Source: Hwanghaeella grinnelliae
GTDB lineage: Bacteria; Pseudomonadota; Alphaproteobacteria; UBA8366; Aestuariispiraceae
Direction: 5' to 3'
NCBI RefSeq assembly: GCF_004005845.1
Contig: NZ_SADE01000001.1
Coordinates: forward strand, 806,001-870,000
DNA length: 64,000 nucleotides
Numbering within the stretch: position 1 is the stretch's first letter; each line of letters opens with the position of its first letter. This document shows positions 1-64,000 of this stretch, piece after piece. The position numbers were made by a program, and so were the translations under genes. The notes below the pieces were generated by a model that had not been told where the DNA came from, searched no databases, and saw only the letters and a list, made by a program, of their open reading frames with translations.

Positions 1-1
1 C

Positions 2-778
2 GCCGGTTCCATCGCGCTTGAATCGGTCAATGCGCCGCGTACGCCGCTTTGCTGTGGTTTTCCCTTGCCCTTCAGTGAAGTCATGGTGCTCGAAAACCTG
101 CCTTCCGGGGCCAGCCTCGCTCACCGAAAGTCCGCCGGCGAGGCTGGCATCGTTGCTGTGCGTGGCCCCAACATCTCTCCAGGTTACACGGACAGCGAGC
201 GGAATGCGGGCACCTTTCTCGAAGATGGATGGCTTCTTACGGGTGATCTCGGATATCTCGACGAAGAGGGAAAGCTGTACCTTACCGGTCGCGCGAAGGA
301 CGTCATCATTCGGGGCAGTCACAACATCGACCCTCAATCAATCGAGGGGGCGTTGTTGGCGCATCCTGATATCGAGTCGGCGGCGGCGGTCGGTATGCCG
401 GACAGCTATTCGGGCGAGTTGCCGATCCTATTCGCGACCTTGCGAAAAGGTGCAACGGTCAATGTGCAAGAGCTTATGGATTTCCTGGAAACGGCGGTCG
501 AGGAACCGGCCGCGATGCCAAAACGTCTTGAGATCATTGACGAAATGCCATTGACACCGGTTGGAAAGATTTTCAAACCGGCGCTTCGCCGGAAAGCCAT
601 TCAATGGGCCATCGAAGCCGCGGTAGCGAAATCCGAGCTTCCGTCCGATGCCTTCATGATCCGGATTGACGAAACGCTTGAGGTCGAAATCGAGGGGTCT
701 GCCGAGCATTTCGACATACTTAAAACAGCCACTATGGGGATGCCGATTGTGATGAATTTCAAGAAGAAGGGCAGGTGA
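2..778 (+). CDS. AMP-forming acyl/aryl-CoA synthetase, C-terminal part (5' end outside window)
   Basis: The frame is open from base 2 and the true start lies before the window, so about 258 codons of the C-terminal half are seen. The protein belongs to the ANL superfamily and would activate a carboxylic acid with ATP and CoA in the cytoplasm. Visible motifs are TGDLGYLDEEGKLYLTGR (about bases 239-292), the hinge/A8 region, and PVGKIFKPALRR near 554-590, which holds the adenylation lysine. About 55 residues follow that last motif, longer than a minimal ANL tail. The stop overlaps the next gene's GTG start (GTGA), so ligase and crotonase are translationally coupled. The neighbours (hydratase, MarR, TRAP transporter) suggest an aryl or hydroxycinnamic acid substrate; that is inference. 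Confidence 0.9.
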   Translation, partial: AGSIALESVNAPRTPLCCGFPLPFSEVMVLENLPSGASLAHRKSAGEAGIVAVRGPNISPGYTDSERNAGTFLEDGWLLTGDLGYLDEEGKLYLTGRAKDVIIRGSHNIDPQSIEGALLAHPDIESAAAVGMPDSYSGELPILFATLRKGATVNVQELMDFLETAVEEPAAMPKRLEIIDEMPLTPVGKIFKPALRRKAIQWAIEAAVAKSELPSDAFMIRIDETLEVEIEGSAEHFDILKTATMGMPIVMNFKKKGR

Positions 779-1599
779 GCGTGGCTTCCAAGCAAGCGCC
801 TCTTTTGATCGAGCGCCAGGGTTCGATCGCTATAGTCACATTCAACCGACCGGATGTGCACAACGCGATGAACCCGGAAACCATCTGCCGACTTGCCGAT
901 GCGTGGGAAGAAATCAACGCGGCGGCAGACATACGGGTTGCCGTTATAACGGGTGCGGGCGATCGAACTTTCTGCTCGGGAGGGGACCTGGGGACAGCGC
1001 TGCCGATCCTGACCGGCGCGCGCGAGCCGGAAGATGAATGGGACCGCCGGCTGGCCGAAGATCCTGACTTGGCGGGCCGTGCGACGCTGAAGGGTGTCGA
1101 TATGGATAAGCCGGTCATTGCCGCTATAAACGGCAACTGCCTGGCCGGCGGCATGGAACTGGCGCTCGGCTGCCATCTACGCATCGCAGCGGAAGGGTCA
1201 AGATTCGCTTTGCCGGAACCGAAACACGGTTTGATACCGTTTGGCGGCGCCTTGGTGCGTCTGCCAAGACAGGTGCCGCAAGTGCGCGCTATGGAAATCC
1301 TGTTGACTGGCGATTTCTTCTCAGCCGCCGACGCACTCGAATTCGGGTTGCTGAATCGGGTGGTCGCCAAGGATCAGGTTCTACCGGCGGCCATTGCCCT
1401 GGCGGAGCGTATTGCTTCCAATGGGCCGCTCGCCGTCAGCGAGATCATACGCGTCGTCAATAAGGCTAGCGGCCGGCCCTTCGACGACGCGTTCGAGATC
1501 GAGACACAAGGCATGAAAAAGATAATGGTTTCCGCAGATGCACGAGAAGGTCCGGCGGCCTTTATCGCCAAGCGCGTTCCTGTTTTTAAGGGGTGTTAG
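775..1599 (+). CDS. Enoyl-CoA hydratase/isomerase (crotonase) family protein
   Basis: The 274-residue protein has the usual crotonase length. It begins at a GTG overlapping the ligase stop. The oxyanion-hole segments are clear: FCSGGDL near residue 65 and GNCLAGGMELALGCHLRIA near residue 125. A glutamate follows each region (GGMELAL and FALPEPKHG), matching the two catalytic acids of true hydratases. The likely reaction is hydration, or hydration plus retro-aldol cleavage, of the enoyl-CoA formed after the upstream ligase acts. A simple hydratase cannot be told from a hydroxycinnamoyl-CoA hydratase-lyase by motif alone. Confidence 0.92.
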   Translation: MSVASKQAPLLIERQGSIAIVTFNRPDVHNAMNPETICRLADAWEEINAAADIRVAVITGAGDRTFCSGGDLGTALPILTGAREPEDEWDRRLAEDPDLAGRATLKGVDMDKPVIAAINGNCLAGGMELALGCHLRIAAEGSRFALPEPKHGLIPFGGALVRLPRQVPQVRAMEILLTGDFFSAADALEFGLLNRVVAKDQVLPAAIALAERIASNGPLAVSEIIRVVNKASGRPFDDAFEIETQGMKKIMVSADAREGPAAFIAKRVPVFKGC

Positions 1600-1675
1600 G
1601 GCAAATTTTCATTCAGTCGTTTGGTGGCGATACGCCGGGCCGATAGACAAGAATCCACTATGTGAAGGAAGCAAA

Positions 1676-2161
1676 ATGGACGAAATCGAAAAGCTGGAAC
1701 CGGATGACCTCGCCAGCATGATTTCCTATCAGATACGGCTGATACAGATCGCTGCATATAAGAGCTTTGAGAGCAAGGCACGCGGGTTCGGCAGCGCGCC
1801 GCGCTATTACGGCCTGTTGCGTATTGTTGAGAGCAATCCCGGACTGAACCAAAGCCGATTGGCAAAAGCCGTTTTCCTCGATCGATCATCGCTCGTCCCG
1901 ATTCTGGAGGCGCTTACGAGGGAAGGGGTCATCGAACGGAGCGGGTCGAAAGCCGACAAGAGAATCCGCCGCGTGTTCATCACAGAGAAGGGGCGCGCCC
2001 TTCTCGAAGAACTTCGGGCCTTGGTTGACGAACATGAGAGTGACCTTGCCGAACCGTTGTCGGAGGCTGAGAGAGGGATGCTTTCGGAATTGCTTCAAAA
2101 GATATCCGATCATCAGCGATCGGGTGACACGTCCTCCAGCTCATTGGGCCGGGTCGCTTAG
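1676..2161 (+). CDS. MarR family transcriptional regulator
   Basis: A 161-residue winged helix-turn-helix protein. The ATG at 1676 was chosen because GAAGGAAG precedes it and the MarR fold starts there; the reading frame extends upstream but without family similarity. Residues about 50-110 hold the recognition helix (LDRSSLVPILEALTREGVIE) and the wing with KADKRIRRVFITEKGRA. It sits between the CoA ligase/crotonase pair and the TRAP genes. This arrangement recalls CouR-type repressors, which bind an aryl-CoA thioester and control ligase/hydratase genes. A direct repeat just downstream (2230-2264) is a candidate operator. The effector is inferred. Confidence 0.9.
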   Translation: MDEIEKLEPDDLASMISYQIRLIQIAAYKSFESKARGFGSAPRYYGLLRIVESNPGLNQSRLAKAVFLDRSSLVPILEALTREGVIERSGSKADKRIRRVFITEKGRALLEELRALVDEHESDLAEPLSEAERGMLSELLQKISDHQRSGDTSSSSLGRVA

Positions 2162-2229
2162 CGCAGGGCGCAGAAACTCCATCCGCCGGGCGTTTCGATA
2201 CTTACAAATCGACTTGCATTTTTCACATT

Positions 2230-2264
2230 GTTTGATATCCATCGTTCTTGGTAGTTTGATACCC
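2230..2264. promoter_or_regulatory. Direct repeat GTTTGATAYCC x2 upstream of dctP
   Basis: GTTTGATATCC at 2230-2240 recurs as GTTTGATACCC at 2254-2264, a spacing of 24 bases, in the AT-richer gap between marR and the TRAP binding-protein gene. Two helical turns between copies is compatible with a regulator binding one face of the DNA. The adjacent MarR protein is the obvious candidate, but MarR proteins usually prefer inverted repeats, so the assignment is tentative. Confidence 0.4.
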
Positions 2265-2312
2265 AACAATCAAGGAGGCCGGTACATCGACCGGTCCCAA
2301 AGGGAGGAAATC

Positions 2313-3332
2313 ATGAGATACGCGTCAGTTGCTCTGTGTGCTTTTTTGACCGTTGCGGGCACGGTCGGTGCCCACGCCCAAGACGTCACCTTGCGTTTGT
2401 CACATTGGGTCCCGCCGTCGATTGCACCGGCGTCCAAGGGGATCGAGCCTTGGGCAAGGTCGGTTGAGGCGGCGTCCGGCGGAAGTATTGCAGTCCAGAT
2501 TTTCCCGGCCCAACAACTCGGCAAGGCGCCGGATCACTACGACATGGCCGCCAAAGGCATTGTCGACCTTGCCTGGGTGAACCCGGGTTACACCGCCGGC
2601 CGCTTCCCGATCTATGCCCTGACCGAAGTGCCTTTCATGGCTGATGACAGCATAAAAGGGGCGCAGGCCATTCATGAATGGTACATGGAAAACGGTGCCG
2701 CACAGGAAATGGGCGATGTAAAGGTTTGTTTCATCCACCCGCATGCGCCGGGTGCTTTGCACTCCAAGGTCGATATTACCGGCCCCGCCGGTATCAAGGG
2801 AAAAAACATACGTCCGGCCCATGCAACAATGGCACGTTTCGTTTCATTGCTCGGTGGCGGCCCGGTCCAGGTGCCGGCCCCGGAAGTGCGGGAGGCGCTC
2901 TCGAAAGGAACAGCCGAAGCGGTGACCTTCCCGTGGGGAGCGATGTATGACTTCAAGCTGACCGAAGAGGTCCCGGTGCATCTCGACATGCCGTTCTATC
3001 TATCTGCCCAGGTCATGGTTATGAACAAGGCCAGTTATGAAGGGCTCTCAGCAGCGAACAAAGCGGTGATCGACGAGCATTGCTCGCCGGAATGGTCCGG
3101 TAAGGTTTCTTCCGGTTGGGTCGAGGACGACTTGGCGGCAAGGGAGAAACTGAAAGCCGACGCGAAGCAGCGTCTCAACACGCCGACCGCGGAAGAAGTG
3201 ACCGCATGGCGTGAAGCCGCCGAGCCGTTGATCGAGGAATGGAAAGCTCGAGTCGTTGCAAAGGGCGGCGATGCCGATGCGATCCTGGACGCCTACAAAG
3301 CGGCGCTGCAGGAACATGGCGCGGCGTACTAA
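2313..3332 (+). CDS. TRAP transporter substrate-binding protein, DctP family
   Basis: A 339-residue periplasmic protein with a signal peptide MRYASVALCAFLTVAGTVGA ending near AHA-Q at residue 22. The ATG at 2313 follows a strong AGGGAGGAAA ribosome site. The DctP fold is recognisable (LRLSHWVPPS at the mature start; GIKGKNIRP containing the usual ligand-binding arginine near residue 168; EALSKGTAEAVTFPW). It captures an organic acid for the membrane subunits encoded downstream. The context with an aryl-CoA ligase points to an aromatic acid such as a cinnamate, as in TarP-type systems; the substrate is not readable from sequence. Confidence 0.93.
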   Translation: MRYASVALCAFLTVAGTVGAHAQDVTLRLSHWVPPSIAPASKGIEPWARSVEAASGGSIAVQIFPAQQLGKAPDHYDMAAKGIVDLAWVNPGYTAGRFPIYALTEVPFMADDSIKGAQAIHEWYMENGAAQEMGDVKVCFIHPHAPGALHSKVDITGPAGIKGKNIRPAHATMARFVSLLGGGPVQVPAPEVREALSKGTAEAVTFPWGAMYDFKLTEEVPVHLDMPFYLSAQVMVMNKASYEGLSAANKAVIDEHCSPEWSGKVSSGWVEDDLAAREKLKADAKQRLNTPTAEEVTAWREAAEPLIEEWKARVVAKGGDADAILDAYKAALQEHGAAY

Positions 3333-3345
3333 GCGAGCGAACCCG

Positions 3346-3369
3346 GCGCGGGGGTGACGGCCCCCGCGC
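3346..3369 (+). terminator. GC hairpin between TRAP binding-protein and permease genes
   Basis: GCGCGGGGG (3346-3354), loop TGACGG, CCCCCGCGC (3361-3369), then ATTTTC. This is a perfect 9-bp stem with a short T run. It probably attenuates read-through or protects the upstream message, giving more binding protein than permease. It also argues against a permease start at the GTG at 3354, which would lie inside the stem. Confidence 0.6.
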
Positions 3370-3389
3370 ATTTTCGTGTGGATCAGTCT

Positions 3390-3932
3390 ATGGGTAACAG
3401 CAGCACGGGACGAAGGACTGTCCAACGCGCGGTCCAGTTGATCGAATGCGTCGCGGGCATTGTTCTCGGCATGGCGACGATATTGATCGTGGCCTCGGCG
3501 ATAGGACGGTACGTCTTGGCGGTTCCCGTACCTGATGCTTTCGACTTGTCTCGTTTGATTTTGGGCGTCGCCATCGCCTGGGGACTTGCCTCGGTCGCGT
3601 GGCACGGCACGCATATCAAGGTGGACTTCTTTGCCCATGCCTTCGCGCCTGCGGCACGACGGTGGGTCAACCTCTTCGCTTGGTTGGTGCTGTTGGTCTT
3701 TACCGCCCTGATGACCTGGAAGATATGGGAGAGGGTGGATGCAACGATGGCCGGCGGAGATGCGACCATGGATATGCGTCTGCCGCTTTGGCCGTTCTTC
3801 CTGGCCATTTGGCTCGGGCTTCTGGCGGCCCTCTTTACCAATGCAATGAAAGTCTGGCGTATTTTCACGGTGGGTAGCGATCTGGAGGAATTCGACGGCG
3901 TTGATGAGCACCTTTCGGAGGAGCGACAGTAA
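3390..3932 (+). CDS. TRAP transporter small permease, DctQ family
   Basis: A 180-residue integral membrane protein with four hydrophobic segments, near residues 20-40, 55-75, 95-115 and 135-155. The motif FDLSRLILGVAIAWGLASVA and the following HGTHIKVDFF are typical of DctQ. The ATG at 3390 was preferred over an in-frame GTG at 3354 that falls within the hairpin. The stop overlaps the DctM start by one base (TAATG). DctQ links the binding protein to the large permease in Na+- or H+-driven uptake. Confidence 0.9.
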   Translation: MGNSSTGRRTVQRAVQLIECVAGIVLGMATILIVASAIGRYVLAVPVPDAFDLSRLILGVAIAWGLASVAWHGTHIKVDFFAHAFAPAARRWVNLFAWLVLLVFTALMTWKIWERVDATMAGGDATMDMRLPLWPFFLAIWLGLLAALFTNAMKVWRIFTVGSDLEEFDGVDEHLSEERQ

Positions 3933-5224
3933 TGAGCAGCGGATTGATCGCTGCGGGCGGTTTTTTGGTCCTCTTCGTGTTGATGGCGTTTCGGGTACCG
4001 ATCGGCATCGCCATGGGAATTGTCGGGATCGGCGGATTCGGCGCCGTGGTCGGGTTCGGACCCGCATTGAGCCTTCTGTCTCAATCGCCCATCGCGACGA
4101 TTACGGATTTCAATCTGACCTTGATTCCGTTCTTTGTCCTGATGGGGGTACTCGCCACAAATTCCGGCATGTCCGCCGAACTGTTTCGGGCCGGTCGGGC
4201 GTGGTTCGGGGGCTTTAAAGGGGGGCTGGGTCTCGCCTCCGTCGGCGCCTGCGGCGGTTTCGCGGCAATTTGCGGGTCGTCGGTCGCGACCGCGGCGACC
4301 ATGACCAAAATCGCCTATCCGGAAATGAAGAGGTCCGGATACTCCGATGCCGCCTCGACAGGTATCATTGCCGCGGGCGGGACGCTCGGAATTCTCATAC
4401 CGCCCTCGGTCGTGCTGGCGATCTACGGGTTCATCACCGAGACGGATATCGGCACCCTGTTCATCGCCGGCGTGGTTCCCGGCATCCTGGCGATCGCCAT
4501 GTATATGCTGACCGTACGGTTCTGGTACGGGCGCCAATTGCCGGCGGCCGAACCGTTCAAGCTGTCGGAAGGGCTGGCCGCTCTTGGCGGCGTTTGGGCC
4601 GTGGGGCTGCTTTTCGTCGCGGTTATTCTGTCGATCTATTTCGGTGTCGTTACCGCTACCGAAGCAGCGGCGGTGGGCGCTTTGCTGACGGCCGTCATCG
4701 GGGTCGTTCGGCGCCGTTTGACTGTTCGCGGGCTGCTGCAAAGCCTGGTCGAGGCGCTGCGGACATCGGTGGCGATTTATGTCGTGCTGATCGGGGCAAC
4801 TCTCTTCGGATACTTTCTCGCCGTAACGCAAGTGCCGCAGGAGATTACGAGCTTCCTGACAAACCTGGGGGGCGGGCGGTACGGGACCCTGTTCCTGATA
4901 CTGCTGCTCTTCCTGGTGATGGGATGTTTCCTCGACGCGATGGCGATGATCATCCTCATGGTGCCTATCGTTTTTCCGGTCATCATCGAACTGGGGTTCG
5001 ATCCGGTCTGGTTCGGCATCATTATCGTTATGACGGTCGAACTGGGGTTGATCACGCCGCCGGTGGGAATGAACGTGTTCGTCATCAATTCGATCGCGAG
5101 CCGAGTCAGCCTTCCGACGATCTTCCGGGGCGTTTTGCCCTTCGTGACGGTCGACGTGCTTCGGCTGATACTGCTTATCGCCTTCCCGGCAATCGTCCTC
5201 GCTCTTCCTGAGAGCATGAATTGA
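3932..5224 (+). CDS. TRAP transporter large permease, DctM family
   Basis: A 430-residue protein with about twelve hydrophobic segments, the translocating subunit of the tripartite system. DctM signatures include FVLMGVLATNSGMSAELF near residue 70, GGFAAICGSSVATAATM near 110, AAGGTLGILIPPSVVLAIYG near 148, and GLITPPVGMNVFVINSIA near 372. It is translationally coupled to dctQ by one overlapping base and ends 63 bases before the amidohydrolase gene. The three TRAP genes and the hydrolase probably form one transcript. Confidence 0.95.
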   Translation: MSSGLIAAGGFLVLFVLMAFRVPIGIAMGIVGIGGFGAVVGFGPALSLLSQSPIATITDFNLTLIPFFVLMGVLATNSGMSAELFRAGRAWFGGFKGGLGLASVGACGGFAAICGSSVATAATMTKIAYPEMKRSGYSDAASTGIIAAGGTLGILIPPSVVLAIYGFITETDIGTLFIAGVVPGILAIAMYMLTVRFWYGRQLPAAEPFKLSEGLAALGGVWAVGLLFVAVILSIYFGVVTATEAAAVGALLTAVIGVVRRRLTVRGLLQSLVEALRTSVAIYVVLIGATLFGYFLAVTQVPQEITSFLTNLGGGRYGTLFLILLLFLVMGCFLDAMAMIILMVPIVFPVIIELGFDPVWFGIIIVMTVELGLITPPVGMNVFVINSIASRVSLPTIFRGVLPFVTVDVLRLILLIAFPAIVLALPESMN

Positions 5225-5287
5225 TGAGAAAGAACCGCCAGCCCGTGGACCGTTCCGGTTTCGGGGACAGCATCGAGAGGAATGCCC

Positions 5288-6160
5288 ATGGTTGATATCA
5301 ACAAGGTTCGGGCGATTGACATTCATACCCATGCCGAAGAGCCGTGCGGTTGCCATGACGATGACGGGTATGACGACCTGCAGTCGACGATGGCGAAATA
5401 TTTCCGTGCGCCTTGGGAACACCCGCCGACGATACCGGAAACAGCCGCGCATTATCGCGAACAGAACATCGCCGCGGTGATCTTCCCGGTCGATTCAGAG
5501 CGAGAGACCGGATATCGCCGATACAAGAACGAGGAAGTGGCCGCGCTTGCGGCGGAGAACGACGACGTCCTGATTCCCTTCGCGTCCATAGATCCGCATA
5601 AAGGGAAATTCGGTGCGAGGGAGGCCCGCCGGCTGATCGCCGATTTCGGCATAAAGGGGTTCAAGTTTCATCCGACGATGCAGGGTTTCTACCCCAATGA
5701 CCGCCTTGCCTATGACCTGTACGAGGTGATTGCGGAGCATGAGGCGATCGCGCTCTTTCATACCGGTCAAACCGGCGTGGGCAGCGGCATGCCTGGGGGA
5801 AACGGAATGCGCCTCAAGTATTCCAACCCGATGTTCATGGACGATGTCGCGGTGGACTTTCCGGAAATGAAGATCATCCTGGCGCATCCGTCTTTCCCCT
5901 GGCAGGAGGAAGCGCTGGCAGTCGCCCAGCATAAACCGAACGTCTATATTGATCTCAGTGGTTGGTCGCCGAAATACTTCCCGGAAATCCTCGTCCGGTA
6001 CTGCAATTCCATCTTGAAGAAGAAGGTATTGTTCGGGTCCGATTGGCCGATGATTACCCCGGAACGCTGGTTGTCGGATTTCGAGCAGATCAAGATCAAG
6101 GACGAAATACGGCCCGATATCATAAAGAACAATGCGGCGCGGTTGCTCGGCTTCAGTTAA
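5288..6160 (+). CDS. Amidohydrolase family protein (ACMSD/COG2159-like)
   Basis: A 290-residue TIM-barrel hydrolase or lyase. The ATG at 5288 was chosen because GAGAGG lies 7 bases before it; an ATG at 5282 is too close to that site. Metal and catalytic landmarks are AIDIHTHAE at the N-terminus (HxH), GFKFHPTMQGF near residue 125, ALFHTGQTG near 157, ILAHPSFPW near 197 and VLFGSDWPMITPERW near 250 with the catalytic Asp. Members of this family include decarboxylases and the CouO-type beta-ketoacyl-CoA hydrolase of p-hydroxycinnamate degradation. Given the ligase, crotonase and TRAP genes upstream, a CouO-like carbon-carbon cleavage is a reasonable but unproven guess. Confidence 0.88.
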   Translation: MVDINKVRAIDIHTHAEEPCGCHDDDGYDDLQSTMAKYFRAPWEHPPTIPETAAHYREQNIAAVIFPVDSERETGYRRYKNEEVAALAAENDDVLIPFASIDPHKGKFGAREARRLIADFGIKGFKFHPTMQGFYPNDRLAYDLYEVIAEHEAIALFHTGQTGVGSGMPGGNGMRLKYSNPMFMDDVAVDFPEMKIILAHPSFPWQEEALAVAQHKPNVYIDLSGWSPKYFPEILVRYCNSILKKKVLFGSDWPMITPERWLSDFEQIKIKDEIRPDIIKNNAARLLGFS

Positions 6161-6270
6161 CCTTCATCTATGCCCGCGGTGAAATCCCCTGCCGCAGAGC
6201 ACAGGATAGCGCTGAGCTGGATTGTAATACCGCCAACCCTGAATTCTATAACCCTTTGAAATCATTGTTA

Positions 6271-6311
6271 CGCCCGGCGGGATTCGAACCCACGGCCCCA
6301 GGATTAGGAAT
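6271..6311 (-). repeat. tRNA-Arg(CCU) 3' fragment, left copy of 41-bp direct repeat (putative att site)
   Basis: On the minus strand this is the anticodon-loop, variable, T-arm and partial acceptor sequence of a tRNA-Arg(CCU). It is identical over 41 bases to 18502-18542. It breaks off inside the anticodon stem on one side and lacks the terminal CCA on the other, so it cannot make a tRNA. A perfect repeat of a tRNA 3' end 12.2 kb from its partner is the classic footprint of tyrosine-recombinase integration. No integrase is visible in the window. Confidence 0.75.
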
Positions 6312-6332
6312 TGCGGGATTTTTGACTGATTT

Positions 6333-6361
6333 CAAAGGCGTTTTACAAAGTTCCGCCTTTG
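6333..6361. terminator. Hairpin between convergent operons
   Basis: CAAAGGCG (6333-6340) pairs with CGCCTTTG (6354-6361), an 8-bp stem with a 13-base loop, followed by TTT. It lies between the ends of two convergent transcripts and could stop transcription in either direction. The loop is longer than ideal, so the call is moderate. Confidence 0.45.
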
Positions 6362-6491
6362 TTTACCTGTTTCTAATCCATTGAAACACAACAAGGCAGA
6401 CAACCGATTGTAAAACTTCTTGGGTGGTATAGGGCTGAAAGGATGGCCGGTGAACGTGTATGGGGTGATGCGGTTGGATTGTATATGAGTG

Positions 6492-7154
6492 TTATTTGGA
6501 TGGGTTGGAAGGCTCGCCGTAGCGGTAGGACTTGTATGCTTGGTGAACCTCATCCATCTCAACGTCGGTCAGAAGCGAAACCTCCCCCAAGGTGCGCGAG
6601 AGGTAATACTGCCGGGCAAGGGTTTCGAGGCCCTCGGTTCGGGTGAAGGCCTTCCTGAGCGTGTCGCCAATGGCGATCATTCCGTGATTGGCAATCAGAC
6701 AGGCGGTGTATCGCTCTCCCATTGTCTTCGCTACGGCTGCTGCAAGGTCCGTGCTGCCGAACAGTCGGTAGGGTGAGCACGGGACTTCATTGCCGCCATA
6801 AGCAGCGACCATGTAGTGGAAGGAGGGCAGCGCCTGCCGGAGGCAGGACAATGCGACGCAAAAATGCGGATGGGCGTGTACGATGGCTTTTGCTTCGGGC
6901 CGGAGAGCGTAGAGTTCCGCATGCAGAGCCCATTCGCTCGACGGCTTCCAGTCCCCCTTGTACTGCCCGTCGAACTCGACTTCCGCGATTTGGTCGGGCT
7001 GCATGATGTCCGGCGCGATGCCGGAAGGGGTGATCAGCATCCGGTCGCCAAATCGCATGCTCATGTTTCCGGCGGTGCCGCCGGAAAGCCCGATTTGGAC
7101 CGCTTTCCGGCTATAGTCGACAAGGGCCTCGCGGATCTCGGTTTCGTTACTCAT
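6492..7154 (-). CDS. Class II aldolase/adducin family protein
   Basis: A 220-residue cytoplasmic zinc enzyme of the fuculose-phosphate aldolase fold. GLSGGTAGNMSMR near residue 24, TPSGI near 43, the catalytic-acid region SSEWALHAELY near 72, the zinc ligands in HAHPHF near 93 and the third histidine in IANHGMIAIG near 150 are all present. A GTG three bases upstream is an alternative start; AAAAGG precedes both. It follows the OtnK-like kinase by 13 bases on the same strand, so it probably cleaves or decarboxylates the kinase's phosphorylated product (family members include OtnC-type decarboxylases). The exact substrate cannot be read from sequence. Confidence 0.9.
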   Translation of the reverse strand: MSNETEIREALVDYSRKAVQIGLSGGTAGNMSMRFGDRMLITPSGIAPDIMQPDQIAEVEFDGQYKGDWKPSSEWALHAELYALRPEAKAIVHAHPHFCVALSCLRQALPSFHYMVAAYGGNEVPCSPYRLFGSTDLAAAVAKTMGERYTACLIANHGMIAIGDTLRKAFTRTEGLETLARQYYLSRTLGEVSLLTDVEMDEVHQAYKSYRYGEPSNPSK

Positions 7155-7167
7155 CACTGGGAACCTT

Positions 7168-8424
7168 TTAAGATTTCATGTCATCTAGCGCTGTCAGAAA
7201 AGCATCCGGGGCGCCGAGTTTGCCGCTCTTGAGGAAAAGTGAAACCGGATCGGAGCTGTCTGCCACGCAGTAGCCGCCCCCGTTCGGACCGCGCGCGAAG
7301 GGACGGACGCGTTCTATACCCAACGCGGAGACGACGGAGCCCGAGGTTTCTCCCCCCGAAACGATAAAGCGTCGGACTCCTTGTGCGTGCAGACCTTTCG
7401 CGACGCCTGCCAGAATACGTTCCGCCTTTCGCGCGGCTTCCATCGTGCCCAGTTTTGCCTGGACGGCTTTCACTTCATCATCATCGGCAAAAGTCGTGAT
7501 GGCTATCGGCCTTCCGGAATGGGCGCCGGCCCAATCAAGCGCGGCACCGATTTGCGCGTCTTCGGACGCCTCACCGCCAAGAGAGATTGTCAAAACGGGA
7601 TGTTCCTGGCGGAAGGTCGCGATTTGCGACTTTGCGACAGGGCCGACGCTGCCGGCCAGGATTGCCGCGGGGCCTGATGCATGCTTCGGCGGTGGCGCGG
7701 TGCCGGCCAAGCCGTCGGTATGCGCCAAGGCAAGGGAAACGATCAAAGGGTCACTTGCGACGACCGCCTTGCGCGCAAGGGCCAGTTCAGTGCTGACGGC
7801 GACATCCCGCATGTCGCTGCAATCGAGAAGGACCTGACGGTAACCGTCGGCAATCAGCGTTCCAAGCGCCGACTTTGCCGCTGCGATGCCGCCAGCCATG
7901 TCCAAATGCGTCAGCAAACCGACCGGTGATTTGCTCTGCCGGGATAGGAAACGAACCAGGTTCGGATCCTGCATCGGGGTGACCGGATCCAACTTCTTTG
8001 CCGACTCGTTCACCAACATGCCCCGATAGAAGAGGTGACCGAAATGGACGGTGCATCGGAATTCGGGAAACCCGGCGCTCATCAGGATCGGAAGATCGCC
8101 ATAGCGGTCGGCAAGTAAATCGGCGACCGGACCGATATTGCCATCTTCCGTCGAGTCGAAACTGGCGCAGGCTTTGTAGGCAACCCGGCCGTAACCGAGT
8201 CGATTGAGTGCATCGAATGCCTTGGATGCTTCTGCAACGGCCTCTGCTGGCGGGGTTAGGCGTGTTCGTCCGGCAACCACGATGGCCGGGGCGGCGCAAT
8301 CATCCGCGACGGCGGCGTCCGGATCGAAATAGACCGGACATTCCACACCGGCCTCTTCCAGGTAGCTGGCAACCAAGAGCCCGCCGGTGAAATCGTCGGA
8401 TACGATGCCAAACTTGGCGGTCAT
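7168..8424 (-). CDS. otnK: Four-carbon acid sugar kinase family (OtnK-like 3-oxo-tetronate kinase)
   Basis: A 418-residue DUF1537-type kinase. The ATG at 8424 follows GGGGGAGGCAAAG. The N-terminal sugar-binding part starts with FGIVSDDFTGGLLVASYLE, and FDSTEDGNIGPVADLL near residue 100 is characteristic of OtnK. The C-terminal nucleotide-binding part carries FIVSGGETSGSVVSALG near residue 360. OtnK-type enzymes phosphorylate 3-oxo-tetronates made from threonate or erythronate, and an aldolase-fold partner then acts on the product. No tetronate dehydrogenase lies next to it, so the substrate could instead be a related branched or oxidised sugar acid. It is the first gene of a leftward pair and is divergent from the transketolase genes. 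Confidence 0.88.
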   Translation of the reverse strand: MTAKFGIVSDDFTGGLLVASYLEEAGVECPVYFDPDAAVADDCAAPAIVVAGRTRLTPPAEAVAEASKAFDALNRLGYGRVAYKACASFDSTEDGNIGPVADLLADRYGDLPILMSAGFPEFRCTVHFGHLFYRGMLVNESAKKLDPVTPMQDPNLVRFLSRQSKSPVGLLTHLDMAGGIAAAKSALGTLIADGYRQVLLDCSDMRDVAVSTELALARKAVVASDPLIVSLALAHTDGLAGTAPPPKHASGPAAILAGSVGPVAKSQIATFRQEHPVLTISLGGEASEDAQIGAALDWAGAHSGRPIAITTFADDDEVKAVQAKLGTMEAARKAERILAGVAKGLHAQGVRRFIVSGGETSGSVVSALGIERVRPFARGPNGGGYCVADSSDPVSLFLKSGKLGAPDAFLTALDDMKS

Positions 8425-8469
8425 CTTTGCCTCCCCCGTTATAATTAACGGTACTGAAATACGCTGTCT

Positions 8470-8484
8470 GTGTTCGGGAAACAC
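8470..8484. promoter_or_regulatory. Inverted repeat in divergent kinase/transketolase promoter region
   Basis: GTGTT-CGGGA-AACAC at 8470-8484 lies in the 183-base AT-rich gap between the leftward kinase and the rightward transketolase genes. It is a short but perfect 5-bp dyad in the position expected for an operator controlling both directions. The TetR protein at 10540-11193 is the nearest candidate regulator. Confidence 0.35.
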
Positions 8485-8607
8485 GCATTTAGCAAAAAAT
8501 TCTATTGCCAAACACACCAGAAAGCGGTCTGAGTCAAATGAGACTTACAAAATAATGAAAAATTCAATCAATAACGAACCATAATGTTCAGCATCAAGGA
8601 GGGTGCC

Positions 8608-9474
8608 TTGCCAGACCGATCAAATGTCAGTCTTGCCGTGCTCGAGGGGTATGCGAAGTTCATCCGGACGGAAACCGTCCGCCTGACGCGCATTGCCGGC
8701 GCCGGCCATTACTCGTCGACCTTTTCCTGTGCGGAGATGCTTGCCGCGCTGTATTACGCGCAGATGCGGATAGAGCCCTCCAATCCGAACTGGGAGGACC
8801 GGGATCGATTTGTGATGTCCAAAGGACATGCCGCGATTGGGCTCTATCCGGTATTGGCAGATCTCGGGTATTTCGATCCGGCCGAATTGGATACCTATAC
8901 CCGGCTCGGCTCTAAATACGGCGATCATCCGGACATGAAGAAAGTGCGTGGCTTGGACTTCTCCTCCGGATCCCTTGGGCATGGGCTTTCGATCGGGCTC
9001 GGCATGGCGCTGGCCGGTCGTGTGTCGGGCCGTGACTACCGCACTTATGTAATGCTTGGCGATGGGGAGATTTCCGAAGGACAGATATGGGAAGCCGTCA
9101 TTGCCGCCGGCCATTTCCAACTGGGCCATCTGGTTCTCCTGTTGGATCGGAACGGTCTGTGCATCGACGGCCATACCGAGGACATCATGGGAATCGAACC
9201 TGTGCACGAACGTTTTGCCGCCTTCGGATGGGATGTACAGCGGATCGACGGGCACGATTTTCCATCCATTCTGGGCGCGTTTCAGAATCTGCCGGAAGGG
9301 ACAACCGGCAAGCCGCAGGCCATCGTTTGCGACACGGTCAAAGGGCGTGGCGTGAAGCGCATGGAAATGTCCCTCGATTGGCATGTCGGCAACTTGGTTG
9401 GCGAGGACTATGACGACGTAATGGCCGAGCTTGAAGCGGGCCTGCAACCCTATGAAGCGGAGCCGGTAGCATGA
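8608..9474 (+). CDS. Transketolase, N-terminal (ThDP-binding) subunit
   Basis: A 288-residue subunit of a split transketolase. AAGGAGGG at 8596-8603 precedes the TTG at 8608, while an in-frame ATG at 8584 has no ribosome site, so TTG is preferred. Features are DRFVMSKGHAAIGLYPVLAD near residue 75, FSSGSLGHGLSIGLGMALAG near 123, and the thiamine diphosphate motif GDGEISEGQIWEAVIAAG near 152 followed by LLDRN. Split transketolases act in pentose metabolism and in specialised routes such as apulose-4-phosphate or sulfo-sugar cleavage. The adjacent sugar-acid kinase suggests a dedicated catabolic use. The stop overlaps the next gene (ATGA). Confidence 0.93.
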   Translation: MPDRSNVSLAVLEGYAKFIRTETVRLTRIAGAGHYSSTFSCAEMLAALYYAQMRIEPSNPNWEDRDRFVMSKGHAAIGLYPVLADLGYFDPAELDTYTRLGSKYGDHPDMKKVRGLDFSSGSLGHGLSIGLGMALAGRVSGRDYRTYVMLGDGEISEGQIWEAVIAAGHFQLGHLVLLLDRNGLCIDGHTEDIMGIEPVHERFAAFGWDVQRIDGHDFPSILGAFQNLPEGTTGKPQAIVCDTVKGRGVKRMEMSLDWHVGNLVGEDYDDVMAELEAGLQPYEAEPVA

Positions 9475-10505
9475 CGACGGAGATGCAGAACGAAGCGGAA
9501 ATTTTTCGCGGGACGACGGAAGGGAAGACAAGCCTTCGGGATCATCGGTCCGTTCGTGGTACGCCGAGGGCGGGTATGCCCGCTTTCATTCTGGGCGAGG
9601 AATTGGCGGAACTGGCGAAGACGGATCCGCGGATTGTTGTGGCGACCGCAGACCTGGCTTCGGCCAATAGAACCAATGACTTTCGCGATGTCCATCCGGA
9701 CCGGTTCTTTGATTTCGGAATCGCGGAAAAGAATATGATAACCGCCGCGGCGGGGATGGCCTCTTGCGGCTTTGTTCCCTATGTCGCCACCTTCGCCAGT
9801 TTTGCCTCCATCCTGGGTGCGGAACAGATCCGCACCGATTGCGCTTATCCGCGGATGCCGGTGCGTGTGATCGGAACGCATTCCGGAATGTCCATGGGGT
9901 TCTATGGGTCTTCGCATCATGCGCTGGAGGATTTGGGCATGTTACGGGTGGTGGCCGACCTGACCGTGATCTGCGCGACGGATGCAAATCATCTGCGCGC
10001 GGTGCTGCGCAAGTCCGTCGATCATCCTGGGGCGATGTATATTCGCCTTGGTCGCGGGCGTGACCCGGTTGTTTACGAGACCGTGCCGGACCTTGAAATC
10101 GGCAAGGCTATTCGCCTTCGGGAAGGAAGCGACCTGACGATCATAACGACCGGCAGTCAGGTGCGGGCATCCCTGGATGTTGCCTCGACCCTCGCGGAGG
10201 AGGACGGCGTTTCGGTGCGCGTGGTCGACATGCATACGATCAGTCCGCTCGATCGAGACGAAATCGTGGCGGCGGCACGGGAGACTCGTGCCATCCTGAC
10301 GGTGGAAGAGCACAACCTGACCGGCGGCCTTGGGTCGGCCGTTGCCGATGTTTTGGTTGATCTGCCTCGCTTGCCGTTTCTCCGGCACGGTGTCCCGGAC
10401 CGGTTCGTGGAGGTGGGGCCGCCGGCGGCGCTATATGCCGCCTATAAGCTGGATGCGCCGGGTCTATGCGATGTCGCGCGCAATTTCCTGTCTGGGATTC
10501 ACTAA
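9471..10505 (+). CDS. Transketolase, C-terminal (pyrimidine-binding) subunit
   Basis: A 344-residue partner of the upstream N-terminal subunit, coupled to it by a 4-base overlap. The key glutamate that activates thiamine diphosphate is seen in FDFGIAEKNMITAAAGMAS near residue 85. The C-terminal transketolase domain begins near residue 215 (SDLTIITTGSQV) and contains VEEHNLTGGLGSAVADVL. An N-terminal extension of about 35 residues is longer than usual. The two subunits should form an alpha2beta2 enzyme moving a two-carbon ketol unit. Confidence 0.92.
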   Translation: MTTEMQNEAEIFRGTTEGKTSLRDHRSVRGTPRAGMPAFILGEELAELAKTDPRIVVATADLASANRTNDFRDVHPDRFFDFGIAEKNMITAAAGMASCGFVPYVATFASFASILGAEQIRTDCAYPRMPVRVIGTHSGMSMGFYGSSHHALEDLGMLRVVADLTVICATDANHLRAVLRKSVDHPGAMYIRLGRGRDPVVYETVPDLEIGKAIRLREGSDLTIITTGSQVRASLDVASTLAEEDGVSVRVVDMHTISPLDRDEIVAAARETRAILTVEEHNLTGGLGSAVADVLVDLPRLPFLRHGVPDRFVEVGPPAALYAAYKLDAPGLCDVARNFLSGIH

Positions 10506-10539
10506 AGACGGCTGAGTAAAACTGAAGAGGTGGTGATCG

Positions 10540-11193
10540 GTGGCCAGTCAAAACTCACCCTTGTCGAAAGCGAGAAGGCCGCAGCGAGTGAGGGGCCGGG
10601 AGCGTTTTTCTCGGCTGCTCGATGCGACAGCGGACATTCTGGCTGATCACATGGACAGCGATGTAACGCTTGCGATGGTGGCCGATCGGGCAGGCGTGCC
10701 CTTGCCATCGGTTTATCACTTCTTCCCGAACCGGAATGCCATTTTCGTCGAACTGGCCAGGCGCTATCACGAAGAACTTGCGGAACTGGCTCGACAGGAG
10801 ATCTCTCCCGCGCCGCGCCGGTGGCAGGACCTTATTTTAGTCCGGCAGACGCGGGGTCGCGATTACCTGAATGAGAATCCCGCCGCTTTGCGGCTTTTCA
10901 TGGGGGCGGGCGTCAGTGTGGAGGTTCGTAACCTCGATCTGCGTGGAAACACGGCAGCGTCGAAAACCAGGGCGCAGGAATTCCACGCGCGGTTTGAATG
11001 TGCAGGATTGACCGATCTTGAGTACTGGTTGGGCGTAACTTTCGGGCTGATGGACGGTATTTGGGCCATTTCCTATGCGGAGCATGGCCGGATCACCGAC
11101 CGATACCTTATGGAAGCCTGGCGGGCGTCTGTGGCTTATCTCCGCACCTACCTGCCGGAAGACCTGCCCCTAAAGTCGGCTTCTGACGACTGA
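10540..11193 (+). CDS. TetR family transcriptional regulator
   Basis: A 217-residue regulator starting at a GTG nine bases after GAAGAGG. The N-terminal helix-turn-helix spans roughly residues 25-70, with RFSRLLDATADILADHMDSD, then MVADRAGVPLPSVYHFFPNR, the recognition helix. The C-terminal half is helical and ligand-binding. It follows the transketolase genes by 34 bases and is probably cotranscribed with them. Likely targets are the dyads at 8470-8484 and 11235-11274. The ligand is unknown. Confidence 0.92.
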   Translation: MASQNSPLSKARRPQRVRGRERFSRLLDATADILADHMDSDVTLAMVADRAGVPLPSVYHFFPNRNAIFVELARRYHEELAELARQEISPAPRRWQDLILVRQTRGRDYLNENPAALRLFMGAGVSVEVRNLDLRGNTAASKTRAQEFHARFECAGLTDLEYWLGVTFGLMDGIWAISYAEHGRITDRYLMEAWRASVAYLRTYLPEDLPLKSASDD

Positions 11194-11234
11194 CATAACA
11201 AAATTATTTATCATTAAAAATATAGTCGATTTCA

Positions 11235-11274
11235 GTTTCTTCACCGTAAGAAACTTAGCGATAAGTATTCTTAT
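11235..11274. promoter_or_regulatory. Two perfect dyads upstream of the aminotransferase/ABC operon
   Basis: GTTTCTT-CACCGT-AAGAAAC (11235-11254) and ATAAG-TATT-CTTAT (11261-11274) sit side by side in a 255-base, very AT-rich gap between tetR and the aminotransferase gene. No T-run follows the first hairpin, so operators are more likely than a terminator. The TetR product encoded just upstream is a natural candidate. Confidence 0.45.
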
Positions 11275-11448
11275 AATCTATAGAATGTTGAAATTATACA
11301 TAAAATAATCATGTCCTGGCTTATTGCAATGAATTGAGACGGGCAGTTTTTTTGTTACCAACTGCGTATGAATTCTCATTGTAAGCCGAATTTTCCGTCA
11401 ATAACATTTCTTCAGTTCATCACCGATTTAACGTCTCCGGAGGCCTCT

Positions 11449-12717
11449 ATGTGGAACAACGCCAAAGATCGCATGTTGCGCGAACGGGCGACGGAGGTCA
11501 TCCCGGGCGGGATGTACGGCCATCAATCCGTCGCGCTGATGCCGGAAGATACGCCGCAGTTCTTCATCAAGGCCGAAGGCACACGCATCACCGATGTGGA
11601 CGGTAACGTCTATATCGATTTCATGTGCGCCTATGGGCCCAATCTTCTTGGATACAACCATCCCGACGTCATGCGGGCAGTTTCCGACCAGCAGTCCCGA
11701 ATAGACGCATCCACCGGCCCTTCTCCGCTGATCGTCGATTTGGCGGAGGCAATGGTGTCCATGATCTCGCATGCCGATTGGGCGATGTTCTGCAAGAACG
11801 GGTCGGATGCGACCATGATGGCGCTCATGATTGCCAGGGCCTATCGCGGCAAGCGCAAGGTTCTGGTCGCACGCAAGGCCTATCATGGATCGATGCCATG
11901 GAGCACTCCGCGGCCCGCCGGCGTGGTGGACGAGGATCGAGCTCATGTCATCTATTTCGACTATGGGGATCCGCAGAGCCTGAAGGATGCCGTGGTTTCG
12001 GCCGACGGCGATCTTGCCGGAATATTCGCCACCCCGTACCGGCATGATGTTTTTGCCGATCAATCCATGCCGGACCGGGAATATGCCCAAGTCGCCAGAG
12101 ATTTGGCGGATGAGCACGACGCGTTGTTGATTGTGGATGACGTGCGGGCAGGCTTCCGCGTCACCCGCGATTGTACTTGGGAATCAATCGGCGTTCGGCC
12201 CGACCTGTCGGCCTGGGGGAAGGTGCTCGGCAACGGCCAGCCCATTTCCGCTTTGATGGGGAACAATCGCGCGCGTGACGCCGCATCGCAGATATACGCC
12301 ACAGGGTCTTATTGGTTTGCCGCGGTTCCGATGGCGGCGGCATTGGAAACGCTGCGCATCATTCGGGAAACCAAGTATCTGGAAGACATGCATCGGATCG
12401 GCAAAGCGTTTCGTGACGGTCTGAACGCTCAAGCCAAGGATATCGGTATCGGGGTTCGTTGCACGGGGCCGGAAACCCTACCGATGCTTCAATTCGAAGA
12501 CGATCCCGATTTTCGGGTCTGTTACGGCTTTTGCAGGGCCGCAATGAAACGCGGCGTCTATCTGTCCCCGTATCACAACATGTTCACCAATGCCGCGATG
12601 ACCGAAACGGACATTGCGCAAACCCTCGAGGCGACCGGCGCAGCTTTCGAGGAAATAAAGAGCAACCGGGCATCCTTACAGCCATCCACCAAGGTGATGG
12701 CAATGACCGGGTCTTGA
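11449..12717 (+). CDS. Class III PLP-dependent aminotransferase (glutamate-1-semialdehyde mutase-like)
   Basis: A 422-residue enzyme. The ATG at 11449 follows CCGGAGG; in-frame codons upstream to 11368 lack family similarity. Class III fold I landmarks are YIDFMCAYGPNLLGYNHPDV near residue 50, CKNGSDATMMALMIARA near 113, the cofactor Asp in LLIVDDVRAGFRVTRD near 227, and the Schiff-base lysine in LSAWGKVLGNGQPISALMG near 257. It resembles GSA-type transaminases rather than omega-transaminases. It begins an operon with a Dpp-type importer, so it probably deaminates the imported amine or amino acid. No heme-biosynthetic partner is present, which argues against a true HemL. Confidence 0.88.
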   Translation: MWNNAKDRMLRERATEVIPGGMYGHQSVALMPEDTPQFFIKAEGTRITDVDGNVYIDFMCAYGPNLLGYNHPDVMRAVSDQQSRIDASTGPSPLIVDLAEAMVSMISHADWAMFCKNGSDATMMALMIARAYRGKRKVLVARKAYHGSMPWSTPRPAGVVDEDRAHVIYFDYGDPQSLKDAVVSADGDLAGIFATPYRHDVFADQSMPDREYAQVARDLADEHDALLIVDDVRAGFRVTRDCTWESIGVRPDLSAWGKVLGNGQPISALMGNNRARDAASQIYATGSYWFAAVPMAAALETLRIIRETKYLEDMHRIGKAFRDGLNAQAKDIGIGVRCTGPETLPMLQFEDDPDFRVCYGFCRAAMKRGVYLSPYHNMFTNAAMTETDIAQTLEATGAAFEEIKSNRASLQPSTKVMAMTGS

Positions 12718-12751
12718 ATCATCAACCGTTGCGCCGACAGGGAAGCAAGTC

Positions 12752-14338
12752 ATGAAGCATTTCAGAATTAACAAAGGGGTTGCGGCCCTTTTACTGGCCG
12801 GGGGTGCGGTTTTCGCCCAGCCGGTCTTAGCCGATGAAAGCGACACTTTGGTGATCGCGCGGTCAATGGACGTCAATTCGCTCGACCCGTCCCGCGCGTT
12901 CTGTGACACCTGCCAGTTCTACCTGACGGCCGTATACGAAACGCTGGTCACGTTGGCACCGGACAACAAGACGCTTGTGCCAAACTTGGCGGAAAACTGG
13001 GACGTGAACGGCGATTTCACAGAGTTCACCTTTCACTTGAAAGACGCCAGTTTCTCGGATGGGTCGCCGGTTGAGGCTTCCGACGTCATTTGGACCTTCA
13101 ATCGTTTGAAGAACGTCAAAGGCTCCCCGTCCTTCCTGATGGACGGGCTTGTCAGCGCCGAGGCCGTTGACGCGAAGACCGTTAAATTCATCGTCGATGC
13201 GCCGAACTCGGAGTTCCTGAATAAGGTATCCGCGCCTTATACCGGGATCATCAACGCCGACGTTGCCAAGGGTGCCGGTGCATCCGCCGCGGATGACGCA
13301 TCCGAGGCGGATAAGGCGGAATCCTGGTTCCTGGAGAACTCGGCCGGGTCCGGACCGTTCATGCTGAAGACGTATTCGCCCGAAGCCGAACTTCGACTGG
13401 CTCGGAACGATGCCTATTGGGGAAGCGCCCCCGCCTTTGCGGAAGTTGTTGTTACCCAGATTCAGGATGCCGTCGGCCAGGCCCAGGCGTTGGAGACCGG
13501 GCAAGTCGATATCGCAATGCAGATCGACGCGGACACGGCGCAGTCGATCCGCTCACCGGACGTCGTTACGGAAGTCGTTCCGAGTTATAACTTCACCTAT
13601 ATCGGCTTCATTCCGGGCGCGAAGGGCATGGCCGATGTGTTGACGAAAGACGTTCGTCAGGCACTTGCGCTGGCCATCGACTATGACGGTATGCTGGATT
13701 TCACGGTTGGCGGCAATGGCGCGAAGCAGGCGGCCCCGCTTCCGAACGGCTTCCCCGGTACCGCCGGGCTGAAGCAACGGGAACAGAATATCGAGAAAGC
13801 CAAGGAAATGCTGGCGGCGGCGGGACAGTCCGACCTGAAGCTGGTTGCTGGCTATCCCAATGACAACATCTACGGTGTCGACTTCAACATCATGATGCAA
13901 AAGGTCCAGCAGGACTTCGCGGCCATCGGCGTGGAAATGGAACTGAAGCCGTTGACCTGGGCCGTCTGGCGCGATGAACTGGGTGCGGGCGAATGGCCTG
14001 TGACTGCCGTTTACTACGCGCCGGACTACTACGGTTCCGGCCAGTACATCGCTTACTTCGGAATGATTGAAGGATATCCTTGGGTAAAGCGCGCCGGTGT
14101 CGGCAAAGACGACCTGGTGGTAAATCCGGAGGAAGCCTCTCTCTATGCAACGGCGCTCGCCTCTTCTGGTGCGGATTCCGAGGCGGCCTATACCAAGTTG
14201 GGTGAGGAAATGATGAATGATGCGATCATCATTCCGCTTGTTTCTCCAAACCTCGTGCTGGCACATCGCAGTGACATCAGCGGTGTTCGCTACTCGGCTT
14301 GCTGCAACCTGCCTCTGGCCGAAATCTCTCGAAAGTAA
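12752..14338 (+). CDS. ABC transporter substrate-binding protein, family 5 (peptide/opine type)
   Basis: A 528-residue periplasmic protein. Its signal peptide runs to about residue 27 (VAALLLAGGAVFAQPVLA-DE). The mature start TLVIARSMDVNSLDPSRA and WDVNGDFTEFTFHLKDASFS are typical of SBP_bac_5. Cysteines in FCDTCQFY and SACCNLP could form disulfides. It captures an oligopeptide-like, opine or amino-sugar conjugate for the permeases downstream. It lies 34 bases after the aminotransferase and 6 bases before the first permease. Confidence 0.94.
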   Translation: MKHFRINKGVAALLLAGGAVFAQPVLADESDTLVIARSMDVNSLDPSRAFCDTCQFYLTAVYETLVTLAPDNKTLVPNLAENWDVNGDFTEFTFHLKDASFSDGSPVEASDVIWTFNRLKNVKGSPSFLMDGLVSAEAVDAKTVKFIVDAPNSEFLNKVSAPYTGIINADVAKGAGASAADDASEADKAESWFLENSAGSGPFMLKTYSPEAELRLARNDAYWGSAPAFAEVVVTQIQDAVGQAQALETGQVDIAMQIDADTAQSIRSPDVVTEVVPSYNFTYIGFIPGAKGMADVLTKDVRQALALAIDYDGMLDFTVGGNGAKQAAPLPNGFPGTAGLKQREQNIEKAKEMLAAAGQSDLKLVAGYPNDNIYGVDFNIMMQKVQQDFAAIGVEMELKPLTWAVWRDELGAGEWPVTAVYYAPDYYGSGQYIAYFGMIEGYPWVKRAGVGKDDLVVNPEEASLYATALASSGADSEAAYTKLGEEMMNDAIIIPLVSPNLVLAHRSDISGVRYSACCNLPLAEISRK

Positions 14339-14344
14339 AGTTGC

Positions 14345-15358
14345 ATGCTCGCCTACGTCATCAAGCGGTTGATCGCGATTCCTTTTCTGCTTCTTGGCGT
14401 GGCGAGCGTGTCTTTCATGTTGTCGCAAATGACCAAGGGCGACCCATTGGCGGCCCTTGTTCCCGAACGCATGATGTCGAACACTGAAGTCGTCGCGGCG
14501 GTGAAAGCCGAATGGGGACTCGATAAACCACTGCCGGTCCGCTACGCCGCCTATCTGGGGAATCTCGTGCAGGGTGACCTCGGCACGTCGTTCGCGACGC
14601 GGCGGCCGGTGGCGGCCGACATCGCCCAACGCCTGCCGGCTACCCTGGAACTGGTTGTCTGCGCGATGATCGTGGGCACGACATTGGGCTTGTCGCTTGG
14701 ACTGCTGTCCGCCAAGTATCGAGGGTCGGTCGTGGATAGTTTGGCCCGCATGGTGGCACTGGTCGGCTCGTCGCTGCCGATCTTCTGGTCCGGCCTTATC
14801 TTGCTTTATCTTTTTTCTGTTCGACTCTCTATCGTACCCGGTACCGGGCGCTTGCCGGCGAGGGTTGATCCGCCCCCGGATGTTACCGGTTTTTACACCA
14901 TCGACTCTTTGATTGCCGGGGATCTTTCGCTTTTTCTTCAGTCGATTGCGCATCTGGCCCTTCCGGCGTTTGTCCTGGGATGGGCGGTTACCGGCATTAT
15001 CACCAGGCTGGTCCGTTCTTCCCTGATTGAAGGGATGGCGCAGGACTATGCCAGGACAGCCCGGGCCAAAGGAGCGCCCGAGCATGTGGTGCTGATCAAT
15101 CATGCCTTGCCGAATGCAATGATACCCTTGTTGACCATCCTTGGTTTTACGTTCGCCTATCTGATCACCGGTGCGGTTCTGACAGAAGCCATCTTCTCCT
15201 GGCCCGGGATCGGATCCTATGCCGTCCGGGCTGCGTCTTCGCTGGATTATCCGGCGATCGGCGGCGTGACGATCGTCGGGTCCGTTGCATTCTTACTGGC
15301 GAACCTGTTGACGGATATCGGCTATGCATGGGCCAACCCACGGATCAGGGTGCACTAA
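14345..15358 (+). CDS. ABC transporter permease, DppB type
   Basis: A 337-residue inner-membrane protein with about six helices. It begins LAYVIKRLIAIPFLLLGVAS and contains GDLGTSFATRRPVAADIAQR near residue 80, as in DppB/OppB proteins. The cytoplasmic EAA loop is visible as ARTARAKGAPEHVVLINHAL near residue 238. It pairs with the DppC-type permease whose GTG start follows directly after this stop. Confidence 0.94.
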   Translation: MLAYVIKRLIAIPFLLLGVASVSFMLSQMTKGDPLAALVPERMMSNTEVVAAVKAEWGLDKPLPVRYAAYLGNLVQGDLGTSFATRRPVAADIAQRLPATLELVVCAMIVGTTLGLSLGLLSAKYRGSVVDSLARMVALVGSSLPIFWSGLILLYLFSVRLSIVPGTGRLPARVDPPPDVTGFYTIDSLIAGDLSLFLQSIAHLALPAFVLGWAVTGIITRLVRSSLIEGMAQDYARTARAKGAPEHVVLINHALPNAMIPLLTILGFTFAYLITGAVLTEAIFSWPGIGSYAVRAASSLDYPAIGGVTIVGSVAFLLANLLTDIGYAWANPRIRVH

Positions 15359-16228
15359 GTGACCGAGCTTGTCTCTTCATCGGATGCTGTGAAGCGCGCC
15401 AGGTTCAACGGTTTGAAATGGCTGATGCGCAGATTGCCGCTGACGTCGAAAATCGGTGCGGCCATCCTCCTGTTCTGGATAATCGCCGTGCTGACCGTCA
15501 GCTTTTGGCCCATCGACGATCCTCTCGCCATGGTCGGGCGCCGCTTGCAACCGCCGTCAGGGGACTACTGGTTGGGGACGGACGCCCTCGGTCGGGATGT
15601 GTTGTCCCGCACTCTGCATGGGTCGGTGTGGTCCATTCCCATCGCATTCGTTGTTGTGTTTTGCGCGGTCGTCATCGGATCGGCAATGGGCGCAGTTGCT
15701 GGTTTCTTCGGCGGCTGGTGGGACTCGATCATCATGCGTCTGGTGGACGTCACCGTATCGTTCCCGCCGATCCTGCTGGCAATGGCGGTGGCGGCGATGC
15801 TCGGGCCTGGCTTGGCCAACGCCTCGATCGCCATGGTGATAGTCTGGTGGCCGATCTATGCGCGGTTGATGCGTGCCCAGGTTCTTGAAATGCGAGAGCG
15901 CGACCATGTAGAGGCCGCGGTCGCCGGCGGCGCCGGGCCGTTCCGTGTTCTCACCATTCACGTTCTGCCGCTGTGTTGGACCCCCACATTGATCAACGCC
16001 ACGATGGATTTCGGGCAAGTCGTGCTGTTGGCGGCATCACTAAGTTTCATCGGCCTTGGCGCGACCCCGCCGTCTCCGGAATGGGGAAGCATGATATCTG
16101 AAGGCGCAGCCCGCTTTTACAATTGGTGGATTGCTTTCGGCCCGGGCATGGCAATCCTCTCCGTCGTTCTGGCTTCGTCCTTCCTTGGGGATGGTTTGCG
16201 CGATGTGTTCGACCGGAGAAGCACATGA
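15359..16228 (+). CDS. ABC transporter permease, DppC type
   Basis: A 289-residue permease beginning at a GTG directly after the DppB stop. It shows the DppC N-terminal helix (IGAAILLFWIIAVLTVSFWP), the LGTDALGRDVLSRTLHGSVW motif near residue 75 and an EAA loop near residue 185 (VEAAVAGGAGPFRVLTIHVL). It overlaps the next gene's start (ATGA), so permease and ATPase synthesis are coupled. Confidence 0.94.
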   Translation: MTELVSSSDAVKRARFNGLKWLMRRLPLTSKIGAAILLFWIIAVLTVSFWPIDDPLAMVGRRLQPPSGDYWLGTDALGRDVLSRTLHGSVWSIPIAFVVVFCAVVIGSAMGAVAGFFGGWWDSIIMRLVDVTVSFPPILLAMAVAAMLGPGLANASIAMVIVWWPIYARLMRAQVLEMRERDHVEAAVAGGAGPFRVLTIHVLPLCWTPTLINATMDFGQVVLLAASLSFIGLGATPPSPEWGSMISEGAARFYNWWIAFGPGMAILSVVLASSFLGDGLRDVFDRRST

Positions 16229-17214
16229 CGACGCCCTTGCTTGAGCTGAAAGATCTGCGCGTCGGCTTTAAAGACGCGGAAGGCAATTGGGCGGAGGCCG
16301 TCTGCGGAATCGATCTTTCCCTGGACCCTGGAAAGGTGCTTGGAATCGTTGGTGAAAGCGGGTCCGGAAAATCGGTAGCCATGATGGCCTTTCTGCAGCT
16401 GTTGCCGTCCGGCGCCCGTGTCGATGGACATGCAAGGTTCATGGGCGAGGAACTGATCGGAATGCCGGCATCCCGAATTCGCCGGATCCGCGGCAAGGAT
16501 ATCGGATGCGTCTTCCAGGATCCGTTGACGGCTTTCAATCCCGTCATTCCGATCGGCAAGCAAATTGCCGAAGCAATCCGGTTGCATGATCGCTCCGTCT
16601 CACAGCGCGACGCTATAAAGGAAGCGGAGCGGCTGCTGGAGATGGTCTCTATCCCGCAGCCTGCGCGCCGCGTTCGACAGTACCCGCATGAGTTCTCCGG
16701 CGGAATGCGTCAACGTGCGATGATCGCCATGGCTCTGGCGAACCGGCCTCGACTGATCATTGCAGATGAACCGACGACGGCCCTCGATGTGACGGTTCAG
16801 GCACAGATCCTCGATTTATTGGTCGATCTGCGTAAGGAATTGGACATCGGACTGGTATTGATCACTCATGATCTCGGTGTCGTTTCGGGGATCGCTGATG
16901 AGATTGCGGTCATGTATAGCGGCCGTGTGGTTGAACGGGGCGCGACGGAGCCGATTTTCTATGAAACAGCTCATCCCTACACGTCCGCGCTGATCGGCGC
17001 CGTTCCGACGATTGACGAGGCAAAGCCGCTGGACCCGATCGAAGGCACACCACCTTCCATTTTCGCGCGTCCGCCGGGGTGTTCTTTTGCGCCGCGTTGT
17101 AAACGCGCGCAGGACAAATGTCGGTCCAATGATCCAGCGCTGGAGTTTCAAGGCGCTACGGCGAGCGCGTGTCATTTCCCCATGAACGGCGCATTTCGGG
17201 CGGAGATCCAATAA
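16225..17214 (+). CDS. ABC transporter ATP-binding protein, DppD type
   Basis: A 329-residue ATPase. The start was set to the ATG at 16225, in the ATGA overlap. It has Walker A GESGSGKS near residue 40, Q-loop [11 protein letters not shown] near 97, signature [15 protein letters not shown] near 157, Walker [18 protein letters not shown] near 178 and the switch histidine in [15 protein letters not shown]. The C-terminal oligopeptide-transporter tail has a cysteine pattern ([15 protein letters not shown], then a later ACHF), a known Fe-S-type region in Dpp/Opp ATPases. Confidence 0.95.
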
Positions 17215-18242
17215 TGCATACGGTTCCAAATGGGACAGGCGCCGAAGACCGCGGGCGTGATGCAAAGACTGTTTTGTCAGTGCGCGGTCTGCACAAGGAT
17301 TTCCCCTTGCGGGGCGGGACCTTCGGTCGGCAGGTCGGCGTCGTTCAGGCGGTTTCCGATGTCAGTTTCGATGTCGCCGCGGGGGAGACGCTCTCTTTGG
17401 TCGGTGAGTCCGGCTGTGGCAAGTCTACCCTGGGACGGAGCGTTCTGCGCCTGATAGAGCCGAGTGCTGGGCAGGTCACTCTGGACGACCGAAACGTGAC
17501 CGAGGCCGACGCGGCCGAGTTGCGGGCGCTGCGGCGTGACATGCAATTGGTTTTCCAGGACCCGATGGCTTCCTTGCACCCCCGCATGACTGTCGGCCAG
17601 ATTCTTGCCGAGGGTTTGCTGCTGGCCGACTTGCCACCGCAGGATCTTCGCGCGCGTATCGCCGAAATGATCGGCCTTGTCCAACTGCCGGCGGATATGA
17701 TCGATCGATATCCGCACGAACTGTCGGGCGGACAACGGCAAAGGGTCGGTATTGCCCGGGCGCTCTCGCTCAATCCGAAACTCATCGTCCTCGATGAACC
17801 GGTTTCCGCGCTCGACGTTTCGGTACAGGCGGGGATCTTAAACCTGCTGCGGATGCTGCAGCGTCAGCTCGGCTGCGCCTATCTCTTCATTTCTCACGAC
17901 CTTAGTGTCGTCCGGAATATTTCCGACCGTGTGGCCGTGATGTATCTGGGTAAGATTGTTGAATTGTCACCGGTCGAAGATCTGTATTCGCGCCCTCAGC
18001 ACCCTTATACGCAAGCCTTGATTTCCGCTATTCCACGGCCTGACCCGCGTGTCGAGCGGTCGCGGAGCCGGATCAAATTGACCGGGGATCTGCCGTCTCC
18101 CATCAACCCACCGTCAGGATGCAGATTCCATACGCGCTGTGCTCGCGCCAGCGCCAAGTGCAAGACCATCTCGCCGGACCTTGCCGAAATCAGTGCGGCC
18201 GGCCACCGCGTCGCCTGCCATCATCCAGGGCAGGAACTTTAG
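17214..18242 (+). CDS. ABC transporter ATP-binding protein, DppF type
   Basis: A 342-residue second ATPase of the importer. The ATG at 17214 overlaps the DppD stop by one base. Walker A GESGCGKS near residue 65, Q-loop [18 protein letters not shown] near 116, signature [19 protein letters not shown] near 168, Walker [19 protein letters not shown] and [20 protein letters not shown] are complete. The C-terminal cysteine motif is [15 protein letters not shown] followed by ACHH. It is the last gene of the operon, and the putative island edge starts about 250 bases downstream. Confidence 0.95.
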
Positions 18243-18434
18243 TCTTTCCTGCCTCAGGTCGAGTCTACACGCTCATCCCGAAAGCTGAGATCAAGAAGTC
18301 CTGTCGCTAGACCGTGCAAACGTTTGGCTGCTCCTCGCTGCTCGTGCCATTTCTCTGCTCCCTATCGGCGCTTGCCAAACAGATTGAGGAGATGGCGTAA
18401 CAAAGGATTCTGTGCCGATCATTCCGACCAAAAA

Positions 18435-18478
18435 TGTCATCTATGTATCCGGAATAAACTGTTGCCCATGTGTCCGGA
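18435..18478. other. Tandem TRTCCGGA motif resembling an IS terminal region
   Basis: CATCTATGTATCCGGAA is followed 26 bases later by GCCCATGTGTCCGGAAC. Such spaced repeats of a TGTNTCCGGA-like core are often seen at the ends of IS21-type elements. No transposase frame or second end is visible here, so this would be only a remnant. The family assignment is from memory of such termini and is weak. Confidence 0.3.
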
Positions 18479-18496
18479 ACGGACCCCTTGAGGGTG

Positions 18497-18551
18497 TGGT
18501 GCGCCCGGCGGGATTCGAACCCACGGCCCCAGGATTAGGAATCCTGTGCTC
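18497..18551 (-). pseudogene. Degenerate tRNA-Arg(CCU), 3' half with right copy of 41-bp repeat
   Basis: Read on the minus strand, the 3' half of a tRNA-Arg is intact: anticodon stem CAGGA/TCCTG with loop TTCCTAA (anticodon CCT), a 5-base variable loop, T-arm GTGGG TTCGAAT CCCGC, acceptor strand CGGGCGC, discriminator A and encoded CCA. Upstream only a collapsed D-arm-like CTCAATTGAGC remains, and nothing complements the acceptor strand. The gene therefore appears broken. Bases 18502-18542 are identical to 6271-6311. Confidence 0.7.
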
Positions 18552-18725
18552 AATTGAGGTGTGCCGTCCCGAAACGCGATGCTTGGGTTGATTGGTCACG
18601 ACAGGGGGCGGCCCGTGTGTTGGCGCTCATTCACTGAGCTACGAAATCCAGAGGTGGATTTGATTGTCAGGCAAAGTCTAAATCGCCGATGAACAGTGTT
18701 GAGTTTATCGCTAAGCCCGAGCGGA

Positions 18726-18804
18726 TAGGCAGTGCTCCCATTGGGCTGTTTTCGCGCTGCAAATCCGTGTTTGTGGTTCAATTGAACCACGGGAGCACTG
18801 CCTA
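18726..18804. repeat. Nested inverted repeat and perfect 18-bp palindrome
   Basis: TAGGCAGTGCTCCC (18726-18739) is the exact reverse complement of 18791-18804. Immediately inside the right arm lies the perfect palindrome GTGGTTCAATTGAACCAC (18773-18790). The 14-base arm resembles the GGGAGAGCACTGCC segment of the neighbouring tRNA-Val, so the arms may derive from tRNA sequence. Its function is unknown; it could be a recombination site or a remnant. Confidence 0.65.
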
Positions 18805-18852
18805 ACAAACAGCGTCTCAAAAATAATAATTAATGATTTCAATCGGATGAAA

Positions 18853-18927
18853 TGGTGGGCGCGACTGGGATTGAACCAGTGACCCCTGCCGTGTGAAGGC
18901 AGTGCTCTCCCGCTGAGCTACGCGCCC
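18853..18927 (-). tRNA. tRNA-Val (anticodon CAC)
   Basis: A complete 75-nt cloverleaf on the minus strand. Acceptor GGGCGCG pairs with CGCGCCC, followed by discriminator A and an encoded CCA (18853-18855). The D-arm is GCTCAGCGGGAGAGC. The anticodon stem CTGCC/GGCAG encloses TTCACAC, giving anticodon CAC. The T-arm has the canonical GGTTCAATCCC. It decodes GUG valine codons. Confidence 0.96.
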
Positions 18928-19164
18928 GCCGCCTGACGGCGTTGAGGCTGGAGGATTTACGCGCGGGGTCCGGCGCTGTCAAGAATGCGTTACGATGCTG
19001 CCCGATTGGCCGGATTCATGCTATTTTCTCAGTCCTGGACCGGTCCCGGTCTTGCGGCCCCGGCAATTTGAAATAGATCACAATGCAGATGAGCGGGTGA
19101 CGGGAGTGCCCCCGGAAAAATGCCGATAGTAGAACCGATACGCGAAATTTGGAGCGTAGGAGCG

Positions 19165-20001
19165 ATGCGCTCGCGGCTGCTTGCCGCCGCGGCTTGGCTT
19201 TGTGCCTGTGCGATTGCCGCCGCGTCATTTGTTGCGACGCCGGCCAGCGCGGAAGACACCGACCCTGTCGTGATGACCTATGAGGTCTATTTCGGCGGAT
19301 TGCATGTGCTGTCCGCCGAGGCGGAATTGGACCGGACGGACCGGCGCTATCGCCTGGTTGCGCAGGGCGAGACGCAGGGCATCCTGGATTTCTTCTTCTC
19401 CTGGCGTGGAAATACAGAGTCGATCGGCAAATTCGAGGCTGGTGGCCCTGTGCCGGCGCGCCACCGAAATCATGGGTATCGAGAGGATCGCGTGCGCAAG
19501 GTGGCCCTGGCCTATGACGGGTCGGGCGATGTCGCTGCCGTTCTTGTCGAGCCGCCGCCCGATTTGGAAGAGGTCAACGCCCTGCCGGACGATGCGGAAA
19601 TCGGCACCATGGATCCGCTGAGCGTGATCGCGGGCCTGTCGGAATCCCTGACTCAGGGGGCGGCCTGCAGCGGTGTTTTCCAAGTCTTCGATGGCAGACG
19701 GCGCTATGACCTGACCGTCACGGACAAGGGCACGCAAAACTTCGAGGCCAACGACTATTCCGTTTTCCAGGGAGAGGCACGGGCCTGCGGTATCGAGTAC
19801 GAACTGCTGGGTGGCGACCGGAAGGAAAAAAGCAAATACGTAAAGACCGCCCATGACCGCGTGGTCTATGTCGGACGCCCCTTGGACGAGGCCCCCGCCA
19901 TTCCCGTCCGTGCCAAGATCGAAACCGATTACGGCACCGTGATGGCGCATCTCACCAGCATCGCCGCGGGCGGCAAGCAACTGGCGCTGAAAAACGACTG
20001 A
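19165..20001 (+). CDS. DUF3108 domain-containing exported protein
   Basis: A 278-residue protein. The ATG at 19165 was chosen because TAGGAG precedes it and a signal peptide starts there (LLAAAAWLCACAIAAASFVA, cleavage near ASA-ED). The mature domain opens with VVMTYEVYFGGLHVLSAEAE, and RYRLVAQGETQGILDFFFSW matches DUF3108 proteins of alphaproteobacteria. These periplasmic, probably beta-rich proteins have no established function. It is a stand-alone gene transcribed toward the convergent gph gene. Confidence 0.85.
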   Translation: MRSRLLAAAAWLCACAIAAASFVATPASAEDTDPVVMTYEVYFGGLHVLSAEAELDRTDRRYRLVAQGETQGILDFFFSWRGNTESIGKFEAGGPVPARHRNHGYREDRVRKVALAYDGSGDVAAVLVEPPPDLEEVNALPDDAEIGTMDPLSVIAGLSESLTQGAACSGVFQVFDGRRRYDLTVTDKGTQNFEANDYSVFQGEARACGIEYELLGGDRKEKSKYVKTAHDRVVYVGRPLDEAPAIPVRAKIETDYGTVMAHLTSIAAGGKQLALKND

Positions 20002-20013
20002 TTTCCCGTAGGT

Positions 20014-20721
20014 TCAGGATCCTGCCAGACGCAACAGCGGCCTGATCGTGGTTGCCAGGGCATCGGCCCGCAACGCGGAAACCGGCCCATGGGCATAGCC
20101 ATGGGTGAGCACCATAACCGGCAGGCCCGCGTTCCGGGCGGCTTGCACGTCTACATGACTGTCCCCGACATAGACCGCCCGGTTCGGTGTTCCGCCGGCC
20201 AGAAACAAGGCTGCCAGGACAGGGAGTGGATCGGGCTTCTTTACCGACAGATCATCGCCGGATACGACCGCATCGAACAAACCGTCCCAGCCCAGCCGCG
20301 TCAGGATTGCGTCGGTCGCGCGGCCTGGCTTGTTGGTGCACAAGGCGATGGGGTTGCCCGCCCGGTGCAGCGCGCCCAAAAGATGGGGGACGCCGGGATA
20401 GGGTTTGGTCATCATCGCCGGACCGGTGTGGTAATATTCCAGAAAACGGGCAAGGACTTCTTCAGCCGGTGGCATAGCAAGTCCCGCCGCCGCAAAGGCG
20501 CGTTCCAGCAGTTTAGGCGCGCCGCCGCCGACCATTTTCATCACTTTGCCGATTGGCTGCGGGGTACCGCCATATTCTACAAGAAGGCGGTTCGCGGCAT
20601 CGGCAATATCCGGCGCGCTGTCTATCAAGGTTCCATCCAGGTCGAAGACGAAGGCGGTGCGGATTGCGGACCGACGTGATTGGTTGGGCGTACGCCGAAC
20701 GGATCTGATATTTGCTCGCAC
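20014..20721 (-). CDS. gph: Phosphoglycolate phosphatase (HAD superfamily)
   Basis: A 235-residue HAD hydrolase that removes phosphate from 2-phosphoglycolate. The start was set to the GTG at 20721, preceded by CAGGAGAAA; the frame runs farther upstream without similarity. HAD motif I is FVFDLDGTLIDS, motif II is ALCTNKP near residue 135, the motif III lysine is in SVKKPDPLPV and motif IV is VYVGDSHVDVQAARNAGLP. A cap domain lies between motifs I and II. An alternative is a related sugar phosphatase, but gph next to glmU is common in this class. Confidence 0.88.
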   Translation of the reverse strand: MRANIRSVRRTPNQSRRSAIRTAFVFDLDGTLIDSAPDIADAANRLLVEYGGTPQPIGKVMKMVGGGAPKLLERAFAAAGLAMPPAEEVLARFLEYYHTGPAMMTKPYPGVPHLLGALHRAGNPIALCTNKPGRATDAILTRLGWDGLFDAVVSGDDLSVKKPDPLPVLAALFLAGGTPNRAVYVGDSHVDVQAARNAGLPVMVLTHGYAHGPVSALRADALATTIRPLLRLAGS

Positions 20722-20951
20722 TGCGGGTATTTCTCCTGTCCCTACACCTTGCGCGATTCCGGTGTTTGCCTGATAATTGGAAACTTGGATATTGCGGCGA
20801 TGGTGACGGATTTCACTCTGTTGCGGGGGGCGACTCTCGCGGTGGTGCCGGGCCCGGACGGGAGGGCTCGAACCAAGGCGCATTGGTACAACAGCCTGCT
20901 GGCTGGGGAAACCCACCGTCTTGGCTTGAGAGGGCCGAAAAGGGGGGATTC

Positions 20952-21191
20952 GTGGCGGATGAAAATGAACTGGCGGCGCTGCTCGCGCGATTTCGGTCGG
21001 ATTTGGCAGCAATTTGCGGCGATGACCTGGCCGATAGCCTGCTGAAGGCCGGGCAATCCGGCGGCGTACCCAATCTGGACATGCAGCTTGCCATCAATGA
21101 CGGCCTGGAAATGATGGATGAAGCCCAGCGTTCGGAGATACTTCGGTTGCTCGACGACTTCCTCAGCCAAGCCAAGTCATTGCGAAAATAG
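20952..21191 (+). CDS. Small hypothetical protein (79 aa)
   Basis: A possible 79-residue, mostly helical acidic protein starting at a GTG after AGGGGGGATT. The segment NELAALLARFRSDLAAICGD and the C-terminal SEILRLLDDFLSQAKSLRK look like an amphipathic helical bundle. Codon use fits a real gene better than the overlapping frames do. I recognise no family. It lies between divergently transcribed gph and glmU. Confidence 0.5.
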   Translation: MADENELAALLARFRSDLAAICGDDLADSLLKAGQSGGVPNLDMQLAINDGLEMMDEAQRSEILRLLDDFLSQAKSLRK

Positions 21192-21321
21192 GACCGATCC
21201 GCCGAAACCTTTCGAAACAATCCGCAAATACGCGTAACAAAGAGTGACTTGGCGCTGTTTTGCGCGTGTGGCATTAGTGAACAACAATTTCTTCCAAAGC
21301 GAACCAGGCAGTTTTCCAGGT

Positions 21322-22686
21322 ATGAATTCCCCGTCCTGCGCCACCGTCGTTCTTTCCGCCGGGCTTGGCACCCGCATGCGGTCCGCGAAACCGAAAGCAA
21401 TGCATGAAGTCGGCGGCTTGCCGATGGTGAACCATGTCCTGCGGGCGGTGGCGCCGCTGTCGCCGGAACGGACGGTGGTTGTGGTCGGCCCAGACATGCC
21501 GGACCTGGAGCGCGCCGTCGCACCCGCGCAAACGGCGATACAGCACGACCGGCAGGGAACGGCGGATGCGGTCAAGGCGGCCCGCGCCGCGCTGGACGGC
21601 TATGCCGGCCACAACGCGACCGTCTTTGTGGTCTATGGCGATAGTCCTTTCCTGAAAGCCGAGACGCTGCAGCGCATGCTGGATGCGCGCGACGAGGGCG
21701 CGGCGGTGGTCGTGCTGGGTTTCCGGGCGCAGGACCCGACGGGCTATGGACGCTTGATCCAGGATGCCGGGGGCGATCTGACGGCGATTGTCGAGGAACG
21801 CGAAGCGACGCCGGATGAAAAAGCGATCACCTTTTGCAATTCCGGCGTCATGGCGATCGAGGCCGCACGGCTGTTCACCTGGATCGACCGGGTCGGCAAC
21901 GATAATGCCAAGGGCGAATACTATCTGACCGATCTGGTTGCGATTTGCCGTGAGGATGGTGGGCGGTGCGCTGCGATCGAAGCGCCGGAAGCGGAATTGC
22001 AGGGCGTCGACAGCAAGAGTGACCTTGCCGCGGCGGAAGACCAGTATCAGCAAAGCTGCCGGCGGGCGGCACTGGATGCCGGTGTCACGCTACGCGACCC
22101 GTCGACGGTTTGGTTTTCTTTCGATACACGGATCGCGCCGGGCGCCGAGATTGGCCGGAATGTGGTTTTCGCGCCGGGCGTGACCGTCGAGGAAGGCGCC
22201 GTCATCAAGGATTTTTGTCATCTTGAAGGGGCCATCGTGCGCCAGGGGGCGGAGGTCGGTCCCTTTGCGCGCCTGCGCCCCGGAACCGAGATCGGCGGCG
22301 GCGCGCGCATCGGTAATTTCGTCGAGGTGAAGAACGCCGTGTTCGGCGAAGGCGCGAAAGCCAACCACCTGTCCTATATCGGCGATGCCAGCGTGGGGGC
22401 GAAGGCCAATATCGGCGCCGGGACGATCACCTGTAACTACGATGGCTATCTGAAATCCCGCACCGAGATCGGCGCGGGCGCCTTCATCGGTTCCAATTCG
22501 TCATTGGTCGCGCCCGTCAGCATCGGTGACGGCGCGATTGTCGGCGCCGGCAGCACGGTGACGCATGACGTGGACCAAGACGCGATTGCCGTCGCCCGCG
22601 GTCAGCAAGTGGCCAAGGATGGCGCGGCGGTGAAATTCCGGGAGGGGCGGGCGGCCCAAAAAGCGAAACAAAAGGCCGAAAAATAG
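21322..22686 (+). CDS. glmU: Bifunctional UDP-GlcNAc pyrophosphorylase / glucosamine-1-phosphate acetyltransferase
   Basis: A 454-residue, full-length GlmU that makes UDP-N-acetylglucosamine for peptidoglycan and lipopolysaccharide. The N-terminal uridyltransferase starts with TVVLSAGLGTRMRSAKPKAM and has VVYGDSPFL near residue 108. The left-handed beta-helix acetyltransferase occupies about residues 250-440, with repeated isoleucine-led hexapeptides, ARIGNFVEVKNAVFGEGAKA, NHLSYIGDASVGAKANIGAG and TCNYDG. The basic tail (AQKAKQKAEK) is common. glmS follows after 71 bases, so the two likely form an amino-sugar operon. Confidence 0.97.
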   Translation: MNSPSCATVVLSAGLGTRMRSAKPKAMHEVGGLPMVNHVLRAVAPLSPERTVVVVGPDMPDLERAVAPAQTAIQHDRQGTADAVKAARAALDGYAGHNATVFVVYGDSPFLKAETLQRMLDARDEGAAVVVLGFRAQDPTGYGRLIQDAGGDLTAIVEEREATPDEKAITFCNSGVMAIEAARLFTWIDRVGNDNAKGEYYLTDLVAICREDGGRCAAIEAPEAELQGVDSKSDLAAAEDQYQQSCRRAALDAGVTLRDPSTVWFSFDTRIAPGAEIGRNVVFAPGVTVEEGAVIKDFCHLEGAIVRQGAEVGPFARLRPGTEIGGGARIGNFVEVKNAVFGEGAKANHLSYIGDASVGAKANIGAGTITCNYDGYLKSRTEIGAGAFIGSNSSLVAPVSIGDGAIVGAGSTVTHDVDQDAIAVARGQQVAKDGAAVKFREGRAAQKAKQKAEK

Positions 22687-22757
22687 GCTGAACGGTGGGC
22701 CGGAGATGGGCCCGGTTTATTACGACAGTTAACGGAACGAAGGAGACCGTCCCAACC

Positions 22758-24587
22758 ATGTGCGGCATTGTCGGTATTCTCGGAAAACGAGATGCAGCCC
22801 CCTTATTGCTGGACGGTCTGAAGCGGTTGGAATACCGCGGATATGACTCGGCCGGAATCGCGACCCTAGTGAACGGGTCCATCGACCGCCGGCGCGCGGA
22901 AGGAAAACTGGCCAATCTGGCGGCGGTCCTGGAAGGCAGCCCATTGGCGGGGACGGTCGGCATCGGCCATACGCGCTGGGCAACCCATGGCGTGCCGTCG
23001 GAAAACAACGCCCATCCGCATATCTCGGACAATGTCGCGCTGGTCCATAACGGCATCATCGAGAACTTCCTGGAATTGAAGGATGAGCTTGGCGAGCGCG
23101 CTTCCGCGATCACCAGCGAAACCGATACCGAAGTCGTCGCCCACGTCATCAACATGTATCTGGACGAGGGGTTGAGCCCGAAGGAAGCGGTCGCAAAGAC
23201 CCTGCCCCGGCTGGAAGGGGCTTTTTCCTTCGTGATGATATTCCGCGGCCATCACGACCTGATGGTCGGCGCACGGCGCGGCAGCCCGCTGGCCATCGGT
23301 TATGGCGAGGGGGAAATGTATTTCGGCTCCGACGCCCTGGCCCTGGCGCCGCTGACACGGCGGATCTGCTATCTGGAAGACGGCGATTGGGCTGCCGTCG
23401 GTCCCGACGGCGCGGAGGTCTTCAACGAAGCCGGTGAGGCCGTCGATCGGCCGATCGTCGAAACGGCGGTGTCCGGCGCCATCATCGGTAAGGGCAATTT
23501 CCCCCATTTCATGCTCAAGGAAATTTATGAGCAGCCGACCGTGATCGGCGACACGCTGGCGACGGTTCTGAACCCGGCTAGTCAGACGGTCACGCTACCG
23601 CCGCTGCCGATTGATTTCGCGACCGTGCCGCGCATTACCATTTCCGCCTGCGGTACGGCATCCTATGCCGGCTATGTCGCCAAATACTGGCTTGAAGGAT
23701 TGGCGCGCATTCCGGTTGAGGTCGATATCGCCTCAGAATTCCGCTATCGCGGCGCGCCCCTGCCGGAAGGCGGGTTGGCGATATTCGTCAGCCAATCGGG
23801 GGAGACGGCGGATACGCTGGAAGCGCTGCGCTTCTGCAAGCGGGAAGGCCAGCATATCCTCTCCATCGTCAATGTGCCGGAAAGCACCATCGCGCGTGAA
23901 TCCGATGCGGTGATCCTGACCAAGGCGGGGCCGGAAATCGGTGTTGCCTCGACCAAGGCCTTCACAACGCAACTGACGGTTTTCGCCTCCATCGCCATCG
24001 CGGCGGCCAGGGCGCGCGGAACCATCGACCACAAGCGCGAAGCGGAATTGGCCAGCGCCTTGTCCGAAGTGCCTGGCCGAGCGGCGGAGGTATTGAAGCA
24101 CGACGAACATATCGCGGAAATCGCCCAAACAATCGCCAAGGCGCGGGACGTCTTCTATATGGGCCGTGGGTCCAGCTTCCCGATCGCCATGGAAGGCGCC
24201 CTGAAGCTGAAGGAGATTTCCTATATCCACGCGGAAGGCTATGCGGCGGGAGAGATGAAGCACGGCCCGATCGCACTGATCGAGGACGAGGTGCCGATCA
24301 TCATGATCGCGCCCAGCGACGCCCTGTTCGAAAAGACCGCCAGCAATGTGCAGGAAATGATCTCGCGCGGCGGCAAGGTGATTTTCCTGTCCGACGCCAA
24401 GGGCATCGCCCGGATGAAGAAGCAGGCGGTACCCTTCGCCTGTATCGAACTTCCTGCCGTCGACCCGGTCGTGGCCCCCATTCTCTATTCCATACCGGTC
24501 CAGCTTCTCGCCTATCACACGGCGGTCATTAAAGGCACCGACGTGGACCAGCCGAGGAATTTGGCGAAGAGCGTGACGGTGGAATAG
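22758..24587 (+). CDS. glmS: Glutamine--fructose-6-phosphate transaminase (isomerizing)
   Basis: A 609-residue GlmS, converting fructose-6-phosphate and glutamine to glucosamine-6-phosphate. The ATG at 22758 places the nucleophilic cysteine directly after Met (MCGIVGILG), as required for the Ntn glutaminase; GAAGGAG lies upstream. RLEYRGYDSAGIA and GHTRWATHG are glutaminase motifs. The two SIS domains carry SACGTASYAGYVAKYW near residue 298 and MGRGSSFPIAMEGALKLKE near 468, and the end DQPRNLAKSVTVE is canonical. Confidence 0.97.
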   Translation: MCGIVGILGKRDAAPLLLDGLKRLEYRGYDSAGIATLVNGSIDRRRAEGKLANLAAVLEGSPLAGTVGIGHTRWATHGVPSENNAHPHISDNVALVHNGIIENFLELKDELGERASAITSETDTEVVAHVINMYLDEGLSPKEAVAKTLPRLEGAFSFVMIFRGHHDLMVGARRGSPLAIGYGEGEMYFGSDALALAPLTRRICYLEDGDWAAVGPDGAEVFNEAGEAVDRPIVETAVSGAIIGKGNFPHFMLKEIYEQPTVIGDTLATVLNPASQTVTLPPLPIDFATVPRITISACGTASYAGYVAKYWLEGLARIPVEVDIASEFRYRGAPLPEGGLAIFVSQSGETADTLEALRFCKREGQHILSIVNVPESTIARESDAVILTKAGPEIGVASTKAFTTQLTVFASIAIAAARARGTIDHKREAELASALSEVPGRAAEVLKHDEHIAEIAQTIAKARDVFYMGRGSSFPIAMEGALKLKEISYIHAEGYAAGEMKHGPIALIEDEVPIIMIAPSDALFEKTASNVQEMISRGGKVIFLSDAKGIARMKKQAVPFACIELPAVDPVVAPILYSIPVQLLAYHTAVIKGTDVDQPRNLAKSVTVE

Positions 24588-24600
24588 GGCCGTACGGGTC

Positions 24601-25854
24601 CTACGTCCCCGCGGACACGGCGCCGCTATGAAGGGCCAGTCCGTCAACGACGGCGGTAAAGATCGGTGTGTCGACCACGGATGCTTCCGGGACGGTCTTG
24701 GATATGGCGGATTGGACCAACCGCATCAGGCTGGCCCCGCCAACCGGAACGACATGGGAAACGGCGTCCCTTTCGACCTGGGCGTTGGCGAGGGTGTCGT
24801 CTAGCGTCTCGGCAAGCGTTTCCGTAAACGGAAGAAAGACAGCGTCGATTTCGGTCGGGGCCATCGGCGTCGACAGGCCGGATTCCAGAAGCCCCAACTC
24901 GATATGGGTGCTGGGATTCGTGCCGTTCGAAGCGATCTTCGATTGCTCGGCGAGGAAGGCGATTTCGTGCCCCAGCTGCCAGTCGATGGCGCGATGCAAC
25001 CGCTGAAATATGGCGGGTTCCACCGCGTCCTGAACAAGGCCTTTCGCCAGGGATAGATTTTTTTGCGTATAGAGAAGATGGATCTTTTCCCAGGTTGCGA
25101 GGTCCTGAAAAATTGCGTTGGGCGCCGCGATCGTTTCCCCGTTCATCCCATGCCGTATCAGGTGCCCGTGGCCGATGCAGGGCATGATGAATTGCAGGTT
25201 CATGGCCCGGTCGAAATCCGTGCCGCCCAACCGCACGCCGTGGGATGCGGCCACTTCTATCCCGTGCCCGGTTTTTTTGAAGACGGTGAAGTCCGACGTG
25301 CCGCCCCCGATATCGACAACAATGCCAAGATCGCCCGGCTTGATTTGGTCGATGACGGACAGGGCCGCGGCCTCCGGCTCGGGCAGGAAGACGACCTCGT
25401 CGAAACCCGCCATGTTGTAGCATCGTTCGAGATCGGTCGCCGCGCGTTCATTGATCTCGGCATCTTTGCTGTCGAATAGAACAGGGCGTCCGGCGACGAC
25501 CTTGTCGAAATGGCGCCCCGATTGTTTCTCCGACCGATCCTTGATGATTTTCAGGAAGGCGGAGACGATGTCATAGAAGTCCAGTTTCCGGTCCAGGATC
25601 GTGCGGCGCTCAGCCATCAGGGACGTGCCCAGTACACGTTTCAGCGACCGCATGTAACGGCCTTCCAGCCTGTCGATCAGCGCTGCGTTGGCGACCGAAC
25701 CGATCGCCATTGATGCATCATTGAGGGAAAAGAACACCGCGGTGGGTACCGTGTCGCTGTTCTCCTCGAGTTGGATGCGCTTTATCGCGCCATCCTCGGC
25801 ATAGGCCGCGGCCGAGTTGGACGTGCCGAAATCTACTGCTAGCCAGTCGCCCAT
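24601..25854 (-). CDS. Hsp70 family protein (YegD-like, short)
   Basis: A 417-residue protein with an Hsp70/actin-type ATPase fold but no full substrate-binding domain. The start at 25854 gives GDWLAVDFGTSNSAAAYA, the phosphate-1 loop. LGIVVDIGGGTSDFTVFK near residue 185 is phosphate-2, and HVVPVGGASLMRLVQSAI near 365 is the adenosine region. Full DnaK is about 630 residues, so this is a YegD-type cytoplasmic chaperone-like ATPase. No dnaJ or grpE is adjacent. Its role is unknown. Confidence 0.87.
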   Translation of the reverse strand: MGDWLAVDFGTSNSAAAYAEDGAIKRIQLEENSDTVPTAVFFSLNDASMAIGSVANAALIDRLEGRYMRSLKRVLGTSLMAERRTILDRKLDFYDIVSAFLKIIKDRSEKQSGRHFDKVVAGRPVLFDSKDAEINERAATDLERCYNMAGFDEVVFLPEPEAAALSVIDQIKPGDLGIVVDIGGGTSDFTVFKKTGHGIEVAASHGVRLGGTDFDRAMNLQFIMPCIGHGHLIRHGMNGETIAAPNAIFQDLATWEKIHLLYTQKNLSLAKGLVQDAVEPAIFQRLHRAIDWQLGHEIAFLAEQSKIASNGTNPSTHIELGLLESGLSTPMAPTEIDAVFLPFTETLAETLDDTLANAQVERDAVSHVVPVGGASLMRLVQSAISKTVPEASVVDTPIFTAVVDGLALHSGAVSAGT

Positions 25855-26002
25855 AAAATTGCTTCTCTCATGTGTAATAGTTTTCGTGGGTTGGCGGGCG
25901 GGTGCCGGGGCAAATTGCCCAGCTCGTTTTGAATGGTCGCCTACGGACCAAAATGGGGCCGAGGGCGCAAGCAGAATCTGCATGTTGACCAGGGAGGTTA
26001 TT

Positions 26003-27016
26003 GTGCCTGCATTGCCGATTATCGATCTGGAAGGGTTTCCGTTAGACGCGGCCAAGCGGGACGGGATCGCCGGGGCGTTGGACAGGGCTTTCCGGGAATA
26101 CGGGTTTTGCGTGGTCACCGGGCATGCCGTGCCGGTAGATGTGCGGAAGCAGGCATTCGCCGCCTCGCGGGCCTTTCATGCGCTGCCGGATGATGAGAAA
26201 CGCGCCATCGCGGTCAATGAATTTCACCGCGGTTATATCGCCCCGAAGACCAGCAAGATCGTGACCTCTTCCGTGGACAAGGTCACGAAGCCGAACCTGT
26301 CCGAAAGCTTCATGATGATGCATCCGGTCGATGCCGGCGATCCACGGTTCGGGACCCCGTTGCAGGGGCCGAACCAATGGCCGATGACGCTGCAGGATTT
26401 CCGGTCCGCGGTGGAAAATTATTACAAGGCGTTGGACACGGCGGCGCGGCATTTGACGCAACTGCTCGCCCGGGCTTTGGGCCAGCCCGACGATTCCTTC
26501 GACCGGTTCTTCGAACATCCGACCGTCTATCTGCGCCTGTTGCACTATCCGCCCATCCCGCAAGGGGCCGAAGCGGATCTCTACGGGTCCGCCCCGCATA
26601 CGGATTATGGTTTCATGACCCTGTTGGCGCAGGACGATATCGGCGGGCTGCAGGTGAGGGCCACAGAAAGCCAGGGTGGTGGATGGATCGACGTGCCCTA
26701 TGTGCCCGACAGTTTCGTGGTCAATGTCGCGGACCTGTTGTCCCATTGGTCGGGCGGGCGCTGGCCCTCGACGCCTCATCGCGTGTTGAACAATCGCAGC
26801 GGCAAGGATCGGTATTCCATCCCCTTCTTTTTCGACATGTCGATGGAAACGGTGGTCGAGCCACTACACGCCTATGCGCCGGGTGTGAAACCTATCGCCG
26901 GCCCGAAAGACAAACCGGGGCCTGTTTGCTACGGCGACTATGTGATGGAACGGTTTAACCGGAACTATTCCTATCGCGGCGGGGCCGGCGACCGCGAAGA
27001 ATTGGCCGGTCAGTAG
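26003..27016 (+). CDS. Isopenicillin N synthase family Fe(II)/2-oxoglutarate oxygenase
   Basis: A 337-residue oxygenase starting at a GTG six bases after AGGGAGG. The N-terminal DIOX_N region begins PALPIIDLEGF. The double-stranded beta-helix core carries SAPHTDYGFMTLL near residue 198 (His and Asp iron ligands) and STPHRVLNNRSGKDRYSIPF near 258, with the distal His and the Arg-x-Ser that binds 2-oxoglutarate. Family members oxidise small molecules; the substrate cannot be inferred. It converges on, and overlaps by seven bases, the phosphodiesterase gene. Confidence 0.88.
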   Translation: MPALPIIDLEGFPLDAAKRDGIAGALDRAFREYGFCVVTGHAVPVDVRKQAFAASRAFHALPDDEKRAIAVNEFHRGYIAPKTSKIVTSSVDKVTKPNLSESFMMMHPVDAGDPRFGTPLQGPNQWPMTLQDFRSAVENYYKALDTAARHLTQLLARALGQPDDSFDRFFEHPTVYLRLLHYPPIPQGAEADLYGSAPHTDYGFMTLLAQDDIGGLQVRATESQGGGWIDVPYVPDSFVVNVADLLSHWSGGRWPSTPHRVLNNRSGKDRYSIPFFFDMSMETVVEPLHAYAPGVKPIAGPKDKPGPVCYGDYVMERFNRNYSYRGGAGDREELAGQ

Positions 27017-27804
27017 AAATCCAGCACCGGGCCGAAATCGCCGATGGGTTGGGTGTGGCTGACCATAGTGCCGTCGGCATGCAGGTGATGGAGCAGGAAG
27101 GCTGGCGGTTCCATGCGGGACGCCGATTTGTCCGTCGGGTTCAGTCGCAACAGGATTTGCGACACTGTGCTGGGGCTGCTCATCGCGATGGTGCCGCCGA
27201 AGGCCACGGTCATGTGGCGGTGTATATGTCCGAACAGCACCCGAAGCACCTGAGGATGCCGCGCGATGATTTCCCCGATCTCCACACCGGAAAAATTGCG
27301 GTAGGAATCCACATCCGCGATCCCCGTGTGGACGGGGTGGAAATGCATCAGGACCATGGTGGGTCGGTCCGGCTCAGCCGTCAGGGTCTTGTCCAGCCAG
27401 TCCAAGCCTTCATCCGGCAAGGCGCCGTGATGTTCTCCCGGCACGGTACAATCGACATGGACGACATGCAGGCCATCGATGACGCGCGCATAATGCAGCG
27501 GGCCGGATTCCGGAAGGTAGCCGTCCCGAAGAAACGCGGCGCGGAACGCCTCCCGTTCGTCATGGTTTCCGGGTAGGACGAAACAGGGTGCGTTGAGGGC
27601 GCCCAGGATTTCGCGGGCCTGGGCATATTCCTCGGGCCTTCCATGCTCGGTCAGGTCGCCGGTGCAGACCACGACATCGACCGCCGGGGAGACGGCGTTG
27701 ATTGCATCGACGGCGGCACGGCCCATATCCGCGGACGGGATCAAGCCCTGATACAGGGTGCCCGGCGCGGTGATGTGCATGTCGGACAATTGAGCAATAA
27801 TCAT
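27010..27804 (-). CDS. Metallophosphoesterase, CpdA-like class III cyclic-nucleotide phosphodiesterase
   Basis: A 264-residue dinuclear metallophosphoesterase. All blocks are present: AQLSDMHI (DxH), VVCTGDLTEHG (GDL), VLPGNHDER (GNHD), MVLMHFHPVH and LFGHIHRHMTV (GHxH). The ATG at 27804 follows GAGGATTT. This length and motif order fit CpdA/GpdQ-type enzymes that hydrolyse cAMP or phosphodiesters. It is the last gene of a tight leftward group with a GST (23-base gap) and a class III nucleotide cyclase (40-base gap), which makes a cAMP-degrading role plausible. Confidence 0.87.
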   Translation of the reverse strand: MIIAQLSDMHITAPGTLYQGLIPSADMGRAAVDAINAVSPAVDVVVCTGDLTEHGRPEEYAQAREILGALNAPCFVLPGNHDEREAFRAAFLRDGYLPESGPLHYARVIDGLHVVHVDCTVPGEHHGALPDEGLDWLDKTLTAEPDRPTMVLMHFHPVHTGIADVDSYRNFSGVEIGEIIARHPQVLRVLFGHIHRHMTVAFGGTIAMSSPSTVSQILLRLNPTDKSASRMEPPAFLLHHLHADGTMVSHTQPIGDFGPVLDFY

Positions 27805-27827
27805 GGAAATCCTCGCTGGGGGCGTGG

Positions 27828-28478
27828 TCAGCCCACTTCCTCGATCCGAAGCATGTCTTCTTCCGCTTCGGCCTCGGTCAGCCAGTCCTTGAAGTCGGGA
27901 TCGGCGAACAGTGTGTCGATATAGGCTTTCGCGGTTTCGTCCAGGGCAATGGCATAGGTTCGCAACCGGGTTGCGACTGGCGCGAACATCGCATCGGCGA
28001 TGCTGAATTCCCCGAACAGCCAGGGCCCTGCGTCGGCATGTGTCGCACGGCACCCGGCCCAGATCTCGAGGATGCGGGCGATATCCGCCTCAAGCGCCGG
28101 GTTGGAGGGAACCTTGCGGCCGGTCGCGCGGATATTCATCGGCAGGGCGGCACGCAGCGCCATGAAGCCGGAATGCATTTCCGCGCTGATCGAGCGCGCA
28201 TGGGCGCGGTCGGCCGCATCCCTTGGCCATAGCGCCGGGACCTGTTCCGCCGCCCATTCGCAAATGGCGAGTGAATCCCAAACCGTTTGCCCGCCGGTAA
28301 CCAATGCCGGCACCTTGCCTGCCGGTGTGTGTTCCAGAATCCGTTTCTTGGTGTCCGGCTTGTCGAGGAAGACTTTCACCTCGTCGAAGGCAATGCCGGC
28401 CTTGCGCAGGGCAAGCCAGGGCCGCAGCGACCAGGAGGAATAATTCTTGTTGCCGATGACAAGGGTAGGGGTGCTCAC
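27828..28478 (-). CDS. Glutathione S-transferase family protein
   Basis: A 216-residue soluble GST. The thioredoxin-like N-terminal domain starts LVIGNKNYSSWSLRPWLAL, with SSW in the position of the catalytic serine of zeta/beta-type GSTs. GKVPALVTGGQTVWDSLAI near residue 54 has the cis-proline and the glutathione-gamma-glutamyl Ser site. The C-terminal helical domain runs from about residue 90. It sits between the cyclase and phosphodiesterase genes; a glutathione reductase gene lies 4 kb away. Confidence 0.9.
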   Translation of the reverse strand: MSTPTLVIGNKNYSSWSLRPWLALRKAGIAFDEVKVFLDKPDTKKRILEHTPAGKVPALVTGGQTVWDSLAICEWAAEQVPALWPRDAADRAHARSISAEMHSGFMALRAALPMNIRATGRKVPSNPALEADIARILEIWAGCRATHADAGPWLFGEFSIADAMFAPVATRLRTYAIALDETAKAYIDTLFADPDFKDWLTEAEAEEDMLRIEEVG

Positions 28479-28518
28479 GATAAATTCCTCATTTTGATAC
28501 GTCGAAGGGACGGTTCGT

Positions 28519-30168
28519 CTAAGGCGTTGGGGCCTCGTCCAGAGCGTAATATTCCGTCACGCCCGATCGGCCGCGCAGTTCGATGGCATGCAGATTTTCC
28601 TCGGGCAAGGAGATCCCGGCAAGATCCGCGGTCGTTTTGGCGATTACAAGCGGCTTGCCGTGTTCCTTGCAGAGGGACTCAAGCCGGGCAGCGGAATTCA
28701 CACTGTCGCCGATGGCGGTCAGCGTTTGCGCCGATGGCGGCCCCATCGCACCGACGATGGCTTCCCCATCGTTGATGCCGATCCCAATCTGCAGCGGGAA
28801 CGGTAATTCGCTCTCAAGCGAGGCGTTCAAGGCTTCTATCCGGCTCAGCATGGCGGCTGCGCCGGCCAGGGCGTCCCGTGCGCCGTCTTCCGGCTTGGCG
28901 CTTTTAAGCCCATAGATCGCCATCAATCCATCGCCTGTGAATTGGGAATAATGCCCGCGCGTGGCATGCAGGGCCTTTGTCATTTCAGCGAAGAATTGAT
29001 TCAGAATAAACAGAACGTCATAGGGCAGTTTCGTTTCGCCCAGTTTGGTCGACCCGCGCAGGTCGATGAAGACGATGGTGATCTGCCGTTCCAATCCTTC
29101 CAGCCCGCCGGGCTGCCGGCCTTGGTCGGCGGTGGCGCGGGGCGGCAGCAGGGGAACGACCGATAGACTGGCGGTCGGGCGGATCTGACAAGCCAGCCGC
29201 AATTCGGGCGGCGCTTCGATCCGGGCAAGCGCGCGGGCTTCGATTCCGCCGGGTTCGGCCAAGGCGTCGCCGCCTTGCAGGATTCTGACCCGGCATGTGG
29301 TGCAGCGCCCGCGCCCACCACAGACCGAGGCATGTTGTATGCCCGATGCACGCAGAGTTTCCAGTACCGTCGCGCCTTTTTGGACGTTCAACCGCCGGCC
29401 GTCCGGCAGGGTCAGAACCGGCCCTTGCCGGACCCGCGTCAGGACTGACCGGATGCTGCGCAGGGCGAAGGGCACGGCGATCACGGCAAGCGCCGTCCAA
29501 ATGGAATAGGACGTCAGCTTCCCGACCAGGGTGCCGTTGCCGCCCGTAAGGCCCATGGCGGCATAGGCCTGATGAACGAACTGCGGGTCCGCATCGGCCA
29601 AGCGCTGGGCGCCGATACCGGCGGCGATAAAGCCGCTGAGGGCGGCGACCGGAATGGCGACGGCAAGGGCCAGCAGCAAGGGGGCGTAGCGCGCGTAACC
29701 GGCCTTCATGCGAAGCCAATAATGAATGCCGACGGATCCGTGAATCCAGGCCGCGATCAACCCGGCGGCCTGCATCCCGCCCTCCGCCGGGGCAACGACC
29801 CAGTAATAGGTGACGACCCATTCATAGGTCGGCTTATGGCCGGCCAGAAACTGGCCGACAAAGGTGCCAGCCAGATGCGGGCCAAGCAGGATTGGAATGG
29901 CCAAGCCCATGGAAAGCTGCGTCGCTTCCCAATTGCTCATGCGAAGTGATGTCCGCCGGTAAATCGCATAGAGCGCGTTCAAGATATGGACAACGAACGC
30001 GGCAAGCAGCAAGGGCCCGCCAACGATATTGCTCCATGGCGCGTTCAGGATCATGCGGCCGCGATCCATCGCTTCCAGGGAAATCAATCCCAGCGAATGG
30101 TTCAATAGATGCGTCAGCACGAACGAAGCCAAGATCAGCCCGCTGTAAAGCCGAATGGCGTTCCGCAT
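28519..30168 (-). CDS. Membrane-anchored redox-type adenylate/guanylate cyclase with ferredoxin domain
   Basis: A 549-residue three-part fusion. Residues 1-245 contain six hydrophobic helices with histidines at 20/24, 61, 98 and 143/149, like the diheme-b anchor of succinate dehydrogenases. Residues about 255-345 are a plant-type [2Fe-2S] domain (CGGRGRCTTC, then a fourth Cys in RLACQIR). Residues about 365-549 are a class III cyclase: metal Asp in FIDLRGST and TGDGLMAIYG, transition-state Asn and Arg in GDSVNSAARLE. It resembles quinone-responsive CyaC-type cyclases of rhizobia. Thr in LTAIGD favours ATP as substrate. It heads an operon ending in a CpdA-like phosphodiesterase. Confidence 0.87.
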   Translation of the reverse strand: MRNAIRLYSGLILASFVLTHLLNHSLGLISLEAMDRGRMILNAPWSNIVGGPLLLAAFVVHILNALYAIYRRTSLRMSNWEATQLSMGLAIPILLGPHLAGTFVGQFLAGHKPTYEWVVTYYWVVAPAEGGMQAAGLIAAWIHGSVGIHYWLRMKAGYARYAPLLLALAVAIPVAALSGFIAAGIGAQRLADADPQFVHQAYAAMGLTGGNGTLVGKLTSYSIWTALAVIAVPFALRSIRSVLTRVRQGPVLTLPDGRRLNVQKGATVLETLRASGIQHASVCGGRGRCTTCRVRILQGGDALAEPGGIEARALARIEAPPELRLACQIRPTASLSVVPLLPPRATADQGRQPGGLEGLERQITIVFIDLRGSTKLGETKLPYDVLFILNQFFAEMTKALHATRGHYSQFTGDGLMAIYGLKSAKPEDGARDALAGAAAMLSRIEALNASLESELPFPLQIGIGINDGEAIVGAMGPPSAQTLTAIGDSVNSAARLESLCKEHGKPLVIAKTTADLAGISLPEENLHAIELRGRSGVTEYYALDEAPTP

Positions 30169-30318
30169 GCCCGTCCTCCGGTAACTCCCCGATCACGACC
30201 CTTTCGTGACCCCAAATCAAACTTACGAGGGGAAACAATATAATGGCGAGAGTCGCTGCAACCGGAAAATCAATTAGGGATTACCGGACGGGCGAGATTT
30301 CACGTGGTCGAGGGGATA

Positions 30319-31185
30319 TCAGGCGGGCATTGCCGCAGTTGATCGCTGTTTATGCGCCTGGTTGTCGAAAATGGAGCCATCGGTCTCGACCTTCGGCAGC
30401 GGAATACGAACCGGAACCGCGACCTGGCGCGGGGAAAGGGTTGGCGCGCCGGTCAGAATCCGTTCGTTGAATGCATCGATACCTTCCTTGGGCAGCAGCG
30501 GCCAGGCATCCACCGCGGCGTAGGAGAACAACAACAGGCGCCGTGCCGTTTCGCTGGTATTGGGTTCCGACCCATGGACCATGCGAACATGGTGGATGGT
30601 GATTGATCCGGCTTTGCCCATAAGCGGCACCGCAGTTCCCGCGATGGGCTCGGCTTCCGCGTCGTCGATGGCGCCGCAGAAGATTGCGTTGGAATGATGG
30701 TTCAGTGTCGGGCCCTTATGGCTTCCCGGGACGACCTGCAACGGACCGCTCCTGGGTCCGACATCGTCCAGCAGCACACCGACCGCGAGCATGTCGTCAT
30801 TGGTGTGCGGGTAGAAGGCCCAGTCCTGGTGCCAATCGATCTCCGCCCCGCCGCCGACCGGTTTGATGTTCAGCTTGGCATGGTCGAACCGCACCGCGTC
30901 GCCTAGCAATTGCTGCAGGATGGCGATCAGTTTCGGGTGACGCATCGCCTTGTCATAGGCGGCGTGATGGTGCGTGGGGTCCTTGATCCGCCGCAGTTTC
31001 GGGTCGGCATGGGCATGGCCGGGTCCGATATCGAAAACGGCATCGCTTTGCGTGAGCGCGCGGCTGGCCTCGACAAAGGTATCTGTGACCGTATTCAACT
31101 CGGCGATCTCGCCGGGCGTGAAGATATCGGGGACGACCAGATACCCTTCGGTGCGATAGGACGCGACCTGATCTTCCGTCAGCAT
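30319..31185 (-). CDS. Phytanoyl-CoA dioxygenase (PhyH) family protein
   Basis: A 288-residue non-heme iron oxygenase. The ATG at 31185 was chosen because the PhyH fold begins there (QVASYRTEGYLVVPDIFTPG). Iron ligands are the His and Asp of IDWHQDWAFYPHT near residue 113 and the distal His in HHVRMVHGSEPNTSE near 200, with the 2-oxoglutarate Arg a few residues later (TARRLLLFSY). GPLQVVPGSHKGP is typical of the ectoine-hydroxylase-like branch. The substrate is unknown and no operon partner is apparent. Confidence 0.86.
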   Translation of the reverse strand: MLTEDQVASYRTEGYLVVPDIFTPGEIAELNTVTDTFVEASRALTQSDAVFDIGPGHAHADPKLRRIKDPTHHHAAYDKAMRHPKLIAILQQLLGDAVRFDHAKLNIKPVGGGAEIDWHQDWAFYPHTNDDMLAVGVLLDDVGPRSGPLQVVPGSHKGPTLNHHSNAIFCGAIDDAEAEPIAGTAVPLMGKAGSITIHHVRMVHGSEPNTSETARRLLLFSYAAVDAWPLLPKEGIDAFNERILTGAPTLSPRQVAVPVRIPLPKVETDGSIFDNQAHKQRSTAAMPA

Positions 31186-31292
31186 TTCCACCCCTGTCCT
31201 TGGTTTCCGACAGATTGTACCGCAACCGGCTTTCGAAAGGGAGGGCAAGCTTCTGCCCCTTCTTTTTGATCGGAGGCGAGATGGGGCAGGCC

Positions 31293-31739
31293 CTAAAACA
31301 GGGTGGGGATGGCGTAGACCTTGCACTGGGATGTGCCGTCCAGCTCGAACAAAAAGGCCAAGTCTCGGCCCCGACGATTGCCCGGGTCGCGCAGGTTGAA
31401 GCCGAGCGTATTGGCATAGGCCAGGCGCTTTTTCTTACCCCCCTGCAATTCGACTTCCACATAGTACCGGCCGGGCTTTTTGGTGTTGAAGATGCCATGC
31501 GCGCAGGCATTGGAAAGGTTGGTGGACAAGCTTTGCGGCAGGGTTGCCTGGTCGACGAAGAATTTCACCGGGCGAGAGCCCCGTTTAAAACGCGGCGGCG
31601 TGCTGCCGCCGGGCTGCAGAAGTTGCGGAATTCGGCCCAATGGAATGAACCGGCTGCTGTCAGCCGCAGCCTTCGAGACGGGAAGGACAACGAACGCCGC
31701 CATAACGGCAGCGGCAATGGTCGGAATGAAAGATCTCAT
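31293..31739 (-). CDS. Hypothetical secreted protein (148 aa)
   Basis: A small exported protein with a clear signal peptide (RSFIPTIAAAVMAAFVVLPV, cleavage near AAA-DS). The mature part is basic, with GGSTPPRFKRGSRPVKFF and two cysteines (NACAHG and SQCKVY) that could pair. I recognise no domain. It lies between the PhyH gene and the ferredoxin gene on the same strand, 64 bases before... the latter's stop. Confidence 0.6.
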   Translation of the reverse strand: MRSFIPTIAAAVMAAFVVLPVSKAAADSSRFIPLGRIPQLLQPGGSTPPRFKRGSRPVKFFVDQATLPQSLSTNLSNACAHGIFNTKKPGRYYVEVELQGGKKKRLAYANTLGFNLRDPGNRRGRDLAFLFELDGTSQCKVYAIPTLF

Positions 31740-31803
31740 CGGTCACATTCTTTTGTCAGGCCTGTCTTCAATCGGTGCGCAAGCGGCATGCCAAGCTTCC
31801 TTG

Positions 31804-32193
31804 CTAGAGCGCCGGGGCCGGAAATTCTTGGGCGGCTTGCTCAATGTCGCCGGCCTCCAGCAAATCCAGGATACGAGTGACGTCCTCCTTGGTCTTGGCG
31901 CCCATCAGGAAGGGGCCGGCCGGGACAAGCCGCAGGGTCGGCCCAATATGGCATTTGCCCATGCAGTGAACGGTTTCGAATACGAATGGCATGTTTCTTT
32001 CCGGCCATTGCCGGGCGATTTCCTGATGGACTTCCTCGGCGCCGCGTGCACCGCAGGACGGCAAGGTGAAGCCGGCACGGAAATTCGTACAGAGACGCAG
32101 GGCGCGGAAGCTACGCGCGTTCAGTCCCGGCGTGTCCGTGTCGGTTTCCGCGCCTTCCTCTTTCCCGGTACTTGTATTCGTTCCGTGTTCCAT
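31804..32193 (-). CDS. Thioredoxin-like [2Fe-2S] ferredoxin
   Basis: A 129-residue cytoplasmic protein whose core, residues about 30-110, is the thioredoxin-like ferredoxin fold related to NuoE. The four cluster cysteines are visible: LCTNFRAGFTLPSCGARG gives two and VHCMGKCHIGPTLRLVP gives two. The N-terminal 25 residues are Thr/Glu-rich and probably disordered. Such proteins carry electrons, but their partners are rarely known. It is divergent from the glutathione reductase gene. Confidence 0.85.
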   Translation of the reverse strand: MEHGTNTSTGKEEGAETDTDTPGLNARSFRALRLCTNFRAGFTLPSCGARGAEEVHQEIARQWPERNMPFVFETVHCMGKCHIGPTLRLVPAGPFLMGAKTKEDVTRILDLLEAGDIEQAAQEFPAPAL

Positions 32194-32410
32194 GCCTGGT
32201 CAAACTCGCAAATGCGTGACTGAAAGTGAGTATTCTGGCACCGTTTGCGCCATGGGTCATCCTTGCGCCACTGCCGATACGTTACGATATGGGGCGTTAA
32301 CGATGTGTTTCCAAACCCGACCGGACGAGCCGTTGGCGCCACCGGTCGGCTTGAGGTAATTCTGCCCAACAAGTTTTTCCCGAGGGGGATCGGGCGCTGA
32401 TGGAGGTTTT

Positions 32411-33787
32411 ATGAGCAAGTTTGACTATGATCTTTTCGTTATCGGTGCGGGTTCAGGCGGGGTTCGCGCCGCGCGCATGTCCGCGGGCATGGGCGCGCGC
32501 GTCGCCATCGCCGAAGACCGTTATCTGGGCGGGACCTGCGTGAATGTCGGCTGCGTGCCGAAGAAGCTTTTCGTCTACGCCTCCCACTTCCGGGAAGATT
32601 TCCACGATGCCGCCGGCTATGGCTGGACGGTTGGGGACACCGCCTTCGATTGGAAGACCTTGGTCGCCAACAAGGACACGGAAATCAGCCGCCTCAACGG
32701 AGTTTACGAACGTCTGCTGCACAATGCCGGGGTTGAATTGTTCAATGCCCGTGCCACCGTCCTGGACCCGAACACGATCCAGGTGGGGAACAAGAAGGTT
32801 ACCGCGGAGCGGATTTTGGTCGCGACGGGTGGCTGGCCGACCGTGCCCGATTTCCCGGGCAACGAACATGTCATCAGCTCGAACGAGGTGTTCAGCCTGG
32901 ATACGTTGCCGAAGCGCGCCATCGTGGTCGGCGGCGGCTATATCGCGGTGGAGTTCGCGGGCATCTTCAACGGCCTGGGCGTCGAGACGATCCAGATGTA
33001 TCGCGGGCCCTTGTTCCTGCGCGGCTTCGACGCGGATGTCCGCTCCTTCCTGCATGAGGAAATGCAGAAGAAAGGCGTTGATGTTCGTTTCAACGCCAAT
33101 ATCGCCGAGGTGGAAAAGACCGATAGCGGCCTATTGGCGCGGCTGGAAGACGGCACGACCGTTGAGACGGACCTGATTCTTTATGCGACCGGACGGCACC
33201 CGAACACCGCAAATTTGGGTTTGGAGGATGCAGGTGTTAAACTGGCTAAGAACGGGGCCGTCGTGGTCGACGAAGACTTTCAGACGAATGTGCCGTCGAT
33301 CTATGCTTTGGGCGACGTCATCCATCGGGTGGCGTTGACACCGGTCGCCATCGCCGAAGGCATGGTGTTCTCGCACAACACTTATAAGGGCGAGAACCGC
33401 AAGATGGACTATCGGGATATCCCGACAGCTGTCTTCTCGCAGCCGTCGATCGGGACGGTCGGGCTCAGCGAGACGGAGGCCCGTGACAAATACGGTGAGA
33501 TCGACATCTACCGGTCCAGCTTCCGGCCGATGAAGCACACGCTTTCCGGCGGGGAAGAACGGACCTTGATCAAGATGATCGTGGACCGGGCCAGCGACCG
33601 TGTGGTCGGGTTCCATATGGTCGGGCCGGAGGCCGGTGAAATTACGCAGGGCATCGGCGTCGCCTTCAAGGCGGGTGCCACCAAGGCGGACTTCGACGCG
33701 ACAATCGGGATACACCCGACATCCGCCGAGGAATTCGTCACGATGCGGGAAGCCGTTCCCGAAGCCCCCGCGCAGGCCGCCGAATAA
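32411..33787 (+). CDS. gor: Glutathione-disulfide reductase
   Basis: A 458-residue flavoprotein reducing glutathione disulfide with NADPH. The FAD-binding start is [20 protein letters not shown]. The redox disulfide lies in [19 protein letters not shown] near residue 40. The NAD(P) fold is [20 protein letters not shown] near 172, and the FAD-binding [13 protein letters not shown] is near 303. The interface His/Glu pair occurs in [15 protein letters not shown] at the C-terminus. The ATG follows GGAGG. A 17-bp tandem repeat and a strong hairpin come directly after the stop. Confidence 0.95.
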
Positions 33788-33790
33788 GGC

Positions 33791-33885
33791 GACCAAAGGT
33801 CCTGTGACGACCAAGGCCCTGTGACAACCAAGGCCCTGTGACAACCAAGGCCCTGTGACAACCAAGGCCCTGGAACGACCAAGGC
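33791..33885. repeat. 17-bp tandem minisatellite after gor
   Basis: About 5.5 copies of a 17-base unit (RACCAAGGCCCTGTGAC) run from 33791 to 33885. Units start at 33791 (18 bases, one extra A), 33809, 33826, 33843 and 33860, with a partial unit at 33877. Units at 33826 and 33843 are identical. It begins four bases after the gor stop codon and ends just before a terminator hairpin, so it lies in the 3' untranslated region. Confidence 0.9.
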
Positions 33886-33899
33886 TTACCGTTTCTGAA

Positions 33900-33924
33900 C
33901 GGCGGCCGGATGAGCCGGCCGCCG
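33900..33924 (+). terminator. Intrinsic terminator after gor
   Basis: A perfect 10-bp GC stem, CGGCGGCCGG (33900-33909) and CCGGCCGCCG (33915-33924), with loop ATGAG, followed by GTTTTG. It should end the gor transcript after the minisatellite. Confidence 0.75.
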
Positions 33925-33963
33925 GTTTTGACGAAGGAGAAATTTAAAAGGAGGGGTATCGAC

Positions 33964-34428
33964 ATGACAGCCCAAGCTCAACCGATTAGCAGCGGCAATC
34001 CTGCACCGGGTTTTAGGGACCATCCCGATCACAAGGTAACGCGCGAACCGTTCAAGGGGATCGTCGAGGTGCGGCGCAACCAGGTGCCTTTGGCCCGTAC
34101 AGAGGCCGCGGTCCTGGTGCGCGAAACCGGCCATACGCCGGTGCTGTATCTGCCGCTGATCAATCTCAACATGGATGAGATGGCGCCCTCGGAGCACACG
34201 ACCTATTGCCCGTTCAAGGGCAATGCCAGCTATTGGTCCATTGCCGGCGGGGCCGGCCCCGGCGACCATGCCGCCCCCGCCGAAAACGCGGTCTGGGCCT
34301 ATCAATCGCCTTATGAAGACGTGGAATGGCTGGAAGGTTTCGCCGCCTTCTATGCGGACAAGGTGGAAATCCTGGTCAACGGCCTTGTGGTCGACGCGAC
34401 CGAGCCGGATTGGCCGGAAAAGCTATAG
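33964..34428 (+). CDS. DUF427 domain-containing protein
   Basis: A 154-residue protein beginning at the ATG at 33964 after AAAAGGAGGGG. DUF427 hallmarks are VEVRRNQVPLARTEAAVLV near residue 38, VLYLPLINLNMDEM with TYCPFKGNASYWS near 80, and AVWAYQSPYEDVEWLEGFAA near 110. The fold is a small beta structure of unknown activity and probably cytoplasmic. It is separated from gor by the terminator, so it has its own transcript. Confidence 0.88.
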   Translation: MTAQAQPISSGNPAPGFRDHPDHKVTREPFKGIVEVRRNQVPLARTEAAVLVRETGHTPVLYLPLINLNMDEMAPSEHTTYCPFKGNASYWSIAGGAGPGDHAAPAENAVWAYQSPYEDVEWLEGFAAFYADKVEILVNGLVVDATEPDWPEKL

Positions 34429-34465
34429 CCCTCCCGGCCGCGCCGGTTTACCAAGCGGCCCCGGC

Positions 34466-35128
34466 CTAAAGCTGCGCTTTCAGGAAAGCCAGGGTGCGGT
34501 CCCATGATAATTCGGCCGCTTCCTTGTCATAGGCGGGGGAAACCTCGTTGAAGAAGGCGTGCTGTTTACCTTCATAACTGTGGATCTCGACCGGTGTGGA
34601 AACGCCGGCGAGATCCGCTTTCAGGGCATCCACCGCGGCCGGGGTGCACCAATCATCTTCCGTCGCGAAATGTCCCAGGAAGGGGGCCGACATCTTGGCG
34701 GGATCGGCTGCTTCCTTGCCCGGGATGCCGTAATAGCAGACAGCGGCATCGCATTCCGGAATCTTTACGCCGGCGATGATGGTGATAGCGCCCCCCATGC
34801 AGAAGCCGAGCACGGCGACCTTGTCGCAATCCTGCTTAAGGCGTTGAACCGCGCCGCGCACATCCTTATAGGCACCGTCCCAATCCAGGCCGGTCATCAT
34901 GTGATTGGCCTCGTCCGCGTCCTGGGTGACACGGCCTTCATAAAGGTCAGGGGCAAGCGCGGTGTAGCCGGCCGCCGCGAAACGGTCCGCGACGCCCTTG
35001 ATCTGGTCGTTCAGGCCCCACCATTCCTGGATTACGACGATGCCCGTCTTGGATCCGGGCGCGGTCGCCAGGTATCCTTCCGTCGTGCCGTCTTCTTCGT
35101 GCTTCTGGAACGTGATCATTTCACCCAT
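34466..35128 (-). CDS. Dienelactone hydrolase family protein
   Basis: A 220-residue alpha/beta hydrolase. The triad is visible: nucleophilic Cys in VAVLGFCMGGAITI near residue 115, Asp in GHFATEDDWCTP near 162, and His in YEGKQHAFFNEV near 195. The Glu and Trp in VVIQEWWGLNDQI near residue 33 are typical of DLH. Such enzymes hydrolyse dienelactone in chlorocatechol degradation, but generic members are widespread and this gene has no catabolic neighbours. Confidence 0.9.
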   Translation of the reverse strand: MGEMITFQKHEEDGTTEGYLATAPGSKTGIVVIQEWWGLNDQIKGVADRFAAAGYTALAPDLYEGRVTQDADEANHMMTGLDWDGAYKDVRGAVQRLKQDCDKVAVLGFCMGGAITIIAGVKIPECDAAVCYYGIPGKEAADPAKMSAPFLGHFATEDDWCTPAAVDALKADLAGVSTPVEIHSYEGKQHAFFNEVSPAYDKEAAELSWDRTLAFLKAQL

Positions 35129-35228
35129 TTGAACCTCCCGTTGAGAGTGACGTGGTGTGTATAGCGTCGTCGCCGCAGTCTAGGGCAGGGGTAGGGCCGA
35201 AAGAAACCGCCGCCTGTGCGAAAATCCG

Positions 35229-35693
35229 TCACAGGTATGAGAGGGGGAGTTCCGTGGTGTTCTTGATTTCTTCCATCGCGAAGCTGGAGGAGACGTCGCT
35301 CAAATCGATTTCCGCGATCAGGCGCTTATAGAACCGGTCATAGGCGGCGATATCCGGCACGACCACCTTCATCAGATAATCGACCTCGCCGCTCATGCGG
35401 TGAAACTCCTGTACTTCCGGTAAGGTGCGCACCACACGCGCGAATTCGTCCAACCAGTCCGCATCATGGCGGGATGTGCGGATACCGACGAAGACGGTTA
35501 CGCCGACATTCAGCTTGTCCCGGTCCAGCAGCGCCACGCGGTTGCGGATATAGCCTTGTTCTTCCAGCAGCCTGACCCGCCGCCAGCAGGGCGTCGTCGA
35601 CAAGCCGACACGGTCGGCCAGTTCCGCGTTGGACAGAGATCCGTCGCGCTGAAGTTCCGCCAAAATCTTCCGATCCGTCTGATCCAATTCCAA
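35229..35693 (-). CDS. Lrp/AsnC family transcriptional regulator
   Basis: A 154-residue regulator with an N-terminal helix-turn-helix (DRKILAELQRDGSLSNAELA, then VGLSTTPCWRRVRLLEEQGY) and a C-terminal RAM domain (YLMKVVVPDIAAYDRFYKRL). These proteins form octamers and respond to amino acids. It is divergent from a small membrane-protein gene across 175 bases of AT-rich DNA, where it probably also binds its own promoter. Target genes are not evident. Confidence 0.93.
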   Translation of the reverse strand: MELDQTDRKILAELQRDGSLSNAELADRVGLSTTPCWRRVRLLEEQGYIRNRVALLDRDKLNVGVTVFVGIRTSRHDADWLDEFARVVRTLPEVQEFHRMSGEVDYLMKVVVPDIAAYDRFYKRLIAEIDLSDVSSSFAMEEIKNTTELPLSYL

Positions 35694-35868
35694 ACTCCAT
35701 CCGAAAGAAGAAAAAAGTTATTCTATTAATAGTCAGCATTGTAGGTAGTTATATCATATTTTCGGGGAAATGGCGCGAAGAAAGCAAACACATTCCAGGC
35801 GAATGCGCGCAGAGTCATTCTTAGCAAGTGAGGTTGAGACTCACCGCCAGGATTTAAGGAGACTTCGC

Positions 35869-36114
35869 ATGAAAAATCTGCTCACGGATCACCCGAACAG
35901 TGTCGGTGAAGGCTATTTTGAGCATATGGGTCAGGCAATGAGTTTCGCGGTGCCGCTTTTCCTGGCCGCTTTCGCCTGTCTCGGGCACGCCTTTCTGCCC
36001 TTCCTTTTCGAAAAGACCGGCAGCAAGATCATCACCAACCTGCACGACCGCATGGTCACGAACCGTGTTCGGCACAAGAACCTTCACAAGGTCGCGCCCG
36101 CCCCTGCGGAATAG
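35869..36114 (+). CDS. DUF6356 family small membrane protein
   Basis: An 81-residue protein starting at 35869 after TAAGGAGAC. NSVGEGYFEHMGQAMSFAVP leads into a single hydrophobic helix (FLAAFACLGHAFLPFLF), followed by a basic C-terminus (TGSKIITNLHDRMVTNRVRH). This pattern matches the short DUF6356 proteins found in many alphaproteobacteria. Function is unknown. Confidence 0.8.
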   Translation: MKNLLTDHPNSVGEGYFEHMGQAMSFAVPLFLAAFACLGHAFLPFLFEKTGSKIITNLHDRMVTNRVRHKNLHKVAPAPAE

Positions 36115-36131
36115 GCGCATCGGTTCCAACG

Positions 36132-36692
36132 TCAGCGCATGAAGACGCGCCATCCGGCGCCGTTTTCGGCTTGCGCATCCGGCACATGTTCTAGGATTAC
36201 CCCGTTTTGGACCGTCGTGTGTTCCCAGCCGAATAGTTGCTGCAGTCCGCGATAAACGACGCCATGGGCGACGATCAGGGTAGGGCGCTCATCCGTTGCG
36301 AGAATGGACGCGATCCGTTCTGCGCGCCGCTGAAGAAATTCGGCACAGTTGTCCGCGCCTGGGATTTCGATGCGGCCGGCCAGCCAATCGCGATACCATT
36401 CACCCGTAACGTCACCCTCGCGCTCCCCAAAACTACTTTCCATGAGTTCTGGATCTTCTACCGGCTCAACGCCGATAGCGGCACCGACAGTCATTGCTGT
36501 TTCCGCTGCGCGGCTCAATGGGCTGGTCACGATCCGCTCGATACCGAGCCCCACGGCCGATACCGCCGCGTCGCGGGCCTGCCGCCGGCCGGTCTCATTC
36601 AGCGGAATATCCTTCCTTCCTTGCGCCATGCCGCGCAGGTTCCAGTCCGTCTCCCCATGGCGGAGATAGAAGAATTTTCGTTGTGGCAGCAT
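36132..36692 (-). CDS. Histidine phosphatase family protein
   Basis: A 186-residue phosphatase. The catalytic LRHGETDWN is near residue 10 (ATG at 36692, preceded by CCCGGAGCG). ERIVTSPLSRAAETAM near 52 supplies the second Arg, ESSFGEREGD the proton donor, and LIVAHGVVYRG near 142 the second His. All catalytic residues are present. Substrates of this family range from phosphoglycerate to alpha-ribazole phosphate. It is 76 bases downstream of the COG3618 gene and could be cotranscribed. Confidence 0.9.
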   Translation of the reverse strand: MLPQRKFFYLRHGETDWNLRGMAQGRKDIPLNETGRRQARDAAVSAVGLGIERIVTSPLSRAAETAMTVGAAIGVEPVEDPELMESSFGEREGDVTGEWYRDWLAGRIEIPGADNCAEFLQRRAERIASILATDERPTLIVAHGVVYRGLQQLFGWEHTTVQNGVILEHVPDAQAENGAGWRVFMR

Positions 36693-36768
36693 GGGACGCT
36701 CCGGGAATCGAGGAAGGGGCGAACCTATATCGCGCCAAATGCCCGATAGGCAAATTGGTGACCGGCTT

Positions 36769-37635
36769 CTATTCGGCGAAGTCGTAAAGCTTGCGGGGGT
36801 TTTCGACCAAGATCTTGTGGATGACTTCCGTGCTGTCGGTCCATTGGCCCAGGCAATCCAACTGGTTGGCATCGTCGGGATAGTTTTCGGCCGTGCGGCC
36901 GTTATGCGGCCAATTGGTGGCCCAGATGATCCGGTCGGGCGCGTGTTCGATAAGAGCGCGGGCAAGCACACCGACATCGTCATAGAAGGGCGGGCCGGAT
37001 ATGGACGTTTCATAGAAGGCGGAAACCTTCACATAGCAGTTGCCCTTGTCGACCAGGCGCAGAAGTTCATGGAAGGCCGGGTCGTCTGTCGACACCGGTT
37101 CCAGATACTTCGCCGTGTGATCGATGACGTAATCGCCGGCGATCCGATCCAAAATCTTGGCGTGTTCATGCAGGCCTCGTCCGTCGAACTGGGTTATGAC
37201 ATGCCAGCCGAACGGGGCGATCCTGGCAGCCAGATCGAGGGTGCGATCCAGCTTCGAGGCGCCGCCGGGCAGGTCCATGATGCGGGCCCCGCGCACGCCT
37301 TGGTCGTGCAAGGCCTGGAGTTCCGAGTCGGTTTCGGTTCCCTGCAGGCAGAGGATGGCGCGCGCATCCTTGCCGAATTCCCGCAAGGCATCCAGCGAGC
37401 AGCGGTTGTCGAACTGATAGGCATTGGGCTGGACGATGACGAGTTGGTCCAAACCCAGACGCGCCTGAACCCGGCGATAGTCGTCTGGCGTGCAATCGGC
37501 CATTGGCGGCGGACCGCCCGGGGCACCGGGATATTGCCCGTCAAAGAAATGGATATGCGTGTCGACCGTGCCTTTGGGCGCTTTCAGGGCGGGTTTCGGC
37601 CCGTCCAGCGGCAATGTGTCGTAGCGTCTGGCCAT
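36769..37635 (-). CDS. COG3618 amidohydrolase, probable aldarolactone isomerase/hydrolase
   Basis: A 288-residue TIM-barrel protein of the amidohydrolase superfamily, starting at 37635 after GAGGGGAACC. It opens with VDTHIHFFDGQYPGAPGGPP (HxH) and ends with IIWATNWPHNGR near residue 240. The branch includes 2-pyrone-4,6-dicarboxylate lactonase and D-galactarolactone isomerase. Encoded 45 bases after kdgD and near udh, it most likely handles the aldaro-lactone that uronate dehydrogenase makes. The residue before WPH is Asn where many relatives have Asp. Confidence 0.8.
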   Translation of the reverse strand: MARRYDTLPLDGPKPALKAPKGTVDTHIHFFDGQYPGAPGGPPPMADCTPDDYRRVQARLGLDQLVIVQPNAYQFDNRCSLDALREFGKDARAILCLQGTETDSELQALHDQGVRGARIMDLPGGASKLDRTLDLAARIAPFGWHVITQFDGRGLHEHAKILDRIAGDYVIDHTAKYLEPVSTDDPAFHELLRLVDKGNCYVKVSAFYETSISGPPFYDDVGVLARALIEHAPDRIIWATNWPHNGRTAENYPDDANQLDCLGQWTDSTEVIHKILVENPRKLYDFAE

Positions 37636-37680
37636 ATCTTGGTTCCCCTCGTTTCCGCCCGGTCTTGTATTTCTCAGCAA

Positions 37681-38674
<994 letters not shown>

Positions 38675-38693
<19 letters not shown>

Positions 38694-39403
38694 TTTAGCA
38701 GGCTCAATTGCCGGTATCGGTCCAGGCTTCCCTTCAGGTGCACACGCATGGCCTCACGGGCCCCTTCCACGTCACGGGCGCTGATGGCGCGAAGAATTGC
38801 TTCGTGCTCGGCCAGAAGGTTCCGTTCCATCGTCAGGGCCGCTTCGGGTTCGGTGTTCAGCAGATGCAGTTGGGCCCGTGGAATGGTCCTGCGGCCCAGA
38901 TACTGCAGAAATTCGACGAATTGCTTGTTATTGGTCGCCTCCGCGATGGCCATATGAAACTGATAGTCGGCGTCTTGCGCCGTTTGATGCTCGTCCAAAG
39001 AGGTGCCAAGTTCGCGGAACCGTTCCAAGATGCGGGCTTCCTGGGCCGGGGAACATCGCGCCGCGGCAAGGCCGGCCGCTTCGATTTCCATGGCGGCGCG
39101 GAGTTCCAGTGTTTCGATAACAGAAGAGATTGTTTGCGCCTGGCCGGACCAGATCTGCTGGGCGGTCGGCGGCTTGTACCCCAATACATAGGCGCCGGAA
39201 CCCTGTTTCGCCTCGATCAGGCGGTCCGCGCGCAGCGTCGCGATGGCTTCGCGCACAACCGTACGGCTAACGCCATGTTCCTGGCTCAGTTGCTGTTCCG
39301 TCGGCAGTTTGTCCCCTTCGGTGAGCTCCCCTGAGTCGATTTTGGCCCGCAGGCTCTCAGCAAGTTTTTGGGCTAGACTCTGCCTGGGCTTAAGGTCGCG
39401 CAT
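38675..39403 (-). CDS. GntR family regulator, FadR subfamily
   Basis: A 242-residue regulator. The winged helix-turn-helix holds TEGDKLPTEQQLSQEHGVSR and VVREAIATLRADRLIEAKQG in its first 75 residues. The all-helical FCD domain has LELRAAMEIEAAGLAAAR near residue 97 and YQFHMAIAEATNNKQFVEFL near 145, with metal-binding histidines. The ATG at 39403 was preferred to a GTG seven codons upstream; neither has a strong ribosome site. It stands between kdgD and the divergent TRAP/udh operon and is the likely hexuronate-pathway regulator. Confidence 0.92.
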
Positions 39404-39520
39404 AGGGGTCACAGGTTGCTCCACGCTGACGACGGATGCTCCGCCGGGTCCCGGTCATCTGGCCCGGTGTGTTCCGTGATTTCAATCGGCAATCAGATGG
39501 CTTTCGGTCAAATTAGCCGG

Positions 39521-39556
39521 TTGACAATTAAATTCATCATACAAATAGTAATGTAT
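39521..39556 (+). promoter_or_regulatory. Putative promoter of the TRAP/udh operon
   Basis: A perfect TTGACA (39521-39526) precedes an AT-rich stretch containing candidate -10 sequence near 39540-39549 and a small dyad ATACA-N8-TGTAT (39539-39556). It lies about 75-110 bases before the binding-protein gene, in the 228-base gap divergent from gntR. The exact -10 box is uncertain. Confidence 0.4.
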
Positions 39557-39631
39557 AAGAACAATAAGCTAAGAAGCCCTAAAAAAGGGCGCGGTATCAG
39601 GGTCAATAAAATCCATGGAGAGGAAACGACT

Positions 39632-40624
39632 ATGTTCGACAAGAGTGCTGGGCAACTGATTAAAGCCCTGGTCGTCGCCGGTGTGGCGATAGGGGTGGCC
39701 GGCGCCGCCGATGCGAAGGAATGGCGCGCGTGGAATATCCATGTTGAAGGCTATCCGAATACAGTGGCGATGGATAAGTTCGCCGAACTGGTCAAGGACA
39801 AGACCGGCGGCTCGCTGGAAATCACGAATTATCATGGTGGAGTTCTGGGCAACCAGCCGGATGCGATCGAACAGGTCCGCATCGGGGCGCTGGAAGTCGG
39901 CAACTTCAACCTCGGTCCGATGGGGACGGTCATTCCGGAAACCAATGTCGTTTCCCTGCCGTTCATCTTCAAGGATCTTCCGCATATGCATCGGGTCCTC
40001 GGCAGTGAAGCCGGCGAGGTGATCAAGCAAGGGATGATGGAAAAGGGACTGGTGCCGCTTGCCTGGTACGATTCTGGCGCGCGTTCCTTCTATAATTCCA
40101 AAAAGCCGATCACGCAGCCGTCCGATGTTTCCGGTATGAAGATCCGCGTCATGAACAATGAATTGTTCACCGGCATGGTCGGCGCGCTCGGCGGCGATGG
40201 GTCGCCGATGGCGTTCTCCGAAGTCTATCAGGCGCTCAAGACCGGTGTCGTCGATGGGGCGGAAAACAACTGGCCGTCCTTCGAGTCCACGGGCCATTTC
40301 GAAGTAGCCGGTTATTACTCGCTGACGCAGCATCTGATCATTCCGGAATGCGTCTGCATCAGTAAGACCGCATGGGACACGCTGTCGGATGCCGAGAAAA
40401 AGGCAGTCGAGGAAGCCGCCGTCGAATCCGCGACGCTGCAGCAGGAGCTTTGGGCCAAGCGTTCCGAGCAAAGCAAGCAGAAGGTTATCGACTCCGGCGT
40501 TAACTATAATGAAATCGCCGACAAGGCTGCGTTCCAGGACGCAATGAAGCCGGTCTATGCGAAATATATTGAAGCCAATCCCGCTCAAGCCGACCTCATC
40601 GCGAAGATGCAAGCGGTCGAATAA
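39632..40624 (+). CDS. TRAP transporter substrate-binding protein, DctP family (hexuronate cluster)
   Basis: A 330-residue periplasmic binding protein beginning after GGAGAGGAAA. The signal peptide is LIKALVVAGVAIGVAGAADA-KE. It has the DctP core: GGVLGNQPDAIEQVRIGALE near residue 72, the ligand arginine in SGMKIRVMNNELF near 168, and SEVYQALKTGVVDGAENNW near 195. Lying in a cluster with udh and kdgD, it probably binds glucuronate or galacturonate; this is inferred from context. Confidence 0.94.
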   Translation: MFDKSAGQLIKALVVAGVAIGVAGAADAKEWRAWNIHVEGYPNTVAMDKFAELVKDKTGGSLEITNYHGGVLGNQPDAIEQVRIGALEVGNFNLGPMGTVIPETNVVSLPFIFKDLPHMHRVLGSEAGEVIKQGMMEKGLVPLAWYDSGARSFYNSKKPITQPSDVSGMKIRVMNNELFTGMVGALGGDGSPMAFSEVYQALKTGVVDGAENNWPSFESTGHFEVAGYYSLTQHLIIPECVCISKTAWDTLSDAEKKAVEEAAVESATLQQELWAKRSEQSKQKVIDSGVNYNEIADKAAFQDAMKPVYAKYIEANPAQADLIAKMQAVE

Positions 40625-40640
40625 GCCTACTGTTTTCGAA

Positions 40641-40672
40641 CTTGCCGGTCCGGTTCGCGCCGGGCCGGCAAG
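40641..40672 (+). terminator. GC hairpin between TRAP binding-protein and permease genes
   Basis: CTTGCCGGTCCGG (40641-40653), loop TTCGCG, CCGGGCCGGCAAG (40660-40672): 12 of 13 positions pair, and a weak T run (TGCGTTTT) follows. It mirrors the hairpin at 3346-3369 in the first TRAP operon and probably lowers permease expression relative to the binding protein. Confidence 0.6.
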
Positions 40673-40799
40673 TGCGTTTTCCGGGCCATGCGCCAGGCGC
40701 GGATTCAGGCAAAGCGCCCGGCAAATTACCCAATGAGAGTTTCTGTATATGATGGTGGCGGCGACGTGATCGCGGCAACCGTTTCAAGGGAAGAGTGGC

Positions 40800-41396
40800 A
40801 TGGCTGATAAGGACGATGGTGGCGGTGCTGCTGGGGCAGCCGGGGATGATGGTGGCGAACAGGGAACGGTCGCTCGCCTGTCCCGCGCCGTGACGCTGGT
40901 AAATGATTTTCTTGCGACGGTCTGCATGAATCTGGCGGGGATCGGGCTCGTCATCCTCACCGTCATTTTCGGCTGGTTGGTCTTCGGCCGTTATGTGCTG
41001 AACTCAACCCCAACCTGGGTTGAGCAGATTTCCCTGCTGCTTGTGGTGTTCATCGCGTTTCTGGGCGCGTCCGCCGGGATCCAGGAAAAAACGCACCTGA
41101 ATGTCGATGTCATGACAATGCGCATGCCGCGCAGGATAAAGGCCTTCCTTCATGCGGTCGTTTATCTGACCCTTGCCGGCTTTGGCATCTTTCTCGCCGT
41201 CTACGGATTCAAGCTGGTTCAGTTCAAATGGGGGTCCTTGATCCCGTTAATCGGCTGGTCGGAAGGCATTCGCGTTTTGCCGCTGTTCTTCGGCGGCGTA
41301 TTGATCACCCTGTTTTCGCTTGGCCATTTGCTGGCCATGTCGCGGTCGGGCTGGGACAAAATCACGGGCATCGAGCCTGATGAGTTGGGGGACTGA
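40800..41396 (+). CDS. TRAP transporter small permease, DctQ family
   Basis: A 198-residue protein with four membrane helices, near residues 38-62, 72-92, 118-138 and 155-177. The first 35 residues are a Gly/Ala/Asp-rich soluble stretch, unusual but low in complexity. NSTPTWVEQISLLLVVFIAF and the following GIQEKTHLNVDV are DctQ hallmarks. It sits three bases before the large permease start and serves the same uptake system. Confidence 0.92.
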   Translation: MADKDDGGGAAGAAGDDGGEQGTVARLSRAVTLVNDFLATVCMNLAGIGLVILTVIFGWLVFGRYVLNSTPTWVEQISLLLVVFIAFLGASAGIQEKTHLNVDVMTMRMPRRIKAFLHAVVYLTLAGFGIFLAVYGFKLVQFKWGSLIPLIGWSEGIRVLPLFFGGVLITLFSLGHLLAMSRSGWDKITGIEPDELGD

Positions 41397-41399
41397 CCG

Positions 41400-42680
41400 A
41401 TGGGATTGGCTCTGCTTCTTGGCCTGTTTGCGCTTGGCGTTTTGATCGGGTTGCCTGTCGCCTTTTGCCTTGGCGTCGCGGCGGTGATTACCGTCGCCTA
41501 TGAAGGCCTGCCGCTCGTCATCGCGGTTCAGCGCCTGGTGTCGGGCATTTCGATGTTCTCTCTTCTGGCGATTCCATTTTTCATCTTTGCCGGTGAATTG
41601 ATGTTCCATGGTGGGATTGCCGGGCATCTTGTGCGTTTCGCATCCTCCCTGGTCGGTCGGGTGCGTGGTGGGCTGGGTGTCGTCAACGTCTTCTCATCCA
41701 TGCTGTTCGGGGGTATCTCCGGCTCCGCTGTCGCGGATGTCTCGGCATTGGGGTCTATCCTAATTCCCGTCATGAAGGAAAAAGGATATAGCGATGACTA
41801 CGCGGTCAATGTGACGGTCACGTCATCGATCGCCGGCATCATGATTCCGCCCAGCCATAATATGATCCTCTTCGCGGTCGCCGCGGGCGGGGGGATATCC
41901 ATCTCCAAGCTCTTCCTGGCCGGTGTCGTGCCGGGGGTGATCATGTGCGTTTGCCTGGCGCTGGCGGCCTATGTGGTCGCTGTCCGTCGGGGTTATAAGA
42001 GCGAACCGTTCCCCGGCATGCGGAACCTGTTCATTCATGCGGTCGTCGCGCTGCCCGGGTTGTTCACCGCCGTGATCATCGTCGGCGGTGTATTGTCGGG
42101 CATCTTCACAGTGACCGAATCCGGGGCTTTCGGGGCAATCTATGCGGCCGTTGTCACGTTGATCGGGTACCGGACGCTGACCTATGAGAAGTTCAAGACC
42201 GCGGTGATCCGTTCCGTGCGCACAACGGCCATGGTGATGATCCTGGTCGCTTGCGCCTCGCTCTACGCGTATATGCTGACCTTCTATAGAGTGCCGTCGC
42301 AGATGATCGATTTCATGATGGGGATATCGGAAAACCCGATCGCCATCCTTCTGATGATCAACCTGATGCTGATCGTGCTGGGCATGATCATGGACATGGC
42401 GGCGCTGATTCTGATCTGCACACCGATCTTCCTGCCGGTGGTCATGGCGATCGGCATGGACCCAATTCAATTCGGCATGGTCCTGATGATGAATCTGGGG
42501 CTTGGCTTATGCACCCCGCCGGTCGGGGCCTGCCTTTTCGTCGGCTGCGCGATCGGTAAGGTTCGGATGGAAAAGACGGTGAAGACGATCTGGCCTTTTT
42601 ATGCCGCGATCCTGGCCGCCCTTTTGTTGACGACTTTTGTGCCCGCGGTCTCGCTGACCCTGCCGAATCTTTGGCAATAG
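41400..42680 (+). CDS. TRAP transporter large permease, DctM family
   Basis: A 426-residue polytopic protein of normal DctM length. Motifs are FSLLAIPFFIFAGELMFHGG near residue 50, SMLFGGISGSAVADVSALGS near 100, IAGIMIPPSHNMILFAVAAG near 142, and GLGLCTPPVGACLFVGCAIG near 370. It is the translocating subunit for the hexuronate-cluster TRAP system, cotranscribed with dctQ and probably with udh 69 bases downstream. Confidence 0.95.
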   Translation: MGLALLLGLFALGVLIGLPVAFCLGVAAVITVAYEGLPLVIAVQRLVSGISMFSLLAIPFFIFAGELMFHGGIAGHLVRFASSLVGRVRGGLGVVNVFSSMLFGGISGSAVADVSALGSILIPVMKEKGYSDDYAVNVTVTSSIAGIMIPPSHNMILFAVAAGGGISISKLFLAGVVPGVIMCVCLALAAYVVAVRRGYKSEPFPGMRNLFIHAVVALPGLFTAVIIVGGVLSGIFTVTESGAFGAIYAAVVTLIGYRTLTYEKFKTAVIRSVRTTAMVMILVACASLYAYMLTFYRVPSQMIDFMMGISENPIAILLMINLMLIVLGMIMDMAALILICTPIFLPVVMAIGMDPIQFGMVLMMNLGLGLCTPPVGACLFVGCAIGKVRMEKTVKTIWPFYAAILAALLLTTFVPAVSLTLPNLWQ

Positions 42681-42749
42681 AGCTGGCTGATTTTCCCCCG
42701 CTGTTGTTTCCGGGCGGGGCTTATTAAAGAGTGAAAGGGGGATATCCCG

Positions 42750-43544
42750 ATGAGCAAGATTTTGATTACCGGCGCGGGCGGGGGCCTCGGCACTTCGCTG
42801 CGTAAAAGCGTTGCGTCCTGGGCGGATAGTGTCCGGTTGAGCGACGTAACCGAAATCACGGACTGTGCCCCGAACGAGGAATTCGTCGCTTGCCCGCTGG
42901 GCGACAAGGACGCGGTCCAAGCGCTGGTGGATGGGGTCGACGGAATCGTTCACTTGGGCGGTATGAGCATCGAGGACACGTTCGAGACGATCTTGGATTC
43001 GAACCTGCGTGGCACCTACCATATTTTCGAAGCCGCGCGGAAGGCCGGGAAGCCGCGGGTTATGTTCGCCAGTTCCAATCATGCGATCGGCTTTCACACA
43101 CGCGATACCGAGTTGAACGGTGACTCCCCGTTCCGTCCGGACAGCCTCTACGGCCTAAGCAAATGCTATGGTGAGCTGTTGGCGCGGTATTATTACGACA
43201 AGTTTGGGGTGGAGAGCGTCAGTGTCCGCATCGGGTCATGTTTTCCGGAGCCGGTTGACCGTCGCATGCTGGCGACCTGGCTCAGCCCGACTGATTTCGA
43301 CAGCATGATTCAGGCGATCTTCTCCGCCCCACGGACGGGTGCGGCGATGATCTATGGCGTTTCCGATAATTTGGAGACCTGGTGGAACAACGACCATGCC
43401 CGGTTCCTGGGCTGGAAACCGCGGGACAGTTCCGACCGGTTCCGGGAAAAGGTCTATGCCAAGCCTTATGACCTGAAGCCGGATGATCTGGCGGTTGTGC
43501 ATCAGGGTGGCGGCTTTGCCGCGGCGGGGCATTTCGAAGACTGA
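42750..43544 (+). CDS. udh: Uronate dehydrogenase (NAD-dependent SDR)
   Basis: A 264-residue extended short-chain dehydrogenase. The NAD fold is KILITGAGGGLGTSLR. The catalytic Tyr and Lys are in DSLYGLSKCYGELLARYY near residue 135, with the Ser in MFASSNHAIGF near 110. GIVHLGGMSIEDTFETILDS near 65 and the SNHAIGF block are typical of Udh, which oxidises glucuronate or galacturonate to the aldaro-1,5-lactone. The start follows GAAAGGGGGATA. It ends the TRAP operon, and kdgD on the other side completes the oxidative route. Confidence 0.92.
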   Translation: MSKILITGAGGGLGTSLRKSVASWADSVRLSDVTEITDCAPNEEFVACPLGDKDAVQALVDGVDGIVHLGGMSIEDTFETILDSNLRGTYHIFEAARKAGKPRVMFASSNHAIGFHTRDTELNGDSPFRPDSLYGLSKCYGELLARYYYDKFGVESVSVRIGSCFPEPVDRRMLATWLSPTDFDSMIQAIFSAPRTGAAMIYGVSDNLETWWNNDHARFLGWKPRDSSDRFREKVYAKPYDLKPDDLAVVHQGGGFAAAGHFED

Positions 43545-43594
43545 CGAAACACCCTGCCAGCGGCATGCCTGGAGGTGCGGATTAAAAAGGCGGA

Positions 43595-43897
43595 CTAAAG
43601 GACGCTTTCGAACCCTTCGAAATTTGGGTGACCCAGATAGACGTCGCTGTGGTCGCCTGCGTTCTTATGGGCCAGGCGGAAGGCTTCCGACTTGGTCCAT
43701 GCCTCGAAATCCGCCCGTGAATTCCAGACCGTGTGGGAGGAATAAAGGGTATGATCCTCCCCCTCTGGTCCACGCAGCAGGGTGAAGGACTTGAAGCCCG
43801 GAACGTCGTCCAGATGGGTGTCGCGCTCCCGCCAGATACGCTCGAAGTCTTCTTCCTTGCCGGGACGGATCTTGAATCTGTTCATAGCGATAAACAT
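43595..43897 (-). CDS. Antibiotic biosynthesis monooxygenase (ABM) family protein
   Basis: A 100-residue dimeric alpha/beta-barrel protein. FIAMNRFKIRPGKEEDFERI and WRERDTHLDDVPGFKSFTLL, with YSSHTVWNSRADFEAWTKSE near residue 52, fit the ABM domain shared with IsdG/HmoB-type heme oxygenases. It could degrade heme or act as a monooxygenase on a small molecule. It is 81 bases downstream of a Rieske oxygenase gene on the same strand and may be cotranscribed. Confidence 0.87.
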   Translation of the reverse strand: MFIAMNRFKIRPGKEEDFERIWRERDTHLDDVPGFKSFTLLRGPEGEDHTLYSSHTVWNSRADFEAWTKSEAFRLAHKNAGDHSDVYLGHPNFEGFESVL

Positions 43898-43978
43898 GGG
43901 TGTTCCTTTTACAATACGTCGCGGAACCGTCCCAAACGCTATAGCGGATTCAGATCCTGTTTGGCCATATGGGGAAAC

Positions 43979-45178
43979 TCAATGCGCGGTCGCAAGACCC
44001 GCATTTTCAAGCAAGCTCGCCGCCGCCCATTTGTGGAAACTGTGCGACGGGCCATCCATCGCCGGCGAAAAGGCGCCGCCCGCGAAACCGGGGGAACTGC
44101 GGCCTCGTTGCAACCCTTCCACGGCCCACAGATCTTCTTGGAAGACTTTGTACCAGAAGCGGTGCACTTCCTCGCGCACCGGGGTGTAGTCGGTTCCGGC
44201 GACCTGTTTGCCCGGATAATAGATTTCCATCCGCTCCACCGTCCGGCTTGGCGAGACCGGGTCGAACCATAGGACCCAAACATGGTCGATATGCACGCCG
44301 ATCGTCGCGTTGGGGAATAGGGATATGTATTCGGAAACCGTTTGCCGGTCGGCGGAGATGCGGGGGAAGTGCGGCAAGGCCGGCGCGTTGTTGGGGCGCA
44401 TGGCGTTGTAGGCCAGGCTGCCCTGGCCCGCGTAATACCCTTCCGGCCCGACAATGGGGTAGTGGTCTTCCAGGCGTGAAACCGCGTTCAATTCCGGGTG
44501 CACCATCGGCAGGTGATAGCCGTCGCAATGGTTTTCAACGCCGAACTTCCAGTTCGCCCCCAGTTCCATGGTCCAGGACGAGTGCGTTCCGCCATGGGCC
44601 AGCAAGCCGAAATCATAATCGTGCCAGCGTTCATTCAGCGGCGCGATGAAGTCTTCGAAGGGCTGTGCGTCACCCGACAGATTGACGAAGACCATGTCCA
44701 TCCAGACCGCGCTTCGGATCGGCTTCAACCCATGCTTCGCTTTTTCGAAACCCGGACAGGTGTTCACACCGGGGCCACCGATGCCGGGCGTCTGATTCAA
44801 GTCGCCGTCCAGTGTGAACGACCAAGCATGGTAGGGGCAACGGATCAGGCGTGAGACGTTCTTCTTCTCGTTCACCAGTTCCAATCCGCGATGGCTGCAG
44901 ACATTATGGAAGACGCCGATTTCGCCTGCCTTGTTGCGCACCATCAGCAGCGGCAGTCCCATAAAGGTGACGGGTTTCAAGTCGCCCGGGTTCGGCACGT
45001 CGATGCCGGCCCCGATGACGGCCCAGCTGCGGCCGAACAGTTGGTCGCGCTCCATCGCGAAATAGCGGTCGGAGGTGAACAGTTCGTTCGGCAATCCCTT
45101 GGCGAACTCGATCGGCTGGCCGACGGCTTCCAGGGCAGGTTGAAGACCCTCGATCATGGCGTTGAATTCAGATGACAT
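43979..45178 (-). CDS. Rieske aromatic ring-hydroxylating/demethylating oxygenase, alpha subunit
   Basis: A 399-residue oxygenase starting at 45178 after GAAGGAGG. The Rieske cluster ligands are in VCSHRGLELV near residue 95 and CPYHAWSFTLDG near 115. The C-terminal catalytic domain has the bridging region GVENHCDGYHLPMVHPEL near residue 205, with the Asp and two His expected for mononuclear iron. Alpha-only Rieske oxygenases often demethylate quaternary amines or aromatic ethers. No reductase or ferredoxin gene is adjacent. A LysR gene is divergent and likely controls it. Confidence 0.92.
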   Translation of the reverse strand: MSSEFNAMIEGLQPALEAVGQPIEFAKGLPNELFTSDRYFAMERDQLFGRSWAVIGAGIDVPNPGDLKPVTFMGLPLLMVRNKAGEIGVFHNVCSHRGLELVNEKKNVSRLIRCPYHAWSFTLDGDLNQTPGIGGPGVNTCPGFEKAKHGLKPIRSAVWMDMVFVNLSGDAQPFEDFIAPLNERWHDYDFGLLAHGGTHSSWTMELGANWKFGVENHCDGYHLPMVHPELNAVSRLEDHYPIVGPEGYYAGQGSLAYNAMRPNNAPALPHFPRISADRQTVSEYISLFPNATIGVHIDHVWVLWFDPVSPSRTVERMEIYYPGKQVAGTDYTPVREEVHRFWYKVFQEDLWAVEGLQRGRSSPGFAGGAFSPAMDGPSHSFHKWAAASLLENAGLATAH

Positions 45179-45261
45179 GACGGCAGCCTCCTTCCCGATA
45201 TCCGCGTCCAAACAGTCGCTCATTCTGGGAGAGCTTCTTTCCTGCATCAATTGCCTAAATT

Positions 45262-45277
45262 CTTATCTTTGAATAAG
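45262..45277. promoter_or_regulatory. Dyad in divergent Rieske/lysR region (possible LysR box)
   Basis: CTTAT-CTTTGA-ATAAG (45262-45277) lies in the 107-base gap between the leftward Rieske gene and the rightward lysR gene, just before the lysR start. It has the T-N11-A dyad spacing typical of LysR-type binding sites. Confidence 0.5.
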
Positions 45278-45285
45278 CTGGGCTT

Positions 45286-46221
45286 ATGAGTATTCGAATA
45301 GGAAATCTGCCTCCGCTTAGTGCTTTCATAGCATTGGAGGCCGTCGTTCGGCGGATGAGCTTCACGCTTGCATCACGGGAGCTTAAGGTAACACAGGCTG
45401 CGGTGAGTCAGCAGGTGCGGGCGCTGGAAGACTATCTGCGCGCGGAATTGATCGTCCGGGAAAGGCCGAGAATTCGGCCGACCGAGGAAGCCTTGGTGAT
45501 TGCGAACGCGGTTCGGGCGGGGATCGACGGTATTGAAGCGGCAGTCAATTCCGTCCGCCACCGGCCGGAGCCGAACCGGATATCGGTGGCCTCCACCACG
45601 GCGTTCTCTTCCTATTGGCTGATGCCCCGGTTGACCCGGTTTTTCGGGGAGTATCCGGAATTGGAAGTGAACCTGTTGAGCAAGGATCTGGATATTCGCG
45701 ATTCCATGTCGGGTTTCGATATCGGCATCGTCTATACCAACCAATCACGGCCGGGCTTCCAGGCGACCCGCCTGTTCGGGGAAGAGGTGGTCGCCGTTTG
45801 CAGCGGGCCATACAAAGCGGCCCATCCCGAGATGCAGACCGCCGTCGATCTGCTTGGCGTCCACCTTTTGCATTTCGACAGTGAAGAGCCGGAAACCGAT
45901 TGGCCCGGCTGGTTCACCGCATTGGGGATCGATACGCGGACGCTGACCCCGGGTGGCGTGCGGTCGGCGCTGGAGCGGGGCGCGCATTTCGACAGCTACA
46001 TTTTGGCGACCCAGGCGGCAGTCGAAGGGCAGGGCGTGGTGCTGGGCTGGCGACGGTTGATCGAATCCATGTTGCGACGTGGCGATCTTGTCCGTGCAGT
46101 ACCGGAAGCGGTGGTGCCGGCCAACGGCTATGACGTCATCCTGCCCAGCCGCCTAACCGATGATCCGGCGGTAAAATCCTTTCGCACCTGGTTGGCGCGC
46201 GAAGCGGCGGAAGATTGGTAG
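45286..46221 (+). CDS. LysR family transcriptional regulator (GcvA-like)
   Basis: A 311-residue regulator. The N-terminal helix-turn-helix (PPLSAFIALEAVVRRMSFTL and ASRELKVTQAAVSQQVRALE) matches the GcvA branch. A periplasmic-binding-like effector domain follows from about residue 90 (ISVASTTAFSSYWLMPRLTR). The start at 45286 has almost no upstream leader after the dyad. It is divergent from the Rieske oxygenase gene and probably activates it in response to the substrate. Confidence 0.93.
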   Translation: MSIRIGNLPPLSAFIALEAVVRRMSFTLASRELKVTQAAVSQQVRALEDYLRAELIVRERPRIRPTEEALVIANAVRAGIDGIEAAVNSVRHRPEPNRISVASTTAFSSYWLMPRLTRFFGEYPELEVNLLSKDLDIRDSMSGFDIGIVYTNQSRPGFQATRLFGEEVVAVCSGPYKAAHPEMQTAVDLLGVHLLHFDSEEPETDWPGWFTALGIDTRTLTPGGVRSALERGAHFDSYILATQAAVEGQGVVLGWRRLIESMLRRGDLVRAVPEAVVPANGYDVILPSRLTDDPAVKSFRTWLAREAAEDW

Positions 46222-46241
46222 CGGGCATTCTTAGCTGTTGA

Positions 46242-47003
46242 TCAGGTAAGATCAAAATCAACCGAATGCACTGTCAGGTCCGTGCCGTCGATCAGCACAA
46301 CGCCGTAGGCAGGCGGGGCGGTGTCTGAGCCTTTCAGGGCTGGGTCCTCGAAATCCTGGTTGATCTGGTAGAACAGCGACCGCATGCCGAAGGCGGGGCG
46401 GCCGGCGACGGTGGCTGAGACGGTCATGTGGCAATGGCCGGAGAAAAGCGCCGCGACCTTGGCGCCGTGTTCGGCGATCACTGATCGCAGGGCGGGGCGG
46501 TCCTGCAGGCGCAACGCCTCGAAACCCGGCACGCCGGAATCGAAAGGCGGGTGATGCAGGAAGACGAGGCAAGGTTTGTCCGACGCCGTCAGCTGGTCGT
46601 TCAACCAGTCCAGGCGCCCGCCGTCCAGAATGCCGCCGCCATGTCCAGGCCAGTAGGTATCGAGCAGCAAAAACTGGAACGCGCCAGCGTCGAATACCTG
46701 CTGTACATAGCCGTCCGCGTCGACCGGGGCGTCGGGGAAGGCCCTCTTGAACGCTTCACGTTCATCGTGGTTCCCGATGATCATGTGGCAGGGCATGGGC
46801 AGTGGCGCCAATGCGTCCCTTAACACGGCGTATTCAGCATCGGCTCCCGTATCGGTCAGATCGCCCAGCAGGATGCAGTGGTCGGCATCCGCGTTTTTGT
46901 CCAAGACGTGGCGGACCGCGGCGCGCAAGCAATCCACCGGCGTGCGTCCGGGAACGTTCTTCTTTGAACCGATATGGATGTCGCTGAGGAGTACGATCTT
47001 CAT
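46242..47003 (-). CDS. Metallophosphoesterase, CpdA/GpdQ-like
   Basis: A 253-residue phosphodiesterase with all metal motifs: VLLSDIHIGS, ILLGDLTDTG, MIIGNHDEREAFKRAF, LVFLHHPPFDSG and LFSGHCHMTV. It is the same family as 27010-27804, and the segment GNHDEREAF is shared. In-frame codons upstream of 47003 are absent. It stands alone and is convergent with lysR. Its substrate may be a cyclic nucleotide or a glycerophosphodiester. Confidence 0.88.
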   Translation of the reverse strand: MKIVLLSDIHIGSKKNVPGRTPVDCLRAAVRHVLDKNADADHCILLGDLTDTGADAEYAVLRDALAPLPMPCHMIIGNHDEREAFKRAFPDAPVDADGYVQQVFDAGAFQFLLLDTYWPGHGGGILDGGRLDWLNDQLTASDKPCLVFLHHPPFDSGVPGFEALRLQDRPALRSVIAEHGAKVAALFSGHCHMTVSATVAGRPAFGMRSLFYQINQDFEDPALKGSDTAPPAYGVVLIDGTDLTVHSVDFDLT

Positions 47004-47225
47004 GAGGCCTTCTCGTTCTTGTTGGCGGCGAGAGGTTACCTATCCCGTGCGAACAGCTCCAGTCCAGTGACTTGAATATGGCCAAGGATGCCCGCCAATG
47101 CCGATAGGCACCATGGTCAGACAGGAAATCAATCTTGAAGTGTAAATTAGGATGAGGGATAATAACACCATTCGCCTCCCGTTATCCCCCGGAATGGAGC
47201 GCGAAGTGTGTTGAGGAACTGAGGC

Positions 47226-47945
47226 ATGGCAGAGGCTACTGGAAACGCACCGCTGATCGAGCGGATCAAGGCGCGGCTTGGCGCGCTCGGCCTTTCGGCG
47301 AACGCGGCGAGCGAAGCGGCGGGGCTTGAGCGCACCTATATCCGCAACATTCTCAACGGGCGGTCGCGCGGACCCAGGGGGGAGAACGCGGTGCGCCTCG
47401 CCAAGGTCCTCGACTGTTCCCTGGAATGGCTCTTAGGCGGTGAGGGGGAGGCGCTGGACACGCGCCCAGGCGCGGAGAACCCGGCCGACGATATCGTACT
47501 GGCCGATCACCGGGTGCCGGCGCGTTCGGAAATGCCGCGCGATTTGCCGGTATTGGGCGCCGCAGCCGGTGCGCGGTCTGAAACCGAAGGGGCGGTCGTC
47601 ATGGGCGGCGGGCCTGTGGAGTTTCTCCGCCGGCCGTCGGTGTTGCAGGGCGTCAGCGATGCCTATGTCGTCTATATCGTAAATGACAGTATGGAGCCCG
47701 CCTTCCCGCATGGGGAAGCCGCCTGCGTCCACCCGCATCGCCCGGTCAAGCCCGGCGACAATGTGGTGATCCAAGTGCGCGACGAAACAGGTGACATCTA
47801 TGCTTATGTCAAAGTGCTGGTCCGCCGCACCGATGCGGACGTCGTCTGCCGGCAGCATAACCCAGCGCGCGAAATATCCTTTCCCCGGTCCAGCGTGGTG
47901 TCCATTCACAAGATCCTCTCGGTTTCGGAGCTCATTGGATTTTGA
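47226..47945 (+). CDS. XRE-type repressor with S24/LexA-like peptidase domain
   Basis: A 239-residue CI/LexA-like protein. An N-terminal helix-turn-helix (LGLSANAASEAAGLERTYIR and NILNGRSRGPRGENAVRLAK) is followed by a linker and an S24 domain with the catalytic Ser in YIVNDSMEPAFPHGE near residue 150 and the Lys in IYAYVKVLVRR near 188. The Ala-Gly-type cleavage site is GAAAGARS near residue 113. Such proteins self-cleave on DNA damage in phages, but solitary copies are common in alphaproteobacteria. A strong terminator follows. Confidence 0.92.
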   Translation: MAEATGNAPLIERIKARLGALGLSANAASEAAGLERTYIRNILNGRSRGPRGENAVRLAKVLDCSLEWLLGGEGEALDTRPGAENPADDIVLADHRVPARSEMPRDLPVLGAAAGARSETEGAVVMGGGPVEFLRRPSVLQGVSDAYVVYIVNDSMEPAFPHGEAACVHPHRPVKPGDNVVIQVRDETGDIYAYVKVLVRRTDADVVCRQHNPAREISFPRSSVVSIHKILSVSELIGF

Positions 47946-47963
47946 TTTCGAAGAATGAGGTAC

Positions 47964-47995
47964 AAATCCCCCATTTTTGATTGACTGGGGGATTT
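47964..47995 (+). terminator. Intrinsic terminator after the S24 repressor gene
   Basis: A perfect 10-bp stem AAATCCCCCA (47964-47973) and TGGGGGATTT (47986-47995) with a 12-base loop, followed by TCTGTTTC. It ends the repressor transcript and separates it from the DUF6745 gene. Confidence 0.75.
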
Positions 47996-48044
47996 TCTGT
48001 TTCTATTCTCTCTTTATGGTTGTGGGGCATGGGGGGTGAAACAG

Positions 48045-49253
48045 ATGCGGGATGTCGATGCTTGGCCGGAGGGAGCCCTCCAGGACTATCGAAATAAGTG
48101 GATCGGAATCGGCCTTTCCACGGTCCCGGCGGATCGTGAAGCTGCTGAGCGCGGTATTGCGAGGGCTTATCGCGCGGCCGGCTTCAAACCGCCCAGGATC
48201 GTGTGGTGCGGTTCCCCTATGACCATGGCGCTGGTCCGTGCTTTTGTGTTGTCCCGCCCAAGCAAGGGGTGGACGGAACGACAGGCGGACAGGCTGTGGG
48301 CGGGTTTGCACGCCACGCTCGACGCCGAGGATTGGTCTGCCTTCCGGCAAAGTGTCGTGTCGTGCATCGCTGCTTGCGACGGGATCGATCCCGGCAGCGC
48401 TCTGAAAGATCCGGTAGCGGTATGGGGGCGGGACCATGCGCGCGCCGCCGTGCGAAAATCCGCCGATGCAAATCTGTGGGAAAGCGCGGGCACCAAATTG
48501 GCTGCGCCGGTAAGGCGGCGTGTCGCCGTGGGCGTCTGGGCCAATCTGGGGCGCGGTATTTGGGGCAGCGTGCAGGGTAGTGTGGCCGACAATGCCTGGG
48601 GCGGCTTCAGGTCTTCTGTGCGCGATGCCATCCGGCGAAGCGTTCCCGGCCAGCACGACGCAGGCTGGCTTTGCTTCTATGATTTCTTCGCGCGGGCCAT
48701 GGGGCTCGATGTGGAAACCCTGGTATTGAGGAACCAAGCTCAAATCGCCTCCTCTGCCGGCTGGTGGCTGCCGCATGAACACCTCTGTTGGATTTCCGAG
48801 CGCCCTCGGTTTGTCGCTCAGGATGAAGACGGTGTTCTCCATAACGCGAGCGGCCCGGCAATTAACTTCCGCGACGGTTGGTTGCTCCACGCCTGGCGCG
48901 GCACGCTTGTACCCCAAGCCTGGATCGAAGGCCCGGCGACCCTCACAGCCAAGACGGCGCTGACACACCCCAATGTGGAACAGCGTCGCGCGGCTTGTGA
49001 GATCCTAGGCTGGGAGCCTGTGCTGGGCCGATTGGACGCCCGAGTGATCCAGGCCGACGAGGATCCGAGCATCGGGGAATTGGTTGAGGTGGAGATCCCT
49101 GAGATTGGGCAAGAGCGTTTCCTGCGCGTCACCTGCGGCACCGGCCGACGCTTTGCCTTGCCCGTCCCGCCGCATGTGACCACGGCCCTGGAAGCGAATG
49201 CTTGGACCTATGGCCTGGATGCCGACGCATACAAACCTGAAGTGAGGACCTGA
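48045..49253 (+). CDS. DUF6745 domain-containing protein
   Basis: A 402-residue protein starting at the ATG at 48045, eight bases after GGGGGG. The N-terminal half has short Trp-led repeats (VWANLGRGIWGSVQGSVADN) suggesting a helical repeat. The C-terminal half has WWLPHEHLCWISERPRFVAQ near residue 243, HNASGPAINFRDGWLLHAWR near 268, and ends GLDADAYKPEVRT, as in DUF6745 proteins. No catalytic motif is obvious and no signal peptide is seen. It sits two bases before a 112-residue gene, so the pair is cotranscribed. Function unknown. Confidence 0.8.
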   Translation: MRDVDAWPEGALQDYRNKWIGIGLSTVPADREAAERGIARAYRAAGFKPPRIVWCGSPMTMALVRAFVLSRPSKGWTERQADRLWAGLHATLDAEDWSAFRQSVVSCIAACDGIDPGSALKDPVAVWGRDHARAAVRKSADANLWESAGTKLAAPVRRRVAVGVWANLGRGIWGSVQGSVADNAWGGFRSSVRDAIRRSVPGQHDAGWLCFYDFFARAMGLDVETLVLRNQAQIASSAGWWLPHEHLCWISERPRFVAQDEDGVLHNASGPAINFRDGWLLHAWRGTLVPQAWIEGPATLTAKTALTHPNVEQRRAACEILGWEPVLGRLDARVIQADEDPSIGELVEVEIPEIGQERFLRVTCGTGRRFALPVPPHVTTALEANAWTYGLDADAYKPEVRT

Positions 49254-49255
49254 AA

Positions 49256-49594
49256 ATGCAGACGTTCAAGAGCCAAGCCGCCCAAGGCGATTTCCTGATA
49301 ACGCGGGTAGCCGCTTTGCCGAAACGTGCTGAACCCGTGTATGAGAAAGACGGCGTTGCCATTCTCGCCCATAGCGAAACAGGCCATCACCACGTCATCG
49401 ACGCCAAAGCCGCGACGCTCTACCGCCTGCCGGAAGCGATCTATGAAGCTTTCCTTGTCGTCGAAAAGGCCGCGGTCATCGAACACCGTCGCACCTGGGA
49501 TACCCATGAAGCGCTAAAAGTCGACCCCGGCATCTACCGCATCAACCGCCAACGGGAATACGTGCCGGAAGGATACCGTCTAGCTTCGGACTAG
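49256..49594 (+). CDS. Conserved small protein paired with DUF6745
   Basis: A 112-residue soluble protein. GDFLITRVAALPKRAEPVYE is followed by VAILAHSETGHHHVIDAKAA near residue 35, a His-rich loop that could bind metal, and ends DPGIYRINRQREYVPEGYRL. It starts two bases after the DUF6745 stop. I know this pairing from other genomes but no function for it; the HSETGHHH segment is its most distinctive feature. Confidence 0.75.
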   Translation: MQTFKSQAAQGDFLITRVAALPKRAEPVYEKDGVAILAHSETGHHHVIDAKAATLYRLPEAIYEAFLVVEKAAVIEHRRTWDTHEALKVDPGIYRINRQREYVPEGYRLASD

Positions 49595-49640
49595 GGTATG
49601 TTGTCTGTTCGTGAGCTTCTAGGTGATACAGGGGGGCCGG

Positions 49641-49994
49641 ATGATAAAACTTATCTGCCAAATTAATACGTTTACGGTATCGGTAGCGTTTTTCCTTGTG
49701 TTGGCTTTTGCGATTTTCGTTCTGCTGTCGCCGTTCTTGTCTCAACATCTGCCCGCGGAATTTGTTGCTACGCCGGAAATCATCGGGATTTCAGTTGCGA
49801 GTATTATTTTCTTTACGGTGTTTGTTGGGGGCTTTGCAGCGATACTAAGATGTGTGCAACTTCTCGAAACCATCGAGAAACGGACGCGGTCGATGGGTTC
49901 GATTGGACAGCTTCTTGGCGGTGATGAAATTGAAGCCTTCAAGAATCGAGAAAGGTTGGGCGCACGATCAGAGCCGCAGTTAAAATCTCGGTAG
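49641..49994 (+). CDS. Hypothetical two-helix membrane protein
   Basis: A 117-residue protein with two hydrophobic helices (VSVAFFLVLAFAIFVLLSPF, and GISVASIIFFTVFVGGFAAI near residue 50) and a soluble charged C-terminus. The ATG at 49641 follows GGGGGGCCGG. I recognise no family. Base use is more AT-rich than its neighbours, which may mark recent acquisition. It is 46 bases after the DUF6745 pair. Confidence 0.6.
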   Translation: MIKLICQINTFTVSVAFFLVLAFAIFVLLSPFLSQHLPAEFVATPEIIGISVASIIFFTVFVGGFAAILRCVQLLETIEKRTRSMGSIGQLLGGDEIEAFKNRERLGARSEPQLKSR

Positions 49995-50104
49995 ATATAT
50001 GTTGCTGGCTTCCAATTGTCTTCCCTGCCGCGCGCTATAAACACGCAAACCATCCCTCGTTGTCAGTACGGTTTGTGTTGGCGCCAGCCTCGACAATACC
50101 GTTG

Positions 50105-50353
50105 TCACCTGCGCCGAAAGAACCGCCAATTGAACATGTCCGTCGATGTCGAGAAGACCAGCGCGGTCAGCGTGAAGACAGCGGCGCTAAGTGCGGTGAC
50201 GATCAGCAGCGGGTAGCCGACGAACCACAAGGCGCTGAACCAGAGCAGTAGACTATTGACGGCGAAATACACCCAATCCATCGCCCCGCCGCGACGCGCG
50301 CGCCACGCCAGGAAACCGACAACGGGAACATAAGCCAGGGCCAATTCACTCAA
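50105..50353 (-). CDS. Hypothetical small membrane protein (82 aa)
   Basis: A possible 82-residue protein with two or three hydrophobic helices (LALAYVPVVGFLAW; VYFAVNSLLLWFSALWFVGY; LLIVTALSAAVFTLTALVF) and a basic end WRFFRRR. It would start at a TTG eight bases after GGGAGA. No family is recognised. Hydrophobic periodicity supports it, but the weak start keeps confidence moderate. Confidence 0.45.
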   Translation of the reverse strand: MSELALAYVPVVGFLAWRARRGGAMDWVYFAVNSLLLWFSALWFVGYPLLIVTALSAAVFTLTALVFSTSTDMFNWRFFRRR

Positions 50354-50552
50354 ATCACGTCTCCCATTAGCACGTCACAGTCGAACTGACGCGGTTTGTT
50401 CCTATTGGTCGTCAGACAGTGCAATGCGGTGCCGTGCCATTCTTCATCCTGTTCTCACGCATTGGCAGATAAGTATGAAGCCTACCGCAGCGTAACAAGG
50501 TGCAATCAATCCGACGAGCCGATCAAAATTGTCGCAGGCCGCTCAAAAAAAT

Positions 50553-52241
50553 CTATTCGACGGAACGCATCGGCGTTCCCGACCGCTGCCGTGTTTCCCA
50601 TTCCGGGTCGATCCAGGTGGGGGCGTTGGAGGCGGGGAGCGGGTCTTTGCCGAGGATGATGTCGGCGGCCTTTTCGGCGACCATGATGGTCGGGCCGTTC
50701 AGGTTGCCGTTGGGGATCGTGGGGAAGACGGAACTATCCACCACGCGCAGGCTTTCGATTCCGCGCACCTTGCAGTCCTTGTCCAGTACGGCCATCGGGT
50801 CGCCGTTGCCGCCGATCTTGGCGGTACAGGAGGGGTGATAGGCGCTTTCCGTATTCTCGCGGATCCAGGCGTCGATATCTTCGTCTGACGTCACGTCGTA
50901 ACCGGGTTGGATTTCCTCTTCCCGAAACTTGTCGAAGGCGGGTTGGGCGATGATTTCCCGGCTGAGGCGGATACAGGCGCGGAAGGCCTCCACGTCTGCT
51001 TCTTCCTTCATATAGTTGAACAGGATGGAGGGCTTGCCGGCCGCATCGCTGCCGTTGATCAGAACATGGCCGCGGCTCTTCGGTTTGTTCGGTCCCACAT
51101 GAACCTGGAAGCCGTGGCCGTCGAAGGCGGCATTGCCGTCATAGCGCATGGCGGCGGGCAGGAAGTGGTATTGGATATCCGGCCATTTGATGCCCGGCTT
51201 TGAGCGGATGAAGGCGCAGCTTTCGAAGTGGTTGGTCGCGCCCAAGCCCTTCTTGGTCAAAATCCAACGCGCGCCGATCATGAATTTATGGAACCAGTCC
51301 AATTGCCCGTTCAGGGTAATGGGGTCCTTGCAGCGGTACTGGAAATAGACCTCCAGATGGTCCTGCAGGTTCTGCCCCACGCCTGGTAGGTCCTGCACGA
51401 CCTCTATCCCCTTGTCCTTCAAATGCGCCGCCGGGCCGATACCGGACAATTGCAGCAGCATGGGCGAGCCGATGGAACCGGCCGACAGGATCACTTCTGC
51501 CCGCGCCGTCGCCTGTTTCACCGCGCCGCCTTGGCTGTACTCGACACCGGTCGCTTTCTTGCCATCCAGCAGCACGCGGCGGGTCAAGACGCCGGTTTCG
51601 ACCGACAGGTTGGCGCGCGAGCGCGCCGGCTTCAAATAGGCATTCGCGGTCGACCAGCGCACGCCGTCCTTCACCGTCATGTGCATCGGGCCGAAGCCTT
51701 CCTGGTTGAAACCGTTATAGTCTTCGGTTTCCAAATAGCCGGCTTCCTTGCCCGCCTCGATAAAGGCCTTGTAGAGCGGGTTTTCCATGCGATTGCCGTT
51801 GCTGGTCGATAAGGGGCCGTCACCGCCGCGGTATTCGTCCTCACCCCCCTCGCGCCAGTTTTCAGCACGTTTGAAATAGGGCAGGCAATGGCGGTAGCCC
51901 CAGCCTTCCGCGCCATGGTCTTCCCATTCGTCGAAATCGCAGGCATGGCCGCGCACATAGACCATGCCGTTGATCGAGGAAGACCCGCCAAGCACCTTAC
52001 CGCGCGGGCAGTGCATACGGCGGTTGTTCAAATAGGGCTCCGGTTCCGATTCATAGAACCAGTTGAATTTCGGCATGTTCATCGGGATCGACAGCGCGGT
52101 CGGCATCTGAATGAAGATCGATTTGTCCGACCCGCCCGCTTCCAGCAGCAGGACGGTCTTGGTGCCGTCCGCCGTCAATCGGTTCGCCAACACGCAACCG
52201 GCGCTGCCCGCGCCCACGATGATATAGTCGAATTCCGCCAT
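50553..52241 (-). CDS. betA: Choline dehydrogenase / GMC family oxidoreductase
   Basis: A 562-residue FAD enzyme close in length to BetA (about 556). The FAD fold is [22 protein letters not shown] signatures are [19 protein letters not shown] near residue 85 and [20 protein letters not shown] near 255. The catalytic His lies in [15 protein letters not shown] near 468. The tail [16 protein letters not shown] is typical of BetA. It would oxidise choline toward glycine betaine. betB, betI and a choline importer are absent nearby, so another alcohol substrate is possible. Confidence 0.82.
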
Positions 52242-52459
52242 GACCCTGCCCGATCCTCAATAATCCCAATAAATGCGCATATCCGGAATAGCGCGCATTC
52301 CGGTCCACATGCTCTAGAACGGCAGCATGGATGGCTCAATCCCCCGATGCTTGCCCAGGCGCGGCATGGTTTCGTGGCGAAGGCGGCGTCACGCAGCTTG
52401 ACGAGGGTGGCGGGGCAGAGGAGTTTTTACCCGTTCTTTTCCTAAAGTGAGGGTGGATC

Positions 52460-53875
52460 ATGGATATCGATGAATTCCGGAAACAGGCGCACCGCATGGT
52501 GGACTGGATGGCCGATTACATGGCCGGTATCGAATCCTATCCCGTGCGCGCGCAGGTAAAACCGGGGGAGATCGCGGCCAAGCTGCCGGATGGCCCCCCG
52601 GCGGAATCGGAATCGATGGACCTGATTTTCGAGGATTTCCAGCGCGATATCGTGCCCGGCGTCACCCATTGGCAGCATCCCAGCTTCTTCGCCTATTTCA
52701 CCGCGAATTCCTCGCCGCCCTCGGTTCTGGCTGAAATGCTGACCGCGACCTTGGGCGCGCAATGCATGTTGTGGCAGACCTCCCCGGCGGCGACGGAAAT
52801 GGAGACCAAGGTCCTCGACTGGCTGCGGCAGATGACCGGACTGGGCGAAGGGTTCCACGGCGTCATTCAGGACAGCGCGTCGAGCGCCATCCTCTGCGCC
52901 ATCCTGACCGCGCGCGAACAGGCGACCGGCTGGCAGGGCAATAAGGCGGGCCTTAAAAATGTGCCGAAGCTGACCGCCTATACGTCGGGCGAAACCCATT
53001 CGGCGACGGAAAAGGGGATCAAGATTGCCGGTATGGGCTCGGATAATCTGCGCAAGTTGCCGGTGGATGAGAATTTCGCCGTCATCCCGGAAGAACTGGA
53101 ACGGATGATTGTCGAGGACAAGAAGGCCGGCATGGTGCCCGCCATTGTCGTGGCGTCCATCGGTGCAACCGGTGTCGGCGCCATCGACCCCTTGCGCGCG
53201 ATCGGCGAGATCTGCGCGAAGCACGGCGTTTTCCTGCATGTGGACGCCGCTTGGGCCGGCAGCGCTTGGATTCTGCCTGAAACGCGCTGGATGATGGACG
53301 GGATGGAATATGCCGACAGCGTCGTTTTCAATCCGCATAAATGGATGTTCACGAATTTCGACTGTTCGGCCCACTATGTCCGCGACCCGGATGCGTTGGT
53401 CCATACGCTGACCATCCTGCCGGAATTCCTGAAATCCAGGGAACAGGGGCAGGTGATCGACTACCGGGATTGGAGCGTGCCGCTGGGCCGCCGGTTCCGG
53501 GCCTTGAAGCTGTGGTTCGTGATCCGCTCCTACGGCGTCGAAGGGCTTCAGGAAATGATCCGCGCCCATATCGGCTATGCGGAAGAACTGGAAGGCTGGA
53601 TCGAGGCGGCCGAGGATTTTGAATTGGTCGCACCCCGCGTGCTAGCCCTGACGACCTTCCGCTATCACCCCAAGGGTGTCGATGACGAGGCGGAACTCGA
53701 CCGGTTCAACGAGGATTTGATCACCAAGCTGAACGACAGCGGCAAGCTCTACCTGACGCAGACGCGGGTACGCGGCAAATACGCCATCCGATTCAATATC
53801 GGCCAGACCTGGACCGAACGCCGCCACGTCGAAGCGGCGTGGCAGATCATTCAGGAAACGGCCGCCGGGCTGTAA
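52460..53875 (+). CDS. Pyridoxal-dependent decarboxylase (aromatic-L-amino-acid decarboxylase type)
   Basis: A 471-residue group II PLP decarboxylase. It begins FRKQAHRMVDWMADYMAGIE, a region shared with AADC and tyrosine decarboxylases. THWQHPSFFAYFTANSSPPS near residue 70 lines the substrate pocket, the cofactor Asp is in HVDAAWAGSAW near 258, and the Schiff-base Lys is in VFNPHKWMFTNFDCSAHYV near 293. It converts Trp, Phe or Dopa-type substrates to amines. It is divergent from betA with a 218-base gap and convergent with the HD-domain gene. Confidence 0.92.
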   Translation: MDIDEFRKQAHRMVDWMADYMAGIESYPVRAQVKPGEIAAKLPDGPPAESESMDLIFEDFQRDIVPGVTHWQHPSFFAYFTANSSPPSVLAEMLTATLGAQCMLWQTSPAATEMETKVLDWLRQMTGLGEGFHGVIQDSASSAILCAILTAREQATGWQGNKAGLKNVPKLTAYTSGETHSATEKGIKIAGMGSDNLRKLPVDENFAVIPEELERMIVEDKKAGMVPAIVVASIGATGVGAIDPLRAIGEICAKHGVFLHVDAAWAGSAWILPETRWMMDGMEYADSVVFNPHKWMFTNFDCSAHYVRDPDALVHTLTILPEFLKSREQGQVIDYRDWSVPLGRRFRALKLWFVIRSYGVEGLQEMIRAHIGYAEELEGWIEAAEDFELVAPRVLALTTFRYHPKGVDDEAELDRFNEDLITKLNDSGKLYLTQTRVRGKYAIRFNIGQTWTERRHVEAAWQIIQETAAGL

Positions 53876-53878
53876 GGC

Positions 53879-54523
53879 TCAGGCCGTGCCGAAATAGCCG
53901 CGCGTTTCCGCTTCGTCGATCAAGCTTTGGACAAGATCGTGCAAGGCCGGCGAACCGTCTGCGATGACCGTCATGCGCTTGCGGACCTGGTCGGCCTGCA
54001 CGCCATGCTGCTGCCACATCATGCCTTCGGTCAGGAAATTGTGCAGAAACGGCTGGGTGCGGTCCATGGCGCGGGCGAATTGCGCATCGGCGCTTTCATG
54101 GGCTTCGAACTCGTCCCATAGGGTGCGGAACTCCTTCGCCTGCGCTTCCGGCAACAGGCCGAAGATCCGGTCGGCGGCGGCCTGTTCCTTTTCTTCCTGC
54201 GCTTCCGCGGCGGCGGACGTGTCATACAGGAAAGTGTCACCGGCATCGATTTCCACAATGTCGTGGATCAAAAGCATGCGAATGACGCGCAGCATGTCGA
54301 CCTCGGAAGCCGCATAGTCCGCCAGCACGCAGGCCATCATGGCCAGATGCCAGCTGTGTTCCGCATCGTTTTCCTTCCGCGATCGGTCGAGCAGGGGGGT
54401 CTGCCGCAAAATGCCTTTCAACTTGTCGATCTCGGTGACGAAGCGCAGGCGGTCGGCCAGCGCCGCGCCGCCAAGATCGGTGATGGTTTTGTGGAAGTCG
54501 GAAGGGGCGTCCGCTTCGCTCAT
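53879..54523 (-). CDS. HD domain-containing protein (YfbR/5'-nucleotidase-like)
   Basis: A 214-residue metal phosphohydrolase. The HD residues are in SRKENDAEHSWHLAMMACVL near residue 46 (His), LLIHDIVEIDAGDTF near 88 (His-Asp), and a later Asp in FARAMDRTQPFLHN near 150. This architecture matches YfbR-like 5'-deoxynucleotidases and HDDC2 proteins. It starts just upstream of the hydroxyacid dehydrogenase stop, 29 bases apart, and the two may be cotranscribed. Confidence 0.88.
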   Translation of the reverse strand: MSEADAPSDFHKTITDLGGAALADRLRFVTEIDKLKGILRQTPLLDRSRKENDAEHSWHLAMMACVLADYAASEVDMLRVIRMLLIHDIVEIDAGDTFLYDTSAAAEAQEEKEQAAADRIFGLLPEAQAKEFRTLWDEFEAHESADAQFARAMDRTQPFLHNFLTEGMMWQQHGVQADQVRKRMTVIADGSPALHDLVQSLIDEAETRGYFGTA

Positions 54524-54552
54524 GGTTTCTCCTTATTGGGTATATGCGGGCC

Positions 54553-55500
54553 TTAATTTACCCGCGTTCGGGCCGGTCCGCCGTTCAGGATTTCCAGCAC
54601 CAGTTTGACCACAGTTTCGCCGCTGCGGCGGGCCGAGTCTGACGTCGCGGCCCCAATATGCGGGGTGGCCAGGAAGTTCGGCAGGCTGAGCAGCGGATGC
54701 GTCGCGTCGGGTGGTTCCACTTCGAAAACATCCGTCGCGCCCGCATAGATATGGCGGGACTTCAGCGCGTCGTACCAGGCATCCTCCGCCACGATGCCGC
54801 CGCGGGCGGCGTTGATCACCAGCGCGCCCTCGGGCATCAGTGCCAGTTCCTTCGCGCCGATCATGTGGCGTGTTTCGTCATTCAACGGCACATGCAGACA
54901 CAGTATATCGGTTTCAGACAGCAGGGCGTCCAAGCTCTGCGCGCGTTTGACGCCCAGCGTCTGGAACGGTTCGTCGGTGATATAGGGGTCATAGGCGGTG
55001 ACCGGGCAGTTGAAACCGTGCAGGAAGATCGGCGCCGTGCGCTTGCCCACATTGCCCAGCCCGACGATTCCGACGCGCCGGCCGGTAATGTCGAATCCCC
55101 GCCAATTGAAGGTGTCGCCGGAATCGCCTTCCCGCATCGCCGCTTCGGCGGCCCGGGTGTTACGGGCGGCCGCGATTGTCATCATGGCGGTCAATTCCGC
55201 GACCGACTGGGCGTTGGTGCCGGGTGTGTTGATGACCGGGATGCCCTTCGCCGTCGCAGCCGGAATATCGATATGGTCGACGCCTATTCCATGTTTGGCG
55301 ACGACCTTCAGCCGCTTCGACCGGGCGATCATATCGCCTTTGATGTAACTCGTGCGGGTGATAACCGCATGCGCGCGTTCCGGCCATTCGTCCATCGCCG
55401 GGTCGCCCTTGTCGATCACCGTGCAGGTTTCCGCCAAGGCTGCCTTTGCCTCGGGCGCAATAGAATCAATTAAAAATACTTCGAACTTCTCGCTGGCCAT
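54553..55500 (-). CDS. D-isomer 2-hydroxyacid dehydrogenase (phosphoglycerate dehydrogenase-like)
   Basis: A 315-residue NAD-dependent enzyme. The ATG at 55500 is eight bases after CAGGAA. NAD-binding GRRVGIVGLGNVGKRTAPIF is near residue 143, and the substrate Arg in INAARGGIVAEDA near 228 and the catalytic His in ATPHIGAATSDSARR near 278 are present. It lacks the C-terminal ACT domain of full SerA. The likely role is reduction or oxidation of a 2-oxo acid; the neighbouring TetR/glnT module may use it. Confidence 0.9.
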   Translation of the reverse strand: MASEKFEVFLIDSIAPEAKAALAETCTVIDKGDPAMDEWPERAHAVITRTSYIKGDMIARSKRLKVVAKHGIGVDHIDIPAATAKGIPVINTPGTNAQSVAELTAMMTIAAARNTRAAEAAMREGDSGDTFNWRGFDITGRRVGIVGLGNVGKRTAPIFLHGFNCPVTAYDPYITDEPFQTLGVKRAQSLDALLSETDILCLHVPLNDETRHMIGAKELALMPEGALVINAARGGIVAEDAWYDALKSRHIYAGATDVFEVEPPDATHPLLSLPNFLATPHIGAATSDSARRSGETVVKLVLEILNGGPARTRVN

Positions 55501-55828
55501 GAGCACGATTCCTGCCTGTATTTGTGGTTCTTAGTCTGGAATGGGGGGTGAAAGCCCCTCTCTTGTGATTAGGACACCCTATAAATGGTGTTTGCAAGCC
55601 CGCCTATCGTCCTTGGATCCACTCGTGTGGAGCCGGGCCATATTCCGCCCGAAAACATCGAAAATTGGCGGTTTTTCTTTCGAAATCGACGGACTCGAAA
55701 TACAGTAGGGATTACAAAAATAAGTAGACGGTCTGTGATCGTTGCGGTGGGAAAGGCGACAATGCTATCCGAAGGCATGTATGCGGCTGCGGTTGCCGGA
55801 AATGCGGGGACTAAGGAATAAGGAACTC
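55501..55828. other. Gene-free divergent region between dehydrogenase and tetR
   Basis: This 328-base gap separates the leftward hydroxyacid dehydrogenase from the rightward tetR. It is AT-richer than coding DNA and has a small GGGG-TGAAAG-CCCC hairpin near 55545-55558. Reading frames through it show no family similarity. It presumably holds the two divergent promoters. Confidence 0.5.
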
Positions 55829-56539
55829 GTGCGGCGTCGCCATATCGGAAAGAATGCGAGTAAATCGGTGAACAAGAAAAGCAGTCCGAACAAAGGGTCG
55901 AGAACGGGCCGGGCAGGACGTTCTCAAGCAGCCAACAGCGAAACCCGCGCCGAGGCTCTGATTACTGTTGCCTTCGATCTGTTCGCCGAACGTAATTTCG
56001 CTTCGGTTACGATCAAGGATATCGCCAATGCGGCGGGCGTGAACACGGCACTGATCTATTATTATTACGACAATAAGGAAGGTCTTTTCCGCGCTACGCT
56101 GGAAAACGCGATTGGCGAAATTTTTGCGGCCTTTGAAACGCTGGAAACCAACGTGAATGATCCTCCGCTTGTCATTGATGAATGGCTTAGGATTCACCAT
56201 GCACAGTTCTCCACCGTGCAAAAGTTCGTAAAGGTTTGCTTGGACTATAAGGGGGCCGCGGATTCCGACCCCGTGATCGATGCCGCTATCGTGTCCTTCT
56301 ACGAGAAGGAACGGCGGCTACTGGCCGACGCGATCCGTGACGGTATCGAGATTGGTCTGTTTCGTAAGGTTGATCCGGTTGAGTTGGCCGATCAAATCTC
56401 GACCCATTTGGACGGCATCATGGTGCGGGCGGTTATTGTGTCCGGCTATGACCTGAAAGCCGGTATTTACGGCTTCTCCAAGATCGTTTGGGAAATCCTC
56501 GGATATACGCCCGAAGCGGCGTTTTCCGCCGCGGAATAG
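55829..56539 (+). CDS. TetR family transcriptional regulator
   Basis: A 236-residue regulator. The GTG at 55829 follows TAAGGAAC. After a basic, probably disordered 40-residue N-terminus comes the helix-turn-helix (AEALITVAFDLFAERNFASV and IKDIANAAGVNTALIYYYYD), then NKEGLF, typical of TetR. The C-terminal ligand domain runs from about residue 90. It lies directly upstream of glnT. A 21-base motif found before glnT and before the Rieske operon is its likely operator. Confidence 0.92.
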   Translation: MRRRHIGKNASKSVNKKSSPNKGSRTGRAGRSQAANSETRAEALITVAFDLFAERNFASVTIKDIANAAGVNTALIYYYYDNKEGLFRATLENAIGEIFAAFETLETNVNDPPLVIDEWLRIHHAQFSTVQKFVKVCLDYKGAADSDPVIDAAIVSFYEKERRLLADAIRDGIEIGLFRKVDPVELADQISTHLDGIMVRAVIVSGYDLKAGIYGFSKIVWEILGYTPEAAFSAAE

Positions 56540-56586
56540 GTAAAAACGCGGTCTGTTCATCGGCACGGAAAATGCAATTCGAGGAA

Positions 56587-56607
56587 TTAATTGACTGATT
56601 AATTAAT
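56587..56607 (+). promoter_or_regulatory. Shared AT-rich motif upstream of glnT
   Basis: TTAATTGACTGATTAATTAA plus T at 56587-56607 matches, in 18 of 21 positions, the reverse complement of 63241-63261 upstream of the Rieske operon. It lies 85 bases before the glnT start. Such conservation between two intergenic regions 6.6 kb apart suggests a common regulator, most simply the TetR protein encoded just upstream. Confidence 0.65.
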
Positions 56608-56691
56608 ATGCTCCATCGTTCAAAAAATGCCCGGAAATAGCGCTGTATAGCGTGTTCGTTCCGGCATTCTCGAAACTAGGTGGAGCTGTTG

Positions 56692-58110
56692 ATGAGTGCT
56701 GAAACGAATGCTGCAAGCATGGGTTCAGGCGATGCCGCCTTTGCCGCCGAGGCCAAGGCCGCATTGATCGATAAGGGCGTGAAATACTGTTTGCCTTTCT
56801 ATGTCGATGTAAACGGCGTACCCAAGACGAAGACCGTCCCGATCAACCATTTCGACCGTATGATGACGGGATCGGAATTGTTTACCGGCGCCGCGCTGGA
56901 AGGGCTCGGTCAAGGGCCGCAAGACGATGAGCTGGCCCTGCATCCGGATTCGTCGCATATCGTGCCTTTGCCATGGCGGCCGGAAGTTGCCCTGATTCCA
57001 GGAAACTTGAAATATCGGAACGATCCTTGGCCGATGTGTTCGCGAACCATCTTGAAGCAACAGATGGAGCGCGCAGAAAAACTGGGTCTTACTTTCAACT
57101 TGGGTATCGAGTGCGAGGTCTACGTCGTTCGGCGCGACGATGCGGCGGAAAACGGTATCGCCCCCAACAAGGTTGAAGATGACATGGCCCGTGCCGCCTA
57201 TGATCTATCTTCGACTTTGCTGAATTTTGAGTTTCTGGACGAAGTCGTCAGTCACATGAATGCGATGGGCTGGGACGTCTACTCGTTCGACCATGAAGAC
57301 GCCAACGGCCAGTTCGAATTCGATTTTGCCTATGACAATGCAATCACGACTGCGGACAGATTTGTCATCTGGCGCCTGATGATGAAAGAGATCGCCCGCA
57401 AGCATGGCTGGGAAGCGACAATGATGCCCAAGCCCTTTGCGGATCGGACGGGTAGCGGTGCTCATTTCAATATGTCTATCGCGGACCTGGAAACCGGGCG
57501 CAATGTATCGGGTGATGACGCGGACCCGCGCGGATGCGGTCTTTCGAAGCGCGCCTATCAGTTTATCGCCGGGGTGAAAAAACATGCGCCGGCCATTGTG
57601 GCGACCACCTGCCCCACGGTGAACTCGTACAAGCGTTTGATCAAGACGGGCTCGATGACCGGTTACACCTGGGCACCGATCTTCATCTCCTACGGTGGAA
57701 ACAACAGAACGCACATGCTCCGTGTTCCGAAGCTTTCCGATACGCAAAAATCCACCGCGGGCGCGCGATGGGAATGCCGGGCGGTCGACACGTCGATGAA
57801 CCCATATCTGGCGGCGGCGATGATGCTGGCCGCAGGGCTGGAAGGTATCGAGCAGGAGATGGATCCGGGCGATCCCATAGCAGTCAATATGTATGAGTTG
57901 GATAACGCGGAATTGGACCGCATGGGCGTCAAACTCTTGCCGCGGACATTGCTGGAGTCGATTGAGGCTTTTGAGCGTGACCCGCTGGGTCGTGAAGTGA
58001 TGGGGGAAGACCTGTTCAAGTCCTATGTCGACATCAAGACGCAGGAATGGTGGGACTTCCACAACCATGTTTCGGCTTGGGAAGTCGATACCTACCTGAC
58101 CAAATTCTGA
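56692..58110 (+). CDS. glnT: Type III glutamine synthetase family protein (GlnT-like)
   Basis: A 472-residue ATP-dependent ligase starting at 56692 after AGGTGGAG. Metal and ATP motifs are GIECEVYVVRRDD near residue 140, EDANGQFEFDFAYDNAITTA near 200 and FADRTGSGAHFNMSIADLE near 248; RWECRAVDTSMNPYLAAAMM is near 362. This class includes GlnT and gamma-glutamylmethylamide synthetase, so the amine acceptor could be ammonia or methylamine. It sits between tetR and a D-2-hydroxyacid dehydrogenase, in a module with RidA, an amino acid transporter and a Rieske oxygenase. Confidence 0.87.
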   Translation: MSAETNAASMGSGDAAFAAEAKAALIDKGVKYCLPFYVDVNGVPKTKTVPINHFDRMMTGSELFTGAALEGLGQGPQDDELALHPDSSHIVPLPWRPEVALIPGNLKYRNDPWPMCSRTILKQQMERAEKLGLTFNLGIECEVYVVRRDDAAENGIAPNKVEDDMARAAYDLSSTLLNFEFLDEVVSHMNAMGWDVYSFDHEDANGQFEFDFAYDNAITTADRFVIWRLMMKEIARKHGWEATMMPKPFADRTGSGAHFNMSIADLETGRNVSGDDADPRGCGLSKRAYQFIAGVKKHAPAIVATTCPTVNSYKRLIKTGSMTGYTWAPIFISYGGNNRTHMLRVPKLSDTQKSTAGARWECRAVDTSMNPYLAAAMMLAAGLEGIEQEMDPGDPIAVNMYELDNAELDRMGVKLLPRTLLESIEAFERDPLGREVMGEDLFKSYVDIKTQEWWDFHNHVSAWEVDTYLTKF

Positions 58111-58175
58111 TGCCAGGCCCTTTATGTGCCGCGCCGGCAGGGCAACGACTGTTGCCGATTGCCGGCCGGTGCGGC

Positions 58176-59201
58176 TCAGTATTGAAGCGTCTGATCCACG
58201 ACGTTCTCCAGCGGGTTTCCGTCCGCGATGTTGCCCAGATTGCGCATCAGCAGATCCAACGTGCGCGGCGTATAGGCTTCCGCGTCGTCCGAGGAACAGT
58301 GGGGCGTCATAATAAGATTGGGCGCGTTCCACAGACTGGAGGATTCCGGCAGAGGTTCGGGGTCGAACACGTCTAGAACCGCCGTGATCTCGCCACGCCG
58401 CAACTTCGCTTCCAATGCGTCGTAGTCGACCAGCGCGGCGCGGCTGTAATTTACCAATCCGGCACCTGGTTTGAACAAGTCTAGTTCAGCCTTACCCAAC
58501 ATATGATGGGAGGTTTCGGTGTGTGGGGCCGTCATCAGCACGACATCGGCGCGCGGGATCAAGTCGGCAAGGGCATCCGGCTTGTGCATTTCGTCCACAT
58601 TCTCACGCGGTTCGCCGGTTCGGCGTATGCCGATGACATGCATCCCGAAGTTTTTGGCAAAGCCCGAAACAGAACCGCCGACATTACCGACGCCGATGAT
58701 CAAAAGGGTCTTTCCTTCGATTGCGGTATTGAACAACTGTTCCCATCGAGCCTGACGCTGATTGGTCATCATTTCCGGGATTCGATTGTTGATCATCAAA
58801 ATGGCCATCATCGCATATTCAGCCGCGCGACTGCCGTGGACGCCGCGGCTGTTGATCAGGTTGACGTCGGGTGGCAGCCAGTCGAAGGGCCGCAGATGGC
58901 TGACACCGGCACCGTGAACATGAACGAACCGCAAATTCGGCGCGCGTTGGGCCAATGCCTCCCTTGGGACGTCCCAACAGAAAAGGGCGTCGGCACGCTG
59001 AAGTCCTGCTTCCAGATCCGCCGGGCTGCCGCTGAAAGTCGCGTCCACCCGTGCCGCGATATCAGGATGCCGGTCCAGGGCTTCCTGCCATCTCTGCTCG
59101 CTCACTTCGAACACCGGGCCAAGGGCATCCGGGTTGTGGACGTGCACCTTGACTTTTTCATTCGGCGCCATGGGTTTTGCAGCGTCGGTCTGTGTTGGCA
59201 T
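58176..59201 (-). CDS. D-2-hydroxyacid dehydrogenase family protein
   Basis: A 341-residue NAD(P)-dependent enzyme. KTLLIIGVGNVGGSVSGFAK near residue 160 is the dinucleotide site. The substrate Arg is in VNYSRAALVDYDALE near 245, the Glu in DVFDPEPLPESS and the catalytic His in IMTPHCSSDDAEA near 300. A roughly 20-residue N-terminal extension is present. It is 26 bases after the ridA stop... on the same strand in the order ABC genes, ridA, dehydrogenase, so it likely belongs to the Rieske operon. Confidence 0.9.
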   Translation of the reverse strand: MPTQTDAAKPMAPNEKVKVHVHNPDALGPVFEVSEQRWQEALDRHPDIAARVDATFSGSPADLEAGLQRADALFCWDVPREALAQRAPNLRFVHVHGAGVSHLRPFDWLPPDVNLINSRGVHGSRAAEYAMMAILMINNRIPEMMTNQRQARWEQLFNTAIEGKTLLIIGVGNVGGSVSGFAKNFGMHVIGIRRTGEPRENVDEMHKPDALADLIPRADVVLMTAPHTETSHHMLGKAELDLFKPGAGLVNYSRAALVDYDALEAKLRRGEITAVLDVFDPEPLPESSSLWNAPNLIMTPHCSSDDAEAYTPRTLDLLMRNLGNIADGNPLENVVDQTLQY

Positions 59202-59227
59202 GATGGGACCTCGATACGTCAGTCAGT

Positions 59228-59635
59228 CTATGGGGTGTCTGCCCGGTACAGGCTTGCGACCGCTTCTATTTCGACCAGCATTTCCGGGTCCGAGAGTGGG
59301 GTTTGCACCGTGGTGCGAGCGGGCGGGTCGTTTGGGAACACGCGTGCGAATTCAGCATTCATCGCTTGGAAATCGCCCATATCCTTCAAGTACACATTGC
59401 ACTTCAGAACATCGTCAAGCGTTGCACCGGCGGTTTCCAGCACCGCCATGACGTTTGACAGGGTCTGGCGTGTTTGGGCCACGATATCGCCTACCCCAAC
59501 AAGGTTTCCGTCGGGTCCCCAGGAGACCTGCCCGGCGGTATACACAAGGCGGCCATCGGTTGCGCCGGGCGAATAGGGGAAGGTCGGACGGGGTTGAAAA
59601 CTGAGGGACGGGGGGCGGATTACAGTGCGCGGCAT
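59228..59635 (-). CDS. RidA family protein (enamine/imine deaminase)
   Basis: A 135-residue YjgF/RidA-type protein starting at 59635 after TTGGAGAAG. GRLVYTAGQVSWGPDGNLVG near residue 27, TRQTLSNVMAVLETAGATLD near 53 and VKCNVYLKDM-like DVLKCNVYLKDMGDF near 74 are typical. The conserved deaminase Arg appears in NDPPARTTVQTPLSDPEM near 103. It hydrolyses reactive enamines or imines released during amine catabolism, consistent with its place between the ABC importer and a 2-hydroxyacid dehydrogenase. Confidence 0.91.
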   Translation of the reverse strand: MPRTVIRPPSLSFQPRPTFPYSPGATDGRLVYTAGQVSWGPDGNLVGVGDIVAQTRQTLSNVMAVLETAGATLDDVLKCNVYLKDMGDFQAMNAEFARVFPNDPPARTTVQTPLSDPEMLVEIEAVASLYRADTP

Positions 59636-59702
59636 TGTCTTCTCCAAAAAATGGGTGGCGGGCCGTTCATGCCGGCCCGCCAACCGTTCTAGTTTCTATC
59701 CG

Positions 59703-60503
59703 TTAGTCAGCGATCAGGTCTTTCCACGGCGCATCATATTTGTAGGCGATTTCTTTCAGAACGCCCGACGCCTTCAGTTTGCCAAGCGCGGTGTCGACGA
59801 ACAGCTTCATCTGAATGTCGTTGCGGTTCATCGCCCATGCGATCTGGTTGACGTCGTAGACTTCGCCGCCCAATGCCGTTGTCAGGGTCGGCTGGGTTTC
59901 CAGCGCGTGGTTTGCAGCGCCCGCGCCGCTGATGGAAATCATCGCGCGTCCGGTGACGACTTCAAGCAGGGCGCCTTCTTCGGTTGGGACCACACGAAGC
60001 TGGGCTTCCGGTGCGACCTTCTTCACCCAATCCATCTGGCCGGTGCCCTGGGCGACGGCGATCATGGCGTCTGGGCTGTTCAGGTCTTCAACGGTCTTGA
60101 ACTTGGTTTCGCCTTCCTTGACGACAGCCTTATAACCTTCGTTGTAAATCGGCACGCTGAAGATGACGGCGGTCGCGCGTTTGATGGTTGCGAAGGTACT
60201 GGCGATCGACAGGTCCACTTGTCCGGCCTGCAGCGCACCGATGAAGCTTTGCCAGGTGTATTCCTGGAATTCGCACTCAACCTCGATGTCGTTGCAAATA
60301 TGTTGGATCGCATCGATGAAGACGCCCTTGTACTCGCCACTGCTGGGATCCTTGATGACGTCGTGATCATAAGGGACGACGCCGATACGGAAGGTTTTGC
60401 TTTCTACCACTTCCTCGATGTCACGGGCCGAAGCGGGTACCGCTACGGCAATTGCCATTGTTGCTGCCGCGGCTGCGGCGATCATACGCATGTGACTAAA
60501 CAT
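59703..60503 (-). CDS. Amino acid ABC transporter substrate-binding protein (family 3)
   Basis: A 266-residue periplasmic protein, ATG at 60503 after TAGGAGACC. The signal peptide MIAAAAAATMAIAVAVPASA is cleaved before RD. SBP_bac_3 features are KTFRIGVVPYDHDVIKDPSS, YTWQSFIGALQAGQVDLSIA near residue 83 and IAVAQGTGQMDWVKKVAPEA near 150. It should deliver a polar amino acid or amine compound to the permease and ATPase encoded upstream in the same operon. Confidence 0.93.
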   Translation of the reverse strand: MFSHMRMIAAAAAATMAIAVAVPASARDIEEVVESKTFRIGVVPYDHDVIKDPSSGEYKGVFIDAIQHICNDIEVECEFQEYTWQSFIGALQAGQVDLSIASTFATIKRATAVIFSVPIYNEGYKAVVKEGETKFKTVEDLNSPDAMIAVAQGTGQMDWVKKVAPEAQLRVVPTEEGALLEVVTGRAMISISGAGAANHALETQPTLTTALGGEVYDVNQIAWAMNRNDIQMKLFVDTALGKLKASGVLKEIAYKYDAPWKDLIAD

Positions 60504-60544
60504 AGACGGTCTCCTAAACGTGGGTTTGAACTGCACAAGAATCC

Positions 60545-61339
60545 TCAGGGGTTTATCGGTTCGTCTCCGCCGATTTCGTGATCGATTAGGGAAAGGAAGG
60601 CGCGGGTGCGCGCTTCGCGCGGCGTCTCCAGGACTTGTTTCGGCGGCCCTTGTTCAGCGATGACGCCCCCGTCCATGAAGATGACGCGGTCGGCGACCTT
60701 CTTGGCGAAGTCCATTTCATGCGTGACGACAATCATGGTCATCCCTTCCTCGGCCAGCTTGCGCATAACGCCGAGTACCTCGTTGACGAGTTCAGGGTCG
60801 AGCGAGGATGTCGCTTCGTCGAAAAGCATCACGCGTGGCTGCATTGCGAGTGCTCTGGCGATGCCGACACGTTGCTGTTGGCCCCCGGACAGACGCGGTG
60901 GATACGTATCGGCTTTTTCCGCGACACCGACCTTGTGCAAATTTTCCATGGCGAGTTTTTTGGCTTCGCTCTTGCTCATCCCCTTAACGATCGTCAGGGG
61001 GGCCATGACATTTTCCAGCGCCGACATGTGTGGCCATAGATTGAAGTTCTGGAAAACCATGCCGATCTTGCCCTGGACCTTACGCAGGGCGGCGCCGCGG
61101 ACCGGTACTTGCTTGCCGTTTTTCTCGAATTGGCCGAGCGCCTCACCTTCGACTTGAATGGTGCCGCGAAAGCCGGTTTCGAGAAATGCGATGCAGCGCA
61201 ACAGAGTGCTTTTGCCGGATCCCGATGGTCCTATTACGCATAGGACTTCGCCGGGGGTGACGTTGAAGCTGACGCCCTTCAGAACGTCGAGATCCCCAAA
61301 GCTCAGCTCCAGATGCTGAATCGAAAGCGCCGGGGTCAT
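60545..61339 (-). CDS. Polar amino acid ABC transporter ATP-binding protein
   Basis: A 264-residue GlnQ/HisP-type ATPase. Walker A is [13 protein letters not shown] near residue 37, Q-loop [12 protein letters not shown] near 94, signature [19 protein letters not shown] near 148, Walker [21 protein letters not shown] and switch [16 protein letters not shown] short insertion ([20 protein letters not shown]) occurs before the Q-loop. The start overlaps the permease stop by four bases, coupling the two. Confidence 0.95.
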
Positions 61340-61995
61340 CGTTTTGCCAACTTCAGTTCGACGCGGCGCGCGATAAACGCAACCGGATAGATGATGATGA
61401 AGTAGACGATTGCCAGTGCCGTATAGAGCTCCAGTGGGCGGAATGTGTTCATGATTGTGTTGTTCACCGAATGCATGAGTTCATAGACGCCGATCACCGA
61501 GGCCAGGGACGAGAGTTTCACGAGATCGGCGATCATGTTGACCAAGGGTGGCAGGACCCGGCGGAAGGCTTGCGGCAGGATGATGCGCAGCATTGTCTGG
61601 GCGTATGTGAAGCCCAGAATGCGGGCGGCGTCGGTCTGGCCCTTGTCGATCGACGCGATGCCGGACCGGATGATTTCCGCGAAATAGGCCGAGAAGTGCA
61701 CGGCGAGGCTGATCGCTGCGGCCCAGAAGGCCGTGAAACTCGCCCCCGTCAGAACGGGAAGGCAGTAGAAGATCCAGAAGATTTGTACCAGCAACGGTGT
61801 GTTGCGCAGGAATTCCACATAGATCGACGCAAGGATCGCGAAAGGTTTTGGAGCGCTTTGCCGGGTTAATGCGACGATGAGGCCGATGAGGATGGCGAAA
61901 ACAGCGCCAATTGCGCTTAGCGACAAGGCTGTTTCGGCGCCGTTTATGTATACGGCACGGTAATCCCAGACAATTCCAAAATTCCAGTTATACAT
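61336..61995 (-). CDS. Amino acid ABC transporter permease (HisM/GlnP type)
   Basis: A 219-residue inner-membrane protein with about five helices. The HEQRO-type region is visible: [20 protein letters not shown] near residue 62 and [12 protein letters not shown]-like [20 protein letters not shown] near 108, followed by the EAA loop [20 protein letters not shown]. It is the only permease gene, so it probably works as a homodimer. It overlaps the Rieske gene stop by one base and the ATPase start by four. Confidence 0.94.
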
Positions 61996-63143
61996 CAGGC
62001 CGCCTTTGATTTGGTGTCGAGAACCCGGTCAAGGACCCAGTTGTCGAGTGCGTGAACAATTGGTTCTTGTATGCAGAACCGGCCTGGACCATTGAGGCTG
62101 GAGCGAAGGCCTGCCTGTTGCTCTTCGGAAATATCGTTGTCTTCTTTCAACGATTTTACCCAACGCTTGTTGTAGCGCGGCAGTATCTCGTTGAAGTCGT
62201 TGCGGGCGGCGGTTTCCTTGGGAAAACATACCCCATGGACAATCTCGCTACGGCCTGCGGTTTCGGGCAATGCCTGAAGCCACCACATGCAATCCTGGGT
62301 GCAAGCGAAGAAGGTGTTCGGATAAAGTACCGTGAAATACGTTCCTTCCGCCGGGCGCCCTTCCAGCGTGGAAATGAAAGGGAAGGGCGTTGTATCGCCG
62401 GGTAGGATGGCGATCGTATCCGCACAGGGCATGAAGATGGCGTCCCAATCGCCTATCGCGTCTTCGCGGAACGTTTTCTGGGTGCCTATGGATTTTCGGT
62501 GGACTGTCGCCGTGTGGTAATCCTCCATCGCATTTTCGATGTAGATCTTCCAGTTACAGGCTAGGTCGTAGGTGGTGCGTTGGACGCAGACGAGGTCCTC
62601 GTAGGAATAGGATGAAAAGACCGTCGGCAGGTTGCCCAACTGATCCTTCAATGGCGGCGGGTCGGTCGAAAAGTGTACGAAGAGGAAACCGGCCCAGGTA
62701 TCGACGGAGAGAGGAACCAAAGGATAGTCGGCGAGGTCGAAGCCGATCGTGTCTTCCATTCCCGGCGCGCCGCGCAGGGTGCCATCCAGATCATATGTCC
62801 AACCGTGATAGGGGCAGGTTATCGCGCGTTTCTTGCCTGTGCCGCAGACCAGCCGCGCGCCTCTGTGGCGGCAACTGTTTGCGAAGGCCCGCAGTCCGCC
62901 CTCCTTGTCTCGAACAACGAAGATCGGTTCGCCGCAGATATTGATGCTGAGGTAGCTGCCAGGATCCGGAACCTCATCGGCTCGACCGGCGAAATTCCAC
63001 ATGCGTTGGAAGATTGTCGAAACTTCACCCTGAAGAAATTCTTCGGAAGTGTAGCACCAAGGTGGCAGGGTTTCCGCTTCCAGAAGCGGCTGGCGGACCC
63101 GTTCGTATAGTTTCGGGTCGAACAGATTGTTTTGTTCAGACAT
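61995..63143 (-). CDS. Rieske oxygenase alpha subunit (GbcA-like demethylase type)
   Basis: A 382-residue non-heme iron oxygenase. Rieske ligands are in ANSCRHRGARLVCG near residue 90 and TCPYHGWTYDLDG near 110. The catalytic domain has WKIYIENAMEDYHTATVHRK near residue 200, supplying the bridging Asp and facial-triad His residues. Its length and layout resemble alpha subunits that demethylate glycine betaine or stachydrine-type substrates. It heads a five-gene operon with an amino acid importer, RidA and a dehydrogenase. No reductase gene is adjacent. Confidence 0.92.
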   Translation of the reverse strand: MSEQNNLFDPKLYERVRQPLLEAETLPPWCYTSEEFLQGEVSTIFQRMWNFAGRADEVPDPGSYLSINICGEPIFVVRDKEGGLRAFANSCRHRGARLVCGTGKKRAITCPYHGWTYDLDGTLRGAPGMEDTIGFDLADYPLVPLSVDTWAGFLFVHFSTDPPPLKDQLGNLPTVFSSYSYEDLVCVQRTTYDLACNWKIYIENAMEDYHTATVHRKSIGTQKTFREDAIGDWDAIFMPCADTIAILPGDTTPFPFISTLEGRPAEGTYFTVLYPNTFFACTQDCMWWLQALPETAGRSEIVHGVCFPKETAARNDFNEILPRYNKRWVKSLKEDNDISEEQQAGLRSSLNGPGRFCIQEPIVHALDNWVLDRVLDTKSKAA

Positions 63144-63611
63144 GCGGGTCCCCCTCGGATAGCCTCACTGTCCATACCGCACTGCACGATTTTTTGCGGC
63201 ACTGCACAAAACCGTATCGGAACTATTAAATCGTGACAACATTAATTAATCGATCAATTAGTTTGTGAGTATGGATAAAGCAGGTGTTCTGGGGCGGGGG
63301 CGGCTGTTTCAAGAAGTTGTTTTGCACAGCGAAAGGATGCGTTCGCGGGCCGCGCATGTGTCATTCATCTCGACTGGATTGTCACATTTTATTTGTGGCG
63401 TTAAGGCCCACTTCGCCGAAGGTTCCCGTCGCGCAAGGATTAGAAAAAGGTTTGCAACCGAAGTGTCGTTTCGTACCCTCATTCGAAACGGAAGGTGCGG
63501 GTCCAACCGCCCGTGCCGTAAACCGAGGTGACCTGGAGTAACCGGGCGTCCATAAAAAAACGAATGTGAAACTGGCCGGGTGGCGGCCAAGTGATCAGGG
63601 AAGAGAAACAC
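63144..63611. other. Gene-free divergent region with shared operator motif
   Basis: This 468-base gap lies between the leftward Rieske operon and the rightward binding-protein gene. It contains the 21-base motif at 63241-63261 and a small TGGCCG-N5-CGGCCA dyad near 63572-63588. A run of A's near 63555 and GGGAAGAG just before 63612 belong to the downstream gene's leader. The short open frames in it resemble no family. Confidence 0.55.
63241..63261 (-). promoter_or_regulatory. Shared AT-rich motif upstream of the Rieske operon
   Basis: Read on the minus strand, CTAATTGATCGATTAATTAA plus T matches 56587-56607 in 18 of 21 positions. It lies 98 bases before the Rieske start, in the same orientation relative to its gene as the glnT copy. 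It contains the exact palindrome ATTAATTAAT and a TTGATCGA core. Confidence 0.65.
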
Positions 63612-64000
63612 ATGCTGAAAACGATTGTAGGGGCGGGAACCGCCCTGGCGTTGATGTTGGGTGTCGGCGTCATGAGTGCTGACAAAGCCCAGGCCAAGGT
63701 GGAAGGCGACACGATTGTGTTGGGATCCGCCATCTCCTTCACAGGGAAATATTCCACGAACGGTATCCACGCCAAGAACGGTTATGACTTGGCGGTCAAG
63801 AAGATCAACGAAGCCGGCGGCGTTAATATCGGGGATAAGAACTACAAGCTGGAAGTTCGGTATTACGACGATGAGTCGACCCCGGCGCGTACCGCACAGC
63901 TGCTTGAACGTTTGATCCAGCAGGACGGTATTCAATACATCCTCGGCCCATACAGCTCGGCGACCACTAAGGCTGCCGCGCCGGTGACCGAAAAGTATCA
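63612..64000 (+). CDS. Branched-chain-type ABC transporter substrate-binding protein (3' end outside window)
   Basis: The first 129 codons of a periplasmic binding protein; the frame is still open at the window end. The ATG at 63612 follows GGGAAGAGAAA. A signal peptide (IVGAGTALALMLGVGVMSAD, cleavage near AQA-KV) precedes TIVLGSAISFTGKYSTNG and GYDLAVKKINEAGGVNIGDK, the usual opening of Peripla_BP_6/LivJ-type proteins. RLIQQDGIQYILGPYSSATT continues the fold. It is divergent from the Rieske operon; permease and ATPase genes probably follow outside. Confidence 0.92.
   Translation, partial: MLKTIVGAGTALALMLGVGVMSADKAQAKVEGDTIVLGSAISFTGKYSTNGIHAKNGYDLAVKKINEAGGVNIGDKNYKLEVRYYDDESTPARTAQLLERLIQQDGIQYILGPYSSATTKAAAPVTEKY

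Follow-up and report, generated by a model that had tools for sequence, protein, structure and literature searches.

A rare inverted repeat as the predicted operator of a TetR-family regulator shared by glnT and a Rieske oxygenase/ABC transporter operon in Hwanghaeella grinnelliae

Two short and closely similar sequences lie upstream of glnT and of a Rieske oxygenase/ABC transporter operon in a stretch of 64,000 nucleotides of the Hwanghaeella grinnelliae genome (contig NZ_SADE01000001.1, positions 806,001 to 870,000), here called the window. An initial annotation took them for a 21-base operator defining a two-promoter regulon of a TetR-family protein encoded next to one copy, which raises the question of whether this protein indeed acts at both sites and what such a regulon would serve. 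The features concerned are the following:

55829..56539, plus strand: tetR-family regulator gene (236 aa, GTG start assumed), proposed binder of both operators
56587..56606, no strand assigned: putative operator 1, a 20-bp imperfect inverted repeat, TTAATTGACTGATTAATTAA, about 85 bases upstream of glnT
56692..58110, plus strand: glnT, type III glutamate-ammonia ligase family, proposed target 1 (TIGR03105, 543 bits against a cut-off of 469.6)
58176..59201, minus strand: D-2-hydroxyacid dehydrogenase, at the end of the Rieske run (Pfam 2-Hacid_dh_C)
59228..59635, minus strand: RidA-family protein (Pfam Ribonuc_L-PSP)
59703..60536, minus strand: amino-acid-type periplasmic binding protein, SBP family 3 (Pfam SBP_bac_3)
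60545..61339, minus strand: polar amino-acid-type ABC transporter ATPase (NCBIfam EhuA, 314 bits, under the cut-off of 345.4)
61336..61995, minus strand: polar amino-acid-type ABC permease (Pfam BPD_transp_1; TIGR01726)
61995..63143, minus strand: alpha subunit of a Rieske oxygenase, heading proposed target operon 2 (Pfam Rieske and Ring_hydroxyl_A)
63242..63261, no strand assigned: putative operator 2, a 20-bp imperfect inverted repeat, CTAATTGATCGATTAATTAA on the minus strand, about 98 bases upstream of the Rieske gene
63615..64000, plus strand: start of a divergent LivJ-type ABC operon, possible third target (family-level match only)

The sequence at 56587-56607 is TTAATTGACTGATTAATTAAT and the reverse complement of 63241-63261 is CTAATTGATCGATTAATTAAT, and a recount reproduced the agreement at 18 of 21 positions reported for them. 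The two matching copies stand, and the 21-base element is here refined to a 20-bp interrupted inverted repeat with the consensus TTAATTGAYYGATTAATTAA, in which symmetry holds at 7 of the 10 inner base pairs in the first copy and at 8 in the second. Such an imperfect dyad falls in the range of about 15-25 bp of TetR-family operators, and its symmetry fits a dimeric helix-turn-helix protein; for the same reason, the common orientation ascribed to the copies carries little information. The proposed spacings of 85 and 98 bases correspond to 84 bases from the site end at 56607 to the glnT ATG at 56692 and 97 bases from the Rieske start at 63143 to the site start at 63241, and tetR does lie directly before the glnT copy, ending 47 bases ahead of it. 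Operator 2 occupies the gap between the Rieske gene and the divergent Liv-type ABC operon. The latter begins about 350 bases from the site and runs past the window, with permease and ATPase genes following the full first gene.

Within the window, a search allowing up to 3 mismatches returned exactly two matches, the glnT and Rieske sites, and 100 dinucleotide shuffles of the same DNA returned none (mean 0.00, largest 0). The scan was extended to the whole genome (5,323,771 bases, 7 contigs), where TAATTGANNGATTAATTAAT has two exact matches, again these two sites; at 3 mismatches it gains the Rieske site on the opposite strand and an unrelated position, C1:2180526. The palindromic pattern TTAATTRAYYGATYAATTAA found at up to 3 mismatches only the glnT and Rieske sites, each in both orientations. 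Reversed as a control, the pattern likewise had two plus two matches; three of the four are the glnT site out of register, because that site is self-similar, and the fourth lies outside the window. The genome scan proposed by the initial annotation thus yielded two good copies only in 5.32 Mb, and the numerous random copies in AT-rich gaps that would have spoken against an operator did not appear.

The TetR protein itself carries a clear N-terminal TetR helix-turn-helix domain (TetR_N, PF00440, 55.9 bits, cut-off 24) and a TetR_C_6/BetI-type C-terminal domain (PF13977, 29.8 bits, cut-off 27), and its closest solved structures are generic. It scores below the cut-off of every NCBIfam family among the 17 listed, the best being BetI (47 bits against 201.3 for TIGR03384); RutR models gave 31.4 bits against 230 (NF011584) and 28.7 against 368 (TIGR03613). 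In this regard, the protein shares its fold and C-terminal domain type with BetI, the choline-responsive TetR-family repressor, and control of quaternary-ammonium metabolism would parallel the system proposed here, but its predicted targets are GlnT, Rieske and ABC transporter genes. With RutR/AcuR-type regulators of nitrogen and carbon catabolism it has in common the TetR N-terminal domain and a local catabolic set with a RidA-type gene, although its scores against them (31.4 and 30.1 bits) are far from the cut-offs of 230 and 247. The window operator also differs from the RutR box, TTGACYANNTGGTCAA.

Relatives of this protein are sparse: 6 of 385 genomes of the class, its own included, have one at E<=1e-20, and at E<=1e-30 none was found in the other 42 genomes of the same order, so footprints had to be taken from other families. 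Of six foreign loci that combine a TetR relative with a linked GlnT homologue, five scored above 20 against a matrix derived solely from the glnT and Rieske sites of the window: 38.6, 33.4 and 30.9 in G121, 24.7 and 22.6 in G271, 30.9 in G362, 22.2 in G754 and 26.3 in the betaproteobacterial metagenome-assembled genome locus L005. The top score in 20 first-order Markov shuffles of each of these five loci was 14.2. The TetR relatives at the element-bearing loci are 35-50% identical, span families and reach a betaproteobacterium, and the element stands upstream of GlnT, Rieske and ABC-transporter homologues. Across seven promoters the operators are 70-100% alike, against 12-47% for their 40-base flanks. 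Moreover, the exact sequence TAATTGAYYGATTAATTA occurs in 3 of the 385 class genomes, all within the six TetR-positive ones (Fisher P 2.1e-6; 1.4e-4 without the source genome).

The arrangements in which the site recurs are also informative. In G362 the operator 1 20-mer is found letter for letter upstream of an FMN reductase-glnT run, and sites in G121 and G362 precede homologous (51%) FMN-reductase genes in differing arrangements. A search of G121 by operator alone revealed a further site, scoring 28.6 against a shuffle maximum of 12.9, on a separate contig; it is flanked by a Liv-type ABC operon and by a homologue of the window Rieske gene (47%). The layout of Rieske gene, site and divergent ABC genes seen in the window is thus repeated in G121 as well as in G271, whose only two genome-wide matches both lie inside a tetR-allG-glnT/Rieske-NMT1 cluster.

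Three explanations compete with repression through this TetR protein. Chance similarity of AT-rich intergenic DNA might be invoked for a motif made chiefly of A and T, with one-mismatch matches in 17 of 379 TetR-negative genomes (GC at the three such loci checked was 30, 38 and 56%), but the empty window shuffles, two copies per 5.3 Mb that both precede linked operons, and conservation across families and classes leave it practically no weight, the shuffles and genome-wide rarity being enough to discard it. The sites might instead be operators of another regulator, for instance of nitrogen or oxygen status, with TetR a mere neighbour. In favour of such a view, TetR binding is a prediction, and tetR has no operator of its own in the window and hence shows no sign of autoregulation. 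On the contrary, the site follows TetR and not the target genes: in TetR-negative genomes all 28 of the GlnT/Rieske loci scored lack it (at most 1.7), compared with 4 of 7 above 20 in TetR-positive ones (P 6.7e-4); the exact core occurs in 0 of the 379 TetR-negative genomes, and the site lies in a gap adjoining tetR in G121, G271 and G754. Control by another regulator is accordingly improbable.

A milder alternative accepts the TetR operator and makes the protein an activator, or a dual regulator of the divergent Rieske/Liv operons. A consensus scan found no sigma-70-like promoter hexamers at either operator, the window sites lie some 85-100 bases from the gene starts and others in divergent gaps, all of which would suit activation; yet TetR-family proteins are mostly repressors, and alphaproteobacterial promoters often escape consensus scans, so that we regard activation as rather unlikely while granting it some weight.

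Several observations do not follow the general pattern. G346 has TetR, GlnT and Rieske homologues and only a weak site in the glnT gap (9.1, within the shuffle range of 10.3), with none at the Rieske gene of the cluster or at the other Rieske locus scored; a D-2-hydroxyacid dehydrogenase homologue adjoins Rieske there. In G377 TetR sits at a contig end without a site, and the Rieske locus also lacks one. The control of a 3-mismatch search over 11 genomes was not clean (19 real matches, 13 with the reversed pattern, 6 of these 13 being the sites themselves out of register). From such searches, the G184 matches (one at 2 mismatches, L059/L066, amid genes unrelated to those of the window, and two at 3) were not counted, nor were 3-mismatch matches before a GlmS-like glutamine-amidotransferase/SIS-domain gene on C90 of G346 and in a very AT-rich stretch on C103 of G121. 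Four records in a plasmid collection have TetR relatives (32-37%), and in three of them, one from Salipiger and two from Pseudomonas, no matching operator was found (best 9.1). The two Pseudomonas records carry HypA/HypB, agmatinase- and arginase-family genes.

Altogether, the comparative evidence ties the element to the adjacent TetR protein, which it accompanies in other genomes, and the two-promoter regulon is therefore well supported computationally, with binding as its predicted basis. The two copies are very probably operators of a dimer of the 55829-56539 product, which would recognise the 20-bp repeat through half-sites RRTYAATTAA read outward from the centre and act both at the promoter of glnT and between the divergent Rieske/ABC and Liv-type ABC operons; the 63241 copy may serve the Liv-type operon too, making three units. 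Most likely the protein would repress until a nitrogenous substrate or an early pathway intermediate releases it, whereupon ABC uptake, Rieske oxidative attack (with RidA and 2-hydroxyacid dehydrogenase) and ATP-dependent gamma-glutamylation by GlnT would be switched on together.

The likely chemistry can be approached from the two enzymes. The closest solved structures to GlnT are glutamate-methylamine ligase 9qur and then 7cql, and its D200, E209 and R339 align with the catalytic RhGmaS residues Asp177, Glu186 and Arg312 (numbered on the assumption that chain 7cql is offset by 20 residues), whose roles are described in PMC7948447. As in GmaS, GlnT has lost the ammonium-binding Asp50' and the flap Glu of true glutamine synthetases, with Thr and Trp in their place (FTGAA for FDGSS; flap loop with TWAP). 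GlnT thus looks like a gamma-glutamyl-amine ligase, whose substrate could be methylamine or, equally possible, another amine. The locus differs from the GmaS pathway in showing no N-methylglutamate synthase or dehydrogenase among the neighbouring genes profile-searched, and in having a Rieske oxygenase and ABC transporters that are apparently co-regulated. The Rieske protein has its nearest counterparts in carnitine/betaine oxygenases, with carnitine monooxygenase 6y9c as closest structure (E 4.7e-37) and GbcA as best NCBIfam match, though at 160.2 bits against a cut-off of 670, and unlike CntA/GbcA systems its operon, as read, has no reductase partner gene. The TetR control proposed here also contrasts with A. 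baumannii, where a LysR-type regulator activates the carnitine cluster (PMC11353897). Taken together, the likenesses of GlnT and the Rieske protein suggest catabolism of an N-alkylated compound.

Among the literature titles listed, none concerns a TetR/GlnT/Rieske regulon or a TetR operator for GmaS, and a search on AllG with oxamate carbamoyltransferase gave no match. The homarine and carnitine pathways were considered as leads, and nothing tying either of them to the window cluster was found among the titles listed. It is tempting, if still speculative, to propose that the operator marks a hitherto undescribed pathway acting on a nitrogen compound that is N-alkylated or quaternary. The Rieske oxygenase would cut the C-N bond, possibly supplied by the flavin reductase whose gene has this operator in both G121 and G362. 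The GmaS-like ligase would trap the freed amine in the form of a gamma-glutamylamide, and the remainder would fall to enzymes resembling AllG, RidA and 2-hydroxyacid dehydrogenase; a sister clade of the controlling TetR subfamily would have moved to a TATTAAACG-GG-CGTTTAATA operator and replaced Tyr by His in its recognition helix. If so, operator scans would reveal missing members, since targets can sit on other contigs, as in G121.

The regulon would thus be a small, apparently undescribed gene set for the uptake and breakdown of a nitrogen compound. It offers a testable operator and regulator for genes that recur in Alphaproteobacteria and at least one betaproteobacterium, and for which no assigned substrate was found. 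So rare and information-rich an operator is also a tool for locating by genome scan pathway genes distant from their regulator, as done in G121. With a single small reporter, screening for inducers could reveal which substrate a Rieske/GlnT pathway acts on.

The two 21-mers that the initial annotation had proposed as a common operator of glnT and the Rieske operon lie where it placed them and are identical at 18 of 21 bases. Both copies are interrupted inverted repeats of 20 bp, set among the following features:

56587-56606: glnT-side copy, TTAATTGA-CTGA-TTAATTAA, symmetric at 7 of 10 inner base pairs, after the end of tetR (56539) and before the glnT ATG (56692)
63242-63261: Rieske-side copy, minus strand CTAATTGA-TCGA-TTAATTAA, symmetric at 8 of 10 inner base pairs, in the gap between the Rieske gene (start 63143, minus strand) and a divergent Liv-type ABC operon
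Minus strand, after the Rieske gene: amino-acid-type ABC permease, ATPase, binding protein, RidA protein, 2-hydroxyacid dehydrogenase

At up to 3 mismatches the pattern detected these two copies and no third in the 64-kb window, with zero matches in 100 dinucleotide shuffles. The genome-wide scan for further copies suggested by the annotation (5.32 Mb, completeness 97.85% by the tool's figure) gave only two exact matches to TAATTGANNGATTAATTAAT, both of them the window sites, plus one unrelated match at 3 mismatches. A palindromic version of the pattern also found the two window sites only, in a search whose reversed control gave counts equal to the real ones (2+2), three of its four matches being the glnT site out of register and the fourth lying outside the window.

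Relatives of this TetR are rare. They were found in 6 of 385 genomes of the class, own genome counted, at E ≤ 1e-20, in none of the order's 42 remaining genomes at 1e-30, and three more appeared among 398 genomes of the phylum at 1e-25; absences in the class and phylum surveys are not absolute, because up to 7 candidates were scored per genome. Another relative occurs in a betaproteobacterial MAG, in a search that also returned a short match in an Actinomadura. At six foreign loci a GlnT homologue is linked to TetR, and these were scored with a symmetric matrix of 24 columns built from the two window sites alone (20 first-order Markov shuffles per locus; maximum across every locus shuffled, 14.2):

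G121: 38.6, 33.4 and 30.9; sites in the tetR/glnT gap, in the allG/tetR gap (the longest allG frame just extends to the site), and between an FMN-reductase/flavodoxin-fold gene and a carboxymuconolactone-decarboxylase-like gene
G271: 24.7 and 22.6; tetR/allG-glnT gap, and gap between a Rieske gene and an NMT1-type ABC operon
G362: 30.9; 45 bases upstream of an FMN-reductase gene (5147-5791 of locus L023)
MAG: 26.3; upstream of NMT1-glnT
G754: 22.2; tetR/glnT gap
G346: 9.1, with its own shuffle range reaching 10.3; weak site in the allG/glnT gap

Compared across seven promoters, similarity is 70-100% within the 20-mers, whereas it is 12-47% in the 40 bases on either side; the consensus half-site, read outward from the centre (n=22 half-sites), is RRTYAATTAA, with a nearly invariant AAT. 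No such site was seen in the DNA examined at TetR relatives without a linked GlnT (G377, at a contig end, G498, G502 and 3 of 4 plasmid loci). The G362 cluster runs on one strand as FMN-reductase gene, glnT, creatininase-family gene and tetR, with the glnT start ~0.7 kb away from the site. Its FMN reductase shares 51% identity with that at the third G121 site (L018 7088-7810), so in two genomes whose clusters are arranged differently the operator accompanies the same gene; this gene is likely a further regulon member, its product perhaps a redox partner. Genes of the AllG family (oxamate carbamoyltransferase subunit) lie next to tetR/glnT in three foreign genomes (L018 8339-9619, L020 15879-17126, L022 1097-2395), and in two of these the gap beside the gene holds a strong operator; the window genes examined include no AllG.

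Homologues of the two enzymes are commoner than TetR: at 1e-75 a Rieske homologue occurs in 22 of 385 genomes (52 matches), and at 1e-130 a GlnT homologue in 15 of 327. The element tracks the regulator, not the enzymes. The 35 loci scored, all outside the own genome, were 19 Rieske loci out of 51 foreign matches (the best per genome, for 19 of the 21 foreign genomes), every one of the 14 foreign GlnT matches, and two GlnT loci from the same order. The top score among the 28 loci of TetR-negative genomes was 1.7, and 4 of the 7 from TetR-positive genomes exceeded 20, namely Rieske and GlnT of both G121 and G271. The remaining three were the G346 GlnT locus (9.1) and one Rieske locus each from G346 and G377 without a site, which is also missing at the Rieske gene within the G346 cluster. 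A second GlnT-like gene of the own genome, outside the window (G000:C1:2289712-2291058, L016), is 48% identical, and the 4.3 kb analysed at this locus contains no copy of the operator.

When the motif itself was the starting point, exact matches to the core TAATTGAYYGATTAATTA turned up in 3 of 385 class genomes (own, with 2 copies, G121 and G362), all among the six TetR-positive ones (Fisher P 2.1e-6; 1.4e-4 with the own genome excluded), and 17 others, every one TetR-negative, match at one mismatch only. An operator-only search of eleven genomes (TTAATTRAYYGATTAATTAA, as many as 3 mismatches allowed) revealed a site in G121 on contig C82 (3 mismatches; score 28.6 against a shuffle maximum of 12.9), between a Rieske homologue, 47% identical to the window's and 62% to that of G346, and a Liv-type ABC operon, with tetR-glnT on a separate contig, C53. 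This locus reproduces the window's second promoter with no protein used as bait, and the Liv-type binding proteins of the two are just 24% identical. G271 has two operator matches in all, both in its cluster, and G362 and G754 one site each, at the cluster. Background at 3 mismatches amounted to 19 real versus 13 reversed-control matches, 6 of the latter being the real sites read out of register and the other 7 unassigned; a G346 match before a GlmS-like gene, a G121 match in an AT-rich stretch and the G184 matches were left out of the site count. The C82 Rieske gene (L076 8951-9895) matches its homologues over the first 292 of 314 residues only; by eye its last residues look like a 2-hydroxyacid dehydrogenase C-terminus, which suggests either an assembly error or a fusion of the paired Rieske and dehydrogenase genes by deletion.

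TetRs with this operator carry N-[TSPQ]-ALI-[YF]-YY in the recognition-helix region. The YYY is not exclusive, being also found in G377 and a Pseudomonas plasmid protein, with no site seen at either. The TetRs of G498, G502 and Salipiger have YHY and form a separate, well-supported clade; those of G502 and G498, with this Tyr to His change, adjoin an ABC cluster. The gap next to the G502 tetR contains another 20-bp palindrome, TATTAAACGGGCGTTTAATA (= TATTAAACG-GG-CGTTTAATA; L057 10121-10144), of which G498 has an imperfect version (L058 9700-9723). Operator and recognition helix may have co-evolved in this sister clade, a lead from a small sample. On Pseudomonas plasmids (L060, L062), distant TetR relatives (32% identical) precede HypB/HypA-agmatinase/arginase-family genes, which resemble guanidine-hydrolase clusters, another setting of nitrogen-compound catabolism.

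The two-promoter TetR regulon put forward in the annotation is well supported, as the element follows TetR across genomes and is missing from 28 of 28 TetR-negative loci; both promoters are very probably under control of the predicted TetR. As is the family default, TetR would likely act as a repressor, not an activator. No operator precedes tetR in the window, so autoregulation is not seen there; it is plausible in G121, G271 and G754, because a site precedes tetR in them. The regulon is new, of a kind already known; no description was found in the literature searched, which is not proof of absence.

By family GlnT is a type III glutamate-ammonia ligase, but among solved structures its closest relatives are a glutamate-methylamine ligase and also 7cql, which the residue numbering led us to treat as RhGmaS. 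GlnT retains the residues aligned with Asp177, Glu186 and Arg312 of RhGmaS (residue roles from PMC7948447), and differs from glutamine synthetase in having Thr for the ammonium-binding Asp and Trp for the flap Glu; hence it probably glutamylates an amine, not ammonium. For the Rieske protein the nearest matches are carnitine monooxygenase and GbcA, yet it stays well below the curated GbcA cut-off. Foreign clusters contribute further genes, for AllG-family proteins in three and a flavin reductase in two. The natural reading is that the regulon would control a pathway acting on some N-alkylated nitrogen compound.
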